Virus record (IMG/VR): IMGVR_UViG_3300005529_001108
Span: 1-46,242 of that record
Reading direction: 5' to 3' (one strand)
Origin: a virus
Length of the DNA stretch: 46,242 nucleotides
A program made the position numbers and the translations under genes. Below the pieces are notes generated by a model. That model ran no database searches and was not told the origin of the DNA. It saw nothing but the letters and a program-made list of their open reading frames with translations. The stretch's first letter is position 1; each line of letters starts with the position of its first letter. Below are positions 1 through 46,242 of this stretch, in pieces.

Positions 1-729
1 CTACGATTGCTCGGCACAACTGATTGCCGGTTTTGGACGCCAGTAAAGCAGGACGCTTAAATTTGTGACTGCATGGAACAGCATCCCTGTCGCCAACGTT
101 CCAGTGACGAGAAAAATGCTTGTAAATATCAGCCCAGTAATTCCAGTAACAACGGCCCCCTTTCCACCTTGATAGATGTGGTGAAGGCCGAAAATGACAG
201 CGCTGCAGATTACTGCTGGCAGAAGAGGAACGTGAAATGGGAATGTGTGCAGGTATCGGATTACGAAGCCTCGCACCAAAAGTTCTTCTGAAATCGCTGC
301 GGTCACGGCAAGCGCCGCATACCAGCGGCGTTCGATGGCAGATGCGGGAAGAACAAATCTCAGCGGGCGCAACTGCGCCATCTCAATGTAGCGTAGCTTC
401 CTGTACTTAACGGTGACCTGCGTGACCGGCAACAGCCATTGCAATATTGCGAAAAGCAGAAATACAACCAGCAGAGTCCACCACAACCACGAGCGCCGTT
501 CGAGCAACGGCTCATGAATTCCGACACCTTTCGCGGTGAACAGTGCGTTAAAACCAACGGTGGCACACGCTATGGTCGCGGACAGTGCGAGTATCGCAAT
601 CGTCTGAGCGTAATACCGGAGTCTCGCTTTCGATGTTGATGCCGCTTTGAGCGCCCGCGTGTCCCACCAGTCCCACACCGGGGAGACGACGATTAGCAAG
701 ACCGCTAGCAGATTGTCGATGCTAAGCAT
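1..729 (-). CDS. CPBP-family intramembrane metalloprotease
   Basis: A 242-residue polytopic membrane protein of the CPBP (CAAX protease and bacteriocin-processing, Abi) family. The three family motifs are visible: EELLVRGF (EExxxR, about residue 147), FGLHH (about 180) and HAVTN near the C-terminus (about 218), which together bind the catalytic metal within the membrane. Several hydrophobic segments surround them. Family members cleave prenylated or peptide substrates in the membrane or act in bacteriocin self-immunity; the substrate here cannot be told. It stands alone, with a 234-bp gap upstream and the window edge directly at its stop codon. Complete as seen. Confidence 0.85.
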   Translation of the reverse strand: MLSIDNLLAVLLIVVSPVWDWWDTRALKAASTSKARLRYYAQTIAILALSATIACATVGFNALFTAKGVGIHEPLLERRSWLWWTLLVVFLLFAILQWLLPVTQVTVKYRKLRYIEMAQLRPLRFVLPASAIERRWYAALAVTAAISEELLVRGFVIRYLHTFPFHVPLLPAVICSAVIFGLHHIYQGGKGAVVTGITGLIFTSIFLVTGTLATGMLFHAVTNLSVLLYWRPKPAISCAEQS

Positions 730-963
730 TGCGTCACACCATTCTCACGCGCATCGCCGAAATTCCGGGTTCATCGCGAATCGGTCGGAGTTTATCACTA
801 ATCTTCAAACATAGTGGGTGAGCAAACGCTTCTCACGGGCGAGCTCACCCGCCACGATTTGTGAGACGTGGAAAGACGAACCAGTCGAATTTTTTACATG
901 CTATGTGAGACAAGCGGGGCGAAAAGTAGATTCGCCGAGCCGAGCCTCCTATTTCACACACGA

Positions 964-1361
964 CTATTCGGCCGACTGGCCTTTGCTTTGGGCGATGCGG
1001 GAGATGAGCTGGAGCAGGCGCTCGGAACCGCTTCCATGTAGCAGGTCGGCCTCCTGGACCAGCTCATCGACAGAGCCGCGACGCAAAGAAATAATGGCGC
1101 CGCGCTGCAATGTTTTTCGGAACTCTTGCGCGAGTTGCCGTCGATCGGCGCTGGGGATGGAGCGGCCGAGCACGAAGATTTCGACGTTCCCTTCACGAAA
1201 TGATCCAGAGCTGCAATGCCGATTACGGAGGCCACGTAATAGCCCTCGCGTTCCAGCAACATGTGGCGGGTGCGCAGCAGAATCTTACTCGGACGCGCAA
1301 AGGATTCTTGTCTTGGGCTCTCGAGACGCGAACGCGGGGTTGAGAAGAGGAAGGAAGACAC
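964..1361 (-). pseudogene. Decayed receiver-domain (CheY-like) gene
   Basis: Pieces of one receiver-like protein lie in different minus-strand frames. The segment HMLLEREGYYVASVIGIAAL is in one frame; from about position 1190 the sense continues one frame over (EGNVEIFVLGRSIP, then SADRRQLAQEFRKTL and RGAIISLRRGSVDEL) to a stop at 964. A second break near 1300 separates a plausible N-terminal strand (TRILCASE) from the rest. The layout, a beta strand followed by LLEREGY, then a strand ending in GRSIP, is that of short stand-alone receiver proteins common in Acidobacteriota. At least two frameshifts make it a pseudogene. Start is approximate. Confidence 0.6.
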
Positions 1362-1438
1362 GGGTGATAGTTAACATGATTATTTACTTGACCAAAGTTA
1401 GTAGAGGGCTGCATAATACCGTCCATGGAAGTCAAGCC

Positions 1439-1564
1439 TCACTTCTTCTTGGGTTTGGGCGGATTCGAAGCCCGCATCTGCCGTCGCAAATCCTTCTTGA
1501 TTGAGGCAATCAGTCTGCGCGTCGGAACCCGCTTTAGCTGCTCTCTCTTCTCTTTTTCGTCCAT
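1439..1564 (-). CDS. Possible 41-residue basic peptide
   Basis: A short ORF starting with MDEKEKREQLKR and ending in KPKKK, very rich in Lys and Arg. It starts 12 bp from the GTG of the divergently read transposase, so the two could share a regulatory region. No convincing ribosome binding site and no recognised family. It could equally be chance coding in the left flank of the insertion element. Confidence 0.25.
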   Translation of the reverse strand: MDEKEKREQLKRVPTRRLIASIKKDLRRQMRASNPPKPKKK

Positions 1565-1575
1565 GGGGGTGCCCT

Positions 1576-2466
1576 GTGACCATCCTAGATATTCAGAACG
1601 TTTTCGATACGGATACCAAGTGCCGCGAACTGCTCTGCCGTTTGCGTTGGCCGCATGGCGCTGAGTGTCCACGGTGCCACGGTAAAGCTGTCGAACTGGA
1701 AACCGCGAAACAACTGTTCTACTGCAAGGACTGTGATTATCAATTCACGGTTACTGCTGGCACGATCTTTAATGATTCCCATCTCCCTCTTAATACTTGG
1801 TTCGTTGCTGTGCTGTTGCTCGTTGAAGCGCGTAAGGGTTTCTCTGCTAACCAGATGAAGCGAACCTTGGGAGTAAGTTACAAAACCGCGTGGTATCTCT
1901 GTCATCGTATCCGCGCTGCCATGGCTAGCGCAGAACGTACCATGCTTAGCGGTGTTGTCGAGATGGACGAAACCTATATCGGCGGTCGCAAACGCGGGAT
2001 GGGTCGTGGGCCGCACGGCAAGGGAAAACAGATCGTGGTTGCCATTAGGGAACGCGGCGGTGAGGTTCGTTTCTTCCGGGCGGAGGACGCCAAGAGCGGT
2101 ACTCTGGCGAAGTATATTGCCGATAACATCAGCAAAGATGTGGAGTGCATCGTAACGGATGACTTCAAAGCTTACCCCGCTGCCCTTGCGGAGAACGATT
2201 TCACCGAGAACCATTTCACCATCAACCATAGCCGGGAAGCGTACGTTAACGGGCCGATTCACACGAACACAGTTGAAAATGCATTCTCCCTGTTGAAGCG
2301 CGGCGTCATCGGCACGTGGCACAAGATTAGCGCGAAGCATCTTCCCGCCTATCTTGCGGAGATGGAATTTCGCTTCAACCGTCGCAAGCGTCACGATTTA
2401 TTCCTCGATACTTTGCGCCACATGGTTACTGCAGACCCTCTGACTTTTGAACGTCTGACGGCTTAA
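1576..2466 (+). CDS. IS1595-family (ISXO2-like) transposase
   Basis: A 296-residue DDE-type transposase. The N-terminus is a zinc ribbon (CPRCHGKAVEL then FYCKDCDYQF), followed by a helix-turn-helix region (SANQMKRTLGVSYKTAWYL) and the ISXO2-like catalytic domain with the acidic motifs EMDETYIGGRKRG and VTDDFKAY and the C-terminal HTNTVENAFSLLKRG. This order is the standard layout of IS1595-family transposases. GTG at 1576 is chosen because the protein homology begins there (VTILDIQN); no in-frame ATG fits. The reading frame is intact. No terminal inverted repeats could be found by eye on either side, and its 3' end overlaps the convergent Ntn-hydrolase gene by 41 bp. Confidence 0.88.
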   Translation: MTILDIQNVFDTDTKCRELLCRLRWPHGAECPRCHGKAVELETAKQLFYCKDCDYQFTVTAGTIFNDSHLPLNTWFVAVLLLVEARKGFSANQMKRTLGVSYKTAWYLCHRIRAAMASAERTMLSGVVEMDETYIGGRKRGMGRGPHGKGKQIVVAIRERGGEVRFFRAEDAKSGTLAKYIADNISKDVECIVTDDFKAYPAALAENDFTENHFTINHSREAYVNGPIHTNTVENAFSLLKRGVIGTWHKISAKHLPAYLAEMEFRFNRRKRHDLFLDTLRHMVTADPLTFERLTA

Positions 2467-3355
2467 CCTCCTGCTGCTGCGCCGCTTTTGTGCGTTCTTG
2501 TACAACCTTATCTACATACTTGCCAACTTCTCTCTGAGTCTTCGCAAGAATGCGCTTGTTCGATTTAGTAATCCTCTGGTACACGGTTTCGAGGTAAGCA
2601 ATATGTTGGTCTTCGATCTTTGCGAACGAACCAAGTCCGGGGCCTATCGTAACCATGTCGGTTTCTTTCCCTACACCGGGAGCCACTTCCGCGCGCTTCT
2701 TCGCTGTGTAGACAAGCAGAGCAGTATCCGATTCATTATTCATTGGGGAATGACCCGCTAACATGATTTGCGATTCGGCATGCGACTTACCAATTCCCAC
2801 GGCTGCAAACCCCGCCGTCGTAAGTAGTGCTGGCTTGTCGCCATCTAGGGCGTACAGTTGCGGATAGATGAGCTTTTCTCCGGTCTTGATGTTCGATGGG
2901 CCATCCTGATCTATTCCCATGATTATCGCTTCCAGTTGGCTATCGAACTGAAAAGAACTCAGCCTTCCAGCAAGGTCGGCAACCACTTCCGGAGACATGC
3001 TGGCCTGAGTAGCTAGAAACGTTTGTAAATCTAATCCGTGCGGGCTTAATACCTGGGCCTCAGCCCGCTCGCGCAACAAAGCACGAAATTCCTTCCCGTA
3101 GATAGAAACGACATCCCGAACGTTGACCCATGTTTTCGGATCGGCAACGATCCAATCAATGACCTGTTTGTGAACGCGCTTAAAAATCTCGGCTTGAATT
3201 CCAGCATCGCCAGCTATTAAAGCGCATATAGACGGTGTTAGCAGCCAGACCTTTGCTTGCGCTGGTTCAAACTCGATATCTCCCGCAGTCAACATTCGGT
3301 CTGAAGCGCCAATCAGAATTGACTTCTTGGCTACAGCAGCCACGCATACTGTCAA
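2426..3355 (-). CDS. Proteasome-beta-like Ntn hydrolase
   Basis: A 309-residue protein whose first 60 residues look like a proteasome/HslV beta-type Ntn fold: (M)TVCVAAVAKKSILIGASD, then RMLTAGDIEF and a strand ending in IAGDAG. TTG at 3353-3355 is chosen as start because a perfect AGGAG lies 7 nt upstream (3363-3367); Met removal would expose Thr as N-terminal nucleophile. Counting from that Thr, Asp18 and Lys34 fall within one residue of the catalytic Asp17 and Lys33 of 20S beta subunits. A longer TTG-started frame (to 3412) is less likely. The C-terminal third is helical and Lys/Gln-rich. Substrate unknown; it may be a cytoplasmic peptidase or amidase. The end overlaps the convergent transposase gene. 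Confidence 0.7.
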   Translation of the reverse strand: MTVCVAAVAKKSILIGASDRMLTAGDIEFEPAQAKVWLLTPSICALIAGDAGIQAEIFKRVHKQVIDWIVADPKTWVNVRDVVSIYGKEFRALLRERAEAQVLSPHGLDLQTFLATQASMSPEVVADLAGRLSSFQFDSQLEAIIMGIDQDGPSNIKTGEKLIYPQLYALDGDKPALLTTAGFAAVGIGKSHAESQIMLAGHSPMNNESDTALLVYTAKKRAEVAPGVGKETDMVTIGPGLGSFAKIEDQHIAYLETVYQRITKSNKRILAKTQREVGKYVDKVVQERTKAAQQQEVKPSDVQKSEGLQ

Positions 3356-3408
3356 TGGTCGTCTCCTGCGCAGTGCGGGTTTTACGGGTACCCGCACCCG
3401 CTTAACCC

Positions 3409-3636
3409 TCAATTGGCACCACCCTTCCGATGCCTAGAGGCACACTGCTCCGCTATGAGACTTTTGTCAAGTGAATAATCATGATAGTTAACCGGCTTAA
3501 CCAGGTACGCGTCGATGCGGGCGCGAATGCCCTCGACCGCCGGTTCCACCGCAGAATATCTAGTGATAACGAAAATGTCGGATCTCGGGTTGGCATTCCG
3601 CATCGCATGAACGATCGTATGACGTTTACTCGTCAC
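3409..3636 (-). pseudogene. Truncated response-regulator receiver fragment
   Basis: The frame encodes the C-terminal half of a CheY-like receiver: VHAMRNANPRSDIFVITRYS (helix 3 and strand 4) and AYLVKPVNYHD (strand 5 with the conserved Lys-Pro). The half carrying the phosphorylated Asp is missing, and after PVNYHD the sequence diverges. The only available start is a GTG inside the domain. It is therefore a remnant rather than a working regulator. It is unrelated in sequence to the receiver remnant at 964-1361. Confidence 0.6.
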
Positions 3637-3645
3637 TCACCCTGG

Positions 3646-4419
3646 CTAATAATGGTCCTTGAAGAAGCGCTCACCGATTTTGGTTCCATCGGGGAATCTT
3701 CCTTCTTTTTGTTCCTTTCGTAGCTGTTCGCGAACCAAGAGAAGAGTCGAGCGGGCAACGGACGTGATTGGGGCGCATCGCGAATACCACGACGCGAGCC
3801 ACTGGCGATGGTATGCGAAAATAGCGTAGTCCTGACCCTGTGGCTCGGGTGGGGGGACTGGGCGAGTGCTTTCAATGATCTTCAGCCAATCACCCTCAAC
3901 CTCAATCTGCCACCAGGCTGTTATATGACGGCGGTATTCTGACATGGCAGCAGGCACTTCGAACAGTTCCCAGAAGAATGCGTCCCATTTATCGATTGCA
4001 AGGTTTTCGTGAAACCATGTCCGCAGGGTAGCGGCTAACTTCGCACGCAAACCTGCCCCCGAGCGGCCGTTATAGAGTTTCCTTGCTCTGTCGAGGGCCT
4101 TGCGGCGAGCCCTGATCAGCGCAACAGCTTTCTTCAATCCCATTCCATCGAACTGATCCTGCGCCCCAACGGGCACCTTGGCAAATAAGAGAAAATCTCT
4201 GAACCGCTTTCCTGACATGCTTAGACACCGCGCCAACTGTAATTCTGTGTAGCGCGGCAGCAATGCGTCGCCTCTTCTGCCGCGCTGAAACCGGTTGAGT
4301 GCTGGCCACTCGTGAATCAGCGCCTGGACTTCAGGGTCCGCTTTGACCTGCTCAACGGGAACTTTCCCTCTTCCTGAGTTGCGACCTGGATGCTGTTTTC
4401 TTTTTCTGGAGCGAGACAT
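3646..4419 (-). CDS. Hypothetical basic protein, 257 aa
   Basis: Not recognised. The protein begins with a strongly basic tail (MSRSRKRKQHPGRNSGRGK), then has a segment resembling a helix-turn-helix (YTELQLARCLSMSGKRFRDF, residues about 57-76), an Arg/Lys-rich helix, and Trp-rich regions (WQIEVEGDWLKIIE). The C-terminus is charged. The initial ATG is intact and composition looks coding. The putative HTH and basic tail hint at DNA binding, but that is inference. It lies upstream of the receiver fragment and may mark the inner part of an element ending at the integrase. Confidence 0.5.
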   Translation of the reverse strand: MSRSRKRKQHPGRNSGRGKVPVEQVKADPEVQALIHEWPALNRFQRGRRGDALLPRYTELQLARCLSMSGKRFRDFLLFAKVPVGAQDQFDGMGLKKAVALIRARRKALDRARKLYNGRSGAGLRAKLAATLRTWFHENLAIDKWDAFFWELFEVPAAMSEYRRHITAWWQIEVEGDWLKIIESTRPVPPPEPQGQDYAIFAYHRQWLASWYSRCAPITSVARSTLLLVREQLRKEQKEGRFPDGTKIGERFFKDHY

Positions 4420-4931
4420 TGCGACGGGGTCCTCTCTCCCCCTGGGAACTGCCCCTGAGAGCGTTTTCGATCCGGCATTCGTGCAAACTCCATCACAACC
4501 GACTCACGATTGTGGAAACAGCATCGACAGCACCAGCGATTTCGGGTGCGAAGGAATTTGGTTCATCGGTGTCTCTGCGGCCACCTGTATGTCAGGTTGA
4601 TGCTGTTGTTGCTGACACAGGGAGAGATATCAGGGTCTTAATGTCATCGCAAGTAGTAGTCGCTGGGAGCTGCGCGGCATCGCTAAGCGGCCGTCCCAAT
4701 CTGGGAGTTTGATCGTTTGCTGAGCATTCTTCTGGTTGACATTGCCATTCGGAAGTGGAACTCTATAATTTAAAGATAAGCCGGCTTGGGAGAGACAACC
4801 CAATTAGTTGTAGATGTATGCGCGGCCACCCGAAGGTCCAAACCCTACTTGGAGCGGTTTGGAGCCCACTCTTAGACCCCCACCAAGCGACATAGTCGTG
4901 TATCTCTACCCAAAAATTAGGAGAAACTGGG
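4420..4931. other. Non-coding stretch between hypothetical gene and excisionase
   Basis: About 510 bp without a convincing gene. Overlapping plus-strand frames near 4419-4712 lack ribosome sites and recognisable content. The stretch holds one strong promoter-like sequence (listed separately) and a leader of about 160 nt before the excisionase-like ATG. No tRNA or second copy of the att-like core seen at 6305 could be found here. Confidence 0.5.
4742..4769 (+). promoter_or_regulatory. Sigma-70-type promoter for the xis-int operon
   Basis: TTGCCA at 4742-4747 and a perfect TATAAT at 4764-4769 are separated by 16 bp. A TTGACA just upstream (4736-4741) is 22 bp from the -10 and less suitably placed. 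Transcription would start near 4776 and give a leader of roughly 155 nt before the ATG at 4932. Confidence 0.6.
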
Positions 4932-5162
4932 ATGATCTTGTCCCCGTGGTTAACTGCTGCGGAGGCCAGCGCTTATTTGAAGATCCCCCGCCGCACGTTG
5001 CTTGAGTGGGTCCGTCGTGGTCAGATCCAAGCTTTCAAGTTGTCCGGAACCAAGCGGCACATCTGGCGGTTCAAGCAGGAGGATCTCGATTCCGCCTTGG
5101 TCACAACCGCGCCGCAAACGATTAAGGTGCTACAATCCCGCACGTCATCCGCGGTCCACTAG
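4932..5162 (+). CDS. Excisionase-like HTH (MerR/HTH_17) protein
   Basis: A 76-residue winged-HTH protein: LTAAEASAYLKIPRRTLLEW (helix-turn-helix), then VRRGQIQAFKLSGTKRHIWR (wing) and FKQEDLDSAL. This is the helix_turn_helix_17/excisionase pattern, used both for recombination directionality factors and small regulators. ATG at 4932 is preceded by AGGAG (4919-4923). It sits directly before the integrase: its TAG (5160-5162) overlaps the integrase ribosome site AGGAGG. The lambda-like xis-int arrangement suggests it directs excision by bending DNA at att. Confidence 0.8.
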   Translation: MILSPWLTAAEASAYLKIPRRTLLEWVRRGQIQAFKLSGTKRHIWRFKQEDLDSALVTTAPQTIKVLQSRTSSAVH

Positions 5163-5169
5163 GAGGAAT

Positions 5170-6291
5170 ATGAAAAGGACCGCAAAGCACGGGCGTGGTT
5201 CGCTAGTGTACGACACACGCAGGAACGTATGGCAGTATTTCTGGTACGAAGCTGGGAAGAGGCACTCGAAAGTCCTCGGTACCAGACTCGATTACCCAAC
5301 CAAAGCAAGCTGTTGGCGAACCATTGAGGCCGAACATCCACCTCTCGTCACAACGACGGAGCAACCCACGCTGAGAGAAGTGGCTGAGCGTTTTAAGGCG
5401 GAAAGAATGTCGAACCGGCATTCGCACCGGCGCGTCAGCTGCAGCTTTCTCAAGAATCATGTACTTCCACGCTGGGGTGCAACGCCGATTGACCGGGTTC
5501 AGGCACGGGAGGTGGAGCTTTGGCTGAAAGCCACCAGCCTTCAACCGAAAACGAAAGCTCACCTGCGCAGCATACTGTCTTCTCTGATTGACTTCGCTAT
5601 GTGGTCGAACCTAATTCCGGCGAAACTCAATCCGATGAGCTTGGTGCGGATCCAGGGCGTCAGTAAACGGGCTCGGAAGCCACGCATTCTAACCGTCGAT
5701 GAGTTCCATCAGCTCGTTGATCAAATGCGCGAGCCGTCTCGAACGATTGCTCTCGTCTGTGTTTGCCTCGGCTTGAGAATCAGTGAAGCCTTAGCTCTGC
5801 GCTGGGAGGATGTTGATTGGCTTGGCTCAAAGCTCAGCGTTCGGCGAGCTATCGTCGAACAACATGTGGATGAGCCGAAGACTGCCGGCTCGACTGCAAC
5901 GTTTCCATTGTCGGCTGAGCTGTTGTCCAAGCTGCAGCTCTGGCGGCGGTCGACGGAGTTTTCTGCTGACAGCGACTGGATGTTTGCTTCCCCGGTGAAG
6001 ATCGGCCGCTTGCCGTACTCCTACACGGGCGTGTGGCGAGTGCTGCAGGAGGCCGCGCGAAAAGCAAATCTGGGCAAGCTGGGTACGCACTCGTTTCGGC
6101 ACACCTACCGCAGCTGGCTGGGGTCAGTCGGGACACCACTCGAGGTGCAACAAAAGGCGATGCGCCACACCGACCTGCGCACGACCATGATTTACGGGAG
6201 TGTGGAGGATGGGAGAATCGACGAGGCTTTGGAGAAGGTTTCGAGCTTGGTTTTCGCCAACAGCACGCAAACAGCACGCAGGAGCTCGTAA
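5170..6291 (+). CDS. int: Tyrosine recombinase / integrase
   Basis: A 373-residue phage-type integrase. An N-terminal arm-binding-like domain (GSLVYDTRRNVWQYFWYEAG) is followed by a SAM-like core-binding domain (about 65-160) and the catalytic domain. Catalytic residues are visible: Arg in LGLRISEALALRW (about 203), a Lys in the beta hairpin DEPKTAGS (about 237), His and Arg in THSFRHTYRS (about 307 and 310), His in AMRHTDLRTT (about 333) and the Tyr nucleophile in MIYGSV (about 342). ATG at 5170 follows AGGAGG and is preferred over upstream starts within the excisionase gene. It reads toward the att-like site at 6305, as lambda int reads toward attP. Intact. Confidence 0.92.
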   Translation: MKRTAKHGRGSLVYDTRRNVWQYFWYEAGKRHSKVLGTRLDYPTKASCWRTIEAEHPPLVTTTEQPTLREVAERFKAERMSNRHSHRRVSCSFLKNHVLPRWGATPIDRVQAREVELWLKATSLQPKTKAHLRSILSSLIDFAMWSNLIPAKLNPMSLVRIQGVSKRARKPRILTVDEFHQLVDQMREPSRTIALVCVCLGLRISEALALRWEDVDWLGSKLSVRRAIVEQHVDEPKTAGSTATFPLSAELLSKLQLWRRSTEFSADSDWMFASPVKIGRLPYSYTGVWRVLQEAARKANLGKLGTHSFRHTYRSWLGSVGTPLEVQQKAMRHTDLRTTMIYGSVEDGRIDEALEKVSSLVFANSTQTARRSS

Positions 6292-6304
6292 CCTGTTGAA
6301 AATA

Positions 6305-6321
6305 TGGCTCCTCAGGTAGGA
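6305..6321. other. Probable att core (tRNA 3'-end identity segment)
   Basis: The 17 nt TGGCTCCTCAGGTAGGA are the reverse complement of TCCTACCTGAGGAGCCA, which has the form of the 3' end of a tRNA (second half of the T stem, acceptor stem and CCA; closest to bacterial tRNA-Asn from memory). It lies 13 bp beyond the integrase stop. The adjoining bases to about 6339 resemble a T arm and a tRNA 5' end with the middle deleted, so no intact tRNA is present. The same stretch can also fold as a GGCTCC/GGAGCC hairpin, an alternative explanation. Confidence 0.5.
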
Positions 6322-6423
6322 ATCTAAGCTACTGGAGCCTCTGTACGACAGTCCAGCCTGTGTTTTACAGCCTGAAATCAGCATTTGCACCTCTCTCCTT
6401 CGTTCCGAATGTTTGCCCGGCCT

Positions 6424-6452
6424 GACGGATTTCGCCCGAAATTCCGTCTTTT
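6424..6452 (+). terminator. Rho-independent terminator after integrase
   Basis: GACGGATTTCG (6424-6434) pairs with CGAAATTCCGTC (6437-6448), one bulged T, followed at once by TTTT. This fits an intrinsic terminator for the rightward xis-int transcript, 130 bp beyond the stop codon. Confidence 0.65.
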
Positions 6453-6542
6453 CCGTCTTTCAGATTCTGCCTCACGAGAGGGTGTTTGACACGATTTCCT
6501 TTCTGGAAATAAAAAGGCTTCCACTCGAACAGCCTCAGCCAC

Positions 6543-6559
6543 ACCAACGTAACGTTGGT
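6543..6559. promoter_or_regulatory. Perfect inverted repeat, operator-like
   Basis: ACCAACGT-A-ACGTTGGT is a perfect 8+1+8 palindrome, 66 bp upstream of the small membrane-protein gene. Its symmetry and position suit binding of a dimeric repressor; the regulator is unknown. Confidence 0.4.
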
Positions 6560-6625
6560 CTATATGGCAATGTGGGCCACACTAGGAGGTTCGGAGAAGG
6601 CCATCGGTGAACAGGAGAAGTAACA

Positions 6626-6832
6626 ATGCCACTACCTAGGTGGTTCATCCTTCTAATTGGGTTAGTGCTGCTTGTCTGCTTCGCCTGGAGTGCTGGATTC
6701 ATCGCGACGTTCCATCTCATTCTCGGGATCGCAGTGTTCATGGCTCTCGTCGTTCTTACTGTTTCGCTTGTCGCTCTGGTATTCCGGACTTTGTTGAAAG
6801 TGCTATCCAAACTCGCAGTTAATCGAACGTAG
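6626..6832 (+). CDS. Small membrane protein, 68 aa
   Basis: A 68-residue very hydrophobic protein with two predicted membrane spans (FILLIGLVLLVCFAWSAGF and a second run from about residue 27 to 60 rich in Leu, Val and Ala) and a short basic C-terminus. AGGAG at 6613-6617, 8 nt before the ATG, is a good ribosome site. No family recognised. It is followed by the lipoprotein gene on the same strand, so the two may be co-transcribed, giving a small envelope module. Possible roles such as phage-encoded envelope modification are guesses. Confidence 0.6.
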   Translation: MPLPRWFILLIGLVLLVCFAWSAGFIATFHLILGIAVFMALVVLTVSLVALVFRTLLKVLSKLAVNRT

Positions 6833-6836
6833 AAGG

Positions 6837-6861
6837 TGCGAAGCTCCTGTAAGGAAGCACA
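6837..6861 (+). repeat. Structured 25-nt repeat, copy 1
   Basis: TGCGAAGCTCCTGTAAGGAAGCACA-type sequence just before the lipoprotein gene; 21 of 25 positions match copy 2 at 7782-7806. GTGC (6836-6839) can pair with GCAC (6857-6860) around TCC-TGTAA-GGA. Confidence 0.45.
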
Positions 6862-6908
6862 CCTGGTCCATGGAGTTCTGTTGTACGAACAGGTTGGAGA
6901 AATAGATT

Positions 6909-7667
6909 ATGAAACGCATTCTGGTGTTACTCGCCTTGGTGGGCTGCGTCGGCTGCACGAAGTACACGCCATTCGCGAACAGTCCGCAGGCGCATTTGGA
7001 TATGGGCGGACATCTCCCGTTGAATGTTCAAAATCACCTCAGGCCGATGTACCGCTCGTGCACGCCTGACGAGCTTGTGGACTTGAAGACGGTTGATCAA
7101 ATAGAGCAGCGTGAGTTCAAGTGCTCGGCCATAATCATCCAGCACGAGGACTGGGTTCATCTTATCAACTGGGAAGCACCAGCCGATCGCGTGGGACAGG
7201 CGCAGGGTGCTCTTGCCGCTGGATTAGCCGCGCTCCGTGCCGCACAGAAGTACAAGATTGCGACGGGGACACTCGAAGGGGCGGGTCGGAGCGAGGCGAC
7301 GTGGCAGACGAATGCTTTCCAATTCTGCGAAGTCCACCCAACGGACGCGGACGCGATGAACTGGGAGAAGGGCAAGTGCTGGAATACACCCAAGTCTGTG
7401 GCAGAGGTCAAGCCACCGAAACAGCAGCTAACTCCTCCTCCTCCGGACACGAACGAAGCGCACGATGACGAGTGGGAATACTCTTATTTCCTCGCGCACG
7501 GTAACGAACTCTACGCAACTCCGGGTACGAATCAGCCCAGGTTGTTTAGAAACAAGGACGACGCTACCAAGGTACTTGCCGGGTTGGGTAATGATTGGAC
7601 ACTCCAGTCTTGCGACATGCACTGCCAAAACCTAGATTCGCGCTTTTCTAATGCGGATTGGCGTTGA
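6909..7667 (+). CDS. Predicted lipoprotein, 252 aa
   Basis: The start MKRILVLLALVGCVGCTK is a lipoprotein signal peptide: basic n-region, hydrophobic core and a lipobox LVGC with Cys13 as the likely lipidated residue (Cys16 is an alternative). The mature part has an Ala-rich helix (GALAAGLAALRAAQ), several Cys residues that could form disulfides outside the cytoplasm, a Pro-rich linker (QQLTPPPPD) and a C-terminal domain with paired cysteines (SCDMHCQNL). A GGAG ribosome site precedes the ATG. No family recognised. Placement beside a small membrane protein suggests an envelope function, perhaps surface exclusion, but nothing in the sequence shows it. Confidence 0.7.
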   Translation: MKRILVLLALVGCVGCTKYTPFANSPQAHLDMGGHLPLNVQNHLRPMYRSCTPDELVDLKTVDQIEQREFKCSAIIIQHEDWVHLINWEAPADRVGQAQGALAAGLAALRAAQKYKIATGTLEGAGRSEATWQTNAFQFCEVHPTDADAMNWEKGKCWNTPKSVAEVKPPKQQLTPPPPDTNEAHDDEWEYSYFLAHGNELYATPGTNQPRLFRNKDDATKVLAGLGNDWTLQSCDMHCQNLDSRFSNADWR

Positions 7668-7693
7668 CGGAAACCGCGCCCGAAAATTTCGTC
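7666..7693 (+). terminator. Weak hairpin after lipoprotein gene
   Basis: GACGGAAA at the stop codon can pair with TTTCGTC (7687-7693), followed by TCTTC. It resembles the terminator at 6424-6452 but is weaker. The remainder to 7880 holds repeat copy 2 and two GGGCTAGAA words (about 7822 and 7835), with no gene. Confidence 0.3.
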
Positions 7694-7781
7694 TCTTCAC
7701 GCAAGAGTCAAACCGCCGACGCCAGCCTTTTCAGGGGAACCCGAAGCTGTACTTGCAGTGACTTACAAGGACGTGGAAGGC

Positions 7782-7806
7782 TGCGAAACCCCTGTAAGGA
7801 CGCGCA
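7782..7806 (+). repeat. Structured 25-nt repeat, copy 2
   Basis: Partner of the repeat at 6837-6861. Here TGCG (7782-7785) can pair with CGCA (7803-7806), so the closing stem is kept although its bases differ; the loop CCTGTAAGGA is conserved. Confidence 0.45.
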
Positions 7807-7880
7807 AGAATAAAGGATAAGGGGCTAGAACGACGGGCTAGAAACCGCACGGTCATATCGAAGCCATTGCACTCTTCGGA

Positions 7881-9098
7881 TCACTTCGTGGAACTCGCAA
7901 CGGAAGAACGGGATAAAGGGAGTTTGAAGTTGTCTAGTGGTTCATTCTGTCCGTTGTTTAACCGGATTGCCACTCCGCCTGAAGCAGTCGGGTAAAGCAG
8001 AATGTGAAAATGAGCGTCGTCTTCCCGCTCTGTGACGTTGAGATACCCGATACGGGAATGTATCCACTGATACGGCAGTACGTACGCCTCGTCTCGCCCG
8101 ATGCAGCCAAGAACATATAAGCCCTGATTCGCATCACCTAAAAACTCATCCCAGTCGGAGTGGTAAGCGTACCAATACCCACCATCCCCATACTGTTTTG
8201 AGATGGTGACAGCAACGCGCAGAGCCTTGTCCGCACTCCAATACAACGCTCGGCTCTTTTTCACTAGAGGTGAGTACGCCGAACTAAGTGACTGTACAAT
8301 ATTGCCTCGAAGGAGCGTAATCGCTTCAGGCGATGTATGATGCTGCTTGACCTCAGCCTCCGTTTCGCCCTGTGGCGGTTCGGAGCCTCCAGCCTGTTCC
8401 TCCTTGAGCGCAGACGTCGCATCTTCTGCTACCGTGAATGCAATCTCGATGATTTTGTCCAGCTTTGTGTACTCGAAGGGGATGAGTAATTCATGGATCT
8501 TTGCAACCGAATCTAGCTCGCTGTTCTCTTTTAGGGTGACGAGCTTGGCTAAAGCGTCGGCACTAATCATTCGCACAGTCCACGCATGTTTTGAGCCGCG
8601 AACCTGTGCTTCGAGGTCGCCAGTATCCTGCCTACCAACAACAATCAGAATTGACGATTCAATGGTGATCTTCTGAGTAGCGATGAGTGTGTCTCGATAT
8701 CTCGATATTGTGTCCAGATTTATGCGATAAGCATCTGACGTCTTAACTTCAACAACAACGTGATAGCCCCCGCACTCATTCCAAAGGCCATCGAACCCAA
8801 CTGCGTTGCTCTTTCCCTGATAAAGCCCATTTTCTACTGTATAGTCGAGCCGCTTGCCAAACTCGTTAACGATATCCTGCAAAACGAACCCGCTGCGATC
8901 GAATGAGCTTTGGAGGCAGGTCTGCAAGTATTTCTGCAAGTTCTCGCTCTTCGCAATCTGAAGATATTCGCGTAGATCGCGTGAGCACTCGGAATTGTCC
9001 GAGAGTTTGCCATTTCCACAGAGGGCGACAATTTGCTCAACAGAGAGCGAATCGACTTGTGCGGGATCGTTCTTGAGGAGTGTAAGCAGTGGTTTCAT
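7881..9098 (-). CDS. PD-(D/E)XK nuclease in Kiwa-like operon
   Basis: A 405-residue protein with a restriction-endonuclease-like core: GFDGLW (Asp103) and, 14 residues on, VVVEVKTS (Glu117, Lys119), the D...ExK catalytic pattern, followed by an amphipathic helix with DTISRYRDTL. Residues 150-230 hold ILIVVGRQDTGDLEAQVRGS, a conserved-looking strand-helix unit. A Glu/Gly-rich linker (about 235-265) leads to a separate C-terminal domain of about 140 residues with aromatic strands (YWYAYHSDW). ATG at 9098 is chosen over the GTG at 9107; it lies 12 nt after the KwaB-like stop, so the three genes form one operon. I infer it is a DNA-cutting or DNA-binding effector of the system. Confidence 0.7.
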   Translation of the reverse strand: MKPLLTLLKNDPAQVDSLSVEQIVALCGNGKLSDNSECSRDLREYLQIAKSENLQKYLQTCLQSSFDRSGFVLQDIVNEFGKRLDYTVENGLYQGKSNAVGFDGLWNECGGYHVVVEVKTSDAYRINLDTISRYRDTLIATQKITIESSILIVVGRQDTGDLEAQVRGSKHAWTVRMISADALAKLVTLKENSELDSVAKIHELLIPFEYTKLDKIIEIAFTVAEDATSALKEEQAGGSEPPQGETEAEVKQHHTSPEAITLLRGNIVQSLSSAYSPLVKKSRALYWSADKALRVAVTISKQYGDGGYWYAYHSDWDEFLGDANQGLYVLGCIGRDEAYVLPYQWIHSRIGYLNVTEREDDAHFHILLYPTASGGVAIRLNNGQNEPLDNFKLPLSRSSVASSTK

Positions 9099-9110
9099 TT
9101 CTCTCACTCT

Positions 9111-10019
9111 TCATTGAGTTCGAATTCTGCTGCGACTGGAGGCACGGAATGATTCGGGGGAGCCTTTGATCAGTTCGATTTGGTAGAGTCGACGATCCAG
9201 AACTCCGAGAAAATCCATAATGGAACTCTCTTCGACTGTGAGCTTACCCTTGACGTCCTCCACTTTGACTCCCGTACTCGCGCAGAGTTTCTTTAGAGAA
9301 TTCTTGTCAATGTCCTTGGTTTCCTTTTGCACGCGAATTGATGCCAAATAGCGTGCAGCGCGTGGGTGAGCAGAGGCATACGTCTCGATCGAACTGAAAT
9401 CGACGTATGGCAAATCGGCCTGTATAAGCTTCACATTCCCTGGTACCGCTCCCAGAATGGCATCCTGAAGTTCGCCCACGAATTCGAACCCGCTGGGTCT
9501 CAGGATGTAGACATCGGTATTGTCAATCAGCATGTCGAAGTCATTATCCAGTTTAAACACCTTGTCTTCGACGATCCGTAGCGCATCAGTTGCTAGCCTG
9601 ATTAGGCGGCTCCTCAAAATGCCCTTGAACGTTGTGGCCCTTCGAACACCTGTGAGTCGTCGCCCTTTGCCAAACGTCAGGCGCGTAAAGTAGCAGAAGA
9701 CTTCGGACGGATCTTCAAGTACACGCCCATCCATGGGCAAATTGTCGGCTTCGTGAATTGCACGCAGCTGTGACGCTAATTCGTCAGTCAAAAGAAGGTG
9801 CAAGTGCTCAGTCGAGCCATATTTCTCGGAAGGCTCATATTCTGAGGGCTTCTCAGTTATTGCACTCATCTCGTCTCTTGTTGCCGTGACCATTTCACGA
9901 AGGGCCTCCTGGACGTTCGCATCAACCGGCACCATCACGAAACGTTGGCCTTTGCCATTTTCCAGTCCGACTCCAAACTCGGTGGTAGCAGCGTTTTCAG
10001 GATCGAGTCTAGGTGTCAT
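9111..10019 (-). CDS. kwaB: KwaB-like (DUF4868) Kiwa defence protein
   Basis: A 302-residue protein I assign to the DUF4868/KwaB family, the soluble half of the Kiwa anti-phage system. Supporting blocks, in order: FKGILRSRLIRLA (about 131-143), VFKLDNDFDMLI (154-165), YILRPSGFEFVG (171-182) and HPRAARYLASI (218-228), the usual DUF4868 pattern of a strand pair reading 'D-F-D...V-Y-I-L...F-E-F' followed by a helical C-terminus. Length matches KwaB (about 300). Its ATG overlaps the stop of the KwaA-like gene (ATGA at 10016-10019), which couples their translation. In the studied Kiwa system KwaB acts with membrane KwaA to sense infection and block phage DNA replication. Assignment is by motif memory only. 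Confidence 0.72.
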   Translation of the reverse strand: MTPRLDPENAATTEFGVGLENGKGQRFVMVPVDANVQEALREMVTATRDEMSAITEKPSEYEPSEKYGSTEHLHLLLTDELASQLRAIHEADNLPMDGRVLEDPSEVFCYFTRLTFGKGRRLTGVRRATTFKGILRSRLIRLATDALRIVEDKVFKLDNDFDMLIDNTDVYILRPSGFEFVGELQDAILGAVPGNVKLIQADLPYVDFSSIETYASAHPRAARYLASIRVQKETKDIDKNSLKKLCASTGVKVEDVKGKLTVEESSIMDFLGVLDRRLYQIELIKGSPESFRASSRSRIRTQ

Positions 10020-10738
10020 CCCTCGACCTCGAAATAAACTGAGTCGCTCAATCGATACGCGATGATGTGCTCGTCCGCTAACAAGGAGACTCTAGAGGTG
10101 ATTAACACTTGGCTTGTTCTGCCACTGTAAGCATTCTCGTCCTTGGGCGGCGAGATTGTAAACACGCGATAACCCCGCACGGCGAAAATCAGGTTCATAT
10201 AATGGAGGTTGAGATGCCAGAACAGAAAGACCACGAAGCCAAGTGCAGAAATGAGAGCTGCGAAATCTCTCCATGTTCCCGTATCGATTGGATAGAAAGG
10301 CAACAGCATCGCAAACAGGTACACAAGAAGGTGGTCTCGGTGATCCTCTGCTGAGCCGACAACAAGTTCCCTTTTTTCTTGTAGCCGTCTTGCAGTTCTG
10401 ATTCGTAGCCACAGAAACAAATTTGGAAGTATTACCATGGCGACGCAAAAGCTAATGAGGTAGCGATCAGGGATCAACTTGCTGCCACGGATAGCCCAGA
10501 GCAGGAACAAAGGGGAGATACTACTCAGTACCATCAGCAGCCGCGCTGTTTTCAAGCCTTCGCTCTGCACGCTTTTTGTCACCTGAATGCCACGGTTCAG
10601 GGTATCAAGAACAGCATCCGCGCAGATGCAAGGATACGCCTCTGGCGAATAAAAAGCGAATATGCTACGCTTGGAGAAATGGACGAGGGGCGTAAACGCG
10701 TAATACTGATTGCGGCTGCAATTCTCGTCGCTCGCCAT
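10016..10738 (-). CDS. kwaA: KwaA-like four-helix membrane protein
   Basis: A 240-residue protein with four predicted membrane spans at about residues 65-84 (LLMVLSSISPLFLLWAIRG), 93-113, 136-151 (LLVYLFAMLLPFYPID) and 157-180, flanked by soluble N- and C-terminal parts. The stretch around LLPFYPID and the fourth helix ending in MNLIFAVRGYRVF match the general look of KwaA-type proteins, which have four spans. The 60-residue N-terminal part and 45-residue C-terminal part are additions compared with a minimal KwaA as I recall it. ATG at 10738 is preferred to the GTG at 10762; no strong ribosome site is seen. First gene of the three-gene operon. Confidence 0.65.
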   Translation of the reverse strand: MASDENCSRNQYYAFTPLVHFSKRSIFAFYSPEAYPCICADAVLDTLNRGIQVTKSVQSEGLKTARLLMVLSSISPLFLLWAIRGSKLIPDRYLISFCVAMVILPNLFLWLRIRTARRLQEKRELVVGSAEDHRDHLLVYLFAMLLPFYPIDTGTWRDFAALISALGFVVFLFWHLNLHYMNLIFAVRGYRVFTISPPKDENAYSGRTSQVLITSRVSLLADEHIIAYRLSDSVYFEVEG

Positions 10739-10866
10739 CTGAAGAATCCCGAAGACCTGCACAATTCAAGACCGAGTCCGCGGACAGAATCGCTCATCGC
10801 TAGTGCTGTTCAATGGGCCGAACGCATCATGCGTCGGATTGATGGTGTGTTTCCAAAGTAAATCGC

Positions 10867-12360
10867 TTACGGCTGGGTGCCTCCTGCAAGTGGCTTTCGC
10901 GATCTGAGCCATTCAAAAACGGCCCATGTGGCTGCGAGGTCTTCCTCGTTGTAGGTGAGGATCTCACCCATCAGATCATCCCTCTTCTTTTTGTCTTCGG
11001 TTTCGGTGGCTTCAATGAATGTAGCCATCGCCCAGTCCCCACCGTACTCATCCTGCGTGCGCTTGAAACCCACGTGACTTTCCACAACTTTCAAGCTGTA
11101 GCTCGGTAATGGGAGTACAACAGATGCCTTAGTCAAAGGAAACAGGTCGCACAAGTTAGCCAGCACTCGGTCTGCTATCCCGTCTGGATCTCCGTAGCGT
11201 TTCTTGTACTTCGATACGTAGGTTTTCTCATAGCTCGCCCAGTGGACGAATGGAAGGTCACCGTATTCATCAAAAAGACCCTTCGCAATCTTGAGAAATG
11301 AGTCCCAGCTTTCCCGATCACCATCAACACCAAAGCCAGACACCGCAGCCTTGAACTTGCTTGGCTTCTCTCCGAAGACCTGCATGCCCCATAAATACAC
11401 CTTGTCGATTTCGTTCAGATGAGGTGGCATTCCTTCCAAGTCGAACATCACGTAATTCGGGGAAGAAGGAATTGCAGGAGAACTCAGGATCAGCTCCTGC
11501 CCTCGTTCAAGAACCTCGGCTTCACGCAAGATGCGCTCCGCTGCCTTTCCAACTCGCACCATCTTGCCTGCGCGTGGACGCTTGTATTCGCTCAGCGTCG
11601 GGACGTCGAAACGATTAATGAGGTCTCTTCGACTGACGACTCCGTCAGCATGGAGCGTTCGTGCGAGTGACTGATCGACATCTGGTATGAGGGCGATGTC
11701 CGTCACATCTACAGCTGCTTTCCAGCAAGGTTCGTAATACCCACAGCCACCGCATTTACTCCATCCGACAGGCTCATATGGTTGGGCTGCTAAAAGTTTT
11801 AATGCCAAGATTTTCCGCAGTTCCTGCAAGGCTGCTGCACCGCCATCGTATCGCACCCCAACAATCGCACCCGTGCCAGCGTGAACCTCCAGTGCCTTCG
11901 GCCGCAGGCCGCAAGTTTTCTCGTACAGCCACCCATATGCCTGCACTTGTAGAAGGATTTCCGGATGCTGCTCCTCATCTATGTGAAGGGACAGCTTCGA
12001 ATCCCGAATCCGGTAATCGTTTCCATCCAAAATCAGATAATCTGGTGTTCCGACGATTGCGACATCGACTCCGTCGATCTGACAAGCATGGACGAACGCG
12101 GGCTGGTATATAACAGCTGCCTTCGTTGCGATTGCCTTCAGAGTCTCTTTTACCCGATCCTGCTCGGGAACCCGGCTCAAGTCCACGTACGCGCCGAGTG
12201 TCTTCAGGTGCTGCGCCTCGTGTCGCATTCCCAGCCTACGCAGCACCTCGTCAAATGGGCCGGGTTCCGCTTCGGGAGCGTCCTTGTAGCGCAAATGGAC
12301 TCGCAATTCACAAGGGGTGGGCCGATGTAAGGTAATGATCTCGGACGCAATAAGGCGCAT
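10867..12360 (-). CDS. TM0106-family RecB-like nuclease with RNase H-like domain
   Basis: A 497-residue two-domain nuclease. The N-terminal half is a RecB/Cas4-like PD-(D/E)XK domain: TPDYLI (Asp107), RDSKLS (Asp120, Lys122) and the QxxxY-type motif LLQVQAYGWLYE. Cys17 and Cys203, Cys206, Cys212 (KCGGCGYYEPC) are placed to bind a 4Fe-4S cluster as in Cas4 and AddB. The C-terminal half is a YprB/DnaQ-like RNase H fold with VMFDLEGMPP as its first acidic motif and NEEDLAATW as its last. This pairing defines the TM0106 (TIGR03491) family. GGAGGAG precedes the ATG. Role is probably DNA processing; its place between defence genes suggests an accessory nuclease. Confidence 0.88.
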   Translation of the reverse strand: MRLIASEIITLHRPTPCELRVHLRYKDAPEAEPGPFDEVLRRLGMRHEAQHLKTLGAYVDLSRVPEQDRVKETLKAIATKAAVIYQPAFVHACQIDGVDVAIVGTPDYLILDGNDYRIRDSKLSLHIDEEQHPEILLQVQAYGWLYEKTCGLRPKALEVHAGTGAIVGVRYDGGAAALQELRKILALKLLAAQPYEPVGWSKCGGCGYYEPCWKAAVDVTDIALIPDVDQSLARTLHADGVVSRRDLINRFDVPTLSEYKRPRAGKMVRVGKAAERILREAEVLERGQELILSSPAIPSSPNYVMFDLEGMPPHLNEIDKVYLWGMQVFGEKPSKFKAAVSGFGVDGDRESWDSFLKIAKGLFDEYGDLPFVHWASYEKTYVSKYKKRYGDPDGIADRVLANLCDLFPLTKASVVLPLPSYSLKVVESHVGFKRTQDEYGGDWAMATFIEATETEDKKKRDDLMGEILTYNEEDLAATWAVFEWLRSRKPLAGGTQP

Positions 12361-12378
12361 AGAACTCCTCCGAGTAAC

Positions 12379-12415
12379 TGCGTGGCGTCGATGATAAGCG
12401 AGTGCGTGGCGTCGA
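12379..12415. promoter_or_regulatory. 13-bp direct repeat in divergent intergenic region
   Basis: TGCGTGGCGTCGA occurs at 12379-12391 and 12403-12415, a 24-bp period, between the divergent RecB-like nuclease and restriction-enzyme genes. Spacing slightly over two helical turns puts both copies on one DNA face, as for a controller-protein operator. The regulator is not identified. Confidence 0.35.
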
Positions 12416-12512
12416 GACTGTGACCTGGATCACGGTCGAAAGTCGCGGGAACCGTATGGCGTCTTCTTGATTCCCTTGAGCTCATGGATTACGCTGGGAC
12501 GTATTCCGCCAT

Positions 12513-13493
12513 ATGGCACTTTTTGGCAACACACCTAGCGAAAATGTAACAGACCTAACTGTCGAGGTCTTTCGGCTAATTCGCAAGACTTTCTGGAATG
12601 ACGCCGGGCAGTCCATCGCATGCACGCTCCGCATCAAGGGAATCAATCAGGACGACCCTTTGGATGAGTACATTGTGAAGGTAGCCCAAGAGAATCTCCC
12701 GAAGAATGCAACCGCCGTTCGCAGCTTGACACGTGGGAAGCAAAATACCGGTTCCCTAACATGCCCAGATTTCGTTGTTTACCGTCCAGAGTTATGTGCT
12801 GGGCAATCTCAGGCAGTTCTTGCAATCGATTTGACCCGAATCGTCGGAATCGAAGTCAAAAAGCTTGATTTTGTCGCTGGTAAACAGAACCGTGATAAAG
12901 CCATGGACTTCAATTCAACTCCTCCGTGTGGCACGATTCGCGTTTACAGCAACAATGACGAACCGATTGACATCCGCGGGTTCTACTTGTTTGTTCAGCA
13001 GGAGGCACTACCGAACGGCCAAGTTCGTTTTCCAGCAATGACACTTTGTGACGGAAACCTCCTCAACAAAGATCGTGTTCTATATCTGAAAACGATCGGA
13101 GCAGTAGAGGGAGCACGGAAGAAAGAAATTGGCCTAGGCACTTTCGCCGACGGAGCAAACCGAAACAGACCGATGATCGTATTCCCGAATCCGCTCAGCG
13201 CGGAAGTATTGAAAGGAAAATTCACTCTGGTTCACTCAAGCAGCGAACTGGCGAACGCATATCCTGACCTTTTCAGAGTGGGGCGAATCACTCGAACTGA
13301 GACGACTACTCCTCAACCGGGCACGGAAAAACAAACCGTGCTACATGAGTTTCATTGCTATCAGTCCAAGCGAGATACCCGAGCGGGGGTCGCTCCGTTT
13401 GACGTGCATGATCCCATAAAGCACCCAGAAGGTAGAACCGAAAGAGTGCAAGGGAGAGGCCACTTTCGCATCGCAATCAAGCCGACAGACTAG
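12513..13493 (+). CDS. Putative type II restriction endonuclease
   Basis: A 326-residue protein with a PD-(D/E)XK arrangement: SLTCPDFVVYRPE (Pro85-Asp86) and IVGIEVKKLDF (Glu114, Lys116), followed by MDFNSTPPCGTIRVY and IRGFYLFVQ, which place a substrate strand after the catalytic core. It converges on, and overlaps by 3 bp, the DNA methyltransferase gene, the classical layout of a type II restriction-modification pair. Recognition sequence cannot be predicted. The ATG at 12513 is the first plausible start, without a strong ribosome site, which would suit low expression of a toxic nuclease. Confidence 0.7.
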   Translation: MALFGNTPSENVTDLTVEVFRLIRKTFWNDAGQSIACTLRIKGINQDDPLDEYIVKVAQENLPKNATAVRSLTRGKQNTGSLTCPDFVVYRPELCAGQSQAVLAIDLTRIVGIEVKKLDFVAGKQNRDKAMDFNSTPPCGTIRVYSNNDEPIDIRGFYLFVQQEALPNGQVRFPAMTLCDGNLLNKDRVLYLKTIGAVEGARKKEIGLGTFADGANRNRPMIVFPNPLSAEVLKGKFTLVHSSSELANAYPDLFRVGRITRTETTTPQPGTEKQTVLHEFHCYQSKRDTRAGVAPFDVHDPIKHPEGRTERVQGRGHFRIAIKPTD

Positions 13494-15745
13494 ATCGCCT
13501 TCAGGAGACCATCGAGAATTGGTTGAACGCTAGACTCTCCTACGACGGCTGTGGCGGTTGGCTGCGTATGACCGGCATCTTGAGTAGACGACTGCCCTTT
13601 GTACAAAGACTCAATTTGCGCCGCAAGCAAACTGGTGAAGTCCTCGCATGTAGACTGCTGGAGCGTTCGAATATGACTGTGAACCTTCAGGAATTCACCC
13701 ATGAGGATCACTCTTATATCGCCCCGAGAAAGTCTCGTCCCGATGCGGTTGTATCGCAAGACGAAAGAACTCGCTTCTGCCACACACGAATTAAGGAAAT
13801 CCCTTGTCACACCCTGATCGTTCGCAGAAAGATGCCTGCAAACTACGATCAAATCTATGTCGATCGGCTCTTTGGCTTGGTTTTTCGGGGTCGCACCAGA
13901 CATTTCGGCTTTCACGGGATGGGTTACTACAACTTCCAAACCGGCACTTTCTATTGCTTTTGCTAGCGCGAGCCAAGCCTCATTGCGAGAATGATGAAAC
14001 GTAAAAGCTAGTCTGCCTCCCCGCTTCAACACGCGAGCACATTCGACAAAAACATCTCCTAGCCGTTTACCGAACTCAACCGAGTTCTTGTCCTGTACTT
14101 CTGAAGAATGCCGAGTCGTTTCAGCATCGAACGCTTGATCGTTCCCCTGCATCCCAATTCTTAGCCAGCAGTAAAAGAAATCGGCCAACTCAGAATAATG
14201 CACGTTGTCGAAGTATGGCGGGTCTGTAATAACCAAATCGACGCTCGCGTTAGGGATCATGGGCAATTTGCTTGAATCCCCCTGTAATAGCAAGACCTCG
14301 GCATCTTGCTTCACAAGCTCGCTGAAGTTACGTGCGAAGCGGGGTTGGATCGGCTTGTTGATTTTGAAAACCTTTTTGCCCACGACCTTCCCTGCTGTGT
14401 TGCTTGCTAGCTGTAGCTCAAATGGATCCGAGCAGTAGCGTATGGCACTAATCAAACGACGCTCGAAAAGAGTTGAGAACGAACCGCTGCTCTTTGCTGT
14501 GCCCCATGGATTTGCTTCGAGCGGAACACGTTCGGGTTTCAGGATGTGATGATGAAAAAGATGACGAACTGCTCCCGTTCCCTCTCCTTTGAAGGAACAG
14601 AACATATTATTGAACTCCAGAAGTCCCGAAAAAAGCAGCAAAAACATCTCTCTGACTGCGCTATTCGGCTCTCGCAGGATTCCGGACAGCAGTATGCCTA
14701 GGGCATACAACTGACGCGCATTGAACATCTGACTCCAATGATGATAGTTGTACGCTCTCGCCTGATCCGTATTGTGACCAGGCGGGATTGATGTGTTTGG
14801 AATGGGAAATGTCCCCTCTCGAAGTCTACGTTCGGCTTCGGCGTATAAGGCGTGATCGTCGCTGTCCGGTTTCTTGTACACCTTTGTTCCATCAGGCAAC
14901 AACAGCATCAGCGCGTACATGTCATGTTGCGGGATCGAACCCGATGCGCGACAGACGGACAAAATTGAGGATTCCTTTTCACAACTTTCGCAGCGGAAGT
15001 TTTGTCCTCGTACAGGCCCACTTTGCGGATCAAAAACCCACGAGCACTCTTTGCAGCGTGCTTCGCTGTCTGAGTACGCAATTTTGTTCACTTCGCCACA
15101 CTTTGGGCATAATGCCTGAGACTCTGGCTTGCGCGTTGGATATGCGTTACTAGCGAAAATCCAGCTATCAAACAGCCTTGTTTTGGCATTGCACGACGGA
15201 CACCTTAAGGTCTTTACCCAGAAGGTGTACAAGACATCAGCAGAAACAGCATCATACGTAGACTTGTACACCTCGCGGATCTTGGGTGCCACGTCAGATC
15301 GAAGACGATCGTAGGCCAGTCGGAGCAACGATTCGTCGCACCCTTCAAGTGCTTTGCGTACTTGAAAATACGCAACTGGGTTGATGTCACATCCAACAGC
15401 GCGGCAGCCGAGTTTTAGTGCTTCGCCAATGGTTGTGCCACTTCCCATGAAGCAGTCCAAAACAACGCAGTCCGAGAAGTCATGCTCCCGGTAGAACTCC
15501 GCCCATAGATCAGCCTCGGGTGGCAGATTACCCGCTAAAATCATGGCTCGAAATACAGAACCGAGCCGCGTGGCCCACCACTTGTGAACGTGATAGAGGG
15601 GACGATTGACTTCTTTACGCCAACTCTCCAATTCGGCGATTGGGTTCAATTGCTCGAACGGCAGAGGAACATCGAGTGCAGTTCTCCCAGAAGGGTCTTC
15701 AGACACGTCTCCAGACCTCTCTCTTTCAGAATGCTTAAATATCAT
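13490..15745 (-). CDS. Zn-ribbon DNA adenine-type methyltransferase
   Basis: A 751-residue DNA methyltransferase. The AdoMet-binding motif VLDCFMGSGTT (97-105) comes first and the catalytic motif TDPPYFDNVHYSELADFF (DPPY 508-511) last, the beta-class order. Between them lie four CxxC pairs (about 182/185, 213/216, 231/234, 252/255), two zinc ribbons, and a helical region. N-terminal RPLYHVHKWWATRLGSVFRA matches the COG1743 (DUF1156-type) adenine-specific methylases. DPPY suggests N6-adenine, though N4-cytosine cannot be excluded. The length, about twice a simple modification enzyme, leaves room for its own target recognition. Paired tail to tail with the restriction enzyme, it would protect self DNA. 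Confidence 0.85.
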   Translation of the reverse strand: MIFKHSERERSGDVSEDPSGRTALDVPLPFEQLNPIAELESWRKEVNRPLYHVHKWWATRLGSVFRAMILAGNLPPEADLWAEFYREHDFSDCVVLDCFMGSGTTIGEALKLGCRAVGCDINPVAYFQVRKALEGCDESLLRLAYDRLRSDVAPKIREVYKSTYDAVSADVLYTFWVKTLRCPSCNAKTRLFDSWIFASNAYPTRKPESQALCPKCGEVNKIAYSDSEARCKECSWVFDPQSGPVRGQNFRCESCEKESSILSVCRASGSIPQHDMYALMLLLPDGTKVYKKPDSDDHALYAEAERRLREGTFPIPNTSIPPGHNTDQARAYNYHHWSQMFNARQLYALGILLSGILREPNSAVREMFLLLFSGLLEFNNMFCSFKGEGTGAVRHLFHHHILKPERVPLEANPWGTAKSSGSFSTLFERRLISAIRYCSDPFELQLASNTAGKVVGKKVFKINKPIQPRFARNFSELVKQDAEVLLLQGDSSKLPMIPNASVDLVITDPPYFDNVHYSELADFFYCWLRIGMQGNDQAFDAETTRHSSEVQDKNSVEFGKRLGDVFVECARVLKRGGRLAFTFHHSRNEAWLALAKAIESAGLEVVVTHPVKAEMSGATPKNQAKEPIDIDLIVVCRHLSANDQGVTRDFLNSCVAEASSFVLRYNRIGTRLSRGDIRVILMGEFLKVHSHIRTLQQSTCEDFTSLLAAQIESLYKGQSSTQDAGHTQPTATAVVGESSVQPILDGLLKAI

Positions 15746-15965
15746 TTATTGCTTTCAATCGGTCGAGTGAGTGTAGCATGTTCGCTATTTGTTCGCCTGC
15801 GCCCAACGTTGCAGATCGGTGCTGTGTCCTGGATTCTATCAACATTCTGCCTGTGAAAAGGCTTTTGGACACGTGTAAAAACTGACATCGCCATTCAGCC
15901 AGCGAGTGTCGATTGATGTGGCTCAACCTGTTTGTCCATAGTGGTCGGCTTTGGGGCCTTCCATT

Positions 15966-16247
15966 TTAGTACTCCCCCGGAAGGAGGATGCACGTCGACG
16001 AACGATCAGCCTCAGTGATGATCCAAATCTTCACGCCGCTGTGGAGGGTGTAGGCTGACAGGAGCCGGAAGCCGTGCTTCAGGCTAAGCTCGTTCTCGTG
16101 CCTGTCGTGCTCGTCCACTGTTCCCCAATCGCCATGAATGTGTCGGTCGAGGTACGCGAATAGTAGTTCGCCAGATTCCTGCAACGCGGAGATTGCGCCA
16201 GGAGCCGCTACGATTCTGCCGGGAAGAAACTTTTCAGGTTCACTCAC
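15966..16247 (-). CDS. Small conserved mobile-element protein, 93 aa
   Basis: The protein has the pattern PGRIVAAPGAISALQESGE, then HIHGDWGTVDEHDRHENEL, GFRLLSAYTLHSGVKIW and IITEADRSSTCILLPGEY. I recognise this as a small family of 90-100 residues common on plasmids, prophages and islands, sometimes misnamed a restriction subunit; its biochemical role is not known to me. The start is GTG at 16245-16247. It lies between the methyltransferase gene and the phage lysis/tail end, about 220 bp (no gene seen, 15746-15965) from the former. Confidence 0.75.
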   Translation of the reverse strand: MSEPEKFLPGRIVAAPGAISALQESGELLFAYLDRHIHGDWGTVDEHDRHENELSLKHGFRLLSAYTLHSGVKIWIITEADRSSTCILLPGEY

Positions 16248-16297
16248 AGCAAAGAGTTATGCCTTAGACGAGAACCGCTTGACACGAACAAAGGTCA

Positions 16298-16609
16298 TCA
16301 GGTCTCACTGCATAACTGAAAGCAGCTAGGGCAGACCCATTTCTTCTGGTCGAACTTCCCGAGAAGAAAACGGACAGCTGGCCTTCCGCACCCACATTCC
16401 CTGCCGGTACCGAGTGACTTTGGCTGAATCCAACCGGAAATGTTCCCTGCGCGTGGCCGCTTCACTCTCTCCTTGCGAAGTTTCCATCTCAGCGCAGAGT
16501 CAGCCGCACGCTGCTGAGCCGCAATCTTTGCCCATCTGCGTTTGCGTGCATGATAAGCGAGGAGCTCACTGCCACCGTGGATGGCGACCTCGAATTCCCA
16601 GTCAGCCAT
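16298..16609 (-). CDS. Small zinc-ribbon protein, 103 aa
   Basis: A basic helical N-terminal part (AYHARKRRWAKIAAQQRAAD, KLRKERVKRPRAG) is followed by a zinc-ribbon-like end with CGCGRPAVRF and WVCPSCFQLC. ATG at 16609 (MADWEFEVAIHGG) is preferred to a GTG at 16648. No family recognised. Coding is supported by the spacing of the metal-binding Cys pairs and by another small Cys protein just upstream (16666-16806). Possibly a phage nucleic-acid-binding accessory protein. Confidence 0.5.
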   Translation of the reverse strand: MADWEFEVAIHGGSELLAYHARKRRWAKIAAQQRAADSALRWKLRKERVKRPRAGNISGWIQPKSLGTGRECGCGRPAVRFLLGKFDQKKWVCPSCFQLCSET

Positions 16610-16665
16610 GGCCAGCCGATAGGCAAATATGACTTGAGCATCAACCACGCGAAGCTAATACGAGA

Positions 16666-16806
16666 CTATGACTTGTCACAGCGACAATCTTCGGTGAGTT
16701 TCTTGCAGACAACACAGCGACGACCGACAGCGATTTCCCACTCACGGTCTGTGATCCGACGCTTGGAGTTGGCAGGCAGAGTGAACTTTTCGTCGAGGTA
16801 TTTCAT
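16666..16806 (-). CDS. 46-residue Cys-rich phage protein
   Basis: A short ORF beginning MKYLDEKFTLPANSKRRITD, with CVVC and CRC toward its end, enough Cys to bind one zinc ion. It starts 8 nt beyond the stop of the holin-like gene, in the same direction, in a TAATTGATTGAATG context that favours re-initiation. No ribosome site of its own is seen. Not recognised as a family, but amino-acid content and placement look real. Confidence 0.5.
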   Translation of the reverse strand: MKYLDEKFTLPANSKRRITDREWEIAVGRRCVVCKKLTEDCRCDKS

Positions 16807-16814
16807 TCAATCAA

Positions 16815-17072
16815 TTACTTGACCAGAGTCGGCGTGTGCGGGAACAAGAACCTGAACGCCATTACGATGCCGGCACCGATGGAACCCGCTAGTCCAGTCT
16901 TGATATAGTCCACCTTGCGTTTGAACGACGCATCACTCACCAGTGGCGCAACCTGCGTCTCGATCTTCGCGAGTCGCTCGCCATGCTCCTTGAAACCATT
17001 GTTGACGGTCTTCGTTAGCTCCGTCTGTCCATCAAGCAATTGCTGAAGAAGCATCTGGGTTGCATCGTCCAT
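16815..17072 (-). CDS. Holin-like / XhlA-like membrane protein
   Basis: An 85-residue protein: an N-terminal Gln/Leu-rich helix (MLLQQLLDGQTELTKTVNNG), a coiled-coil stretch (EHGERLAKIETQVAPLVSD) and one C-terminal membrane span (TGLAGSIGAGIVMAFRFLF). This coiled coil plus single span is typical of XhlA-type hemolysins and small holins encoded after phage tail genes. It follows the last fibre gene, where lysis genes usually sit. No endolysin is recognisable beside it, so the lysis role is an inference from shape and position. Confidence 0.55.
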   Translation of the reverse strand: MDDATQMLLQQLLDGQTELTKTVNNGFKEHGERLAKIETQVAPLVSDASFKRKVDYIKTGLAGSIGAGIVMAFRFLFPHTPTLVK

Positions 17073-17107
17073 GGTTCTCCCTCAAGACTATGATTCGGTA
17101 GTCAGCT

Positions 17108-17920
17108 TTACGAAAGCGTGACACCAACCGGAGTCCCGACCACCCACCAGTTTCCTTGGTATGCGCGGATGGTGATGTTCTCGCCGACGACAGAGCCTGC
17201 AAAATTCAGCACAGTGTACGTCGCGTTGAACGGAGTGACCGGAGGAGACTCCAGATCAATTGTCACCGTGTGCGCAGCCGCGTGGGTCGAGTGGATCTCA
17301 ACCACCTTGCCGTCATCGGTTCCGCTCACCGGAGCAGGGATGTGGTACGCGCCAGCCGTGGCCTTGACCAGAAAGGCAACGTGAGTGGACGTTGCAAGCT
17401 CAGGCGTCGGCGGAGAAGCTGTGTCATCGTATGCCAAGCAGGAGACGCGTGGATCGGGAAACTCGGAGAACTTCAGCTTCGCGCTGCTATCCAAGCCAGC
17501 GTAGCCATTTGCCACGTCCTTGTTCGCTGCCAGTTCCTGAATGGACTCAGCCGCAACGATGTCGGTGCCATTGCAGAACACGAGCCGATAGTCGCCAGGA
17601 TTGAGCGTGACGCCAGTCTGGCCTGTGACCTTCACCGTGACCGTGTGAGCGGTTCCCGCGTGGTGCAGGCGATAGAACTTCTTGCCATTGGGCACGACGA
17701 AGGTGACTGCGCTCGCCAAGGTTCCCGTGAACTTCAGGTTGAAGGCGAAGGTCACCGTGCTCGCGGTTGGCGTGATGGTGCCACCAGCCGAGACGTCAGT
17801 GGACAGCGTGTCTGTCATCGCACGATCCAGTTGGTCGAACGCGGTGTTCGCGGTGACTTCCTTCTGCGTCTGGTTCGATGCGATTTCTTGGATACCTAGG
17901 TTGGTCGTAGTCCCACTCAT
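17108..17920 (-). CDS. Tail fibre-like protein
   Basis: A 270-residue Thr/Ala/Val-rich beta-structured protein starting with IASNQTQKEVTANTAFDQLD, a fragment typical of phage tail proteins of the DUF2793 kind (N-terminal 'QxxKEVTxNxAFxxLD'). The rest alternates short strands (HTVTVKVTGQTGVTL, HTVTIDLESPPVTPF) and ends NWWVVGTPVGVTL, a C-terminal strand pattern frequent in fibre subunits. It is the last structural gene before the holin-like gene and probably forms part of the host-contact apparatus. Confidence 0.6.
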   Translation of the reverse strand: MSGTTTNLGIQEIASNQTQKEVTANTAFDQLDRAMTDTLSTDVSAGGTITPTASTVTFAFNLKFTGTLASAVTFVVPNGKKFYRLHHAGTAHTVTVKVTGQTGVTLNPGDYRLVFCNGTDIVAAESIQELAANKDVANGYAGLDSSAKLKFSEFPDPRVSCLAYDDTASPPTPELATSTHVAFLVKATAGAYHIPAPVSGTDDGKVVEIHSTHAAAHTVTIDLESPPVTPFNATYTVLNFAGSVVGENITIRAYQGNWWVVGTPVGVTLS

Positions 17921-17935
17921 AATGTGCCTCTCAAT

Positions 17936-18247
17936 TTAGTCCGGGAAGATTTGTCCTGCTTGCGTTCCCTTTGCGGCTCCCGTCGGGAAAATCTGACCGG
18001 AGTAAGGAGTGCTCAGTGCCGAATCCCAGTAGTCGCGCACCATGGTGTAAACACTTCTGGCGAACAGCTTAGGGAGCCAACCAGCAGCCGTCGCTGGAAG
18101 AGCGGCAGACGTGCCAGCGTTCATCGTGGTGGCCTGCAACAGAATGCCCTTCTTGCCGTTTGCAGCCGTGGCATCACCGATGATTGGGAAATGTCCTCCC
18201 ACCGTGTCGCTGCTGCTCGTTTGTCCGTAGCCCAGAATCGTGGACAT
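17936..18247 (-). CDS. Small tail-region protein, 103 aa
   Basis: A 103-residue protein in the fibre cluster, starting MSTILGYGQTSSSD and ending AKGTQAGQIFPD, with an internal GWLPKLFARSVYTMVRDYWD helix. Not recognised. It begins 3 nt after the stop of the preceding gene and is clearly in the same transcript, so a minor tail component or fibre-assembly factor is likely. Confidence 0.5.
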   Translation of the reverse strand: MSTILGYGQTSSSDTVGGHFPIIGDATAANGKKGILLQATTMNAGTSAALPATAAGWLPKLFARSVYTMVRDYWDSALSTPYSGQIFPTGAAKGTQAGQIFPD

Positions 18248-18250
18248 CAG

Positions 18251-19891
18251 TTACTCCCAAAGAATCGCGCCAGCACCCAGGTTGCTGGCACCGAAAGAAG
18301 TGGATGACGGCGCAGGATCAAGACTCGTCGAGCCAGCACCTTTGCTGACCAAGTAGGTGTGCGAGGCTCCGTACAGAACGACGTTCACCAACTGACCATC
18401 GACCGTTTCACCAGACTTGAGCGTGAGACAACCCATTTGAGGATTCGCCACATAGCCCATTGTGTTCTGGATCGGCAAGGCCACGATGCTGCCGTTGAAG
18501 GCTGTGGTTGAGTTATTGTCCGTCATCATGGTCGTCCAGCCTCTCGTGATGAGTGCGCCAGTACCACCTGCTCCATTTTTGTAGATGAACTGTCTGCCGT
18601 TTTGCGTGCCGGAGTTGCTGGCACCACAGCACCACGCCACCATGACCCAAGTGTCGAGGACGGCTCCCGCGTTGTCGCGAGCGTAGTCAATCACGAACAC
18701 GCTTGGCCCTTGCACGGCATCGACTACTGACGTGCGCCACATGACCATGCGGAAGTTGAGGCTGTCACCGGAGAAGTCACACTCATACAGCTTGCTGTTG
18801 CAAGCGAACGCACCACCCAAGTTCAGGACGTTGGCTGTGCCGAACGTACACTGATTGCCACCAATGAGGCCAGTGGAGGTTCCCGACGTGCCGTAAGCCG
18901 TGCCCACGCTGAGCTGAAAGCAAGGTGCAGCAGTGAGGTTCTGATAGCAGTACACGATCTTGAGATAGATCGGGTTGGTGGTGCTGGCGTTCTTCCAAGT
19001 TTCGTATGGGTAGAGATACCAGAAGCCACCGTTTGTGCCACCGTTCCAGAGCGACGTGGACGGCTGATCATTGCTGGTTGCAAAGGCAGTCGCAGCCGAG
19101 TGGTTCACGCCACTGGAGTTGGTGAATGCCAAGTGTGTCGTGTCTGACGCGATGCAAGTCAGCGTCGTCTGATCGTTGCCATCACCGAAGCCGGAAATCT
19201 TGAACGTCTTACCAGCGAAGGCTCCATTCGGCGAAGGGTTCGTGGAGTTCGATGCTCCGTTCGTGATGGTGCCAACATAGCTGGTGGTGTTCGCGCTGCT
19301 GGTTCCGGTCGGAGTTCCCGAAGGAGTCTCGTTGGTGCCGCTCGGGTTGTTCAGCGTCAGTGAGGTTGCCGTGGACGCAGAGCAGATCCAGGAGCCATTG
19401 TTGTTGGCGTTGTTCATACCAGCGAGCGTGAACATCCAGCCAACGTAGGTGTTCGTGCCACCTGCTCCGATGGTCGTGGCACAGTTGACAATCATGGTGC
19501 TCGCACCAGCCGACGTGATGCTGGAGGGAGTGAAGCTGATGGCCGTCTGGCGGATGGCCTGCGTCAACGCAAGGTTGGTGCTTTGCGCAGCCATGTAGGT
19601 ATTGTTGTCCGAGCCGTTCACCAGATCGTTCGTACTGTTGTCAGTTGTGGTTCCAGCATATGCTGAGCCAGCCACAAAGTTTCCTTGCCAGCGATAAGTG
19701 GCAGGATGTGGAGGCACGTTGTTATTGGAGGCTGGTTGGATAGCGACGACGTTCGACCAGTTCACTTCGCCGTTTCCACTCTGCGCAGTCCAACCGAACG
19801 CGCTGAGAGCCGCACCGATGCCCGACTGAGCCATCGCCTTGAAGCTTGTAACATCAAAACCGTACGTGAGAAATGATTGCCTGATTGCCAT
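18251..19891 (-). CDS. Tail fibre / receptor-binding candidate A
   Basis: A 546-residue Ser/Thr/Gly/Asn-rich protein with many short beta strands and few charges. Its N-terminal part carries a repeated element (SAGASTMIVNCATTIG..., GWMFTLAGMNNANNNGSWIC, then GKTFKISGFGDGNDQTTLTC) resembling the 'rises-into-value then strand' units found in phage fibres. The C-terminal third parallels the next gene: a Cys-bearing segment (KLYECDFSGDSLNFRMVMWR) and the end YGASHTYLVSKGAG ... ILWE. It therefore looks like a paralogue of the protein at 19895-21343. Probably one of two alternative or successive distal tail proteins. Confidence 0.6.
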   Translation of the reverse strand: MAIRQSFLTYGFDVTSFKAMAQSGIGAALSAFGWTAQSGNGEVNWSNVVAIQPASNNNVPPHPATYRWQGNFVAGSAYAGTTTDNSTNDLVNGSDNNTYMAAQSTNLALTQAIRQTAISFTPSSITSAGASTMIVNCATTIGAGGTNTYVGWMFTLAGMNNANNNGSWICSASTATSLTLNNPSGTNETPSGTPTGTSSANTTSYVGTITNGASNSTNPSPNGAFAGKTFKISGFGDGNDQTTLTCIASDTTHLAFTNSSGVNHSAATAFATSNDQPSTSLWNGGTNGGFWYLYPYETWKNASTTNPIYLKIVYCYQNLTAAPCFQLSVGTAYGTSGTSTGLIGGNQCTFGTANVLNLGGAFACNSKLYECDFSGDSLNFRMVMWRTSVVDAVQGPSVFVIDYARDNAGAVLDTWVMVAWCCGASNSGTQNGRQFIYKNGAGGTGALITRGWTTMMTDNNSTTAFNGSIVALPIQNTMGYVANPQMGCLTLKSGETVDGQLVNVVLYGASHTYLVSKGAGSTSLDPAPSSTSFGASNLGAGAILWE

Positions 19892-19894
19892 GAA

Positions 19895-21343
19895 TTACTC
19901 CCACCTAATCGCGAAGGTCAGTGCCGAGTTTGAACCCAAGGAGCCTCGATTGCTGGCGCACTGATAAGACCAGCCACCTACCGTGTTGCTCTTCACTGCC
20001 AAGTAGGTGTGCGTCGCGCCATAGCTTGTGATGGTGAAGGACGTGCCGTCTGCGATGTCAAGGTTGTTCACGCAGACGATCATCAACATCGCCGTCCACC
20101 AACCGAGGTTGGCGAAACACGGAGCAGCCGGGATGTTGTTGCCTACCTGCCAACTGTTCGTCGTGGAGCCGGGAGCCGCAGCATCGCTGCTGTGTAAGTC
20201 GCTGATCGTGTTCAGATGGAAGTCGCGTCTGCCGATGCCGGGAGACGAGCCTGCTCCAGCGTTTAGCAGGAGCGAGCACTGCTTGAAGGTTGCCGTGCCG
20301 CTGCTCTGTGCTCCTCCGCCAACCACGTAAGTGACAGCCGTCGCCGTGTTCGCTCCAGTGTTGTCCTTGCTGCGTTCGAAGCCGAACACCCACGAGTTGA
20401 AGGTCGAGGTTGCCGTGCGGAACATGACGCAGATGAAGCCTGAGCCATCACCATTGCCACAGAAGTCGCACTCGAAGAGCGTCGTGGAGGCAGTCGCAGA
20501 GTTCAGGCCACCGACAAACTCACGAGTCGTGCAGTTGCCAGTGGCAGCGACCGAGCCAGCGTACAAGTCAGCCGTGCCAGTGACGGCATTGCTCATCTGA
20601 AACGCCATCTGTGGGACGCCAGCCGACACCGTGCCATACTCGAGCCGCATGTACGCGGCTTGCAGACCGTCGTTGGTGTGCCACATTTCGTAGTTCCAAA
20701 CCTTCCACTTGGTTCCACCAGAGGAGTTACCAGTGGAGCCGACGGTGGCCGCGTTCGGAATGTTGTTCAGGTTCGCGGCTGAGACCGAGATGTAGGTTCC
20801 ATAGTGGCTGGAGCCGTCGTTGTACCAGATCACATCGCCCACGGCATAGGTCGTGGATGCGCTCCAGATGATGTCGGAGTGAACCTTGGAAGTCAGTCCG
20901 GAGGACAAGACACCGTTCAAGGTCAGCGCGTTCGCTGGCAGGAAGTCGCCAGTGTAGCTGTACGCGTTGATGGCAGCGGTGAAGGTGCCTGTGTCGGTCA
21001 CACCACTCTGCGTGGACTTGGTGATGGTGAACGTGGTGGTCGTCGGCGTGGACGCGATAGCGAAGTCGCCATTGAAGTGCGTCGTGCCAGTGATCGAAAC
21101 CACCTGTCCAGTACGGAAGCCGTGAGCCGTGGAAGTCGTCCCTGTCCAGATCGTACCGTTGCCTGTGATGCTGGAGAGCGTCTTGGTGATCGTGCTCCAC
21201 ACAGCCTGAATCTTGTCGTTGGTCTGCACCAGCTTCGTCTTGCTGGTGTCTGCCAGCGACGAGTTGATGAAGCTGGCCCACAGCACGTAGTTTGCATTGC
21301 TAGCGCAGTCAGGAGCCTTCGACGCTGAGATTGTGTTTGCCAT
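19895..21343 (-). CDS. Tail fibre / receptor-binding candidate B
   Basis: A 482-residue fibre-like protein. Near residues 60-110 it has TAHGFRTGQVVSITGTTHFN followed by a strand, a unit resembling the FCCH-type beta domain seen in many phage tail proteins. Around 165-200, WSASTTYAVGDVIWY resembles a chitin-binding CBM5/12 start. The C-terminal part (TLFECDFCGNGDGSGFICVM, then YGATHTYLAVKSN and a final RWE) matches candidate A. Its stop overlaps by 1 nt the ATG context of the neighbour (TAATG). Sugar binding at the cell surface is a reasonable inference. Confidence 0.6.
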   Translation of the reverse strand: MANTISASKAPDCASNANYVLWASFINSSLADTSKTKLVQTNDKIQAVWSTITKTLSSITGNGTIWTGTTSTAHGFRTGQVVSITGTTHFNGDFAIASTPTTTTFTITKSTQSGVTDTGTFTAAINAYSYTGDFLPANALTLNGVLSSGLTSKVHSDIIWSASTTYAVGDVIWYNDGSSHYGTYISVSAANLNNIPNAATVGSTGNSSGGTKWKVWNYEMWHTNDGLQAAYMRLEYGTVSAGVPQMAFQMSNAVTGTADLYAGSVAATGNCTTREFVGGLNSATASTTLFECDFCGNGDGSGFICVMFRTATSTFNSWVFGFERSKDNTGANTATAVTYVVGGGAQSSGTATFKQCSLLLNAGAGSSPGIGRRDFHLNTISDLHSSDAAAPGSTTNSWQVGNNIPAAPCFANLGWWTAMLMIVCVNNLDIADGTSFTITSYGATHTYLAVKSNTVGGWSYQCASNRGSLGSNSALTFAIRWE

Positions 21344-22260
21344 TATGAAGCCTCTGTACCGATAAAGCTGAAAGTTACCTGCACCGAATGAGCCGAGCCG
21401 CTCAGGTTGGTGATGGCATACTGAATGCTGGAGTTCGGGATGCTCTCGTTGTTATTACCCACGATGGGAGGACTGCAACGCCACACCGTGTACTTGTCGG
21501 ACGTGTCGAGATACAAGTCGCAGATCACGCCATGCTGCGTTCCCGGAACCGGAGGAATGTCCTTCGAACGATCAACCGTCGGCGTGCCGCTCGAGGACAG
21601 GCCAGTGTCAGCCAGTCGTGCAGCAGCCGTTTCGTAAAGCCGAATCCTGCACGCTCTGTCAGCCTGTACCTTCGTCAATAGGAAACTGCGGTTCAATCCC
21701 ACAGTGCCAAGTGCCAGACTCAAGCTGTCGCCTGCGATGCTCGCTGTGGTGAGCACGACGTTGGTGCGTACGCCTGCCGTGGAGCCACCTGCTCCAGTGC
21801 CGAACGGAGCCTGCCATTCCACCTTGCCGTCAGCCGACACATAGACTGGCGTAGTGCCGTCCGTGGTAGGAGCGTCGAACAGCACACCGTGCAAGCCAAT
21901 TACCGTCAAGGCCTTCGCAACGTTCGAGACGTCGCCAGTGAAGGTCGCATCACTGATGTCGTTCCACACCAGCGTGTGCGGTGTCCAACTGCCTCCAATG
22001 ATCTGGAGAAACTGCCCAGAGCCAGGAGCCGAGTTCGCAACCGGAGTTCCCTGCAAGCCTGTGATCTTCGGAGTCGAATACGTGCCACCGATGTCGCCAG
22101 TGATCTTGAGCAAGCCAGCGACACTGCCTGTGGCGAACGGAGTCTCGCACGAGACGTGCGGATTGTTCGGGTCAGTGTTGTCCACTTGGAAGTGGTTGTT
22201 CTGATAGCCCGACTCCGCAGCCGGAGTAATTTTCGAGTACGTGATGTTGATCGATGCCAT
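21343..22260 (-). CDS. Tail fibre-associated protein with TGLQG-type motif
   Basis: A 305-residue protein with GDIGGTYSTPKITGLQGTPV, a motif seen repeatedly in phage tail fibre proteins ('G-D-V-G-G-T...P-x-V-x-G-L-x-G'), then SGQFLQIIGGSWTPHTLVWN. The C-terminal half (CRIRLYETAAARLADTG ... YTVWRCSPPIVGN) is a separate beta domain. TAATG coupling with the J-like gene upstream and the fibre gene downstream. Likely links the tail tip to the fibres. Confidence 0.6.
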   Translation of the reverse strand: MASINITYSKITPAAESGYQNNHFQVDNTDPNNPHVSCETPFATGSVAGLLKITGDIGGTYSTPKITGLQGTPVANSAPGSGQFLQIIGGSWTPHTLVWNDISDATFTGDVSNVAKALTVIGLHGVLFDAPTTDGTTPVYVSADGKVEWQAPFGTGAGGSTAGVRTNVVLTTASIAGDSLSLALGTVGLNRSFLLTKVQADRACRIRLYETAAARLADTGLSSSGTPTVDRSKDIPPVPGTQHGVICDLYLDTSDKYTVWRCSPPIVGNNNESIPNSSIQYAITNLSGSAHSVQVTFSFIGTEAS

Positions 22261-25200
22261 TACTCCACTCCCACTGTGACCGTGTCGCCAGAGCCACCAG
22301 TTGTGACCGTCGTGCCTGAGCCGAGAGTCGGGATGTCCGTCATCGCGGGAGCCGTGTCAACATCCGGGAGCGTCTTGCTCTCGGTGATCACTGCGCTGCC
22401 TTTGAAGCCGAGTCCAACAGTCGCTGAAATCTGGTACACGTTCACGTAGATCGTCGTCTGTGCGCCACCGAAGTCGGTCGTCTGATCAGCAGCCGCGTAG
22501 GTGAACCGATTGCTCGTCACCGTGCTGGAACGCTTGACCACGCCAGTCGAGTCTGTGATCTCGACAAAGTACGCTTGACCGTCCTCGTTCAGCGGAACAG
22601 CCATGCCTGTGTAAGTCGGTGAGCCGGAACCGTCGCCATTCTGCCAGTCGCCTCCGAGCCGCGTGCGACGACGCCAGCCAATCGTCCACGTGCCACCACT
22701 CAGCGAGCCAGTGATGTCCACCGGGAAGTAAGGCTTCAGATCGGTACCCTTCAGCGCGTATGTGGTCAGAGGCAGCGGTGAGTTCACATCCGAACCCAAC
22801 GTCACAGCCTTCCAGTAGCGCGTCTGGCCAATCAGCGAAGTGCCAGCGACTGAGCGATGCAAGCCTCCAGCCGTCAATGGGAACAGAACCTTCTCGCCAG
22901 CCGCAGCGGTACCGCAACTCAACTCGGTTCCCCTGCGTCCACGAAGCAGGTGGCTCAGGGTGTAGGAGCCGTCGCTGTTCAGCGTGGCAGTTCCCCACTG
23001 GATGACCTCACCACTCGGTACGAGGATGGCCGCGTTCGCTCCGTTCAGGACGTTCAAGTCGGACGTGCTCGACGGAGCCGTGCCGTTCAACATCTTCACA
23101 GTGAGCGTGTTCACTTCATCCCAACGCCACGGTGAGGCAGGAGCCGCGAGTGCGTTTGTGGCGATGCCATACGACATTGCCTCCACGCTGGCTCCCTGCT
23201 GGTTGAACGTCGCGTTATCACTCGAGTTGTACAGCGCGAAGCCTCGCCACGATCCACCAGTTGCGAAAGGATCACCAGCGAAGTAGTAGCCTGTGTTGCC
23301 ATCTCCGCTCGCGTCACTGTCAGTGAGCAAAGGCAGATCGAGCAGCCACCAGAGCGTCGGAGACAGGCCACTCAAGGTCTGGCCCACGAAGCCTGTGTCG
23401 GTCACTGCGCTCTGCGACGAGATGTAGTTGTTGGAATCCTCGCTGGTCAACTCCCATGCGCTGGCGAAGTTCTGACCCATCTGAGCCTGTGTGATGCGAG
23501 CGGTGAGCGTCAGCCCATCGTCGGTCACGAGGTTGATCACGTCGCAAGGATCGAACAGTAAGTTGTAGGCCTTGTGCGTTGAAGTCTTGAAGGTGCGAGC
23601 CTCTGCCTCAGCCGTCCACAGAATCTTGTCTGCGGTTCCCGCTGCCTCGAAAGCCGTCATCACGATAGGCGTCGAGATGGACGTGACGTTCTTGCTCTTC
23701 ATCGTCTTCGAGTGGCGCACACGGTTCTGTTTGTCCTGCTGGTAGTCGAGATCAGGATTGGTGAACATGACCTCCACGATCTTCGGTCTGTCCTGCTCCT
23801 GAGCCAGCGACTCGGTCAGGTGGCCTTTGTCGCTTTCCATTCCAAGGTCGTCGCTCGCGATGGTTTCGATGGCATCCTGGCCACGCGGGATGAACTCCAT
23901 CTTGAAGTCGCGCTCACGTCCTTCGAAGAACTTGATCTGCGCGAGGACGTTGATCATGTCCTTGCCAGCTTGAATCTGCGCCACAGGGTATCCCTGCACG
24001 CTGAGCGATGCGATCTGGCTCCCGTCGATGTTGGCGTCCACGATGCCAGCCATGTTGCAGATGTCCTTCACGATCTGGTCGCAGCCGTAGCCTGCGGTGG
24101 ACACTCGGTCGAGGTACAGACGGTAAACTGCGTAGCGATTCGAGAAGGTGCCTCCGGAGCCGTACGGTGAATCCGGAACGTACCAGCCGTACGTGTTTAG
24201 CAGGATCGAGTTGCCCACTGGATCAAAGGTCAGCGTTCCCTGCGACAGATTCTGGCTAGTTGCAGGCAGATGTGGGAACGAGCGTGGATCGTAGTAGTTG
24301 AACACCGTGAGGTCGCTGGCGTTGAAGCAAACCAGCTTCTCACCGTTGCCTGTTCCATATCGGCCAGCGAAGAACACTCCGTTGGCGCACACACCCTTCT
24401 GCGCACGAACCATGTAGTCGATGGCGAAGGAGCCGTTGCTGTAGTTGAACTGGTTGGGAGCCGTGGTCTGAAGCACAGTGCCATCGCTCGCGTCGATCTT
24501 GTAAATCACGCCTGTGGTGGTGAAGGCAATGAGCGTGTCGTCGTCACCGTCATACATGATGTTGGTGATCATGCCGTTAGTGGCGTTGCCGTCAATCCTC
24601 CAACGCTTCACGTCGGTGTAGGCAGGCGAAGCTGCTGCCACGAAGTTCGACACTCCTCCGGGCATGTAGACTTTCGCGATGTACGCGTCGTAGGTCGTGT
24701 AATGGTTGCTGTGAACGTCGTCGTGGAAACCTTGCCACGTGTAGAAGAAGTTGCCCTTTTGATCGACCACAGGCAGATACTGCGTCACCTGCGGAACCGT
24801 GAAGGTGTCGGTCGGGTCGAGCACATCCGGCTGCGCGTAAGGATACTGGCCCACGAGCGAGCAGTCAGACAGGCGGAAGACGGCCACCACGTAGCCATTC
24901 GCGAAGAAGCCAGAGTAAGTCGAGTAGTAGGCCGACAGCAGGATGTAATCGGTGCTGTCCGTGTGGTACACAACCATCGAGTCGAAACCGTCAGGGTTGT
25001 ACAAAGCCGTGCGAACTTGGGTGGCGTTGATGTACTTCTTCGCCTTCAACGTCCATCCGTCGAAACACACGATGGCTGGCTGGCCATTGTGATCCACGCA
25101 CGATGCCCAGACGTCATAGTTGCTGTCCACGCAGAACGTGCCACCGAATCCGGTGTACCCAGGATCGATGGTGGTGAAGCCACTGAGGTCGCTGATAGGT

Positions 25201-26243
25201 TCAATCGGCGTGGTGTCAGCCAGACCTTGCGCCACGACCGTGTTGTTGCTCAGGTCAAGGCGAGCGAAGTATGGCAAGCCGACGACAGGGCCATTCAGGT
25301 TGCAGGTGAAACCCACCAGTCCGTCCGGTGACGTCTTGGTGACGAAGGGTGGATAGTTCGTGCTGTTCGTTCCCGAGAAGTCAACGCCCATGCGGACTTC
25401 TGGAGTGGCAGCGGTGTCGGTCGATGTGACCTCAGCGCGAATGTTAGGCAGACGGTTGCCGAAATCTGCCAGAGGGAACTTGTTCCAGACTGCGTAGCAG
25501 ATGCCACGGTAGCCGGGAGTGAGGTTCGCTCCGTTCATCGACACGAGCGTAGGATCAGCCGTCTGTGTCGTGGTGCCCTTGTACAAAGTGGGACGCACGT
25601 TCACGTTCTTGGCGATCTGGCTGACGCTGGTCTTAGGCTTGGTGGTCGGTGACCAGAAAAGCTGAGCCTCGAGGTAGCCGAAAATGTCGCGAGCCGCTGG
25701 ATTGTGGTTCGTGTTGTCCTGCTTCGCGACGTAGTAGGTCGAGCCAGCCTGCACGACGTCGCCAGTCAGGTAGTTCACACTGCTGTCCCACGTGCCCTTG
25801 TTTGTGTTCGGCCCACTGTTGTCGTAAATGAGTTTGCTGTCACCCCAGATGCGAGTGATGGTCGCTGGCCCTTTGCAAAACGCGGCAGCGAACGAGCAGA
25901 AGTAGGTGTACGTGGTGTTGGTGACCGACGGGCCACCTTTGGCTGACTGCTTGGTCGTGGTGGTGACTTCGCTGATGCCGTTTCCTGCGATGATCTGACC
26001 ACCGTAGCGCATGCTTCCCCACAACATTGGGATCACGGAGCCGGGAGCCGACGAGGACACTTGCAGATCATTCACACGTGGGCCATAGATGTGCGTGCCC
26101 TTACCGGGAAAAATCAGTGCGCCAGCGATGCCACCAACCATTTCACCGAGCGAGATTCCCAAGCCAACTGAGACTCCGCCTGTCGGCAAGGCCAGAAGGC
26201 CACCGATGATGCCACCAGCGATTGTGAGTGCTAAGCGTGCCAT
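22260..26243 (-). CDS. Large tail-tip protein, J-like / GTA gp15-like
   Basis: A 1327-residue central tail-tip protein. The N-terminus has the hydrophobic Gly-rich helix typical of this class (GGIIGGLLALPTGG) and the YGPRVNDLQVSSSAPGSVIP block used by gene-transfer-agent gp15-like and lambda J-like proteins. Residues about 150-185 (TWDSSVNYLTGDVVQAGSTY) resemble a CBM5/12 carbohydrate-binding module. Residues about 285-715 are repeats of short aromatic strands (VIYKIDASDGTVLQT, KLVCFNASDLTVFNYY) that look like beta-propeller blades. After this the canonical tail-hub domains resume (GCDQIVKDICNMAGI, then PKIVEVMFTNPDLDY and VINLVTDDGLTLTARI). C-terminal Fn3-like domains end it. Confidence 0.8.
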   Translation of the reverse strand: MARLALTIAGGIIGGLLALPTGGVSVGLGISLGEMVGGIAGALIFPGKGTHIYGPRVNDLQVSSSAPGSVIPMLWGSMRYGGQIIAGNGISEVTTTTKQSAKGGPSVTNTTYTYFCSFAAAFCKGPATITRIWGDSKLIYDNSGPNTNKGTWDSSVNYLTGDVVQAGSTYYVAKQDNTNHNPAARDIFGYLEAQLFWSPTTKPKTSVSQIAKNVNVRPTLYKGTTTQTADPTLVSMNGANLTPGYRGICYAVWNKFPLADFGNRLPNIRAEVTSTDTAATPEVRMGVDFSGTNSTNYPPFVTKTSPDGLVGFTCNLNGPVVGLPYFARLDLSNNTVVAQGLADTTPIEPISDLSGFTTIDPGYTGFGGTFCVDSNYDVWASCVDHNGQPAIVCFDGWTLKAKKYINATQVRTALYNPDGFDSMVVYHTDSTDYILLSAYYSTYSGFFANGYVVAVFRLSDCSLVGQYPYAQPDVLDPTDTFTVPQVTQYLPVVDQKGNFFYTWQGFHDDVHSNHYTTYDAYIAKVYMPGGVSNFVAAASPAYTDVKRWRIDGNATNGMITNIMYDGDDDTLIAFTTTGVIYKIDASDGTVLQTTAPNQFNYSNGSFAIDYMVRAQKGVCANGVFFAGRYGTGNGEKLVCFNASDLTVFNYYDPRSFPHLPATSQNLSQGTLTFDPVGNSILLNTYGWYVPDSPYGSGGTFSNRYAVYRLYLDRVSTAGYGCDQIVKDICNMAGIVDANIDGSQIASLSVQGYPVAQIQAGKDMINVLAQIKFFEGRERDFKMEFIPRGQDAIETIASDDLGMESDKGHLTESLAQEQDRPKIVEVMFTNPDLDYQQDKQNRVRHSKTMKSKNVTSISTPIVMTAFEAAGTADKILWTAEAEARTFKTSTHKAYNLLFDPCDVINLVTDDGLTLTARITQAQMGQNFASAWELTSEDSNNYISSQSAVTDTGFVGQTLSGLSPTLWWLLDLPLLTDSDASGDGNTGYYFAGDPFATGGSWRGFALYNSSDNATFNQQGASVEAMSYGIATNALAAPASPWRWDEVNTLTVKMLNGTAPSSTSDLNVLNGANAAILVPSGEVIQWGTATLNSDGSYTLSHLLRGRRGTELSCGTAAAGEKVLFPLTAGGLHRSVAGTSLIGQTRYWKAVTLGSDVNSPLPLTTYALKGTDLKPYFPVDITGSLSGGTWTIGWRRRTRLGGDWQNGDGSGSPTYTGMAVPLNEDGQAYFVEITDSTGVVKRSSTVTSNRFTYAAADQTTDFGGAQTTIYVNVYQISATVGLGFKGSAVITESKTLPDVDTAPAMTDIPTLGSGTTVTTGGSGDTVTVGVE

Positions 26244-26693
26244 TTATTCCTCTACCTCTGGAAACTCGAAGACGCCGACAATGCGGTTGCGCCACTCATC
26301 GTTGAGCAAGTGCTCCACACAGGCTTCGCCTTCACCCGAGTAAGCGTGAATGAGCGTGAGTCCCTCGGGACTGTCGCCGATAATGCCAGCGTGCGACGTT
26401 GCTCCAGCGAACCTCATTGTGACCACGTCGCCTGCCTTCATGTCCGGCTTTGCCTTGCGGTTGATGTAGTGGCCCACGGTTTCGTGCACGAGGTTCCCTT
26501 GTGGCTGGTGCGAATACTTTTCACCGATGCGCGAGTGGAGCGGCTCACCACGCTTGTCCTTCAGACCGAGTTCCTCCGCCACCATGAGCGGTAGCCCAAC
26601 GCAGTCGATTCCAACACCCTTGACTCTGCCCTGATGGACAAAGGGAGTGCCGACGTACGTCCGAGCGCATTCCACAATCACGTTGCGTTTCAT
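26244..26693 (-). CDS. NlpC/P60 tail-tip peptidase
   Basis: A 149-residue NlpC/P60 cysteine peptidase as found in GTA-type and lambda-type tail tips (lambda K-like, GTA gp14-like). The active site is visible: IDCVGLPLM (Cys31), TSHAGIIGD (His101) and IHAYSGEG (His116). It is thought to cut peptidoglycan crosslinks during DNA entry, or to help tip assembly. Its start overlaps the 51-residue ORF (ATGA) and it is followed at once by the J-like gene. Confidence 0.85.
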   Translation of the reverse strand: MKRNVIVECARTYVGTPFVHQGRVKGVGIDCVGLPLMVAEELGLKDKRGEPLHSRIGEKYSHQPQGNLVHETVGHYINRKAKPDMKAGDVVTMRFAGATSHAGIIGDSPEGLTLIHAYSGEGEACVEHLLNDEWRNRIVGVFEFPEVEE

Positions 26694-26845
26694 ACTCTGT
26701 GTCCTTGCTCGATCATTGCCATCAGCCAGCGGTACAACTGCTCGCGTCTCTCGTCTATAACCGCGTGCTGCATCTGAATCTCGCGAATCTGTTTCAGCAC
26801 GTCCGTTGGGATCGGCTGCTGTCGCTTTGTGAGCCGGGAGATCAT
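26690..26845 (-). CDS. 51-residue ORF inside tail operon
   Basis: A short ORF (MISRLTKRQQPIPTDVLKQI, then a helix with Gln/Arg/Glu, ending IEQGHRV) that fills exactly the gap between two tail genes. Its ATG overlaps the TGA of the gene before it and its TGA overlaps the ATG of the NlpC/P60 gene (both ATGA). Such double coupling makes it very likely translated. Family not recognised; a helical tail-assembly factor is possible. Confidence 0.65.
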   Translation of the reverse strand: MISRLTKRQQPIPTDVLKQIREIQMQHAVIDERREQLYRWLMAMIEQGHRV

Positions 26846-27078
26846 TGCACCTGCTCCGAGTGACGCTTGTATTCCTCGAAGGTGGTCACCGCTCCATTTC
26901 GGAAGCGAACCATCGAAACCACAGGATGCTTAAGACAGCCGCGACGAGGAGCACTTTCCTGCCACGTCCCATCGGCTTGTTCGATGGCATCAGTAACCTC
27001 CGTCGCAGCCAGTTCACACTTGCACTGGTCACACCAGCGCGAGTCGCTTCCATCCGTCTTGAGAATTCGCTCGTTCAT
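26842..27078 (-). CDS. Small Cys-containing tail-operon protein, 78 aa
   Basis: From the ATG at 27078, which overlaps the stop of the DUF2163 gene (TAATG), the protein reads MNERILKTDGSDSRWCDQCK, with a CDQCKCEL pair and a later CLKHP that could bind one zinc ion. A longer frame to 27174 exists but runs inside the DUF2163 gene. Coupled at both ends. Function unknown; members of tail operons with such ribbons may be assembly factors. Confidence 0.6.
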   Translation of the reverse strand: MNERILKTDGSDSRWCDQCKCELAATEVTDAIEQADGTWQESAPRRGCLKHPVVSMVRFRNGAVTTFEEYKRHSEQVQ

Positions 27079-27986
27079 TAGCCTGTCGCATCTGGGTATT
27101 GCAGGATCGTGTCCTGTCCCGGCATCGTCGGGAACCCTTGGTAGTTGACGAAATTTCCAAACTTCACTCGGCAATCAGTCGGGTCATGCTTGCAGCCGGG
27201 ACTGATCGTGAACGTGTCGCCAGCACTGGGAGCCGAGAACTGTTGCAGCTTCAACGTGAGCGTGGTGCCGTCCCAGTGGTCGATCTGGTTCGACAGACCG
27301 TTGTTGACGCCACTGGTGTAGGTCATCACACCGTCGTCGTAGTAGCCGTCCGTCAGGTTCAACGTTCCACCGCTCGCTGTGATCTCGTGCGAGCTAACCG
27401 AAGTCGCGATCACGCCAGTGTGAGTGGGTACGGTCGCTTGGCAGCGCGAGTCACCCAACTCCGCGTCACACGGTGCGCCGTAGCTCCTGCCAAGGTTCTG
27501 CTGGAGCATGTTGCCCAATCCAAGTAGCTCAGCCGTGAGCAAAGCCGACTTCCAAGAAAGGTTCCCAAGCGTGCCCTTGCGCAGCTTGACTTCACCCATC
27601 GTGAGGTCGTTGTAGTTCACGAGCCGGATTTCTACGTCGCAGCCGTCCCAGATTCCAAAGCGAAGGTCACTGTTCTTGATCGTCTCCGAGTCAATGAAGC
27701 AGGTGACTTCTTGGTTGTCGGACGACAGATCAGACTTGTTCTCGATGGCCGTCGGGCTGATGCCAATCGCAGCTTCATAAACGTAGCCGCTGAGTGGGCT
27801 CAGGGAGCCGTCACTGATTCCGGTCAGGCCTGCTGGATCTTGGTTCGCTGACGTGTCGATGTCGGTGGAGCAAGTGGTGAAAGTGAACACCTGCCCATCC
27901 TTCTTGCGCGTCAGCTTGAATAGCAAGGCCAGCGTGGTGACATCACCAGCGAGATGCGCCTTCATTCTTGATGATGCTGTTTTCAT
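27078..27986 (-). CDS. DUF2163 tail protein (GTA gp13-like)
   Basis: A 302-residue DUF2163-family (TIGR02218-type) tail protein. Diagnostic are the N-terminal MKAHLAGDVTTLALLFKLTR, the middle LLTAELLGLGNMLQQNLGRS, which precedes a Cys-rich stretch (YGAPCDAELGDSRC), and the C-terminal CKHDPTDCRVKFGNFVNYQG-type segment. In the Rhodobacter GTA this is the hub component that sits between distal tail protein and megatron. It is coupled to DUF2460 upstream (TAATG). Confidence 0.88.
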   Translation of the reverse strand: MKTASSRMKAHLAGDVTTLALLFKLTRKKDGQVFTFTTCSTDIDTSANQDPAGLTGISDGSLSPLSGYVYEAAIGISPTAIENKSDLSSDNQEVTCFIDSETIKNSDLRFGIWDGCDVEIRLVNYNDLTMGEVKLRKGTLGNLSWKSALLTAELLGLGNMLQQNLGRSYGAPCDAELGDSRCQATVPTHTGVIATSVSSHEITASGGTLNLTDGYYDDGVMTYTSGVNNGLSNQIDHWDGTTLTLKLQQFSAPSAGDTFTISPGCKHDPTDCRVKFGNFVNYQGFPTMPGQDTILQYPDATG

Positions 27987-28696
27987 TAGCCTGCGCTCGA
28001 TCCAAGTTTGATACGTACTTCTTGCAGCGAAATTCCAGTGACGGTCAACATTGGCGTCTGATCGTTCGGGAGTTCGTTCGAGACTTTCATCTGGTCGAGG
28101 TTGAAACGCACAGGCCAGTGAAACTGGAAGTCTGCCGTGATGATGTGTCCGTTCGTGACCGGACTGGCGAACGTGATAATCCCGGTCGTGTAGTCGAGCG
28201 TGTAATCCGAGTTCGGTGGGGAGCCGTGGCCGTAGCCAGTGTTGTGTGGCTTCTCCACACCGTTGTCGTAAACCTTCACCGTGTCCGTCAGCGCGTTGCC
28301 TTCGAAGTCAAGCACGAGGCTCGTGATCGGCTTCTGGATCGGACGCGTCATCTGGTACTGGCTCACCGGGAACGTGTAAATCTTCTGAAGCTGGAACTGA
28401 GTCTTCACTCCGTTGCCAGTCCCGATGTAGCCTCCGGTCACCTTGTAATCGGTTGGGTCGAACAGCCTGAAGCCATTCGCAGAACCTTGAGCCGCGTGGA
28501 ACATCGCGAGCAGAGCGTCATACTCCGCTGCCGTCTTGTGCTCGAAGCTGACGTCCCAGCTTGCACGCGAGAGTGGCCAGTTGGCGTTGCGCTGCTCGTA
28601 GCCGGAGAAGGCAGGGTTGATGGTCGTGTTGTAAGCTGGCCCACCAGTTGCCATCAGGGCTAGCTCGTCGGGAAATTGAACCTCAATGAATGCCAT
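27986..28696 (-). CDS. DUF2460 tail protein (distal tail, GTA gp12-like)
   Basis: A 236-residue DUF2460-family protein (TIGR02217-type). Markers are MAFIEVQFPDELALMATGGP, SRASWDVSFEHKTAAEYDAL, ANGFRLFDPTDYKV and the C-terminal FQFHWPVRFNLDQMKVSNE. This family forms the distal tail ring that joins tail tube and hub. TAATG overlap with the tape-measure stop. Confidence 0.88.
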   Translation of the reverse strand: MAFIEVQFPDELALMATGGPAYNTTINPAFSGYEQRNANWPLSRASWDVSFEHKTAAEYDALLAMFHAAQGSANGFRLFDPTDYKVTGGYIGTGNGVKTQFQLQKIYTFPVSQYQMTRPIQKPITSLVLDFEGNALTDTVKVYDNGVEKPHNTGYGHGSPPNSDYTLDYTTGIITFASPVTNGHIITADFQFHWPVRFNLDQMKVSNELPNDQTPMLTVTGISLQEVRIKLGSSAG

Positions 28697-31353
28697 TACC
28701 TTGTCCTTGCGTGCGCTGATGCCGCACTGCGATACATGCTGGCCTTCAACTGCGACTCGCTACGCTTGAAGCTGTCGTAGTCTTGAACACCTTGCAGGAT
28801 GATCGTCTGGTGGATGGTCTGTTGCTGGCCACCGACCTTGTCAGCCGGGATGACCGTGCCAGCCGTCTTCGGTACGATCCACTCGTCTTGGTGGACGCGG
28901 TACGATTTGCCAGCATCGATGTCGCCACCGATTGCCTTACCGCCACCGAACAGGCCACCGATTCCGCTCACGATGGAGCCGAGGATGCCTCCACCGCCAC
29001 CACTTCCATTACTCGGGAACAGGAGCGACGCCAGCTTTGCTTCCGTAGCCTTCAGTGCCATCTGGAGCAGCATGTTTTCGAAGTCGGCTGCGATGCTTCC
29101 GAAGTCAGCCTTGCCAGTTGTGACCAGCTTGCCGAGTTCGTCGTTCACCGAGTTCAGTCCGGACGTCAAGGCCTTCGAGAACTGCTGAGCCGTGGTCTCC
29201 GACTGGTGCGCGATCTGGTTCAGTGCGATCTTTGCGCCATTCGCAAAGCTGTCCGTCTTGCCGAGCAGCGTGTCGTAGTCGTCGATCATTTGCAGGTTGG
29301 CGTCGTGGATGGCCGCGTCCACTCCGGTCGTGTCCTGACCGTTCTTCACCAACTCCGCACGAATCTTCTGGAGTTGCAGGATTTCTACTTGGTCGTCCTT
29401 GTATTTCAACTGCGCGTGCACGTGCTCAGCGGCAGCGAGTTGCTGTTGCAAGGCAGTCTGCTTCTGGAGGTCAGCTTCCAGCTTCGCCATGTCCGCGTCG
29501 GATGCGAGTGGGTTGGCTTCCTTGAACGCAGCCAGTTGCTTCTGGATGTTGAATTGGCGCAGAGCCTCGACGCCACCCATAGTGGCGGTGATCTGCTTCT
29601 GAAGTTGGACGTTCTCGAGTCCGAGTTGACGATCCCACTTGGCAGACGCTACGGCTTCCTTCGCGATGGAGTCAGCGTGGACGGCAGCGGTTTCCTGCGT
29701 CAGCTTGGACTTCGCCTGATCCAGTGCGTTGCCGAGTTGCGCGAGTTGAGCAGCAGTAAACTGCCCACTCTTCCCCATGTCGTTGTAGGCTTCCTGAAGC
29801 TGGTCAACCTCACGGATGTACGGAGCCAGTTGAGCCTTCTCCTCAGCCGCGATGATGGCTTCAGCGGACGTGGAGTAAGCCGTGGCCAGTTCGTGCTGAG
29901 CGTCGATCTGTTGCTCAGTCTGGATGATGACCTTCTGGATTTGCTTGTTGACGTCGAGCGCATCCTTGTAAGCCAGCAGCCGGAGAGTGGCGTTCTTCAC
30001 CGTCTCGATTTGCTTCTCGGTGAGTTCGATGCCCTTCTTTTTGCCTTCAGCAATCAGGGTGTCGATGGTCTTCTGTGCCTCGGCAGCAGCCGTAGCCTTG
30101 ATGGTTTCCGACGTTGACTCGGAGATGGCGTTCGCCAGCTTGCCTTCGGCATCAGCCTCAGCCACGAGCCTGTCAATGCGCTCCTGGATGCGAGCGGCTC
30201 CGTTGTCCTTCTCAGCGTTCGGTGGAGCAGGAGCGGCACCTGTCGGCTTGGGTTTCGCCGTCTGTGCGTTCGTCGCGTTCCAGAAGTCGGCTACGGACTG
30301 ACCGTAGTCCTTCCACAGCTTGAGTTGCTTCTCGCGTGACGCCTGATCGTTCGCGAGGATGAGTGAGTTGGCATCCTTCAGCGTCTGGACAGCCTGCATG
30401 CCGTGACCGTGGATTGCTTGGTCAGCAGCGCGAGCGAATCCCACGATGCGGAAGGTGGCATCCTGCGACCAGTTTGAAATTTCCTCACCGAGCGAATCGA
30501 AGAAGGTCTGGATGGCAGAGAAGCCAACGATGAAGGCCTTCGAGACGAAGCCAGCGAAGTTCAGGACGGCTTGGAACCTTCCCTGTGACTCAGCGGCTCC
30601 TTCGGTGATGTTGTCCACGATGATCTGAAGCGAAGGGAGAGTTTCCTTCATCAGCTTGTTGCCGAGTCCGTCGGCAGCAGCCTTCAGTTTGTTCATGGAC
30701 TCTTCGAAATGCTTGGCAGCAGCAGCCGTGTCGTCGTCGATGACGATGCCCAGCTTCTTTGCCTCTTCCATCAGGTCGGTGATGCCAGCCTTGCCGCGAT
30801 TCAGCAGGGGAACCATCTCGGCTCCCGACTTGCCGAATAACTGCATGGCCAGCGCAGTCTTCATCGGCCCATCCTTCATGACAGCGAACTTCTCAGCGAG
30901 GTCAGTCAGGACTTGTTCGGTCGGACGGAGTTTGCCTGCGGCATCGGTGACGCTGATGCCCAGGGTTTTGTATGCGTTGGATGCGGTCTTGGGTGCGTCA
31001 GCAGCCGCGAGCATGCTCTTGGACATTTTCTCCAAGGCCTTCGCCAGCGATTCCTGTGACACACCCGACTGCTTGGCTGCGTAATCCAGTGCTGAGAGAG
31101 CAGCTACTGAAATGCCCGCCGATTGAGCGACATCTTCAAGCTTTGCGGCTGCGGTGATGGCGTGTTCCACCATCGCAACGAGAGCGGCTTCTGCACCAGC
31201 CAGCGCGGAGACGACGCCAGTGCCGATAGCATTGAAAGCACGCTTGATGTTGTTGGCGTTGGTCAGTGCAATCTGGCCAGCCTTGTCCATTCCTTCAACG
31301 AACGATGCTGTGCGAGCAACAAGGTCAACCGTGATTGTCTTGACTGTGATCAT
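28696..31353 (-). CDS. Tape measure protein, 885 aa
   Basis: An 885-residue protein with the features of a tail tape measure: long alpha-helical, Ala/Lys/Gln-rich coiled-coil segments, a TMP-type N-terminal region (ALDYAAKQSGVSQESLAKAL, then GVSALAG-type hydrophobic helices), hydrophobic patches around residues 265-290 (AFIVGFSAIQTFFDSL) and a Gly-rich stretch (SGGGGGILGSIVSGIGGLFG) near the end. At about 0.15 nm per residue it implies a tail near 130 nm (estimate). It follows the tail-assembly chaperones (ATGA overlap), as in lambda. Confidence 0.9.
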   Translation of the reverse strand: MITVKTITVDLVARTASFVEGMDKAGQIALTNANNIKRAFNAIGTGVVSALAGAEAALVAMVEHAITAAAKLEDVAQSAGISVAALSALDYAAKQSGVSQESLAKALEKMSKSMLAAADAPKTASNAYKTLGISVTDAAGKLRPTEQVLTDLAEKFAVMKDGPMKTALAMQLFGKSGAEMVPLLNRGKAGITDLMEEAKKLGIVIDDDTAAAAKHFEESMNKLKAAADGLGNKLMKETLPSLQIIVDNITEGAAESQGRFQAVLNFAGFVSKAFIVGFSAIQTFFDSLGEEISNWSQDATFRIVGFARAADQAIHGHGMQAVQTLKDANSLILANDQASREKQLKLWKDYGQSVADFWNATNAQTAKPKPTGAAPAPPNAEKDNGAARIQERIDRLVAEADAEGKLANAISESTSETIKATAAAEAQKTIDTLIAEGKKKGIELTEKQIETVKNATLRLLAYKDALDVNKQIQKVIIQTEQQIDAQHELATAYSTSAEAIIAAEEKAQLAPYIREVDQLQEAYNDMGKSGQFTAAQLAQLGNALDQAKSKLTQETAAVHADSIAKEAVASAKWDRQLGLENVQLQKQITATMGGVEALRQFNIQKQLAAFKEANPLASDADMAKLEADLQKQTALQQQLAAAEHVHAQLKYKDDQVEILQLQKIRAELVKNGQDTTGVDAAIHDANLQMIDDYDTLLGKTDSFANGAKIALNQIAHQSETTAQQFSKALTSGLNSVNDELGKLVTTGKADFGSIAADFENMLLQMALKATEAKLASLLFPSNGSGGGGGILGSIVSGIGGLFGGGKAIGGDIDAGKSYRVHQDEWIVPKTAGTVIPADKVGGQQQTIHQTIILQGVQDYDSFKRSESQLKASMYRSAASAHARTR

Positions 31354-31799
31354 TTCTTTTCCTTCAGTTTCCTAGCCCATGCTGGGAAGACTTCATCCAC
31401 AATCGCCTCAGCATCTTCGTGCCCGGACTTCTTCAAGTTCTCGATGACTCGGAGCCGAATCTTCTCAGCGGTCTCGTCGTCCACGTCACGCAGCGTGGTG
31501 AAATACGTCCGCACGTTGCGCTGAGCCTCATCCCGTTTGCTCAGTTCCTTTGGCTGGTAGCCGGGAAGGAACGAGAACGGTGTCCTTGGCTCCTCGTTCT
31601 CTTCACGATGGCTGTTGTACTTCTGAGCCAGCACCATCGCGGTCGGGAAGCAGTCACGCCTGAACTCTTGCCACCTGCGATCCAGCAATGCGTTCCATTC
31701 AGGCCACGTCAGCTTCCAGAATTCTTGCCGCGTCATCCCGAAGTCGTAACGCGCAATTGCCCAACGCTCCAGCCACGTCTTCGGTGGCTCCTCTAGGCT
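31350..31799 (-). CDS. Tail assembly chaperone extension (T-like), read by -1 frameshift
   Basis: The downstream half of a lambda G/GT-like pair. The frame is open without a stop from the slip site at 31799 and reads ESLEEPPKTWLERWAIARYD, FGMTRQEFWKLTWPEW and on to KLKEKK. The first ATG in the frame (31736) lies well inside this coding sequence and has no good ribosome site, so expression as a fusion with the upstream frame is likelier (276 residues in total). Content is helical and charged, like lambda T. It overlaps the tape-measure start by 4 nt. In lambda the fusion recruits tape measure to the tail tube during assembly. Confidence 0.75.
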   Translation of the reverse strand, partial: SLEEPPKTWLERWAIARYDFGMTRQEFWKLTWPEWNALLDRRWQEFRRDCFPTAMVLAQKYNSHREENEEPRTPFSFLPGYQPKELSKRDEAQRNVRTYFTTLRDVDDETAEKIRLRVIENLKKSGHEDAEAIVDEVFPAWARKLKEKK

Positions 31800-32179
31800 T
31801 TCGCCTCGGCTGGAGCCTCCACGTTTGGGAGTGCACCGTCAGCCTTGTTCAGGTTGTCGAGCGTGCTCTGAATCACTCCCGGAAAGAACTGCTCGAACAT
31901 CCCGGCTTTCAACACCAGCTTGTTGCGGCTGTTCACCATGGCCTGAACCTGTTTCAGTTCGACGTCAGGGTGATGAGTGGCCAACCCACACCACATAATC
32001 GTGACGATGTCTGCGATCTTCAACTTCGACCACACGCGTGGGTCGTTCAGGTTGAGATCCAGCTTGTCCTCGGCTCGCTTGGTTGCTTCGAAATCGAACA
32101 CGAGTGTGAATTCTTGGTCGCCGTTCTTCACCTTCATAGGTGCAGCAACTGCGAGGTCAATCGAGTCAAATGCTGACAT
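31793..32179 (-). CDS. Tail assembly chaperone (G-like)
   Basis: A 128-residue protein (MSAFDSIDLAVAAPMKVKNG, then LVFDFEATKRAEDKLDLNLN) with the pattern of siphovirus tail-assembly chaperones: a small beta N-terminus, a helix with ATKRAEDKL and then a helical body. It lies between tail tube and tape measure, the standard place. Its last codons are GAG GCG AAA GCC TAG, and a shift by one base at AAA continues into the T-like frame. This protein would be the main product and the frameshift fusion the minor one. Confidence 0.75.
   Translation of the reverse strand: MSAFDSIDLAVAAPMKVKNGDQEFTLVFDFEATKRAEDKLDLNLNDPRVWSKLKIADIVTIMWCGLATHHPDVELKQVQAMVNSRNKLVLKAGMFEQFFPGVIQSTLDNLNKADGALPNVEAPAEAKA
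31798..31804 (-). promoter_or_regulatory. Programmed -1 frameshift site (slippery heptamer)
   Basis: On the coding strand the heptamer is GCGAAAG, two codons before the zero-frame stop. It differs by one base from the lambda G/GT slip site GGGAAAG. Slipping on GCG-AAA makes the next codon AGC, giving ...EA-K-SLEEPP. The stop of the first frame lies directly after, so the overlap is just long enough for a single site. Confidence 0.65.
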
Positions 32180-32231
32180 GTGGAATTCTCCTGAGATGTA
32201 TTACCGGAACAGCGGGAGCGGAGAACTCCCA

Positions 32232-32273
32232 GACGGAACGAGCCGTGGCTCTTCACCAGTGGCTCGTCCCGTC
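32232..32273 (-). terminator. Strong hairpin after tail tube gene
   Basis: GACGGAACGAGCC (32232-32244) pairs with GGCTCGTCCCGTC (32261-32273), 12 of 13 positions. It lies in the 120-bp gap between the tail tube and chaperone genes, without a T run, so it may be an attenuator or an RNA-stabilising 3' end rather than a full stop. Confidence 0.55.
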
Positions 32274-32299
32274 CATCAATCGAGGAAGGAAACTACTGT

Positions 32300-32731
32300 T
32301 TACGCGAAGGTTTCTGTGATCGGGCCAGTGACCTTCAGCTTGCAAGAAAGCTTGGCTTCCTTGTCGAACGGAGTCGTCGCGTCCAGAGACACGATGATCG
32401 CGCTGAAAGAACGGGTTCCGAGCGTGCTCGGCAGCGTGTGCACGACGGTGACAGGAGCAGCCGCATCCATCAGGGTGCGAAGTGCTGCCTGCGAGCTATC
32501 GCTGGGGATGAAGTTCGCCGTGAAGGAAACCTCACCGGAGTCGATCAGGGTCGCTTTGTACTCACGACGCCGATTCGGAGACTTCGAGTGGGTGACGTCG
32601 GCCAGATCGACCTTCGATCCGCTGTAATCGACGCTCTGAACTTCAGAGATGACTCCGCCAACTGGCGGTGAGCCACCATCGGAAATGGAAATCTGCTGGC
32701 CATAGCCAGTGAATGCGTTTGATGCGCTCAT
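32300..32731 (-). CDS. Major tail tube protein
   Basis: A 143-residue protein of the siphovirus tail tube type: MSASNAFTGYGQQISISDGG, VQSVDYSGSKVDLADVTHSK, LIDSGEVSFTANFIPSD and a final KLSCKLKVTGPITETFA. The central LIDSGEVSFTANF strand is a hallmark of small tube proteins of the HK97/GTA group. An AGGAG ribosome site precedes the ATG, consistent with strong expression. Hexamer rings stack along the tape measure. Confidence 0.8.
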   Translation of the reverse strand: MSASNAFTGYGQQISISDGGSPPVGGVISEVQSVDYSGSKVDLADVTHSKSPNRRREYKATLIDSGEVSFTANFIPSDSSQAALRTLMDAAAPVTVVHTLPSTLGTRSFSAIIVSLDATTPFDKEAKLSCKLKVTGPITETFA

Positions 32732-32811
32732 GTGGGGCTCCTGTGGTGCTATTTCAGTTACAAGTTCACTTGCGTGAAGCTGCTCTCTGATATGAGTTTC
32801 TTAGTCAGGAT

Positions 32812-33237
32812 TTACGAGTCGATGTACTGGAACTCGATCTCGAGCAGTCGGCGATATAGGACGGATTCCTTCGCTGCAAGTTCCACAGGCATGGACTGGT
32901 CGCGCTGAACGATAGAGCCTGTCACTACGGTTCCGTCCGGCAGCGTGCCCTTGTAACTCTTGAACAGGTTCCGTACCGCGTCCGAGACGGCGATTGCCGT
33001 GAGCGCATCCACGTCGCTGTACGAGTCGAACTGGATTCGCTTGAACCGAAGGTTGTTGGCTCCGTCGGAGGAGTAAACCTCGCTGGTGTAGGACGTTTGC
33101 ATCACGACCGATGGCTTCTTGGTGCCCTTGATCTGGAAGTCGATGAACAGGCAAGGCTCGCCATTAGGCTGTGTGTTCAGCCGCGTGGTGATGTCCGACG
33201 TCGCGTACAGCTTTTCGTAAATCCCCTGCTCAAGCAT
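32812..33237 (-). CDS. DUF3168 tail terminator protein
   Basis: A 141-residue DUF3168-like protein (LEQGIYEKLYATSDITTRLN, CLFIDFQIKGTKKPSV, RIQFDSYSDVDALTAIAVSD, then YRRLLEIEFQYID). The family caps the tail tube at the head-proximal end (lambda U, GTA gp8 class). It overlaps the preceding gene by 8 nt. An 80-bp gap with no gene separates it from the tube gene. Confidence 0.75.
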   Translation of the reverse strand: MLEQGIYEKLYATSDITTRLNTQPNGEPCLFIDFQIKGTKKPSVVMQTSYTSEVYSSDGANNLRFKRIQFDSYSDVDALTAIAVSDAVRNLFKSYKGTLPDGTVVTGSIVQRDQSMPVELAAKESVLYRRLLEIEFQYIDS

Positions 33238-33631
33238 TTTTCAAATCCTCTAGGCCGAAGTCCAACTCGCCCACGAACGTATCTAGAACCTCGTTCTCCA
33301 CACGCTCGGCAGCGTGCTCCATGCGATGTTGTCCCGCACGACCGTTTGCTCCGAACTCGTCGAAAACCTCGTAGAAAGCCTCTGGCTCAGGGCCAATGTG
33401 CACCGTGATGCTGCCTTCGTCGCCTTTGTTCACGACCGTCTGAATCCCGATGTGCTCAGAAAGGAAGCCAGTGTCCACCGCCATGTTGTCAGCGATGGAT
33501 TCCTTCATGATCTTCGCGGCTTTCTTGCCAGCCGAGCGCACGTACTTCACCGCCATCTTGCGTGGAGCATCACGCAGAGCGGCTTCAACACCTTCGAGTC
33601 CTTCAATGGTGCAGCTAATTTCATCTGCCAT
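33230..33631 (-). CDS. HK97 gp10-family neck protein
   Basis: A 133-residue HK97 gp10-like protein: IEGLEGVEAALRDAPRKMA, KVRSAGKKAAKIMKES-type helix, HIGPEPEAFYEVFDEFGA and the C-terminal FVGELDFGLEDL. The family links head connector and tail. Its start overlaps the stop of the head-closure gene by 11 nt. Confidence 0.78.
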   Translation of the reverse strand: MADEISCTIEGLEGVEAALRDAPRKMAVKYVRSAGKKAAKIMKESIADNMAVDTGFLSEHIGIQTVVNKGDEGSITVHIGPEPEAFYEVFDEFGANGRAGQHRMEHAAERVENEVLDTFVGELDFGLEDLKNA

Positions 33632-33983
33632 CGTTCACCAACGAGCACAACAGGTGCAGTTCCACGCGCTGACCGTCTGGGTCGCCAATGTCCTCGATGC
33701 GGAAGGTCTGGTCACGATTGACCACGGTCATCGCGGAGTTGACGCCAGCGCGATAGCGAATCACGATCTTGTACGACATCGTGGCTGTTAGCTCAGGGCC
33801 ACGCAGTTGTTCCTTGCCACGCAGCACGGTGATGTTGGCTGGAACGTCAGCCTTGAAAACGGTTGGAGCAACCTTGGAGCCGCTCGAGCCGATTCCCTCA
33901 GGGTTCATCAGCGTGATCTTGCTGTTGTATGCGCTGGCTCCGAGATAGCGAAAGCCAGTGCTCAGCTTTTTAGGCAGTGACAT
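33621..33983 (-). CDS. Head closure / head-tail joining protein
   Basis: A 120-residue protein resembling the phage head-tail joining (Phage_H_T_join, SPP1 gp16-like) family: short beta-barrel strands (YNSKITLMNPEG, YKIVIRYRAGVN, TFRIEDIGDPDGQRVELHLL). The ending 'I-x-D-x-G-x-x-L-x-C' pattern fits the family. Position between the connector and gp10-like genes supports it. Confidence 0.68.
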   Translation of the reverse strand: MSLPKKLSTGFRYLGASAYNSKITLMNPEGIGSSGSKVAPTVFKADVPANITVLRGKEQLRGPELTATMSYKIVIRYRAGVNSAMTVVNRDQTFRIEDIGDPDGQRVELHLLCSLVNDGR

Positions 33984-33986
33984 CGA

Positions 33987-34679
33987 TTACCTCGCCACGC
34001 GATACAGCTTGAAGCCGTACAGCAGGTGCGTCAGGGTCATGTAAACTTCGCTCGTCGGCTCGATAGCAACCACTGCTCGGTTGTCCCAGTAGTGGTTCGC
34101 CACGAACTTGACGGCTTGCTTCAGGCGAGCGTCAACGGCATCAGCCGTGTCACCGTATCCTGCGCTGTACTCGATGCGTACCGCGTTGTCCATGCGTGCC
34201 GCGTTCGGCCAAAACTTACCGGGAAGCAAGGTGATCTTGTCGCCGAACACCGTGTAGTTCGAGGAGTCGAACGTTTGCAGTGTGCCGCTCAAGTCGTAGT
34301 AGGTCACCACGACAGACTCCGGTGGTGAGCCAGCTTCATTCACCGGACGACGCAGCAACTCGACGGAGTGCTTCGCAGGGTGCAGATACCAGAACGGTGG
34401 CAAACTGTAGATCGGGTCGTACTGGAAATACTGCCTGCGATCCACATCCGGGAAGCAGTCGTAAGCGAGGAGCCAACGCTGGTTGACCATCGCGATCATT
34501 GCGATCTGCTCGATGTACGCACGAGCAGCCGAGATGAAAACTTCCTTCTCCAGCCACTCAGTCGTGGTCGATGGTGGTGAACCAGCCATCTCCTCTGGCA
34601 CGTCCTGATGAGCGAACAGTGCCAGTTCAGGGACGGTGACTGGTTCGACTGCTGGTGGTGTGATGATCCGCTCGAACAT
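33987..34679 (-). CDS. Head-tail connector (phiE125 gp8 family)
   Basis: A 230-residue protein with FERIITPPAVEPVTVPELAL at the start, a helical connector region (ISAARAYIEQIAMIAMVNQR) and VRIEYSAGYGDTADAVDARL followed by LKQAVKFVANHYWDNR near the end. This layout is the phiE125 gp8 / gp6-like head-tail connector that forms the ring beneath the portal. It follows the protease gene without a gap. Confidence 0.8.
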   Translation of the reverse strand: MFERIITPPAVEPVTVPELALFAHQDVPEEMAGSPPSTTTEWLEKEVFISAARAYIEQIAMIAMVNQRWLLAYDCFPDVDRRQYFQYDPIYSLPPFWYLHPAKHSVELLRRPVNEAGSPPESVVVTYYDLSGTLQTFDSSNYTVFGDKITLLPGKFWPNAARMDNAVRIEYSAGYGDTADAVDARLKQAVKFVANHYWDNRAVVAIEPTSEVYMTLTHLLYGFKLYRVAR

Positions 34680-35459
34680 TTATGCTCTCGCTTTCAGAAG
34701 TTCCAGACGCAGACGCGTCAGCGTGATGCTCGGATCTTCAACGTACTCAGGTTCCGCAGCAGGTGGCTCGGGAGCCGTGGCTTCTGCCTTCACCTTGAGT
34801 GCGTCAGGCACGTTGTTATAGATCGACAGATCAAACTTGTTCGTGATCTCGTCGCCGTCGTTGTCGTCACTCGACATTCCGGTCGCCATGCCGCAGTCCA
34901 TGCACTCTTTCGCACCCATCCACGTCTCAGCGTCCATCATTTTCTGAACTTGCTTCTTGTCCAGTCCGGTCGCTGCCACATAGACTTCGGCTGCGCTCGC
35001 GGAAACCGTGTCCAGAAGGTCGCCCATATCGCGCATGTCCTTGGAGTTGCCAGCGCAAACGGCCATGGCGTTGTGAATCATCACCATCGATCCCTGACCC
35101 ATCTGGCGTTTGTCACCAGCCATCAAGATGAGCGAAGCAGCGGAAGCCGCGAGTCCGTCCACGATGCAGGTCACTGGCTTGCCTTGGGACTTCAACAGGT
35201 TGTAGATAGCGACACCTTGGAACAAATCGCCACCGGGACTGTTGATGCGGCAGGTGATCGACGCATAGCCAGGATTCTGCTGGAGAGCGTCAGACACGGA
35301 GTTCACCGTGATGCCTTCACCGAAGAAGTCGGCTCCGATGATGTCGTACATTTCCAGTACGAGTTCGCCAGCGTTGGCCTGAGCCTTGAAGCTGGTGACC
35401 TTGGTTCCCTTGCGCAGCAGGGTGGTCATCTTGATTTGAATCTGCGGCATTTCGGCCAT
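34680..35459 (-). CDS. ClpP-type prohead protease
   Basis: A 259-residue serine protease of the ClpP-like phage prohead family. SPGGDLFQGVAIYN (oxyanion region), DGLAASAASLILMAGDKR (Ser106) and MVMIHNAM (His129) give the catalytic Ser and His; the acidic partner lies in the helix that follows. It matures the capsid by trimming the N-terminal part of the major capsid protein. An AAGGAG site precedes the ATG. Unusually the capsid gene is not next to it but lies upstream of large terminase. Confidence 0.88.
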   Translation of the reverse strand: MAEMPQIQIKMTTLLRKGTKVTSFKAQANAGELVLEMYDIIGADFFGEGITVNSVSDALQQNPGYASITCRINSPGGDLFQGVAIYNLLKSQGKPVTCIVDGLAASAASLILMAGDKRQMGQGSMVMIHNAMAVCAGNSKDMRDMGDLLDTVSASAAEVYVAATGLDKKQVQKMMDAETWMGAKECMDCGMATGMSSDDNDGDEITNKFDLSIYNNVPDALKVKAEATAPEPPAAEPEYVEDPSITLTRLRLELLKARA

Positions 35460-35461
35460 GG

Positions 35462-37039
35462 TTAGTCTCCTTGTGTTGCTAACGCGATCAATTCAGCCTT
35501 CATCGTCTCTGCCTTCAAACCTTTCGAGCAGAACTCGGTGGCCTTCTCCAGTGAAATACTCATGACTTCAGCGAGGAACTTTGGCTCCACGCTGCCAGCT
35601 TTCTCGAACTTCCGGACAACACGGTCAGCGGCTGCTTCAGCCAGTGCTTGGAACCGTGCAGAAGGCTTCGGAGGAGCCTGTGCATCAGGTGGCTGACTGT
35701 TCGGAGTCAGCTTGGGTGGTGCGCCTGAGTCAGGTTCGTCCTGTGTACCCACTCCGCGGACACCGACCGTGATCAGTTCACCGTCGCGCAGAATGCAATT
35801 CTGGTTGACGTGGAAGTAATCCAGACCTTCCTGTGGGTCGAGATCGTCCGAAATGCGGCACTCGTTCGGTGTCTTCTTGCCTGAATCAATGTTGATCTTG
35901 TCGAGTTCGGCACGTTCCTTCAGCGATCCACGCAGAATGACGTTGGCGTCATGCTTTGCGAACAGCGAACCACGCTCCGTTACATCGATCAGGTCACGGA
36001 TGATCGTCTGCTCGATGTTCATCGTGATCGGGAGCAAGGTCGTGTTGAAATACTCGTCCAAGAAAGCCGATGACGATGCATACGTGCTGTTCTTGTCGCC
36101 GTAGCCCAGTTTCACGACCAGTGGTGCACCACCGAGGAGCCTCGCGACTTCCTCAGCGTTCCACTTACGTGATTCGAGCAACTGTGCCTCAACTGCGGTG
36201 AATCCCATCTTGACGAACTGCATTCCACCGGGAAGGAAGCCAAACTTGCCAGCGTTCACGCTGCTGGCCATGTCCTTCTTCAGTTCATCGACGACTTTCT
36301 GTGCTTGGGTTTCGTCGATGTCAGCCTCAGGTGGTGAGGTCAAGAAACCAGATGTGTGTAGGCCGTTTGCGAAGAAGCGACCAGCAACTTCATCGCTGGC
36401 CATCATGATGCTCAAGGCTTCCTTCGCCAGTGCCAGAACGGAGGCACCTTCGTAGCCGTTGATGTTCAACAGGGAGCCGTGCCAGATTTCGCTCTGCTTG
36501 AACACGCGAGCGTTGCCGCGTCCGTCGTCATACTTGAATTCGAGGACAGGCAGCGCAGGGTTCGAGAAATCCCAACGCTCTTGCATGAACCAAGCGTTGA
36601 GCGGGATCAGGTGTAGCAATCCCACGCGGCTGCGAACGATCTGGGTATAAAAGTTTCCGTGCGTCAGAAGCTGGAACACTTGGTGCCAGCGCAATTGGAA
36701 CGACGTCTGCCATGGGTTCGGCACGTCCTTCAGCAAGCTGTAGCGTGGATCTTTGATGGCCTTCGAGGTACGCGGCACACCCTTGACGATTTTCTGGTCG
36801 TGAAGGATCAGTGGCATCTTCGCCACGTCGTTGCACAGCATCTTCACCGCTGACAGGAATGAAGCAACGCGGACAGCGGTGTCCCTCGTGACTGGCTTGC
36901 CTGCTGAGGCAGGAACACCCATCAAAGCTTGAAGGAGTCCGGGCGATGGGTTGTTGAGTTGCGAAATATCGGCGACATCACCCGACATTTTGATGTTTGC
37001 TTTTGCTTCTGACAGATCAAGTAAGGTGAGTGATGGCAT
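35462..37039 (-). CDS. Portal protein (HK97 family)
   Basis: A 525-residue HK97-type portal. Typical blocks are TAVRVASFLSAVKMLCNDVA, SFQLRWHQVFQLLTHGNFYT, the membrane-like helices around GYEGASVLALAKEALSIMMA, QFVKMGFTAVEAQLLESRKW and EEVARLLGGAPLVVKLGYGD. The C-terminal 70 residues (ARFQALAEAAADRVVRKFEK) form a helical tail. Dodecamer at the capsid vertex through which DNA passes; immediately followed by protease and preceded by terminase. Confidence 0.9.
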   Translation of the reverse strand: MPSLTLLDLSEAKANIKMSGDVADISQLNNPSPGLLQALMGVPASAGKPVTRDTAVRVASFLSAVKMLCNDVAKMPLILHDQKIVKGVPRTSKAIKDPRYSLLKDVPNPWQTSFQLRWHQVFQLLTHGNFYTQIVRSRVGLLHLIPLNAWFMQERWDFSNPALPVLEFKYDDGRGNARVFKQSEIWHGSLLNINGYEGASVLALAKEALSIMMASDEVAGRFFANGLHTSGFLTSPPEADIDETQAQKVVDELKKDMASSVNAGKFGFLPGGMQFVKMGFTAVEAQLLESRKWNAEEVARLLGGAPLVVKLGYGDKNSTYASSSAFLDEYFNTTLLPITMNIEQTIIRDLIDVTERGSLFAKHDANVILRGSLKERAELDKINIDSGKKTPNECRISDDLDPQEGLDYFHVNQNCILRDGELITVGVRGVGTQDEPDSGAPPKLTPNSQPPDAQAPPKPSARFQALAEAAADRVVRKFEKAGSVEPKFLAEVMSISLEKATEFCSKGLKAETMKAELIALATQGD

Positions 37040-37040
37040 G

Positions 37041-38762
37041 TTACCTCGAGCTCACGTAGAAGAATTTCTGTTTCGGCTTCACGATGTTCTCCGGATCGGT
37101 TGCGCGTCCCAAAGCCATGATCATCGCGACGCAGCCGTCATTTTTCTCACGCTTCTTGTCCTTATCCGGCTTGATAAATCCGGTGGCCTTCTGCGTGTTC
37201 CAGCGCAAGTTACCAACCTGCCAGCGCAGCACAGGATCGTTGTCGTGCGCTAGCTCCTGCCGGAGGATTTTGCGCATCCACTCGTTGCAAGGGCCATTCA
37301 TCTTCACGTGCGACTGCGGAAACTGAACGAACTTCTGCATCGGGAAGCCAGCTTCACCGAGCATGCGAATCAGTTCTTCCGAGTAGGCCGCGTCGTACGC
37401 CAGTTCCTTCAGGTCGAACTTCTGATTGATCTCGATGATTGCTTGCGCAATGCTGCGAGGATCAGTGATGTCGCCTTCGGTCGCTGTGAGGAATCCTTCC
37501 TCGTGCCACCTGTCGTAGTGCACACGGTCACGTTTGGAACGAGCCTCTATATTGGCGTTGGGAATCCAGAAGAACGGTATGATCCGCCACTTCTCGCCTT
37601 TGGTCAGTGGTGGGAACACCAGTACGAGTGCAGAGGTATCGTTCTTGGGAGCCAAGTCAGCGGCTGCGAAGCAGATGCGACCAGCTAGTTCCTTGAGCGA
37701 CTCCTCCCGCAGACGCTTTGGACTCGGGTACGAGGACAGCGGAACGCGGCAGCACTCGTCCCATTTCGCCAGTTCGATGGCTGGATCGGCTGCTTCATCA
37801 GTCCAGATGTTCAGGCAGTAGCGTTTGAACTCGCCGAGTGACGTGGGTTTGCCCTGAGCCTCGGTGTATTCCTTGCGAATCGTCTCGAGATCGAACAGGT
37901 GACCGAGCGATGGGTTCGCTTTCACCCAGTTCGCTTCGTCTTTCCAGTCATCCTTCGGGTCGAGCGAGAAAATGAATGGCATGAACTCGTCGTCGGTGAC
38001 GATTCCGTCCAACACGCGCTGACCGTACTCGTGTTCAGCCCAGCACAGTGAGGTCTGGCCTGCTGAGGAGCCTGCGGTCGTGATAGCCACGAGGAGTGGC
38101 TGCTTTCGCGTTCTGCCACCGTAGCGCAACACAGACCACAGGTTGGCTCCTGTCTTCCACCTGTGTAACTCGTCGAGGATGGCTGCGGAGACGACTGCAC
38201 CGTCTTCCGAGTCGCTTCCACGAGCCATAGGCGACAACCGGGAGCCATTTTCAGCCACGTATAGGGCCAAAACAGGCTCATTTCCAGCCTGTGCGATGGC
38301 TTCTTTTAGCTCGGCATTCCGGTTGCGCATCGCCACGGCTTCCTTGAAGCACGTGCGAGCCTGCTTGAGAGCGGTTGCTGCGATGAAAACTCGCGCTGAT
38401 TGCTCCCCATCTGCGATCAAAAAGTACAGTGCTAGTGCTGCTGCGAGTCCCGTTTTGCCATTTTTCTTGGCGATTTCGAGGTAGAGTCGGCGGAATCTGC
38501 GGTAGCCATCCGGTCGCTTCCAGCCGAACAGGATGTACAGGCAGGCTTGCTGCCACGGCATCAACTTCATCGGCTCGGTTTCGTTCGGAGGATTGCAGAA
38601 GGTCTGGATGAAGTCGATGACACGCTCACCAGCTTCCGCGTCGAACCAGATGTCGGTACGCGTCAGGTCTTTCTGGTGGCGGAGACAGGCTTTTCGAATC
38701 CACTGCCCAGCTAGAACTTTTCCGCTGAGCACGTCATCGATATAGGCTTGCGCTACTGACAT
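37041..38762 (-). CDS. terL: Terminase large subunit
   Basis: A 573-residue large terminase. Walker A-like EIAKKNGKTGLAAALA (about 97-104), Walker B AAILDELHRWK (about 194-199) and ITTAGS form the ATPase; the nuclease half shows FAAADLAPKNDTSALVLVF and LAYDAAYSEELIRML. Belongs to the Terminase_1 family. ATG at 38762 (MSVAQAYIDDVLSG) is chosen; a longer frame to 38813 would need TTG and would use the hairpin as coding. It lies after the capsid gene, an unusual order. Confidence 0.9.
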   Translation of the reverse strand: MSVAQAYIDDVLSGKVLAGQWIRKACLRHQKDLTRTDIWFDAEAGERVIDFIQTFCNPPNETEPMKLMPWQQACLYILFGWKRPDGYRRFRRLYLEIAKKNGKTGLAAALALYFLIADGEQSARVFIAATALKQARTCFKEAVAMRNRNAELKEAIAQAGNEPVLALYVAENGSRLSPMARGSDSEDGAVVSAAILDELHRWKTGANLWSVLRYGGRTRKQPLLVAITTAGSSAGQTSLCWAEHEYGQRVLDGIVTDDEFMPFIFSLDPKDDWKDEANWVKANPSLGHLFDLETIRKEYTEAQGKPTSLGEFKRYCLNIWTDEAADPAIELAKWDECCRVPLSSYPSPKRLREESLKELAGRICFAAADLAPKNDTSALVLVFPPLTKGEKWRIIPFFWIPNANIEARSKRDRVHYDRWHEEGFLTATEGDITDPRSIAQAIIEINQKFDLKELAYDAAYSEELIRMLGEAGFPMQKFVQFPQSHVKMNGPCNEWMRKILRQELAHDNDPVLRWQVGNLRWNTQKATGFIKPDKDKKREKNDGCVAMIMALGRATDPENIVKPKQKFFYVSSR

Positions 38763-38786
38763 ATGAGATTTATTACGCAAAGCAAA

Positions 38787-38812
38787 TGGAGCCACCCCGA
38801 GGGATGGCTCCA
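38787..38812 (-). terminator. Terminator-like hairpin between capsid and large terminase
   Basis: TGGAGCCA (38787-38794) pairs perfectly with TGGCTCCA (38805-38812); the loop can pair further (CCC with GGG). On the coding strand it is followed by TTTGCTTTG. It lies in the 75-bp gap after the capsid gene and probably lowers read-through into terL. Confidence 0.6.
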
Positions 38813-38837
38813 ATCTGTTTCAGGCAGACGCGGCTGG

Positions 38838-40031
38838 TTAGCCGTTGACCGTCCAAACCTGAGCCGCTTCGGGCAGACGCACACGCGAGTCTGTACGGCG
38901 GTAGCCGTAGACGCGGATGATGCCGTTTTCCAAGCGGGTGATGTTGTCGGTGACGATCTGCAACGCTGGGCCACCACGATCACCGATGACCATTGCAGCC
39001 TTGTAGTCACCGAAGACCACTGCGCCGTCCACAAGCGGTGAAGCCTGATATGCGGGCATGTAGTGGCTGTAGTTCACCTTGAAGCCGTGGAGGTAATCCA
39101 CGCCGTTCACGCTGACCCACCATGGGTTGTACTGGTTGGCATCCAACTGCTTTTTGCGCAGCGCGATACCAGTCAGACGGTTCATGATGAACTCGGCGTT
39201 CGCGTAGTAATACGGGTTCAACGACCCAGTGAGGTCGAGTGCCGCATCACCAGACAGAGCAGCCGTTTGCGCAGCGGTTCCGCCAGCCAGAATTCCTTCT
39301 GCTTCGCCACTGCCGCTGCCATTAATAAAAATGTTTTCCTCAAAATTGTTCACCGCACGCGCAAGATCCTGAGGCAGGAAGATGCTAACGGCAGGTACGT
39401 CCTGCGCCAGTTCGAGTGTTACCTCGACGAACGCACCGGACATGTGCGCTCCCAAGGTCTTCTGCGCGAACGCAGGAGAACTCTCGGTGAACGGATGGTC
39501 GGTGCCACGCGACTCTGCTTTCGCAGCAGCCGTGGTCTTCGAGGACTGCGCAGCGAACTTGATGTCGTTCGTGGTCGGGATGACCAGAGCGAGTTTGCGC
39601 ATGGTGGCTTCGAACGGAGCCAGAGCGGTGATTGCACCGTCCGGGCCGATGGTGGGAACCAGGTTTCCACCGTCTGTCGTTCCACCTTCTCCCAACGCGG
39701 AGTTGGAAGTGTTGGAGAACTTCTTGTTGCCGATGAGCGAATAGAATGCATCGCTGTACTCGGCGGTCAGAACCTGCTTGCCCTTCAGGGCTTTCTTGTC
39801 GTTCTTGGGAACGAAAGGCTCGGTGATGGCAGCGTTCAGAGCAGCCTTGCCCTTTTCGCACGCCTCATACAGCTTGATCGACTTTTCGTTCTCAGCGATC
39901 TCAGCCGTCATCTTGTCCATCTGCTCTTTTTCAGAGGCAGTGGGAACTCGCTTCGATTCCGTGCACGAGTTCAGAACTTGCTCAACAGCAGCGAACAACT
40001 CGTTGTTGCGTTTCGCCAGTTGGTTCTTCAT
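38838..40031 (-). CDS. Major capsid protein (HK97 fold)
   Basis: A 397-residue HK97-type capsid protein. Residues 1-100 are a helical scaffold (delta) domain (MKNQLAKRNNELFAAVEQVL, ASEKEQMDKMTAEIAENEKS), then the mature fold begins with EYSDAFYSLIGNKKF. Later signature blocks are LVPTIGPDGAITALAPFEAT, AHMSGAFVEVTLELAQDVPA and the P-domain end YGYRRTDSRVRLPEAAQVW. ATG at 40031 is preferred because AAGGA precedes it and the delta domain starts there; the frame extends upstream to 40130. Protease processing would remove the scaffold part. Confidence 0.9.
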   Translation of the reverse strand: MKNQLAKRNNELFAAVEQVLNSCTESKRVPTASEKEQMDKMTAEIAENEKSIKLYEACEKGKAALNAAITEPFVPKNDKKALKGKQVLTAEYSDAFYSLIGNKKFSNTSNSALGEGGTTDGGNLVPTIGPDGAITALAPFEATMRKLALVIPTTNDIKFAAQSSKTTAAAKAESRGTDHPFTESSPAFAQKTLGAHMSGAFVEVTLELAQDVPAVSIFLPQDLARAVNNFEENIFINGSGSGEAEGILAGGTAAQTAALSGDAALDLTGSLNPYYYANAEFIMNRLTGIALRKKQLDANQYNPWWVSVNGVDYLHGFKVNYSHYMPAYQASPLVDGAVVFGDYKAAMVIGDRGGPALQIVTDNITRLENGIIRVYGYRRTDSRVRLPEAAQVWTVNG

Positions 40032-40062
40032 GACTAAAATTCCTTGGTTGCTTGGCTTGACA

Positions 40063-40121
40063 CGGACTCGATGGAGCCGGATGGAAACCAGCACGTCATG
40101 CCGTCCGGACTCGATGGAGCC
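40063..40121. repeat. 16-bp direct repeat upstream of capsid gene
   Basis: CGGACTCGATGGAGCC occurs at 40063-40078 and 40106-40121, 43 bp apart, in the 170-bp leader between small terminase and capsid genes. It could be a protein-binding or packaging (cos/pac) element. The rest of the leader holds the small hairpin listed next. Confidence 0.45.
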
Positions 40122-40142
40122 TTCGGGCACAACACCAATCAG

Positions 40143-40156
40143 GAGGCTTTCGCCTC
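40143..40156 (-). promoter_or_regulatory. GNRA-loop hairpin in capsid leader
   Basis: On the coding strand GAGGC-GAAA-GCCTC, a 5-bp stem closed by a GAAA tetraloop. No T run follows, so it is unlikely to terminate transcription; it may stabilise the capsid message or be a processing site. Confidence 0.4.
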
Positions 40157-40202
40157 TCGATCTAGGTGCGAGGAAGTCAGGAAGTTTTCTTGCGTGGTGT
40201 TA

Positions 40203-40646
40203 TCAAGCAGGCAGAGTGTTACCGGGAGCCGGGAGCGGCTCGTGAGCGGCAGGCTTGGGTTTCGTCATGAACTTGGACAGCGCAGACTGCTTGGGTTTCT
40301 CGACGTGAACCTTCACACGGTCGGAAGGCGTCAGCGCGAAGCGTCCATATAGCGTGATGAGTTGGCCACGCTCGGCTCCAGTGATGCGGCCACTGCGCTC
40401 CTTAACCTTAAGCCGAACGAGAGATTCCACTGCATATATATCCGTGGATTTTCCGACTTCGGGAGCGAGCATCTGTACAACTTCACGCCAGATGTCCTTC
40501 ATTTTTGGCGTGAGTCGCATACTGGCAGGTGGCTCAATAGGAAGTTCACCTTCCGGCTGCGGTGCATTCTCCGGCTTGCGATCTGGGTGCGCTATATAGG
40601 CACCTTTTGCATCTTGGATTTCCATCGGCAGCGGAGGACGGCTCAT
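40203..40646 (-). CDS. terS: Terminase small subunit (P27-like)
   Basis: A 147-residue protein with the P27-type small terminase pattern: Pro-rich N-terminus, then MRLTPKMKDIWREVVQMLAP, a helical DNA-recognition core (DIYAVESLVRLKVKERSGRI) and TLYGRFALTPSDRVKVHVEK near the end, where the 'F-G-L-T-P-S-D-R' type motif is highly characteristic. A Lys/Pro-rich tail follows. Directly upstream of the capsid gene and downstream of HNH, as often in HK97-like phages. Confidence 0.82.
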   Translation of the reverse strand: MSRPPLPMEIQDAKGAYIAHPDRKPENAPQPEGELPIEPPASMRLTPKMKDIWREVVQMLAPEVGKSTDIYAVESLVRLKVKERSGRITGAERGQLITLYGRFALTPSDRVKVHVEKPKQSALSKFMTKPKPAAHEPLPAPGNTLPA

Positions 40647-40737
40647 ATTTCCACTCTACAATGCATTTCTGAAATTGAAATTTTGGCTACACACGCGGAA
40701 ATGGGGCGCGGCCCTAGACGATGTGTGCGCTAGAGAA

Positions 40738-40941
40738 TCAGCCTCCGCTCCCCTCCAGTGCTGTGTACTGCACACCAGACTGTGTCGGCTTTGCTTGCTC
40801 GTCCGTCACTCTCGCCAGCACCTGCTCTGCAATGCCCAGCACCTCAGTCGAAGCCAGATCATCCGGCACGATGATGGTCACGCTCGGCTTCTCTCCGTCC
40901 TTGACTGCTGGATACAGTACCTCGACCTCAACGTGTCTCAT
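40738..40941 (-). CDS. Small phage protein, 67 aa
   Basis: From ATG 40941: MRHVEVEVLYPAVKDGEKPS, then VTIIVPDDLASTEVLGIAEQ and a hydrophilic tail. Beta-alpha-like small protein in the packaging operon between HNH endonuclease and small terminase. Not recognised; the short upstream frame to 40950 needs TTG and is less likely. Confidence 0.5.
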   Translation of the reverse strand: MRHVEVEVLYPAVKDGEKPSVTIIVPDDLASTEVLGIAEQVLARVTDEQAKPTQSGVQYTALEGSGG

Positions 40942-40950
40942 GCTTACCAA

Positions 40951-41328
40951 TCACTCGCCTCTCGCAGTCTTCGCGGAGTGACACGACCGACAGAGAGCCT
41001 GCAAGTTCTCGCGATCATAAAAGCTGTTGATGCGGTTATTGTGAGCGGCCACCCAATCGCGTGCTTTGATCTTGTGGTCAACATCCTTGCTCGCTCGGAA
41101 GCCACAAGCAGCGCACAGTGGTTGCTCTCGCCTTACATGAGCAGCCAACGCGATCCAGCGCAGTCCGTCATACAGCTTGCGGAAAGGATCGTTAGCGTTG
41201 CGATGGCGATCGTATGCTCGCGCGGCTTCAACGCTGTGGTTCTCGAGCTGGTGCTCTATGCAGAATCGGCCGGCAGTGAGCTTCCCACAGGCTGGCTGGC
41301 TGCAAATCTTCAGGGGTGCGATCGGCAT
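40951..41328 (-). CDS. HNH endonuclease
   Basis: A 125-residue HNH nuclease: two zinc-type Cys pairs at the N-terminus (CSQPACGKLTAGRFC), CAACGFRASKDVDHKIKARD with the catalytic DH, and NRINSFYDRENLQALCRSCH with the metal-binding N and H. This type lies next to the terminase genes in many HK97-like phages and helps the packaging motor cut DNA. Its start lies 3 nt from the palindromic element at 41331, which therefore covers its ribosome site. Confidence 0.88.
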   Translation of the reverse strand: MPIAPLKICSQPACGKLTAGRFCIEHQLENHSVEAARAYDRHRNANDPFRKLYDGLRWIALAAHVRREQPLCAACGFRASKDVDHKIKARDWVAAHNNRINSFYDRENLQALCRSCHSAKTARGE

Positions 41329-41330
41329 TC

Positions 41331-41383
41331 ACTTTAGGTGTCCTAAAGTCCGGGACTTAGTTCGCTATGCCGCAATTCGGCAT
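41331..41383. promoter_or_regulatory. Nested inverted repeats in divergent intergenic region
   Basis: ACTTTAGG-TGT-CCTAAAGT (41331-41349) is a perfect 8+3+8 palindrome; it runs into AAGTCC-G-GGACTT (41346-41358) and is followed by ATGCCG-CAATT-CGGCAT (41367-41383). The word CCTAAAGT or its complement thus occurs two or three times in alternating orientation in the 91-bp space between the leftward HNH gene and the rightward module. This fits a cooperative operator. Confidence 0.55.
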
Positions 41384-41419
41384 CAAAGCAGTTCGAAGTC
41401 TGCTGAGGAGGTTGTGAAA

Positions 41420-41671
41420 ATGGCCGCTGCTGCTCCAGCAATGAAACGATTGGCAGTTGACCTGAAGTGCGGTGCAGAAACCGTCGAAACTATGCACGCG
41501 CTAGGTGTTCCAATTTGCACGACAGCACCAGGGCTGGGAGCGCAGGTCTGTTCGTTCGTTTCCAAGCTTTGGTCTTGGTGCTTCTGCACTTCGCCTTGGG
41601 TAAGTTGGCTCGTCGGACTGGGAACACTGGCGGTTGTTGGCGAGCTTATACTCATGCTCGTCCGAAAGTGA
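41420..41671 (+). CDS. Small single-span membrane protein, 83 aa
   Basis: An 83-residue plus-strand protein inside the otherwise minus-strand phage operon. AGGAGG at 41405-41411 gives a strong ribosome site 8 nt before ATG 41420. The N-terminal part is Ala/Lys-rich (MAAAAPAMKRLAVDLKCGAE), followed by a Trp/Cys-rich stretch (LWSWCFCTSPWVSW) and one membrane span (LVGLGTLAVVGELILMLV). Unrecognised. Together with the next gene it forms a two-gene rightward unit, perhaps a moron with a membrane effector. Confidence 0.6.
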   Translation: MAAAAPAMKRLAVDLKCGAETVETMHALGVPICTTAPGLGAQVCSFVSKLWSWCFCTSPWVSWLVGLGTLAVVGELILMLVRK

Positions 41672-41751
41672 CTCCATCAGGGCTGTCCAAGGGACGATCT
41701 TCTGTGCACTTCGGAAGGCGTAAAATTGCGTGTTTCGAAGGGGAAGTGCCG

Positions 41752-42279
41752 ATGGACGTACCCGAGATCAAGCCGATTCACTTGACTCCAGAGGAAGTCG
41801 AGCTTCAACGACAAATGAGGGACGAGTTCGAGCACACTCGTCCTTACACAGGGCAGTACGCACGACGATTGCTGGAATCGCTCAAGAACCGCAATGCAAT
41901 ACCGCAAGCGAGAATTGACTATTTCACGAAGCCTTTTCCAGGTGGCAATGGCAAGTCACATCTCGATGTCTTCAAGAAGAATGATCGTTCGGGCAAGTCC
42001 ACAGTCGAGCATGGGGGATTCATTAAATACCTCAGCTATTTCATCAATGGGCCTGCTTTACCAGCGAGCACGATAGAGGGTTTCCGCAAGATCATGATCG
42101 ACGATCTTGGCACGTCTGGTATGGTCATGGATCAACTCTGCAAATTCGTCAGGGCGGAGACGAGGAACCTACGACTGGATCGAGGCACCGCACGAGATGA
42201 GTTCTGGAAGCTCGCTATTGAAGCTGGCTATGACCACGCTGAAACCATACGCGAAGCAGCAGCCAGTGCTGGCAAGTAG
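41752..42279 (+). CDS. Hypothetical 175-aa protein of plus-strand module
   Basis: From ATG 41752, after a GGGGAAG ribosome site: an acidic start (MDVPEIKPIHLTPEEVELQR), then ARIDYFTKPFPGGNGKSHLD, a second block TVEHGGFIKYLSYFINGPAL and a helical C-terminus with DDLGTSGMVMDQLCKFVRAE. No family recognised; GGNGKS is not a full Walker A motif. Well-formed coding content, read against the phage operon and ending 12 bp from the convergent replication gene. Possibly an immunity, superinfection-exclusion or toxin-like partner of the membrane protein. Confidence 0.6.
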   Translation: MDVPEIKPIHLTPEEVELQRQMRDEFEHTRPYTGQYARRLLESLKNRNAIPQARIDYFTKPFPGGNGKSHLDVFKKNDRSGKSTVEHGGFIKYLSYFINGPALPASTIEGFRKIMIDDLGTSGMVMDQLCKFVRAETRNLRLDRGTARDEFWKLAIEAGYDHAETIREAAASAGK

Positions 42280-42290
42280 GCTTACTAGCT

Positions 42291-43187
42291 TCACCTGACT
42301 TCCACCTGTTGCACACACTCGCAGGTCACGGACGACTGGTAAAGCCCGTCTTCTACGATGACATCGCCCGTACCTTTGCATTTGGAACACGTCTGATCAG
42401 GTTTGCTTTCGTACTTTGGCTCTAGATGCTTCGGTGGAGTTTCTTCCACTAGCTTCCGAGCATTGCGCCGGACATAGGCCACGTTCATGTTCTCGCGGAG
42501 CCACCAGTCTTTCTTGATATCGAGCGTGTAACGGATGGCACGGCGAATGGTGTCAGCCGGGATACCATCGATACTTTCATCCCAATCGCGGAGTGGATCG
42601 ATACGTCTTGTCGGAGGCGATGCTTGACCGTTCGACTTCCCGGAGTGGGGACACCCCGGATAGTGACCGGGAGTTTTGCGACCCTTGCAAGTGCAATCGG
42701 CAGGGCGAGCCGAGCGCGGTGGCGCGGTGACCTCTGTCGTTTTTTCTGTCTCATCCGGAGAAGGCTGGCTGGTAGGCTCTACTACCTCCTTCTTCTTCCT
42801 CTTATCTACTACTTCTAAGAAGCGAAGCCGCTCATTCGAAAGCGTTACTAGATTTCGTGATACCAGCGTACGTATGGCGTGAGTTACGTGTGGTCGATCC
42901 GTAGGTAAGGCGCACATGCCTCGTGAGACCACCGTGGGATTGTTGCGAGGCCAGTTTGCGTGTAATCCGGTGAGCCTTCTCAGGGCACTCAAGACCTCCC
43001 GCTGGAGCAGTGTCAGTCTCTGATAGTCCGGGTCGGAATCCAATCGCGTGGCCTGCTTGATCCACAATCGGGAGCCGTCCGCCAGTTTGCCTTCTTTATC
43101 CCTCTGGAAATCTTCGTAACCGTGGATCGCGAGGTACTTGAACTTCTCCTCGTTGCCCACGAACTCTGGATTCTGGTTCTCTTCCAT
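42291..43187 (-). CDS. Winged-helix phage replication protein with Zn finger
   Basis: A 298-residue protein. Residues 50-125 look like a winged helix (RLTLLQREVLSALRRLTGLH ... HVTHAIRTLVSRNLVTLSNE), followed by a Lys/Pro-rich linker, CTCKGRKTPGHYPGCPH (possible metal site), a DnaD/helicase-loader-like domain (DTIRRAIRYTLDIKKDWWLR) and a C-terminal zinc finger (TCSKCKGTG ... TCECV). ATG at 43187 overlaps the helicase stop (TGATG). Such initiator plus helicase pairs start replication in siphoviruses. The exact subfamily is uncertain. Confidence 0.6.
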   Translation of the reverse strand: MEENQNPEFVGNEEKFKYLAIHGYEDFQRDKEGKLADGSRLWIKQATRLDSDPDYQRLTLLQREVLSALRRLTGLHANWPRNNPTVVSRGMCALPTDRPHVTHAIRTLVSRNLVTLSNERLRFLEVVDKRKKKEVVEPTSQPSPDETEKTTEVTAPPRSARPADCTCKGRKTPGHYPGCPHSGKSNGQASPPTRRIDPLRDWDESIDGIPADTIRRAIRYTLDIKKDWWLRENMNVAYVRRNARKLVEETPPKHLEPKYESKPDQTCSKCKGTGDVIVEDGLYQSSVTCECVQQVEVR

Positions 43188-44728
43188 CACAACTCCTGAC
43201 TCAGGTCATACTTCGTCGTCGATAGCACAATACTGGACTCGACGGCTTTGGCAATCCTCCCGGCATCCCTGATGTACTTCGAGTTCTTATCCATCTGGAA
43301 TCGGAAACAGGGGAACTGCACCGTCGGTCTGAATTTCATGCAGCAGATCAGGCCTTGGTTCTTCTTCTTCAACTCGTTGCCGCTCCACACACCGATGCAA
43401 TAATCGGCTCCCTGCGGGAGAGCCTGGATCTGGTCAGCCTTCACCGCAGCAATATCATCATAAGGTGCAATGAATCCTGAGTTCTTGCTGATGTCGTCCA
43501 CATACTCGGCAGCATAGGCATCGCGCAGATTCTTCTTCACCTGCACCGGAGCTACCAGCAGGATGTTGTTTTCCTGGGCGAAGTTGATCGCGTCTCCCGC
43601 TGCGGCATTGATTTCCTTGTCGCGCCAGCGAGGATCACCCAAGGTCTCCATGCGCTCGCCGAAGTAGTCCACGGCCATCACGCTGTATTTGTTTTCAGCC
43701 ATCTTCGCCTGCGTGTAGGCTTTCATTTTGCTCCACTCGCCGAGTGCCTGCACATCGATCAGGCCGGGAACCTTGTCGCGGTTTCTAATTGAGCAGATGA
43801 CATCACGCATGTTGGCCTTCTCTTCTGGGGTGAGCCACTGGCTCTTGTGAGTGCCAGCGTCTTCCCATGCCATGCGTTGCTCCCATTCAAACAACGACGG
43901 CAACTGGAATTCATCCTTGAAACGACTGGTGTGTATGAAGGCCAGCTTCACCCAGACATCAAGCTGTGGATCTTCAAGCGTGAACAGGACGACGTTATGG
44001 CCCTGCAACGCGAAGTTGTAGAGCAATGTGAGTGTCAGAGTGGTCTTTCCATCTCCGGACGTCCCGGCTACCAGCAGGGTCTTGCCGAGTTTGAGGTTCC
44101 ACTCATCATCCATCCCACGAAGGCCAGTATTGATAATGGCACCCGGCGCCCTCTCGTTCAGCGTCTCCACGATGGCATCAGTGTTCTCGTGCCACAGGCC
44201 ATTAGCAGACTCGAGATTGCCCACCAGCTTTGAGCAGCCGCGTCGGAAGTACTCCTGCGCAGGCTCCAGTCCAAGTTCATCGCGCTTCATGGCAAGACCC
44301 TGCTGGGGCCAGCCATGCTTTGAAGCGATGAGGCAGGCATTCTGGCAGATGGCTTCCAACGCCACAACGTTCACCTGGTTGATCACGTCGCTGATCAGTG
44401 CAGCGACATCGGTCTCCTCGAAGGTTTCGACATCCTCGAGATTCTTGTCCAGTTCGAGGGATGTGTTCACTGCCTTTTGGTAGAAGGGACTCCAACCGCG
44501 CAGTATGTAGTCGATCAAACCCTTGGTGTCTGGTGTCTTGCCATGCTTCTCAGTGTATTCAACGATGGCTTGTAGATAAATTTCCCAGTTGCCCTCGACC
44601 ACATCAAATAGGACGGCCAGATTCACCATTGCTTTCAATGGTCCGGCATGGTGCTTCACAATGTCGCTGTGCTCTCCGGTCAAGAGCATCTTGACAAGCT
44701 GGTCGATGTCGATAGTGGGAGCCTTCAT
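43187..44728 (-). CDS. RecA/DnaB-fold replicative helicase
   Basis: A 513-residue helicase. N-terminal all-helical DnaB-like domain, then Walker A VAGTSGDGKTTLTLTLL (222-229), FTLEDPQLDVWV (DnaB-type H1a Glu) and Walker B-type VMAVDYFGERM, with VAPVQVKKN after it. ATG at 44728 has GGAG 6 nt upstream and overlaps the stop of the preceding gene (ATGA). With the winged-helix protein downstream it forms the phage replication module. It could also be an RadA/RecA-like ATPase, but DnaB-like spacing fits better. Confidence 0.8.
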   Translation of the reverse strand: MKAPTIDIDQLVKMLLTGEHSDIVKHHAGPLKAMVNLAVLFDVVEGNWEIYLQAIVEYTEKHGKTPDTKGLIDYILRGWSPFYQKAVNTSLELDKNLEDVETFEETDVAALISDVINQVNVVALEAICQNACLIASKHGWPQQGLAMKRDELGLEPAQEYFRRGCSKLVGNLESANGLWHENTDAIVETLNERAPGAIINTGLRGMDDEWNLKLGKTLLVAGTSGDGKTTLTLTLLYNFALQGHNVVLFTLEDPQLDVWVKLAFIHTSRFKDEFQLPSLFEWEQRMAWEDAGTHKSQWLTPEEKANMRDVICSIRNRDKVPGLIDVQALGEWSKMKAYTQAKMAENKYSVMAVDYFGERMETLGDPRWRDKEINAAAGDAINFAQENNILLVAPVQVKKNLRDAYAAEYVDDISKNSGFIAPYDDIAAVKADQIQALPQGADYCIGVWSGNELKKKNQGLICCMKFRPTVQFPCFRFQMDKNSKYIRDAGRIAKAVESSIVLSTTKYDLSQEL

Positions 44729-44934
44729 TGCTTCTCCAGCACAACCATGATGCGACCACCGGGACAGCCATCTTCGTAGCAACCCTGCAAGCCACAGCGT
44801 GCGCCTGTGCGTAGTTCGTCAACGGTGAACGAATCTTCCTTGTTCGGCTTTCCGCATAATGGACAGTTAAATGTGGTGAAAAGCTGACGGTTCTGGCTAC
44901 CAACTACGGTCGCAGAAACTTCAAATGGTTGCAT
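44725..44934 (-). CDS. Small zinc-binding protein, 69 aa
   Basis: Residues NCPLCGKPNKEDSF and ARCGLQGCYEDGCPGG supply at least four Cys ligands; the rest is a small beta protein ending in MVVLEKQ. GGGAGA precedes ATG 44934, and the stop overlaps the helicase start (ATGA), so it is co-translated with the replication genes. A nucleic-acid-binding role is inferred. Confidence 0.65.
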   Translation of the reverse strand: MQPFEVSATVVGSQNRQLFTTFNCPLCGKPNKEDSFTVDELRTGARCGLQGCYEDGCPGGRIMVVLEKQ

Positions 44935-44971
44935 ACTGTTCTCCCAACTCTCATGCTTATGGTTTTAGAGC

Positions 44972-44998
44972 GGGGATGGCCAGCATGAAACCATCCCC
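44972..44998. terminator. 8-bp stem hairpin
   Basis: GGGGATGG (44972-44979) and CCATCCCC (44991-44998) form a perfect stem with an 11-nt loop in the 132-bp space between two early genes. No clear T run on either strand, so it may attenuate rather than stop transcription. Confidence 0.45.
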
Positions 44999-45066
44999 TT
45001 AATCTGTCCGCGCCTTGTGGAGACGCCGACCCACAGAGATCTATACTCAAAAGCGCGTCCGGTGTA

Positions 45067-45366
45067 TCAAATTCTTTCTGCCCAGATTTCATCTTCTTTG
45101 CGGACGACCTTCCAGTTAGGCACGAACCGCCTCTGAACCTCGAGCTTCGTGCTGAATACGAAGCTGCCGTTCTCCCAATCGAAAGAGTCCACTTGATACA
45201 ACGTGTTCTCTTCCTCTTCGTCTTCCGCCCACAGGTCGGCCCACTCCTCATCGTTTTCACCCCACGAAATCGCGAAGTGATCTCTGCCGTTCGATTGCCA
45301 ACGCACGAGATATGGCTGTCGTGGAGGTTGGTATTCGAACGGCGGATCGTAGTGGTCACTGTTCAT
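45067..45366 (-). CDS. Acidic phage protein, 99 aa
   Basis: A 99-residue, Trp- and Glu-rich protein (FEYQPPRQPYLVRWQSNGRD, then GENDEEWADLWAEDEEEEN) ending in a basic segment (RRFVPNWKVVRKED). Unrecognised. The strong negative charge resembles DNA-mimicking phage proteins that block host nucleases, but this is only a possibility. ATGA coupling with the 63-residue gene before it. Confidence 0.55.
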   Translation of the reverse strand: MNSDHYDPPFEYQPPRQPYLVRWQSNGRDHFAISWGENDEEWADLWAEDEEEENTLYQVDSFDWENGSFVFSTKLEVQRRFVPNWKVVRKEDEIWAERI

Positions 45367-45557
45367 CAGTCAGCCTCCGGTAGTTCGTAATTTCCAGGTG
45401 TGTTCGCGAAGAGTTTTCGTTCCGCGTTGGCGAGCGCCATAACTGCGCGGACAATGTCACCGTTGGTGGCACCGTCATAGGCGATTGCATCATTAATGGT
45501 TTCTTGTAGCGCATGCAGCAGGCGCACGGCTTTCGTTCTTTCGATAACTTGGTGCAT
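45366..45557 (-). CDS. Small helical phage protein, 63 aa
   Basis: A 63-residue helical protein (MHQVIERTKAVRLLHALQET, VRAVMALANAERKLFANTPG) with a GGAGAG ribosome site. Its stop overlaps the start of the acidic gene. Family not recognised; an early regulatory or anti-host protein would be typical for this position. Confidence 0.6.
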   Translation of the reverse strand: MHQVIERTKAVRLLHALQETINDAIAYDGATNGDIVRAVMALANAERKLFANTPGNYELPEAD

Positions 45558-45593
45558 GTGTCTCTCCAGTGTTTTATCCGGTAATAGAGAGGT

Positions 45594-45621
45594 GAGGACA
45601 GGTGCTGCAACACCCGTCCTC
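45594..45621. promoter_or_regulatory. Hairpin in leader of early genes
   Basis: GAGGAC-A-GGTG (45594-45604) pairs with CACC-C-GTCCTC (45611-45621), broken by one internal mismatch, loop CTGCAA. It lies 37 bp upstream of the 63-residue gene. No T run follows on the minus strand; likely a leader structure. Confidence 0.4.
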
Positions 45622-45628
45622 GCTCTTG

Positions 45629-45814
45629 CTATGTGCGCTTGCGCCGGTACCGGCTGCTTGGGAGCGGATTACGAGCGAATAGCTCAAGCCCTAAGCTGCC
45701 GGCTGGCAGTCGATCCAGTTCCGCACGTGACATCCTTACGATAGGTAGCTGCGGAATCAGAAGCCTATCCGAAAGGTGCAGTTGGTAGAGTGCAGTACAT
45801 TCTCTTGATGTCAC
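45629..45814 (-). CDS. Possible 61-aa basic protein
   Basis: From a GTG at 45812-45814, overlapping the stop of the previous gene (GTGA), the frame reads VTSRECTALYQLHLSDRLLI and ends ARNPLPSSRYRRKRT. The coupling and the coherent SRAELDRLPAGSLGLELFAR segment favour translation, but there is no family match and the start is weak. Confidence 0.4.
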   Translation of the reverse strand: MTSRECTALYQLHLSDRLLIPQLPIVRMSRAELDRLPAGSLGLELFARNPLPSSRYRRKRT

Positions 45815-46242
45815 GCACTCACCTTCCTTTCCGCATCGTACTTATCAAGCTCGCGACGCAGCTCGTCGTGGTGGCATTCGGGGCACATCTCATCAGCCCA
45901 GAAGACTTCACTGTGCTCCTTGCAGAAGGATGCACCGTTCTCAACAGCCTCTACCTGCTCCGGAGTCATCTTGATCTTCCGGATATCATCAGCAGGATCG
46001 AGACCACGCTTGCCCATCTCGGTAATGATCATGCACAGTGGCAAACCCATCGGGATATCGTCCGCTGCCGCGAACAAATCGATGTCAGACAGGGTTCCCG
46101 GCCAGTTGCGGTACCACAGCACCTTTTCAACTACCTTCAGAAAATGCTCATCCACGTCGTGTGCTTCGACGTGGGTTTCAGCAGCCAAGACAGCCAGCAA
46201 CATTGGCGTAGAGAGACACTTCAGTGTCGATGCGAAGGACAT
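45811..46242 (-). CDS. Phage early protein with CxxC, 143 aa (starts at window edge)
   Basis: A 143-residue protein whose first ATG coincides with the last base of the window, so a longer N-terminus outside is possible. It starts MSFASTLKCLSTPMLLAVLA, is mostly helical (EAHDVDEHFLKVVEKVLWYR) and ends with a zinc-type site (SFCKEHSEVFWADEMCPECH) followed by an Arg/Glu helix. Unrecognised. It begins the leftward string of early genes visible here. Confidence 0.55.
   Translation of the reverse strand: MSFASTLKCLSTPMLLAVLAAETHVEAHDVDEHFLKVVEKVLWYRNWPGTLSDIDLFAAADDIPMGLPLCMIITEMGKRGLDPADDIRKIKMTPEQVEAVENGASFCKEHSEVFWADEMCPECHHDELRRELDKYDAERKVSA

Follow-up and report, generated by a model that had tools for sequence, protein, structure and literature searches.

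A tRNA-Asn-derived attachment core beside a tailed-phage region is probably a chimeric site between two stacked mobile elements

In attachment sites (attP) of the lambda/P2 type, the integrase gene reads toward a core that is flanked by arms, and xis lies upstream. Tandem accretion of elements at tRNA genes is already well documented. At tRNA-Lys, IME_Sag2603_tRNAlys provides a 'chimerical attI' site, and the integrases involved are distantly related (PMC5704250). Stacks of elements have also been described for the AICEs at tRNA-Arg in Streptomyces (PMC9513070) and for the tandem ssrA islands in Dehalococcoides (PMC3146451). We analysed a whole stretch of viral DNA of 46,242 nucleotides (IMG/VR record IMGVR_UViG_3300005529_001108; the window), in which a 17-nt copy of a tRNA 3' end lies between an integrase gene and a tailed-phage region. 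We propose that this core is probably a chimeric att site, formed by site-specific accretion, which joins two mobile elements stacked in one tRNA-Asn gene. From left to right the window contains the following.

1-729, minus strand: CPBP/Rce1-like intramembrane protease, host-like (PF02517), its stop codon at the record's first base
954-3636, minus strand: decayed host-like response-regulator remnant, tentatively assigned by a weak match (PF00072 fragment, E=0.0036), split by an IS1595-type transposon
3646-4419, minus strand: ORF of no known family, adjoining xis; a search for relatives found none
4932-5162, plus strand: excisionase-type HTH protein, xis (HTH_17; TIGR01764 excise)
5170-6291, plus strand: tyrosine integrase, int (PF00589, 6e-22; PHROG integrase), the sole integrase in the record
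6292-6304, unstranded: P' spacer from the int stop to the CCA, T-rich past the CCA (flank comparison)
6305-6321, minus strand: att core, an exact match to the last 17 nt of tRNA-Asn(GTT), with the CCA at 6305 toward int
6322-6332, minus strand: degenerate continuation into the tRNA T arm, 8/11 nt
6322-6460, unstranded: attachment arm (P arm) of the right-hand element, with CAGCCTG-type repeats and a hairpin block
7881-15745, unstranded: cargo on the phage side (KwaB/KwaA, nuclease, methyltransferase)
9111-10019 and 10016-10762: Kiwa anti-phage system, KwaB/KwaA, between the attachment arm and the late genes
10679-10861, plus strand: small ORF of 60 aa, opposite to the adjacent Kiwa genes, 78% identical to an ORF of the L021 island described below
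10867-12360: nuclease, beside Kiwa
13490-15745: methyltransferase, beside Kiwa
15966-46242, minus strand: tailed-phage late and early genes (tape measure, terminase, major head protein, DnaB-like helicase), with no integrase and no tRNA

The core, TGGCTCCTCAGGTAGGA, was found exactly once in the 46,242-nt window, at 6305-6321. Many viral and proviral records have tRNA-Asn(GTT) genes whose 3' end is its reverse complement, TCCTACCTGAGGAGCCA, and a scan of viral contigs returned the same 17-mer in 28 stretches, many of them inside tRNA-Asn genes called by ARAGORN. Identity to the tRNA-Asn(GTT) 3' end is complete on the minus strand (17/17, CCA included). When the comparison was extended over the T arm (6305-6332), 25 of the 28 nucleotides matched, compared with a best of 17-21 for shuffled sequences. 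The preliminary description had reported a 17-nt copy of a tRNA 3' end, with CCA, 13 bp past int, and we observed that this copy is exact, single-copy and derived from tRNA-Asn(GTT). No second copy with up to three mismatches was present anywhere in the window; at that tolerance, 0.07 copies would be expected by chance. The shortness of the match is the one point that favours a chance likeness between these 17 nt and the end of a tRNA. Against it stand this low expectation, the agreement through the T arm, the position of the core at the int stop codon and a homologous arm next to an identical core in another record, L021. We regard its probability as negligible, and ruled out a chance origin on the uniqueness of the core, the T-arm match and the L021 alignment.

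The int ORF is unbroken and spans the PF00589 domain from end to end. It reads toward the core, and 13 bp separate its stop from the CCA side. In two records with an intact tRNA-Asn (G003 and G006), the distance between integrase stop and CCA is 26 and 25 bp, and the integrase gene again reads toward the CCA. As the orientation is the same and the gap similar, we placed int as the true P' neighbour of the core. The earlier statement that int reads toward att is thus consistent with these records, since the CCA faces int here as it does beside an intact tRNA. Past the CCA the window has TATTTTC, and other elements using tRNA-Asn have TTCTTTT and similar sequences. The locus therefore combines two features of an att site of a tRNA-targeting tyrosine integrase, a core made of a tRNA 3' end and an adjoining tyrosine integrase gene. 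As a single query, int retrieved no relatives from the viral and genome collections. A direct repeat, CAGCACGCA, lies at 6259-6279 inside the 3' end of int; it differs from the right arm's CAGCCTG repeats and is a candidate P' arm-type site.

No tRNA gene was detected in the window, and the tRNA body is also missing to the right of the core. A finished attL would carry the tRNA body on that side, so the site is not a simple boundary between element and host. Instead, positions 6304-6460 of the window aligned with 681-836 of L021 (81% identity over 157 bp, E=5e-36). In L021 this arm closes a 2.57-kb island (681-3272) that lies between two tRNA-Asn cores of the same orientation. The first core is joined to a related phage (tape measure 44%, other proteins 27-46%), and the second is followed by a host ECF sigma-factor gene (PF04542). 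Because the right flank of our core is an attachment arm in L021, the core in the window bears arms on both sides, in the order P-core-P'-int. The L021 island lacks an integrase; it has a Xis-like HTH gene together with a membrane-protein-like ORF, and is possibly mobilised in trans. L021, in which two cores stand in tandem next to a phage related to this one, provides a precedent for accretion at tRNA-Asn, weakened by the shortness of the record, for which misassembly is conceivable. The P arm had no match among phage records, and looser patterns of the arm and its hairpin block returned L021 only, together with apparent chance matches, mostly in coding sequence. The hairpin at 6424-6450 was also considered as a terminator; this was unconvincing (z -1.5), and it was absent from the matches of the terminator scan. 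The missing tRNA body and the arm of another element on the right do not agree with the simple layout of the preliminary description, a left element that ends at the core against non-element DNA.

A single core copy with an arm to either side, the missing tRNA body and the sole integrase are, on the other hand, also what the intact attP of a lone temperate phage would show; int, xis, core, cargo and phage would then form a single genome, free or circularly permuted. The order of late genes, attP and int is the classical one. The ends of the record argue against this reading. Read on the minus strand, ORF 1-729 has its stop codon at base 1, and an ATG starts at base 46,242. Among 30 whole records, exact gene boundaries were observed at both ends of the window and of G027, and at the integrase end of G017 and G031; in the other 26, one end only (L059) coincides with a gene boundary, probably by chance. 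In geNomad, genes set the limits of a provirus, which is extended to integrases or tRNAs in its vicinity (PMC11324519). Since both ends fall exactly on gene boundaries, like those of cut proviruses, we take the window to be a piece of a longer contig, perhaps trimmed by geNomad.

The DNA beyond int and xis also differs from what a single phage genome would be expected to hold. Past xis and ORF 3646-4419, probably the left element's last gene, no phage module could be recognised, and PHROG matches were limited to the CPBP and transposase genes. This region looks like decayed host DNA, with the CPBP protease and the split response-regulator remnant. The IS1595-type element (1366-3492; 2,107 bp, with similar terminal repeats) is flanked by a 10-bp target duplication, GATAGTTAAC, at 1366 and 3483. 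It carries a passenger ORF (2426-3412) that was earlier called Ntn-hydrolase-like and has no family match. Tetranucleotide use in the left 4.9 kb differs from that of the phage part (correlation 0.44-0.66), and the left 6.3 kb had no match among plasmids.

Decay, disruption by the IS and the lack of a far attR in the window are also consistent with a rearranged remnant, in which deletion, homologous recombination or transposition would have brought a decayed fragment with integrase and attP next to a prophage unrelated to it and left an inactive site. The unbroken int, with PF00589 covered end to end, does not look decayed, and the exact core and a P arm that is 81% conserved with L021 argue for a functional site. 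We consider such a remnant quite improbable.

The relatives of the phage bear on the origin of int. Relatives of its terminase in viral contigs include G017 (69%), G027 and G031. G017 is collinear with the window. It starts with a host FAA-hydrolase gene, followed by an orphan tRNA-Asn core (1004-1020) in the same orientation, and then by cargo, minus-strand late genes, early genes and, at the far right, an integrase whose stop ends the record. The integrase is at the right end in G031 and at the left end, facing outward, in G027. None of these three has an inward-facing integrase across the core toward the phage; their integrases face outward at the record edge, a layout that argues against the single-phage attP. 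From this placement, the integrase of the window's own phage is expected just past 46,242. Alignment of the terminase with genome contigs gave distant prophages only and no close lysogen, and no helicase relatives were found. A further locus, G020 (L076 5930-9225), has the same shape as the window, with P2-like tail genes, core, convergent int, xis, an AbiE toxin-antitoxin pair and regulator genes; it fits accretion and attP equally and is equally ambiguous. In G020 the integrase frame crosses the att core, and the tRNA copy encodes its C-terminus.

Taken together, these data favour accretion in a tRNA-Asn gene. In the proposed sequence of events, island B, comprising int, xis and ORF 3646-4419, would first have integrated into the tRNA-Asn 3' end to give tRNA-core-P'B-intB. 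A newer prophage A, carrying the defence cargo including Kiwa and an integrase of its own, would then have recombined its attP with the occupied site, the attL of B. The outcome on the minus strand would read tRNA-core-intA-phage-cargo-PA-core(6305-6321)-P'B-intB-xisB-decayed host DNA. The two arms of the core would thus belong to different elements, int (5170-6291) would be that of B, and the integrase of A and the intact tRNA would lie past 46,242.

Several points count against accretion, among them the weak response-regulator match and the shortness of L021. The record has no tRNA, no second core and no second integrase or resolvase within its 46,242 nt, and the predicted right end would lie outside it. 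The far attR of B was not found in the window; it would have been lost or would lie at a distance. Finally, a free temperate phage would ordinarily show late genes-P-core-P'-int around its attP as well, and the cyclic order of G017 is alike. A core copy to the right of the phage block, with none to the left, would not separate the models, as it is also expected with two stacked elements. An attP in an unintegrated molecule, which the preliminary description had offered as its alternative, thus gains from the arms on both sides and the missing tRNA body and loses from the gene-bounded ends and the host-like DNA on the left; it is the main rival, although we consider it unlikely. The earlier view that int is foreign to the right-hand phage is favoured, in a form other than its simple version, by the G017 integrase at the opposite end, the stacking in L021, the gene-bounded cut and the host-like DNA past int and xis. 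Therefore, the visible int is probably not the phage's own.

Under accretion, int and xis should not be assigned to the phage of the window, the Kiwa cargo goes with the phage or the right-hand element, and provirus boundary callers merged two elements. The data also point to tRNA-Asn as an accretion hotspot, in an uncultured host group, for prophages and islands, including one island without integrase. The hybrid site may even be active, so that the island integrase would move the prophage and its Kiwa cargo, or P-arm islands without integrase as in L021, in trans. We think this very unlikely; it would amount to a partnership of phage and defence island for mobilisation at tRNA-Asn.

The proposed arrangement resembles the accretion of ICEs, IMEs and CIMEs in tRNA 3' ends, where elements with distantly related integrases are stacked on one tRNA target, with hybrid att sites between them and decayed neighbours (PMC5704250). 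It differs in that the newer element in the window would be a tailed prophage that carries defence genes, and in that the tRNA end would lie outside the record. In the Streptomyces AICE and Dehalococcoides ssrA stacks, the end of the RNA gene likewise recurs as a direct repeat between successive elements, and some of the islands, like that of L021, have no integrase. Those stacks occur in other hosts with other cargo, and they consist of conjugative or mobilizable islands rather than prophages. With the attP of lambda/P2 type, the window shares an integrase gene directed toward an arm-flanked core and an upstream xis. Such an attP is split by integration in a lysogen, whereas the site in the window is unsplit in seemingly chromosomal DNA.
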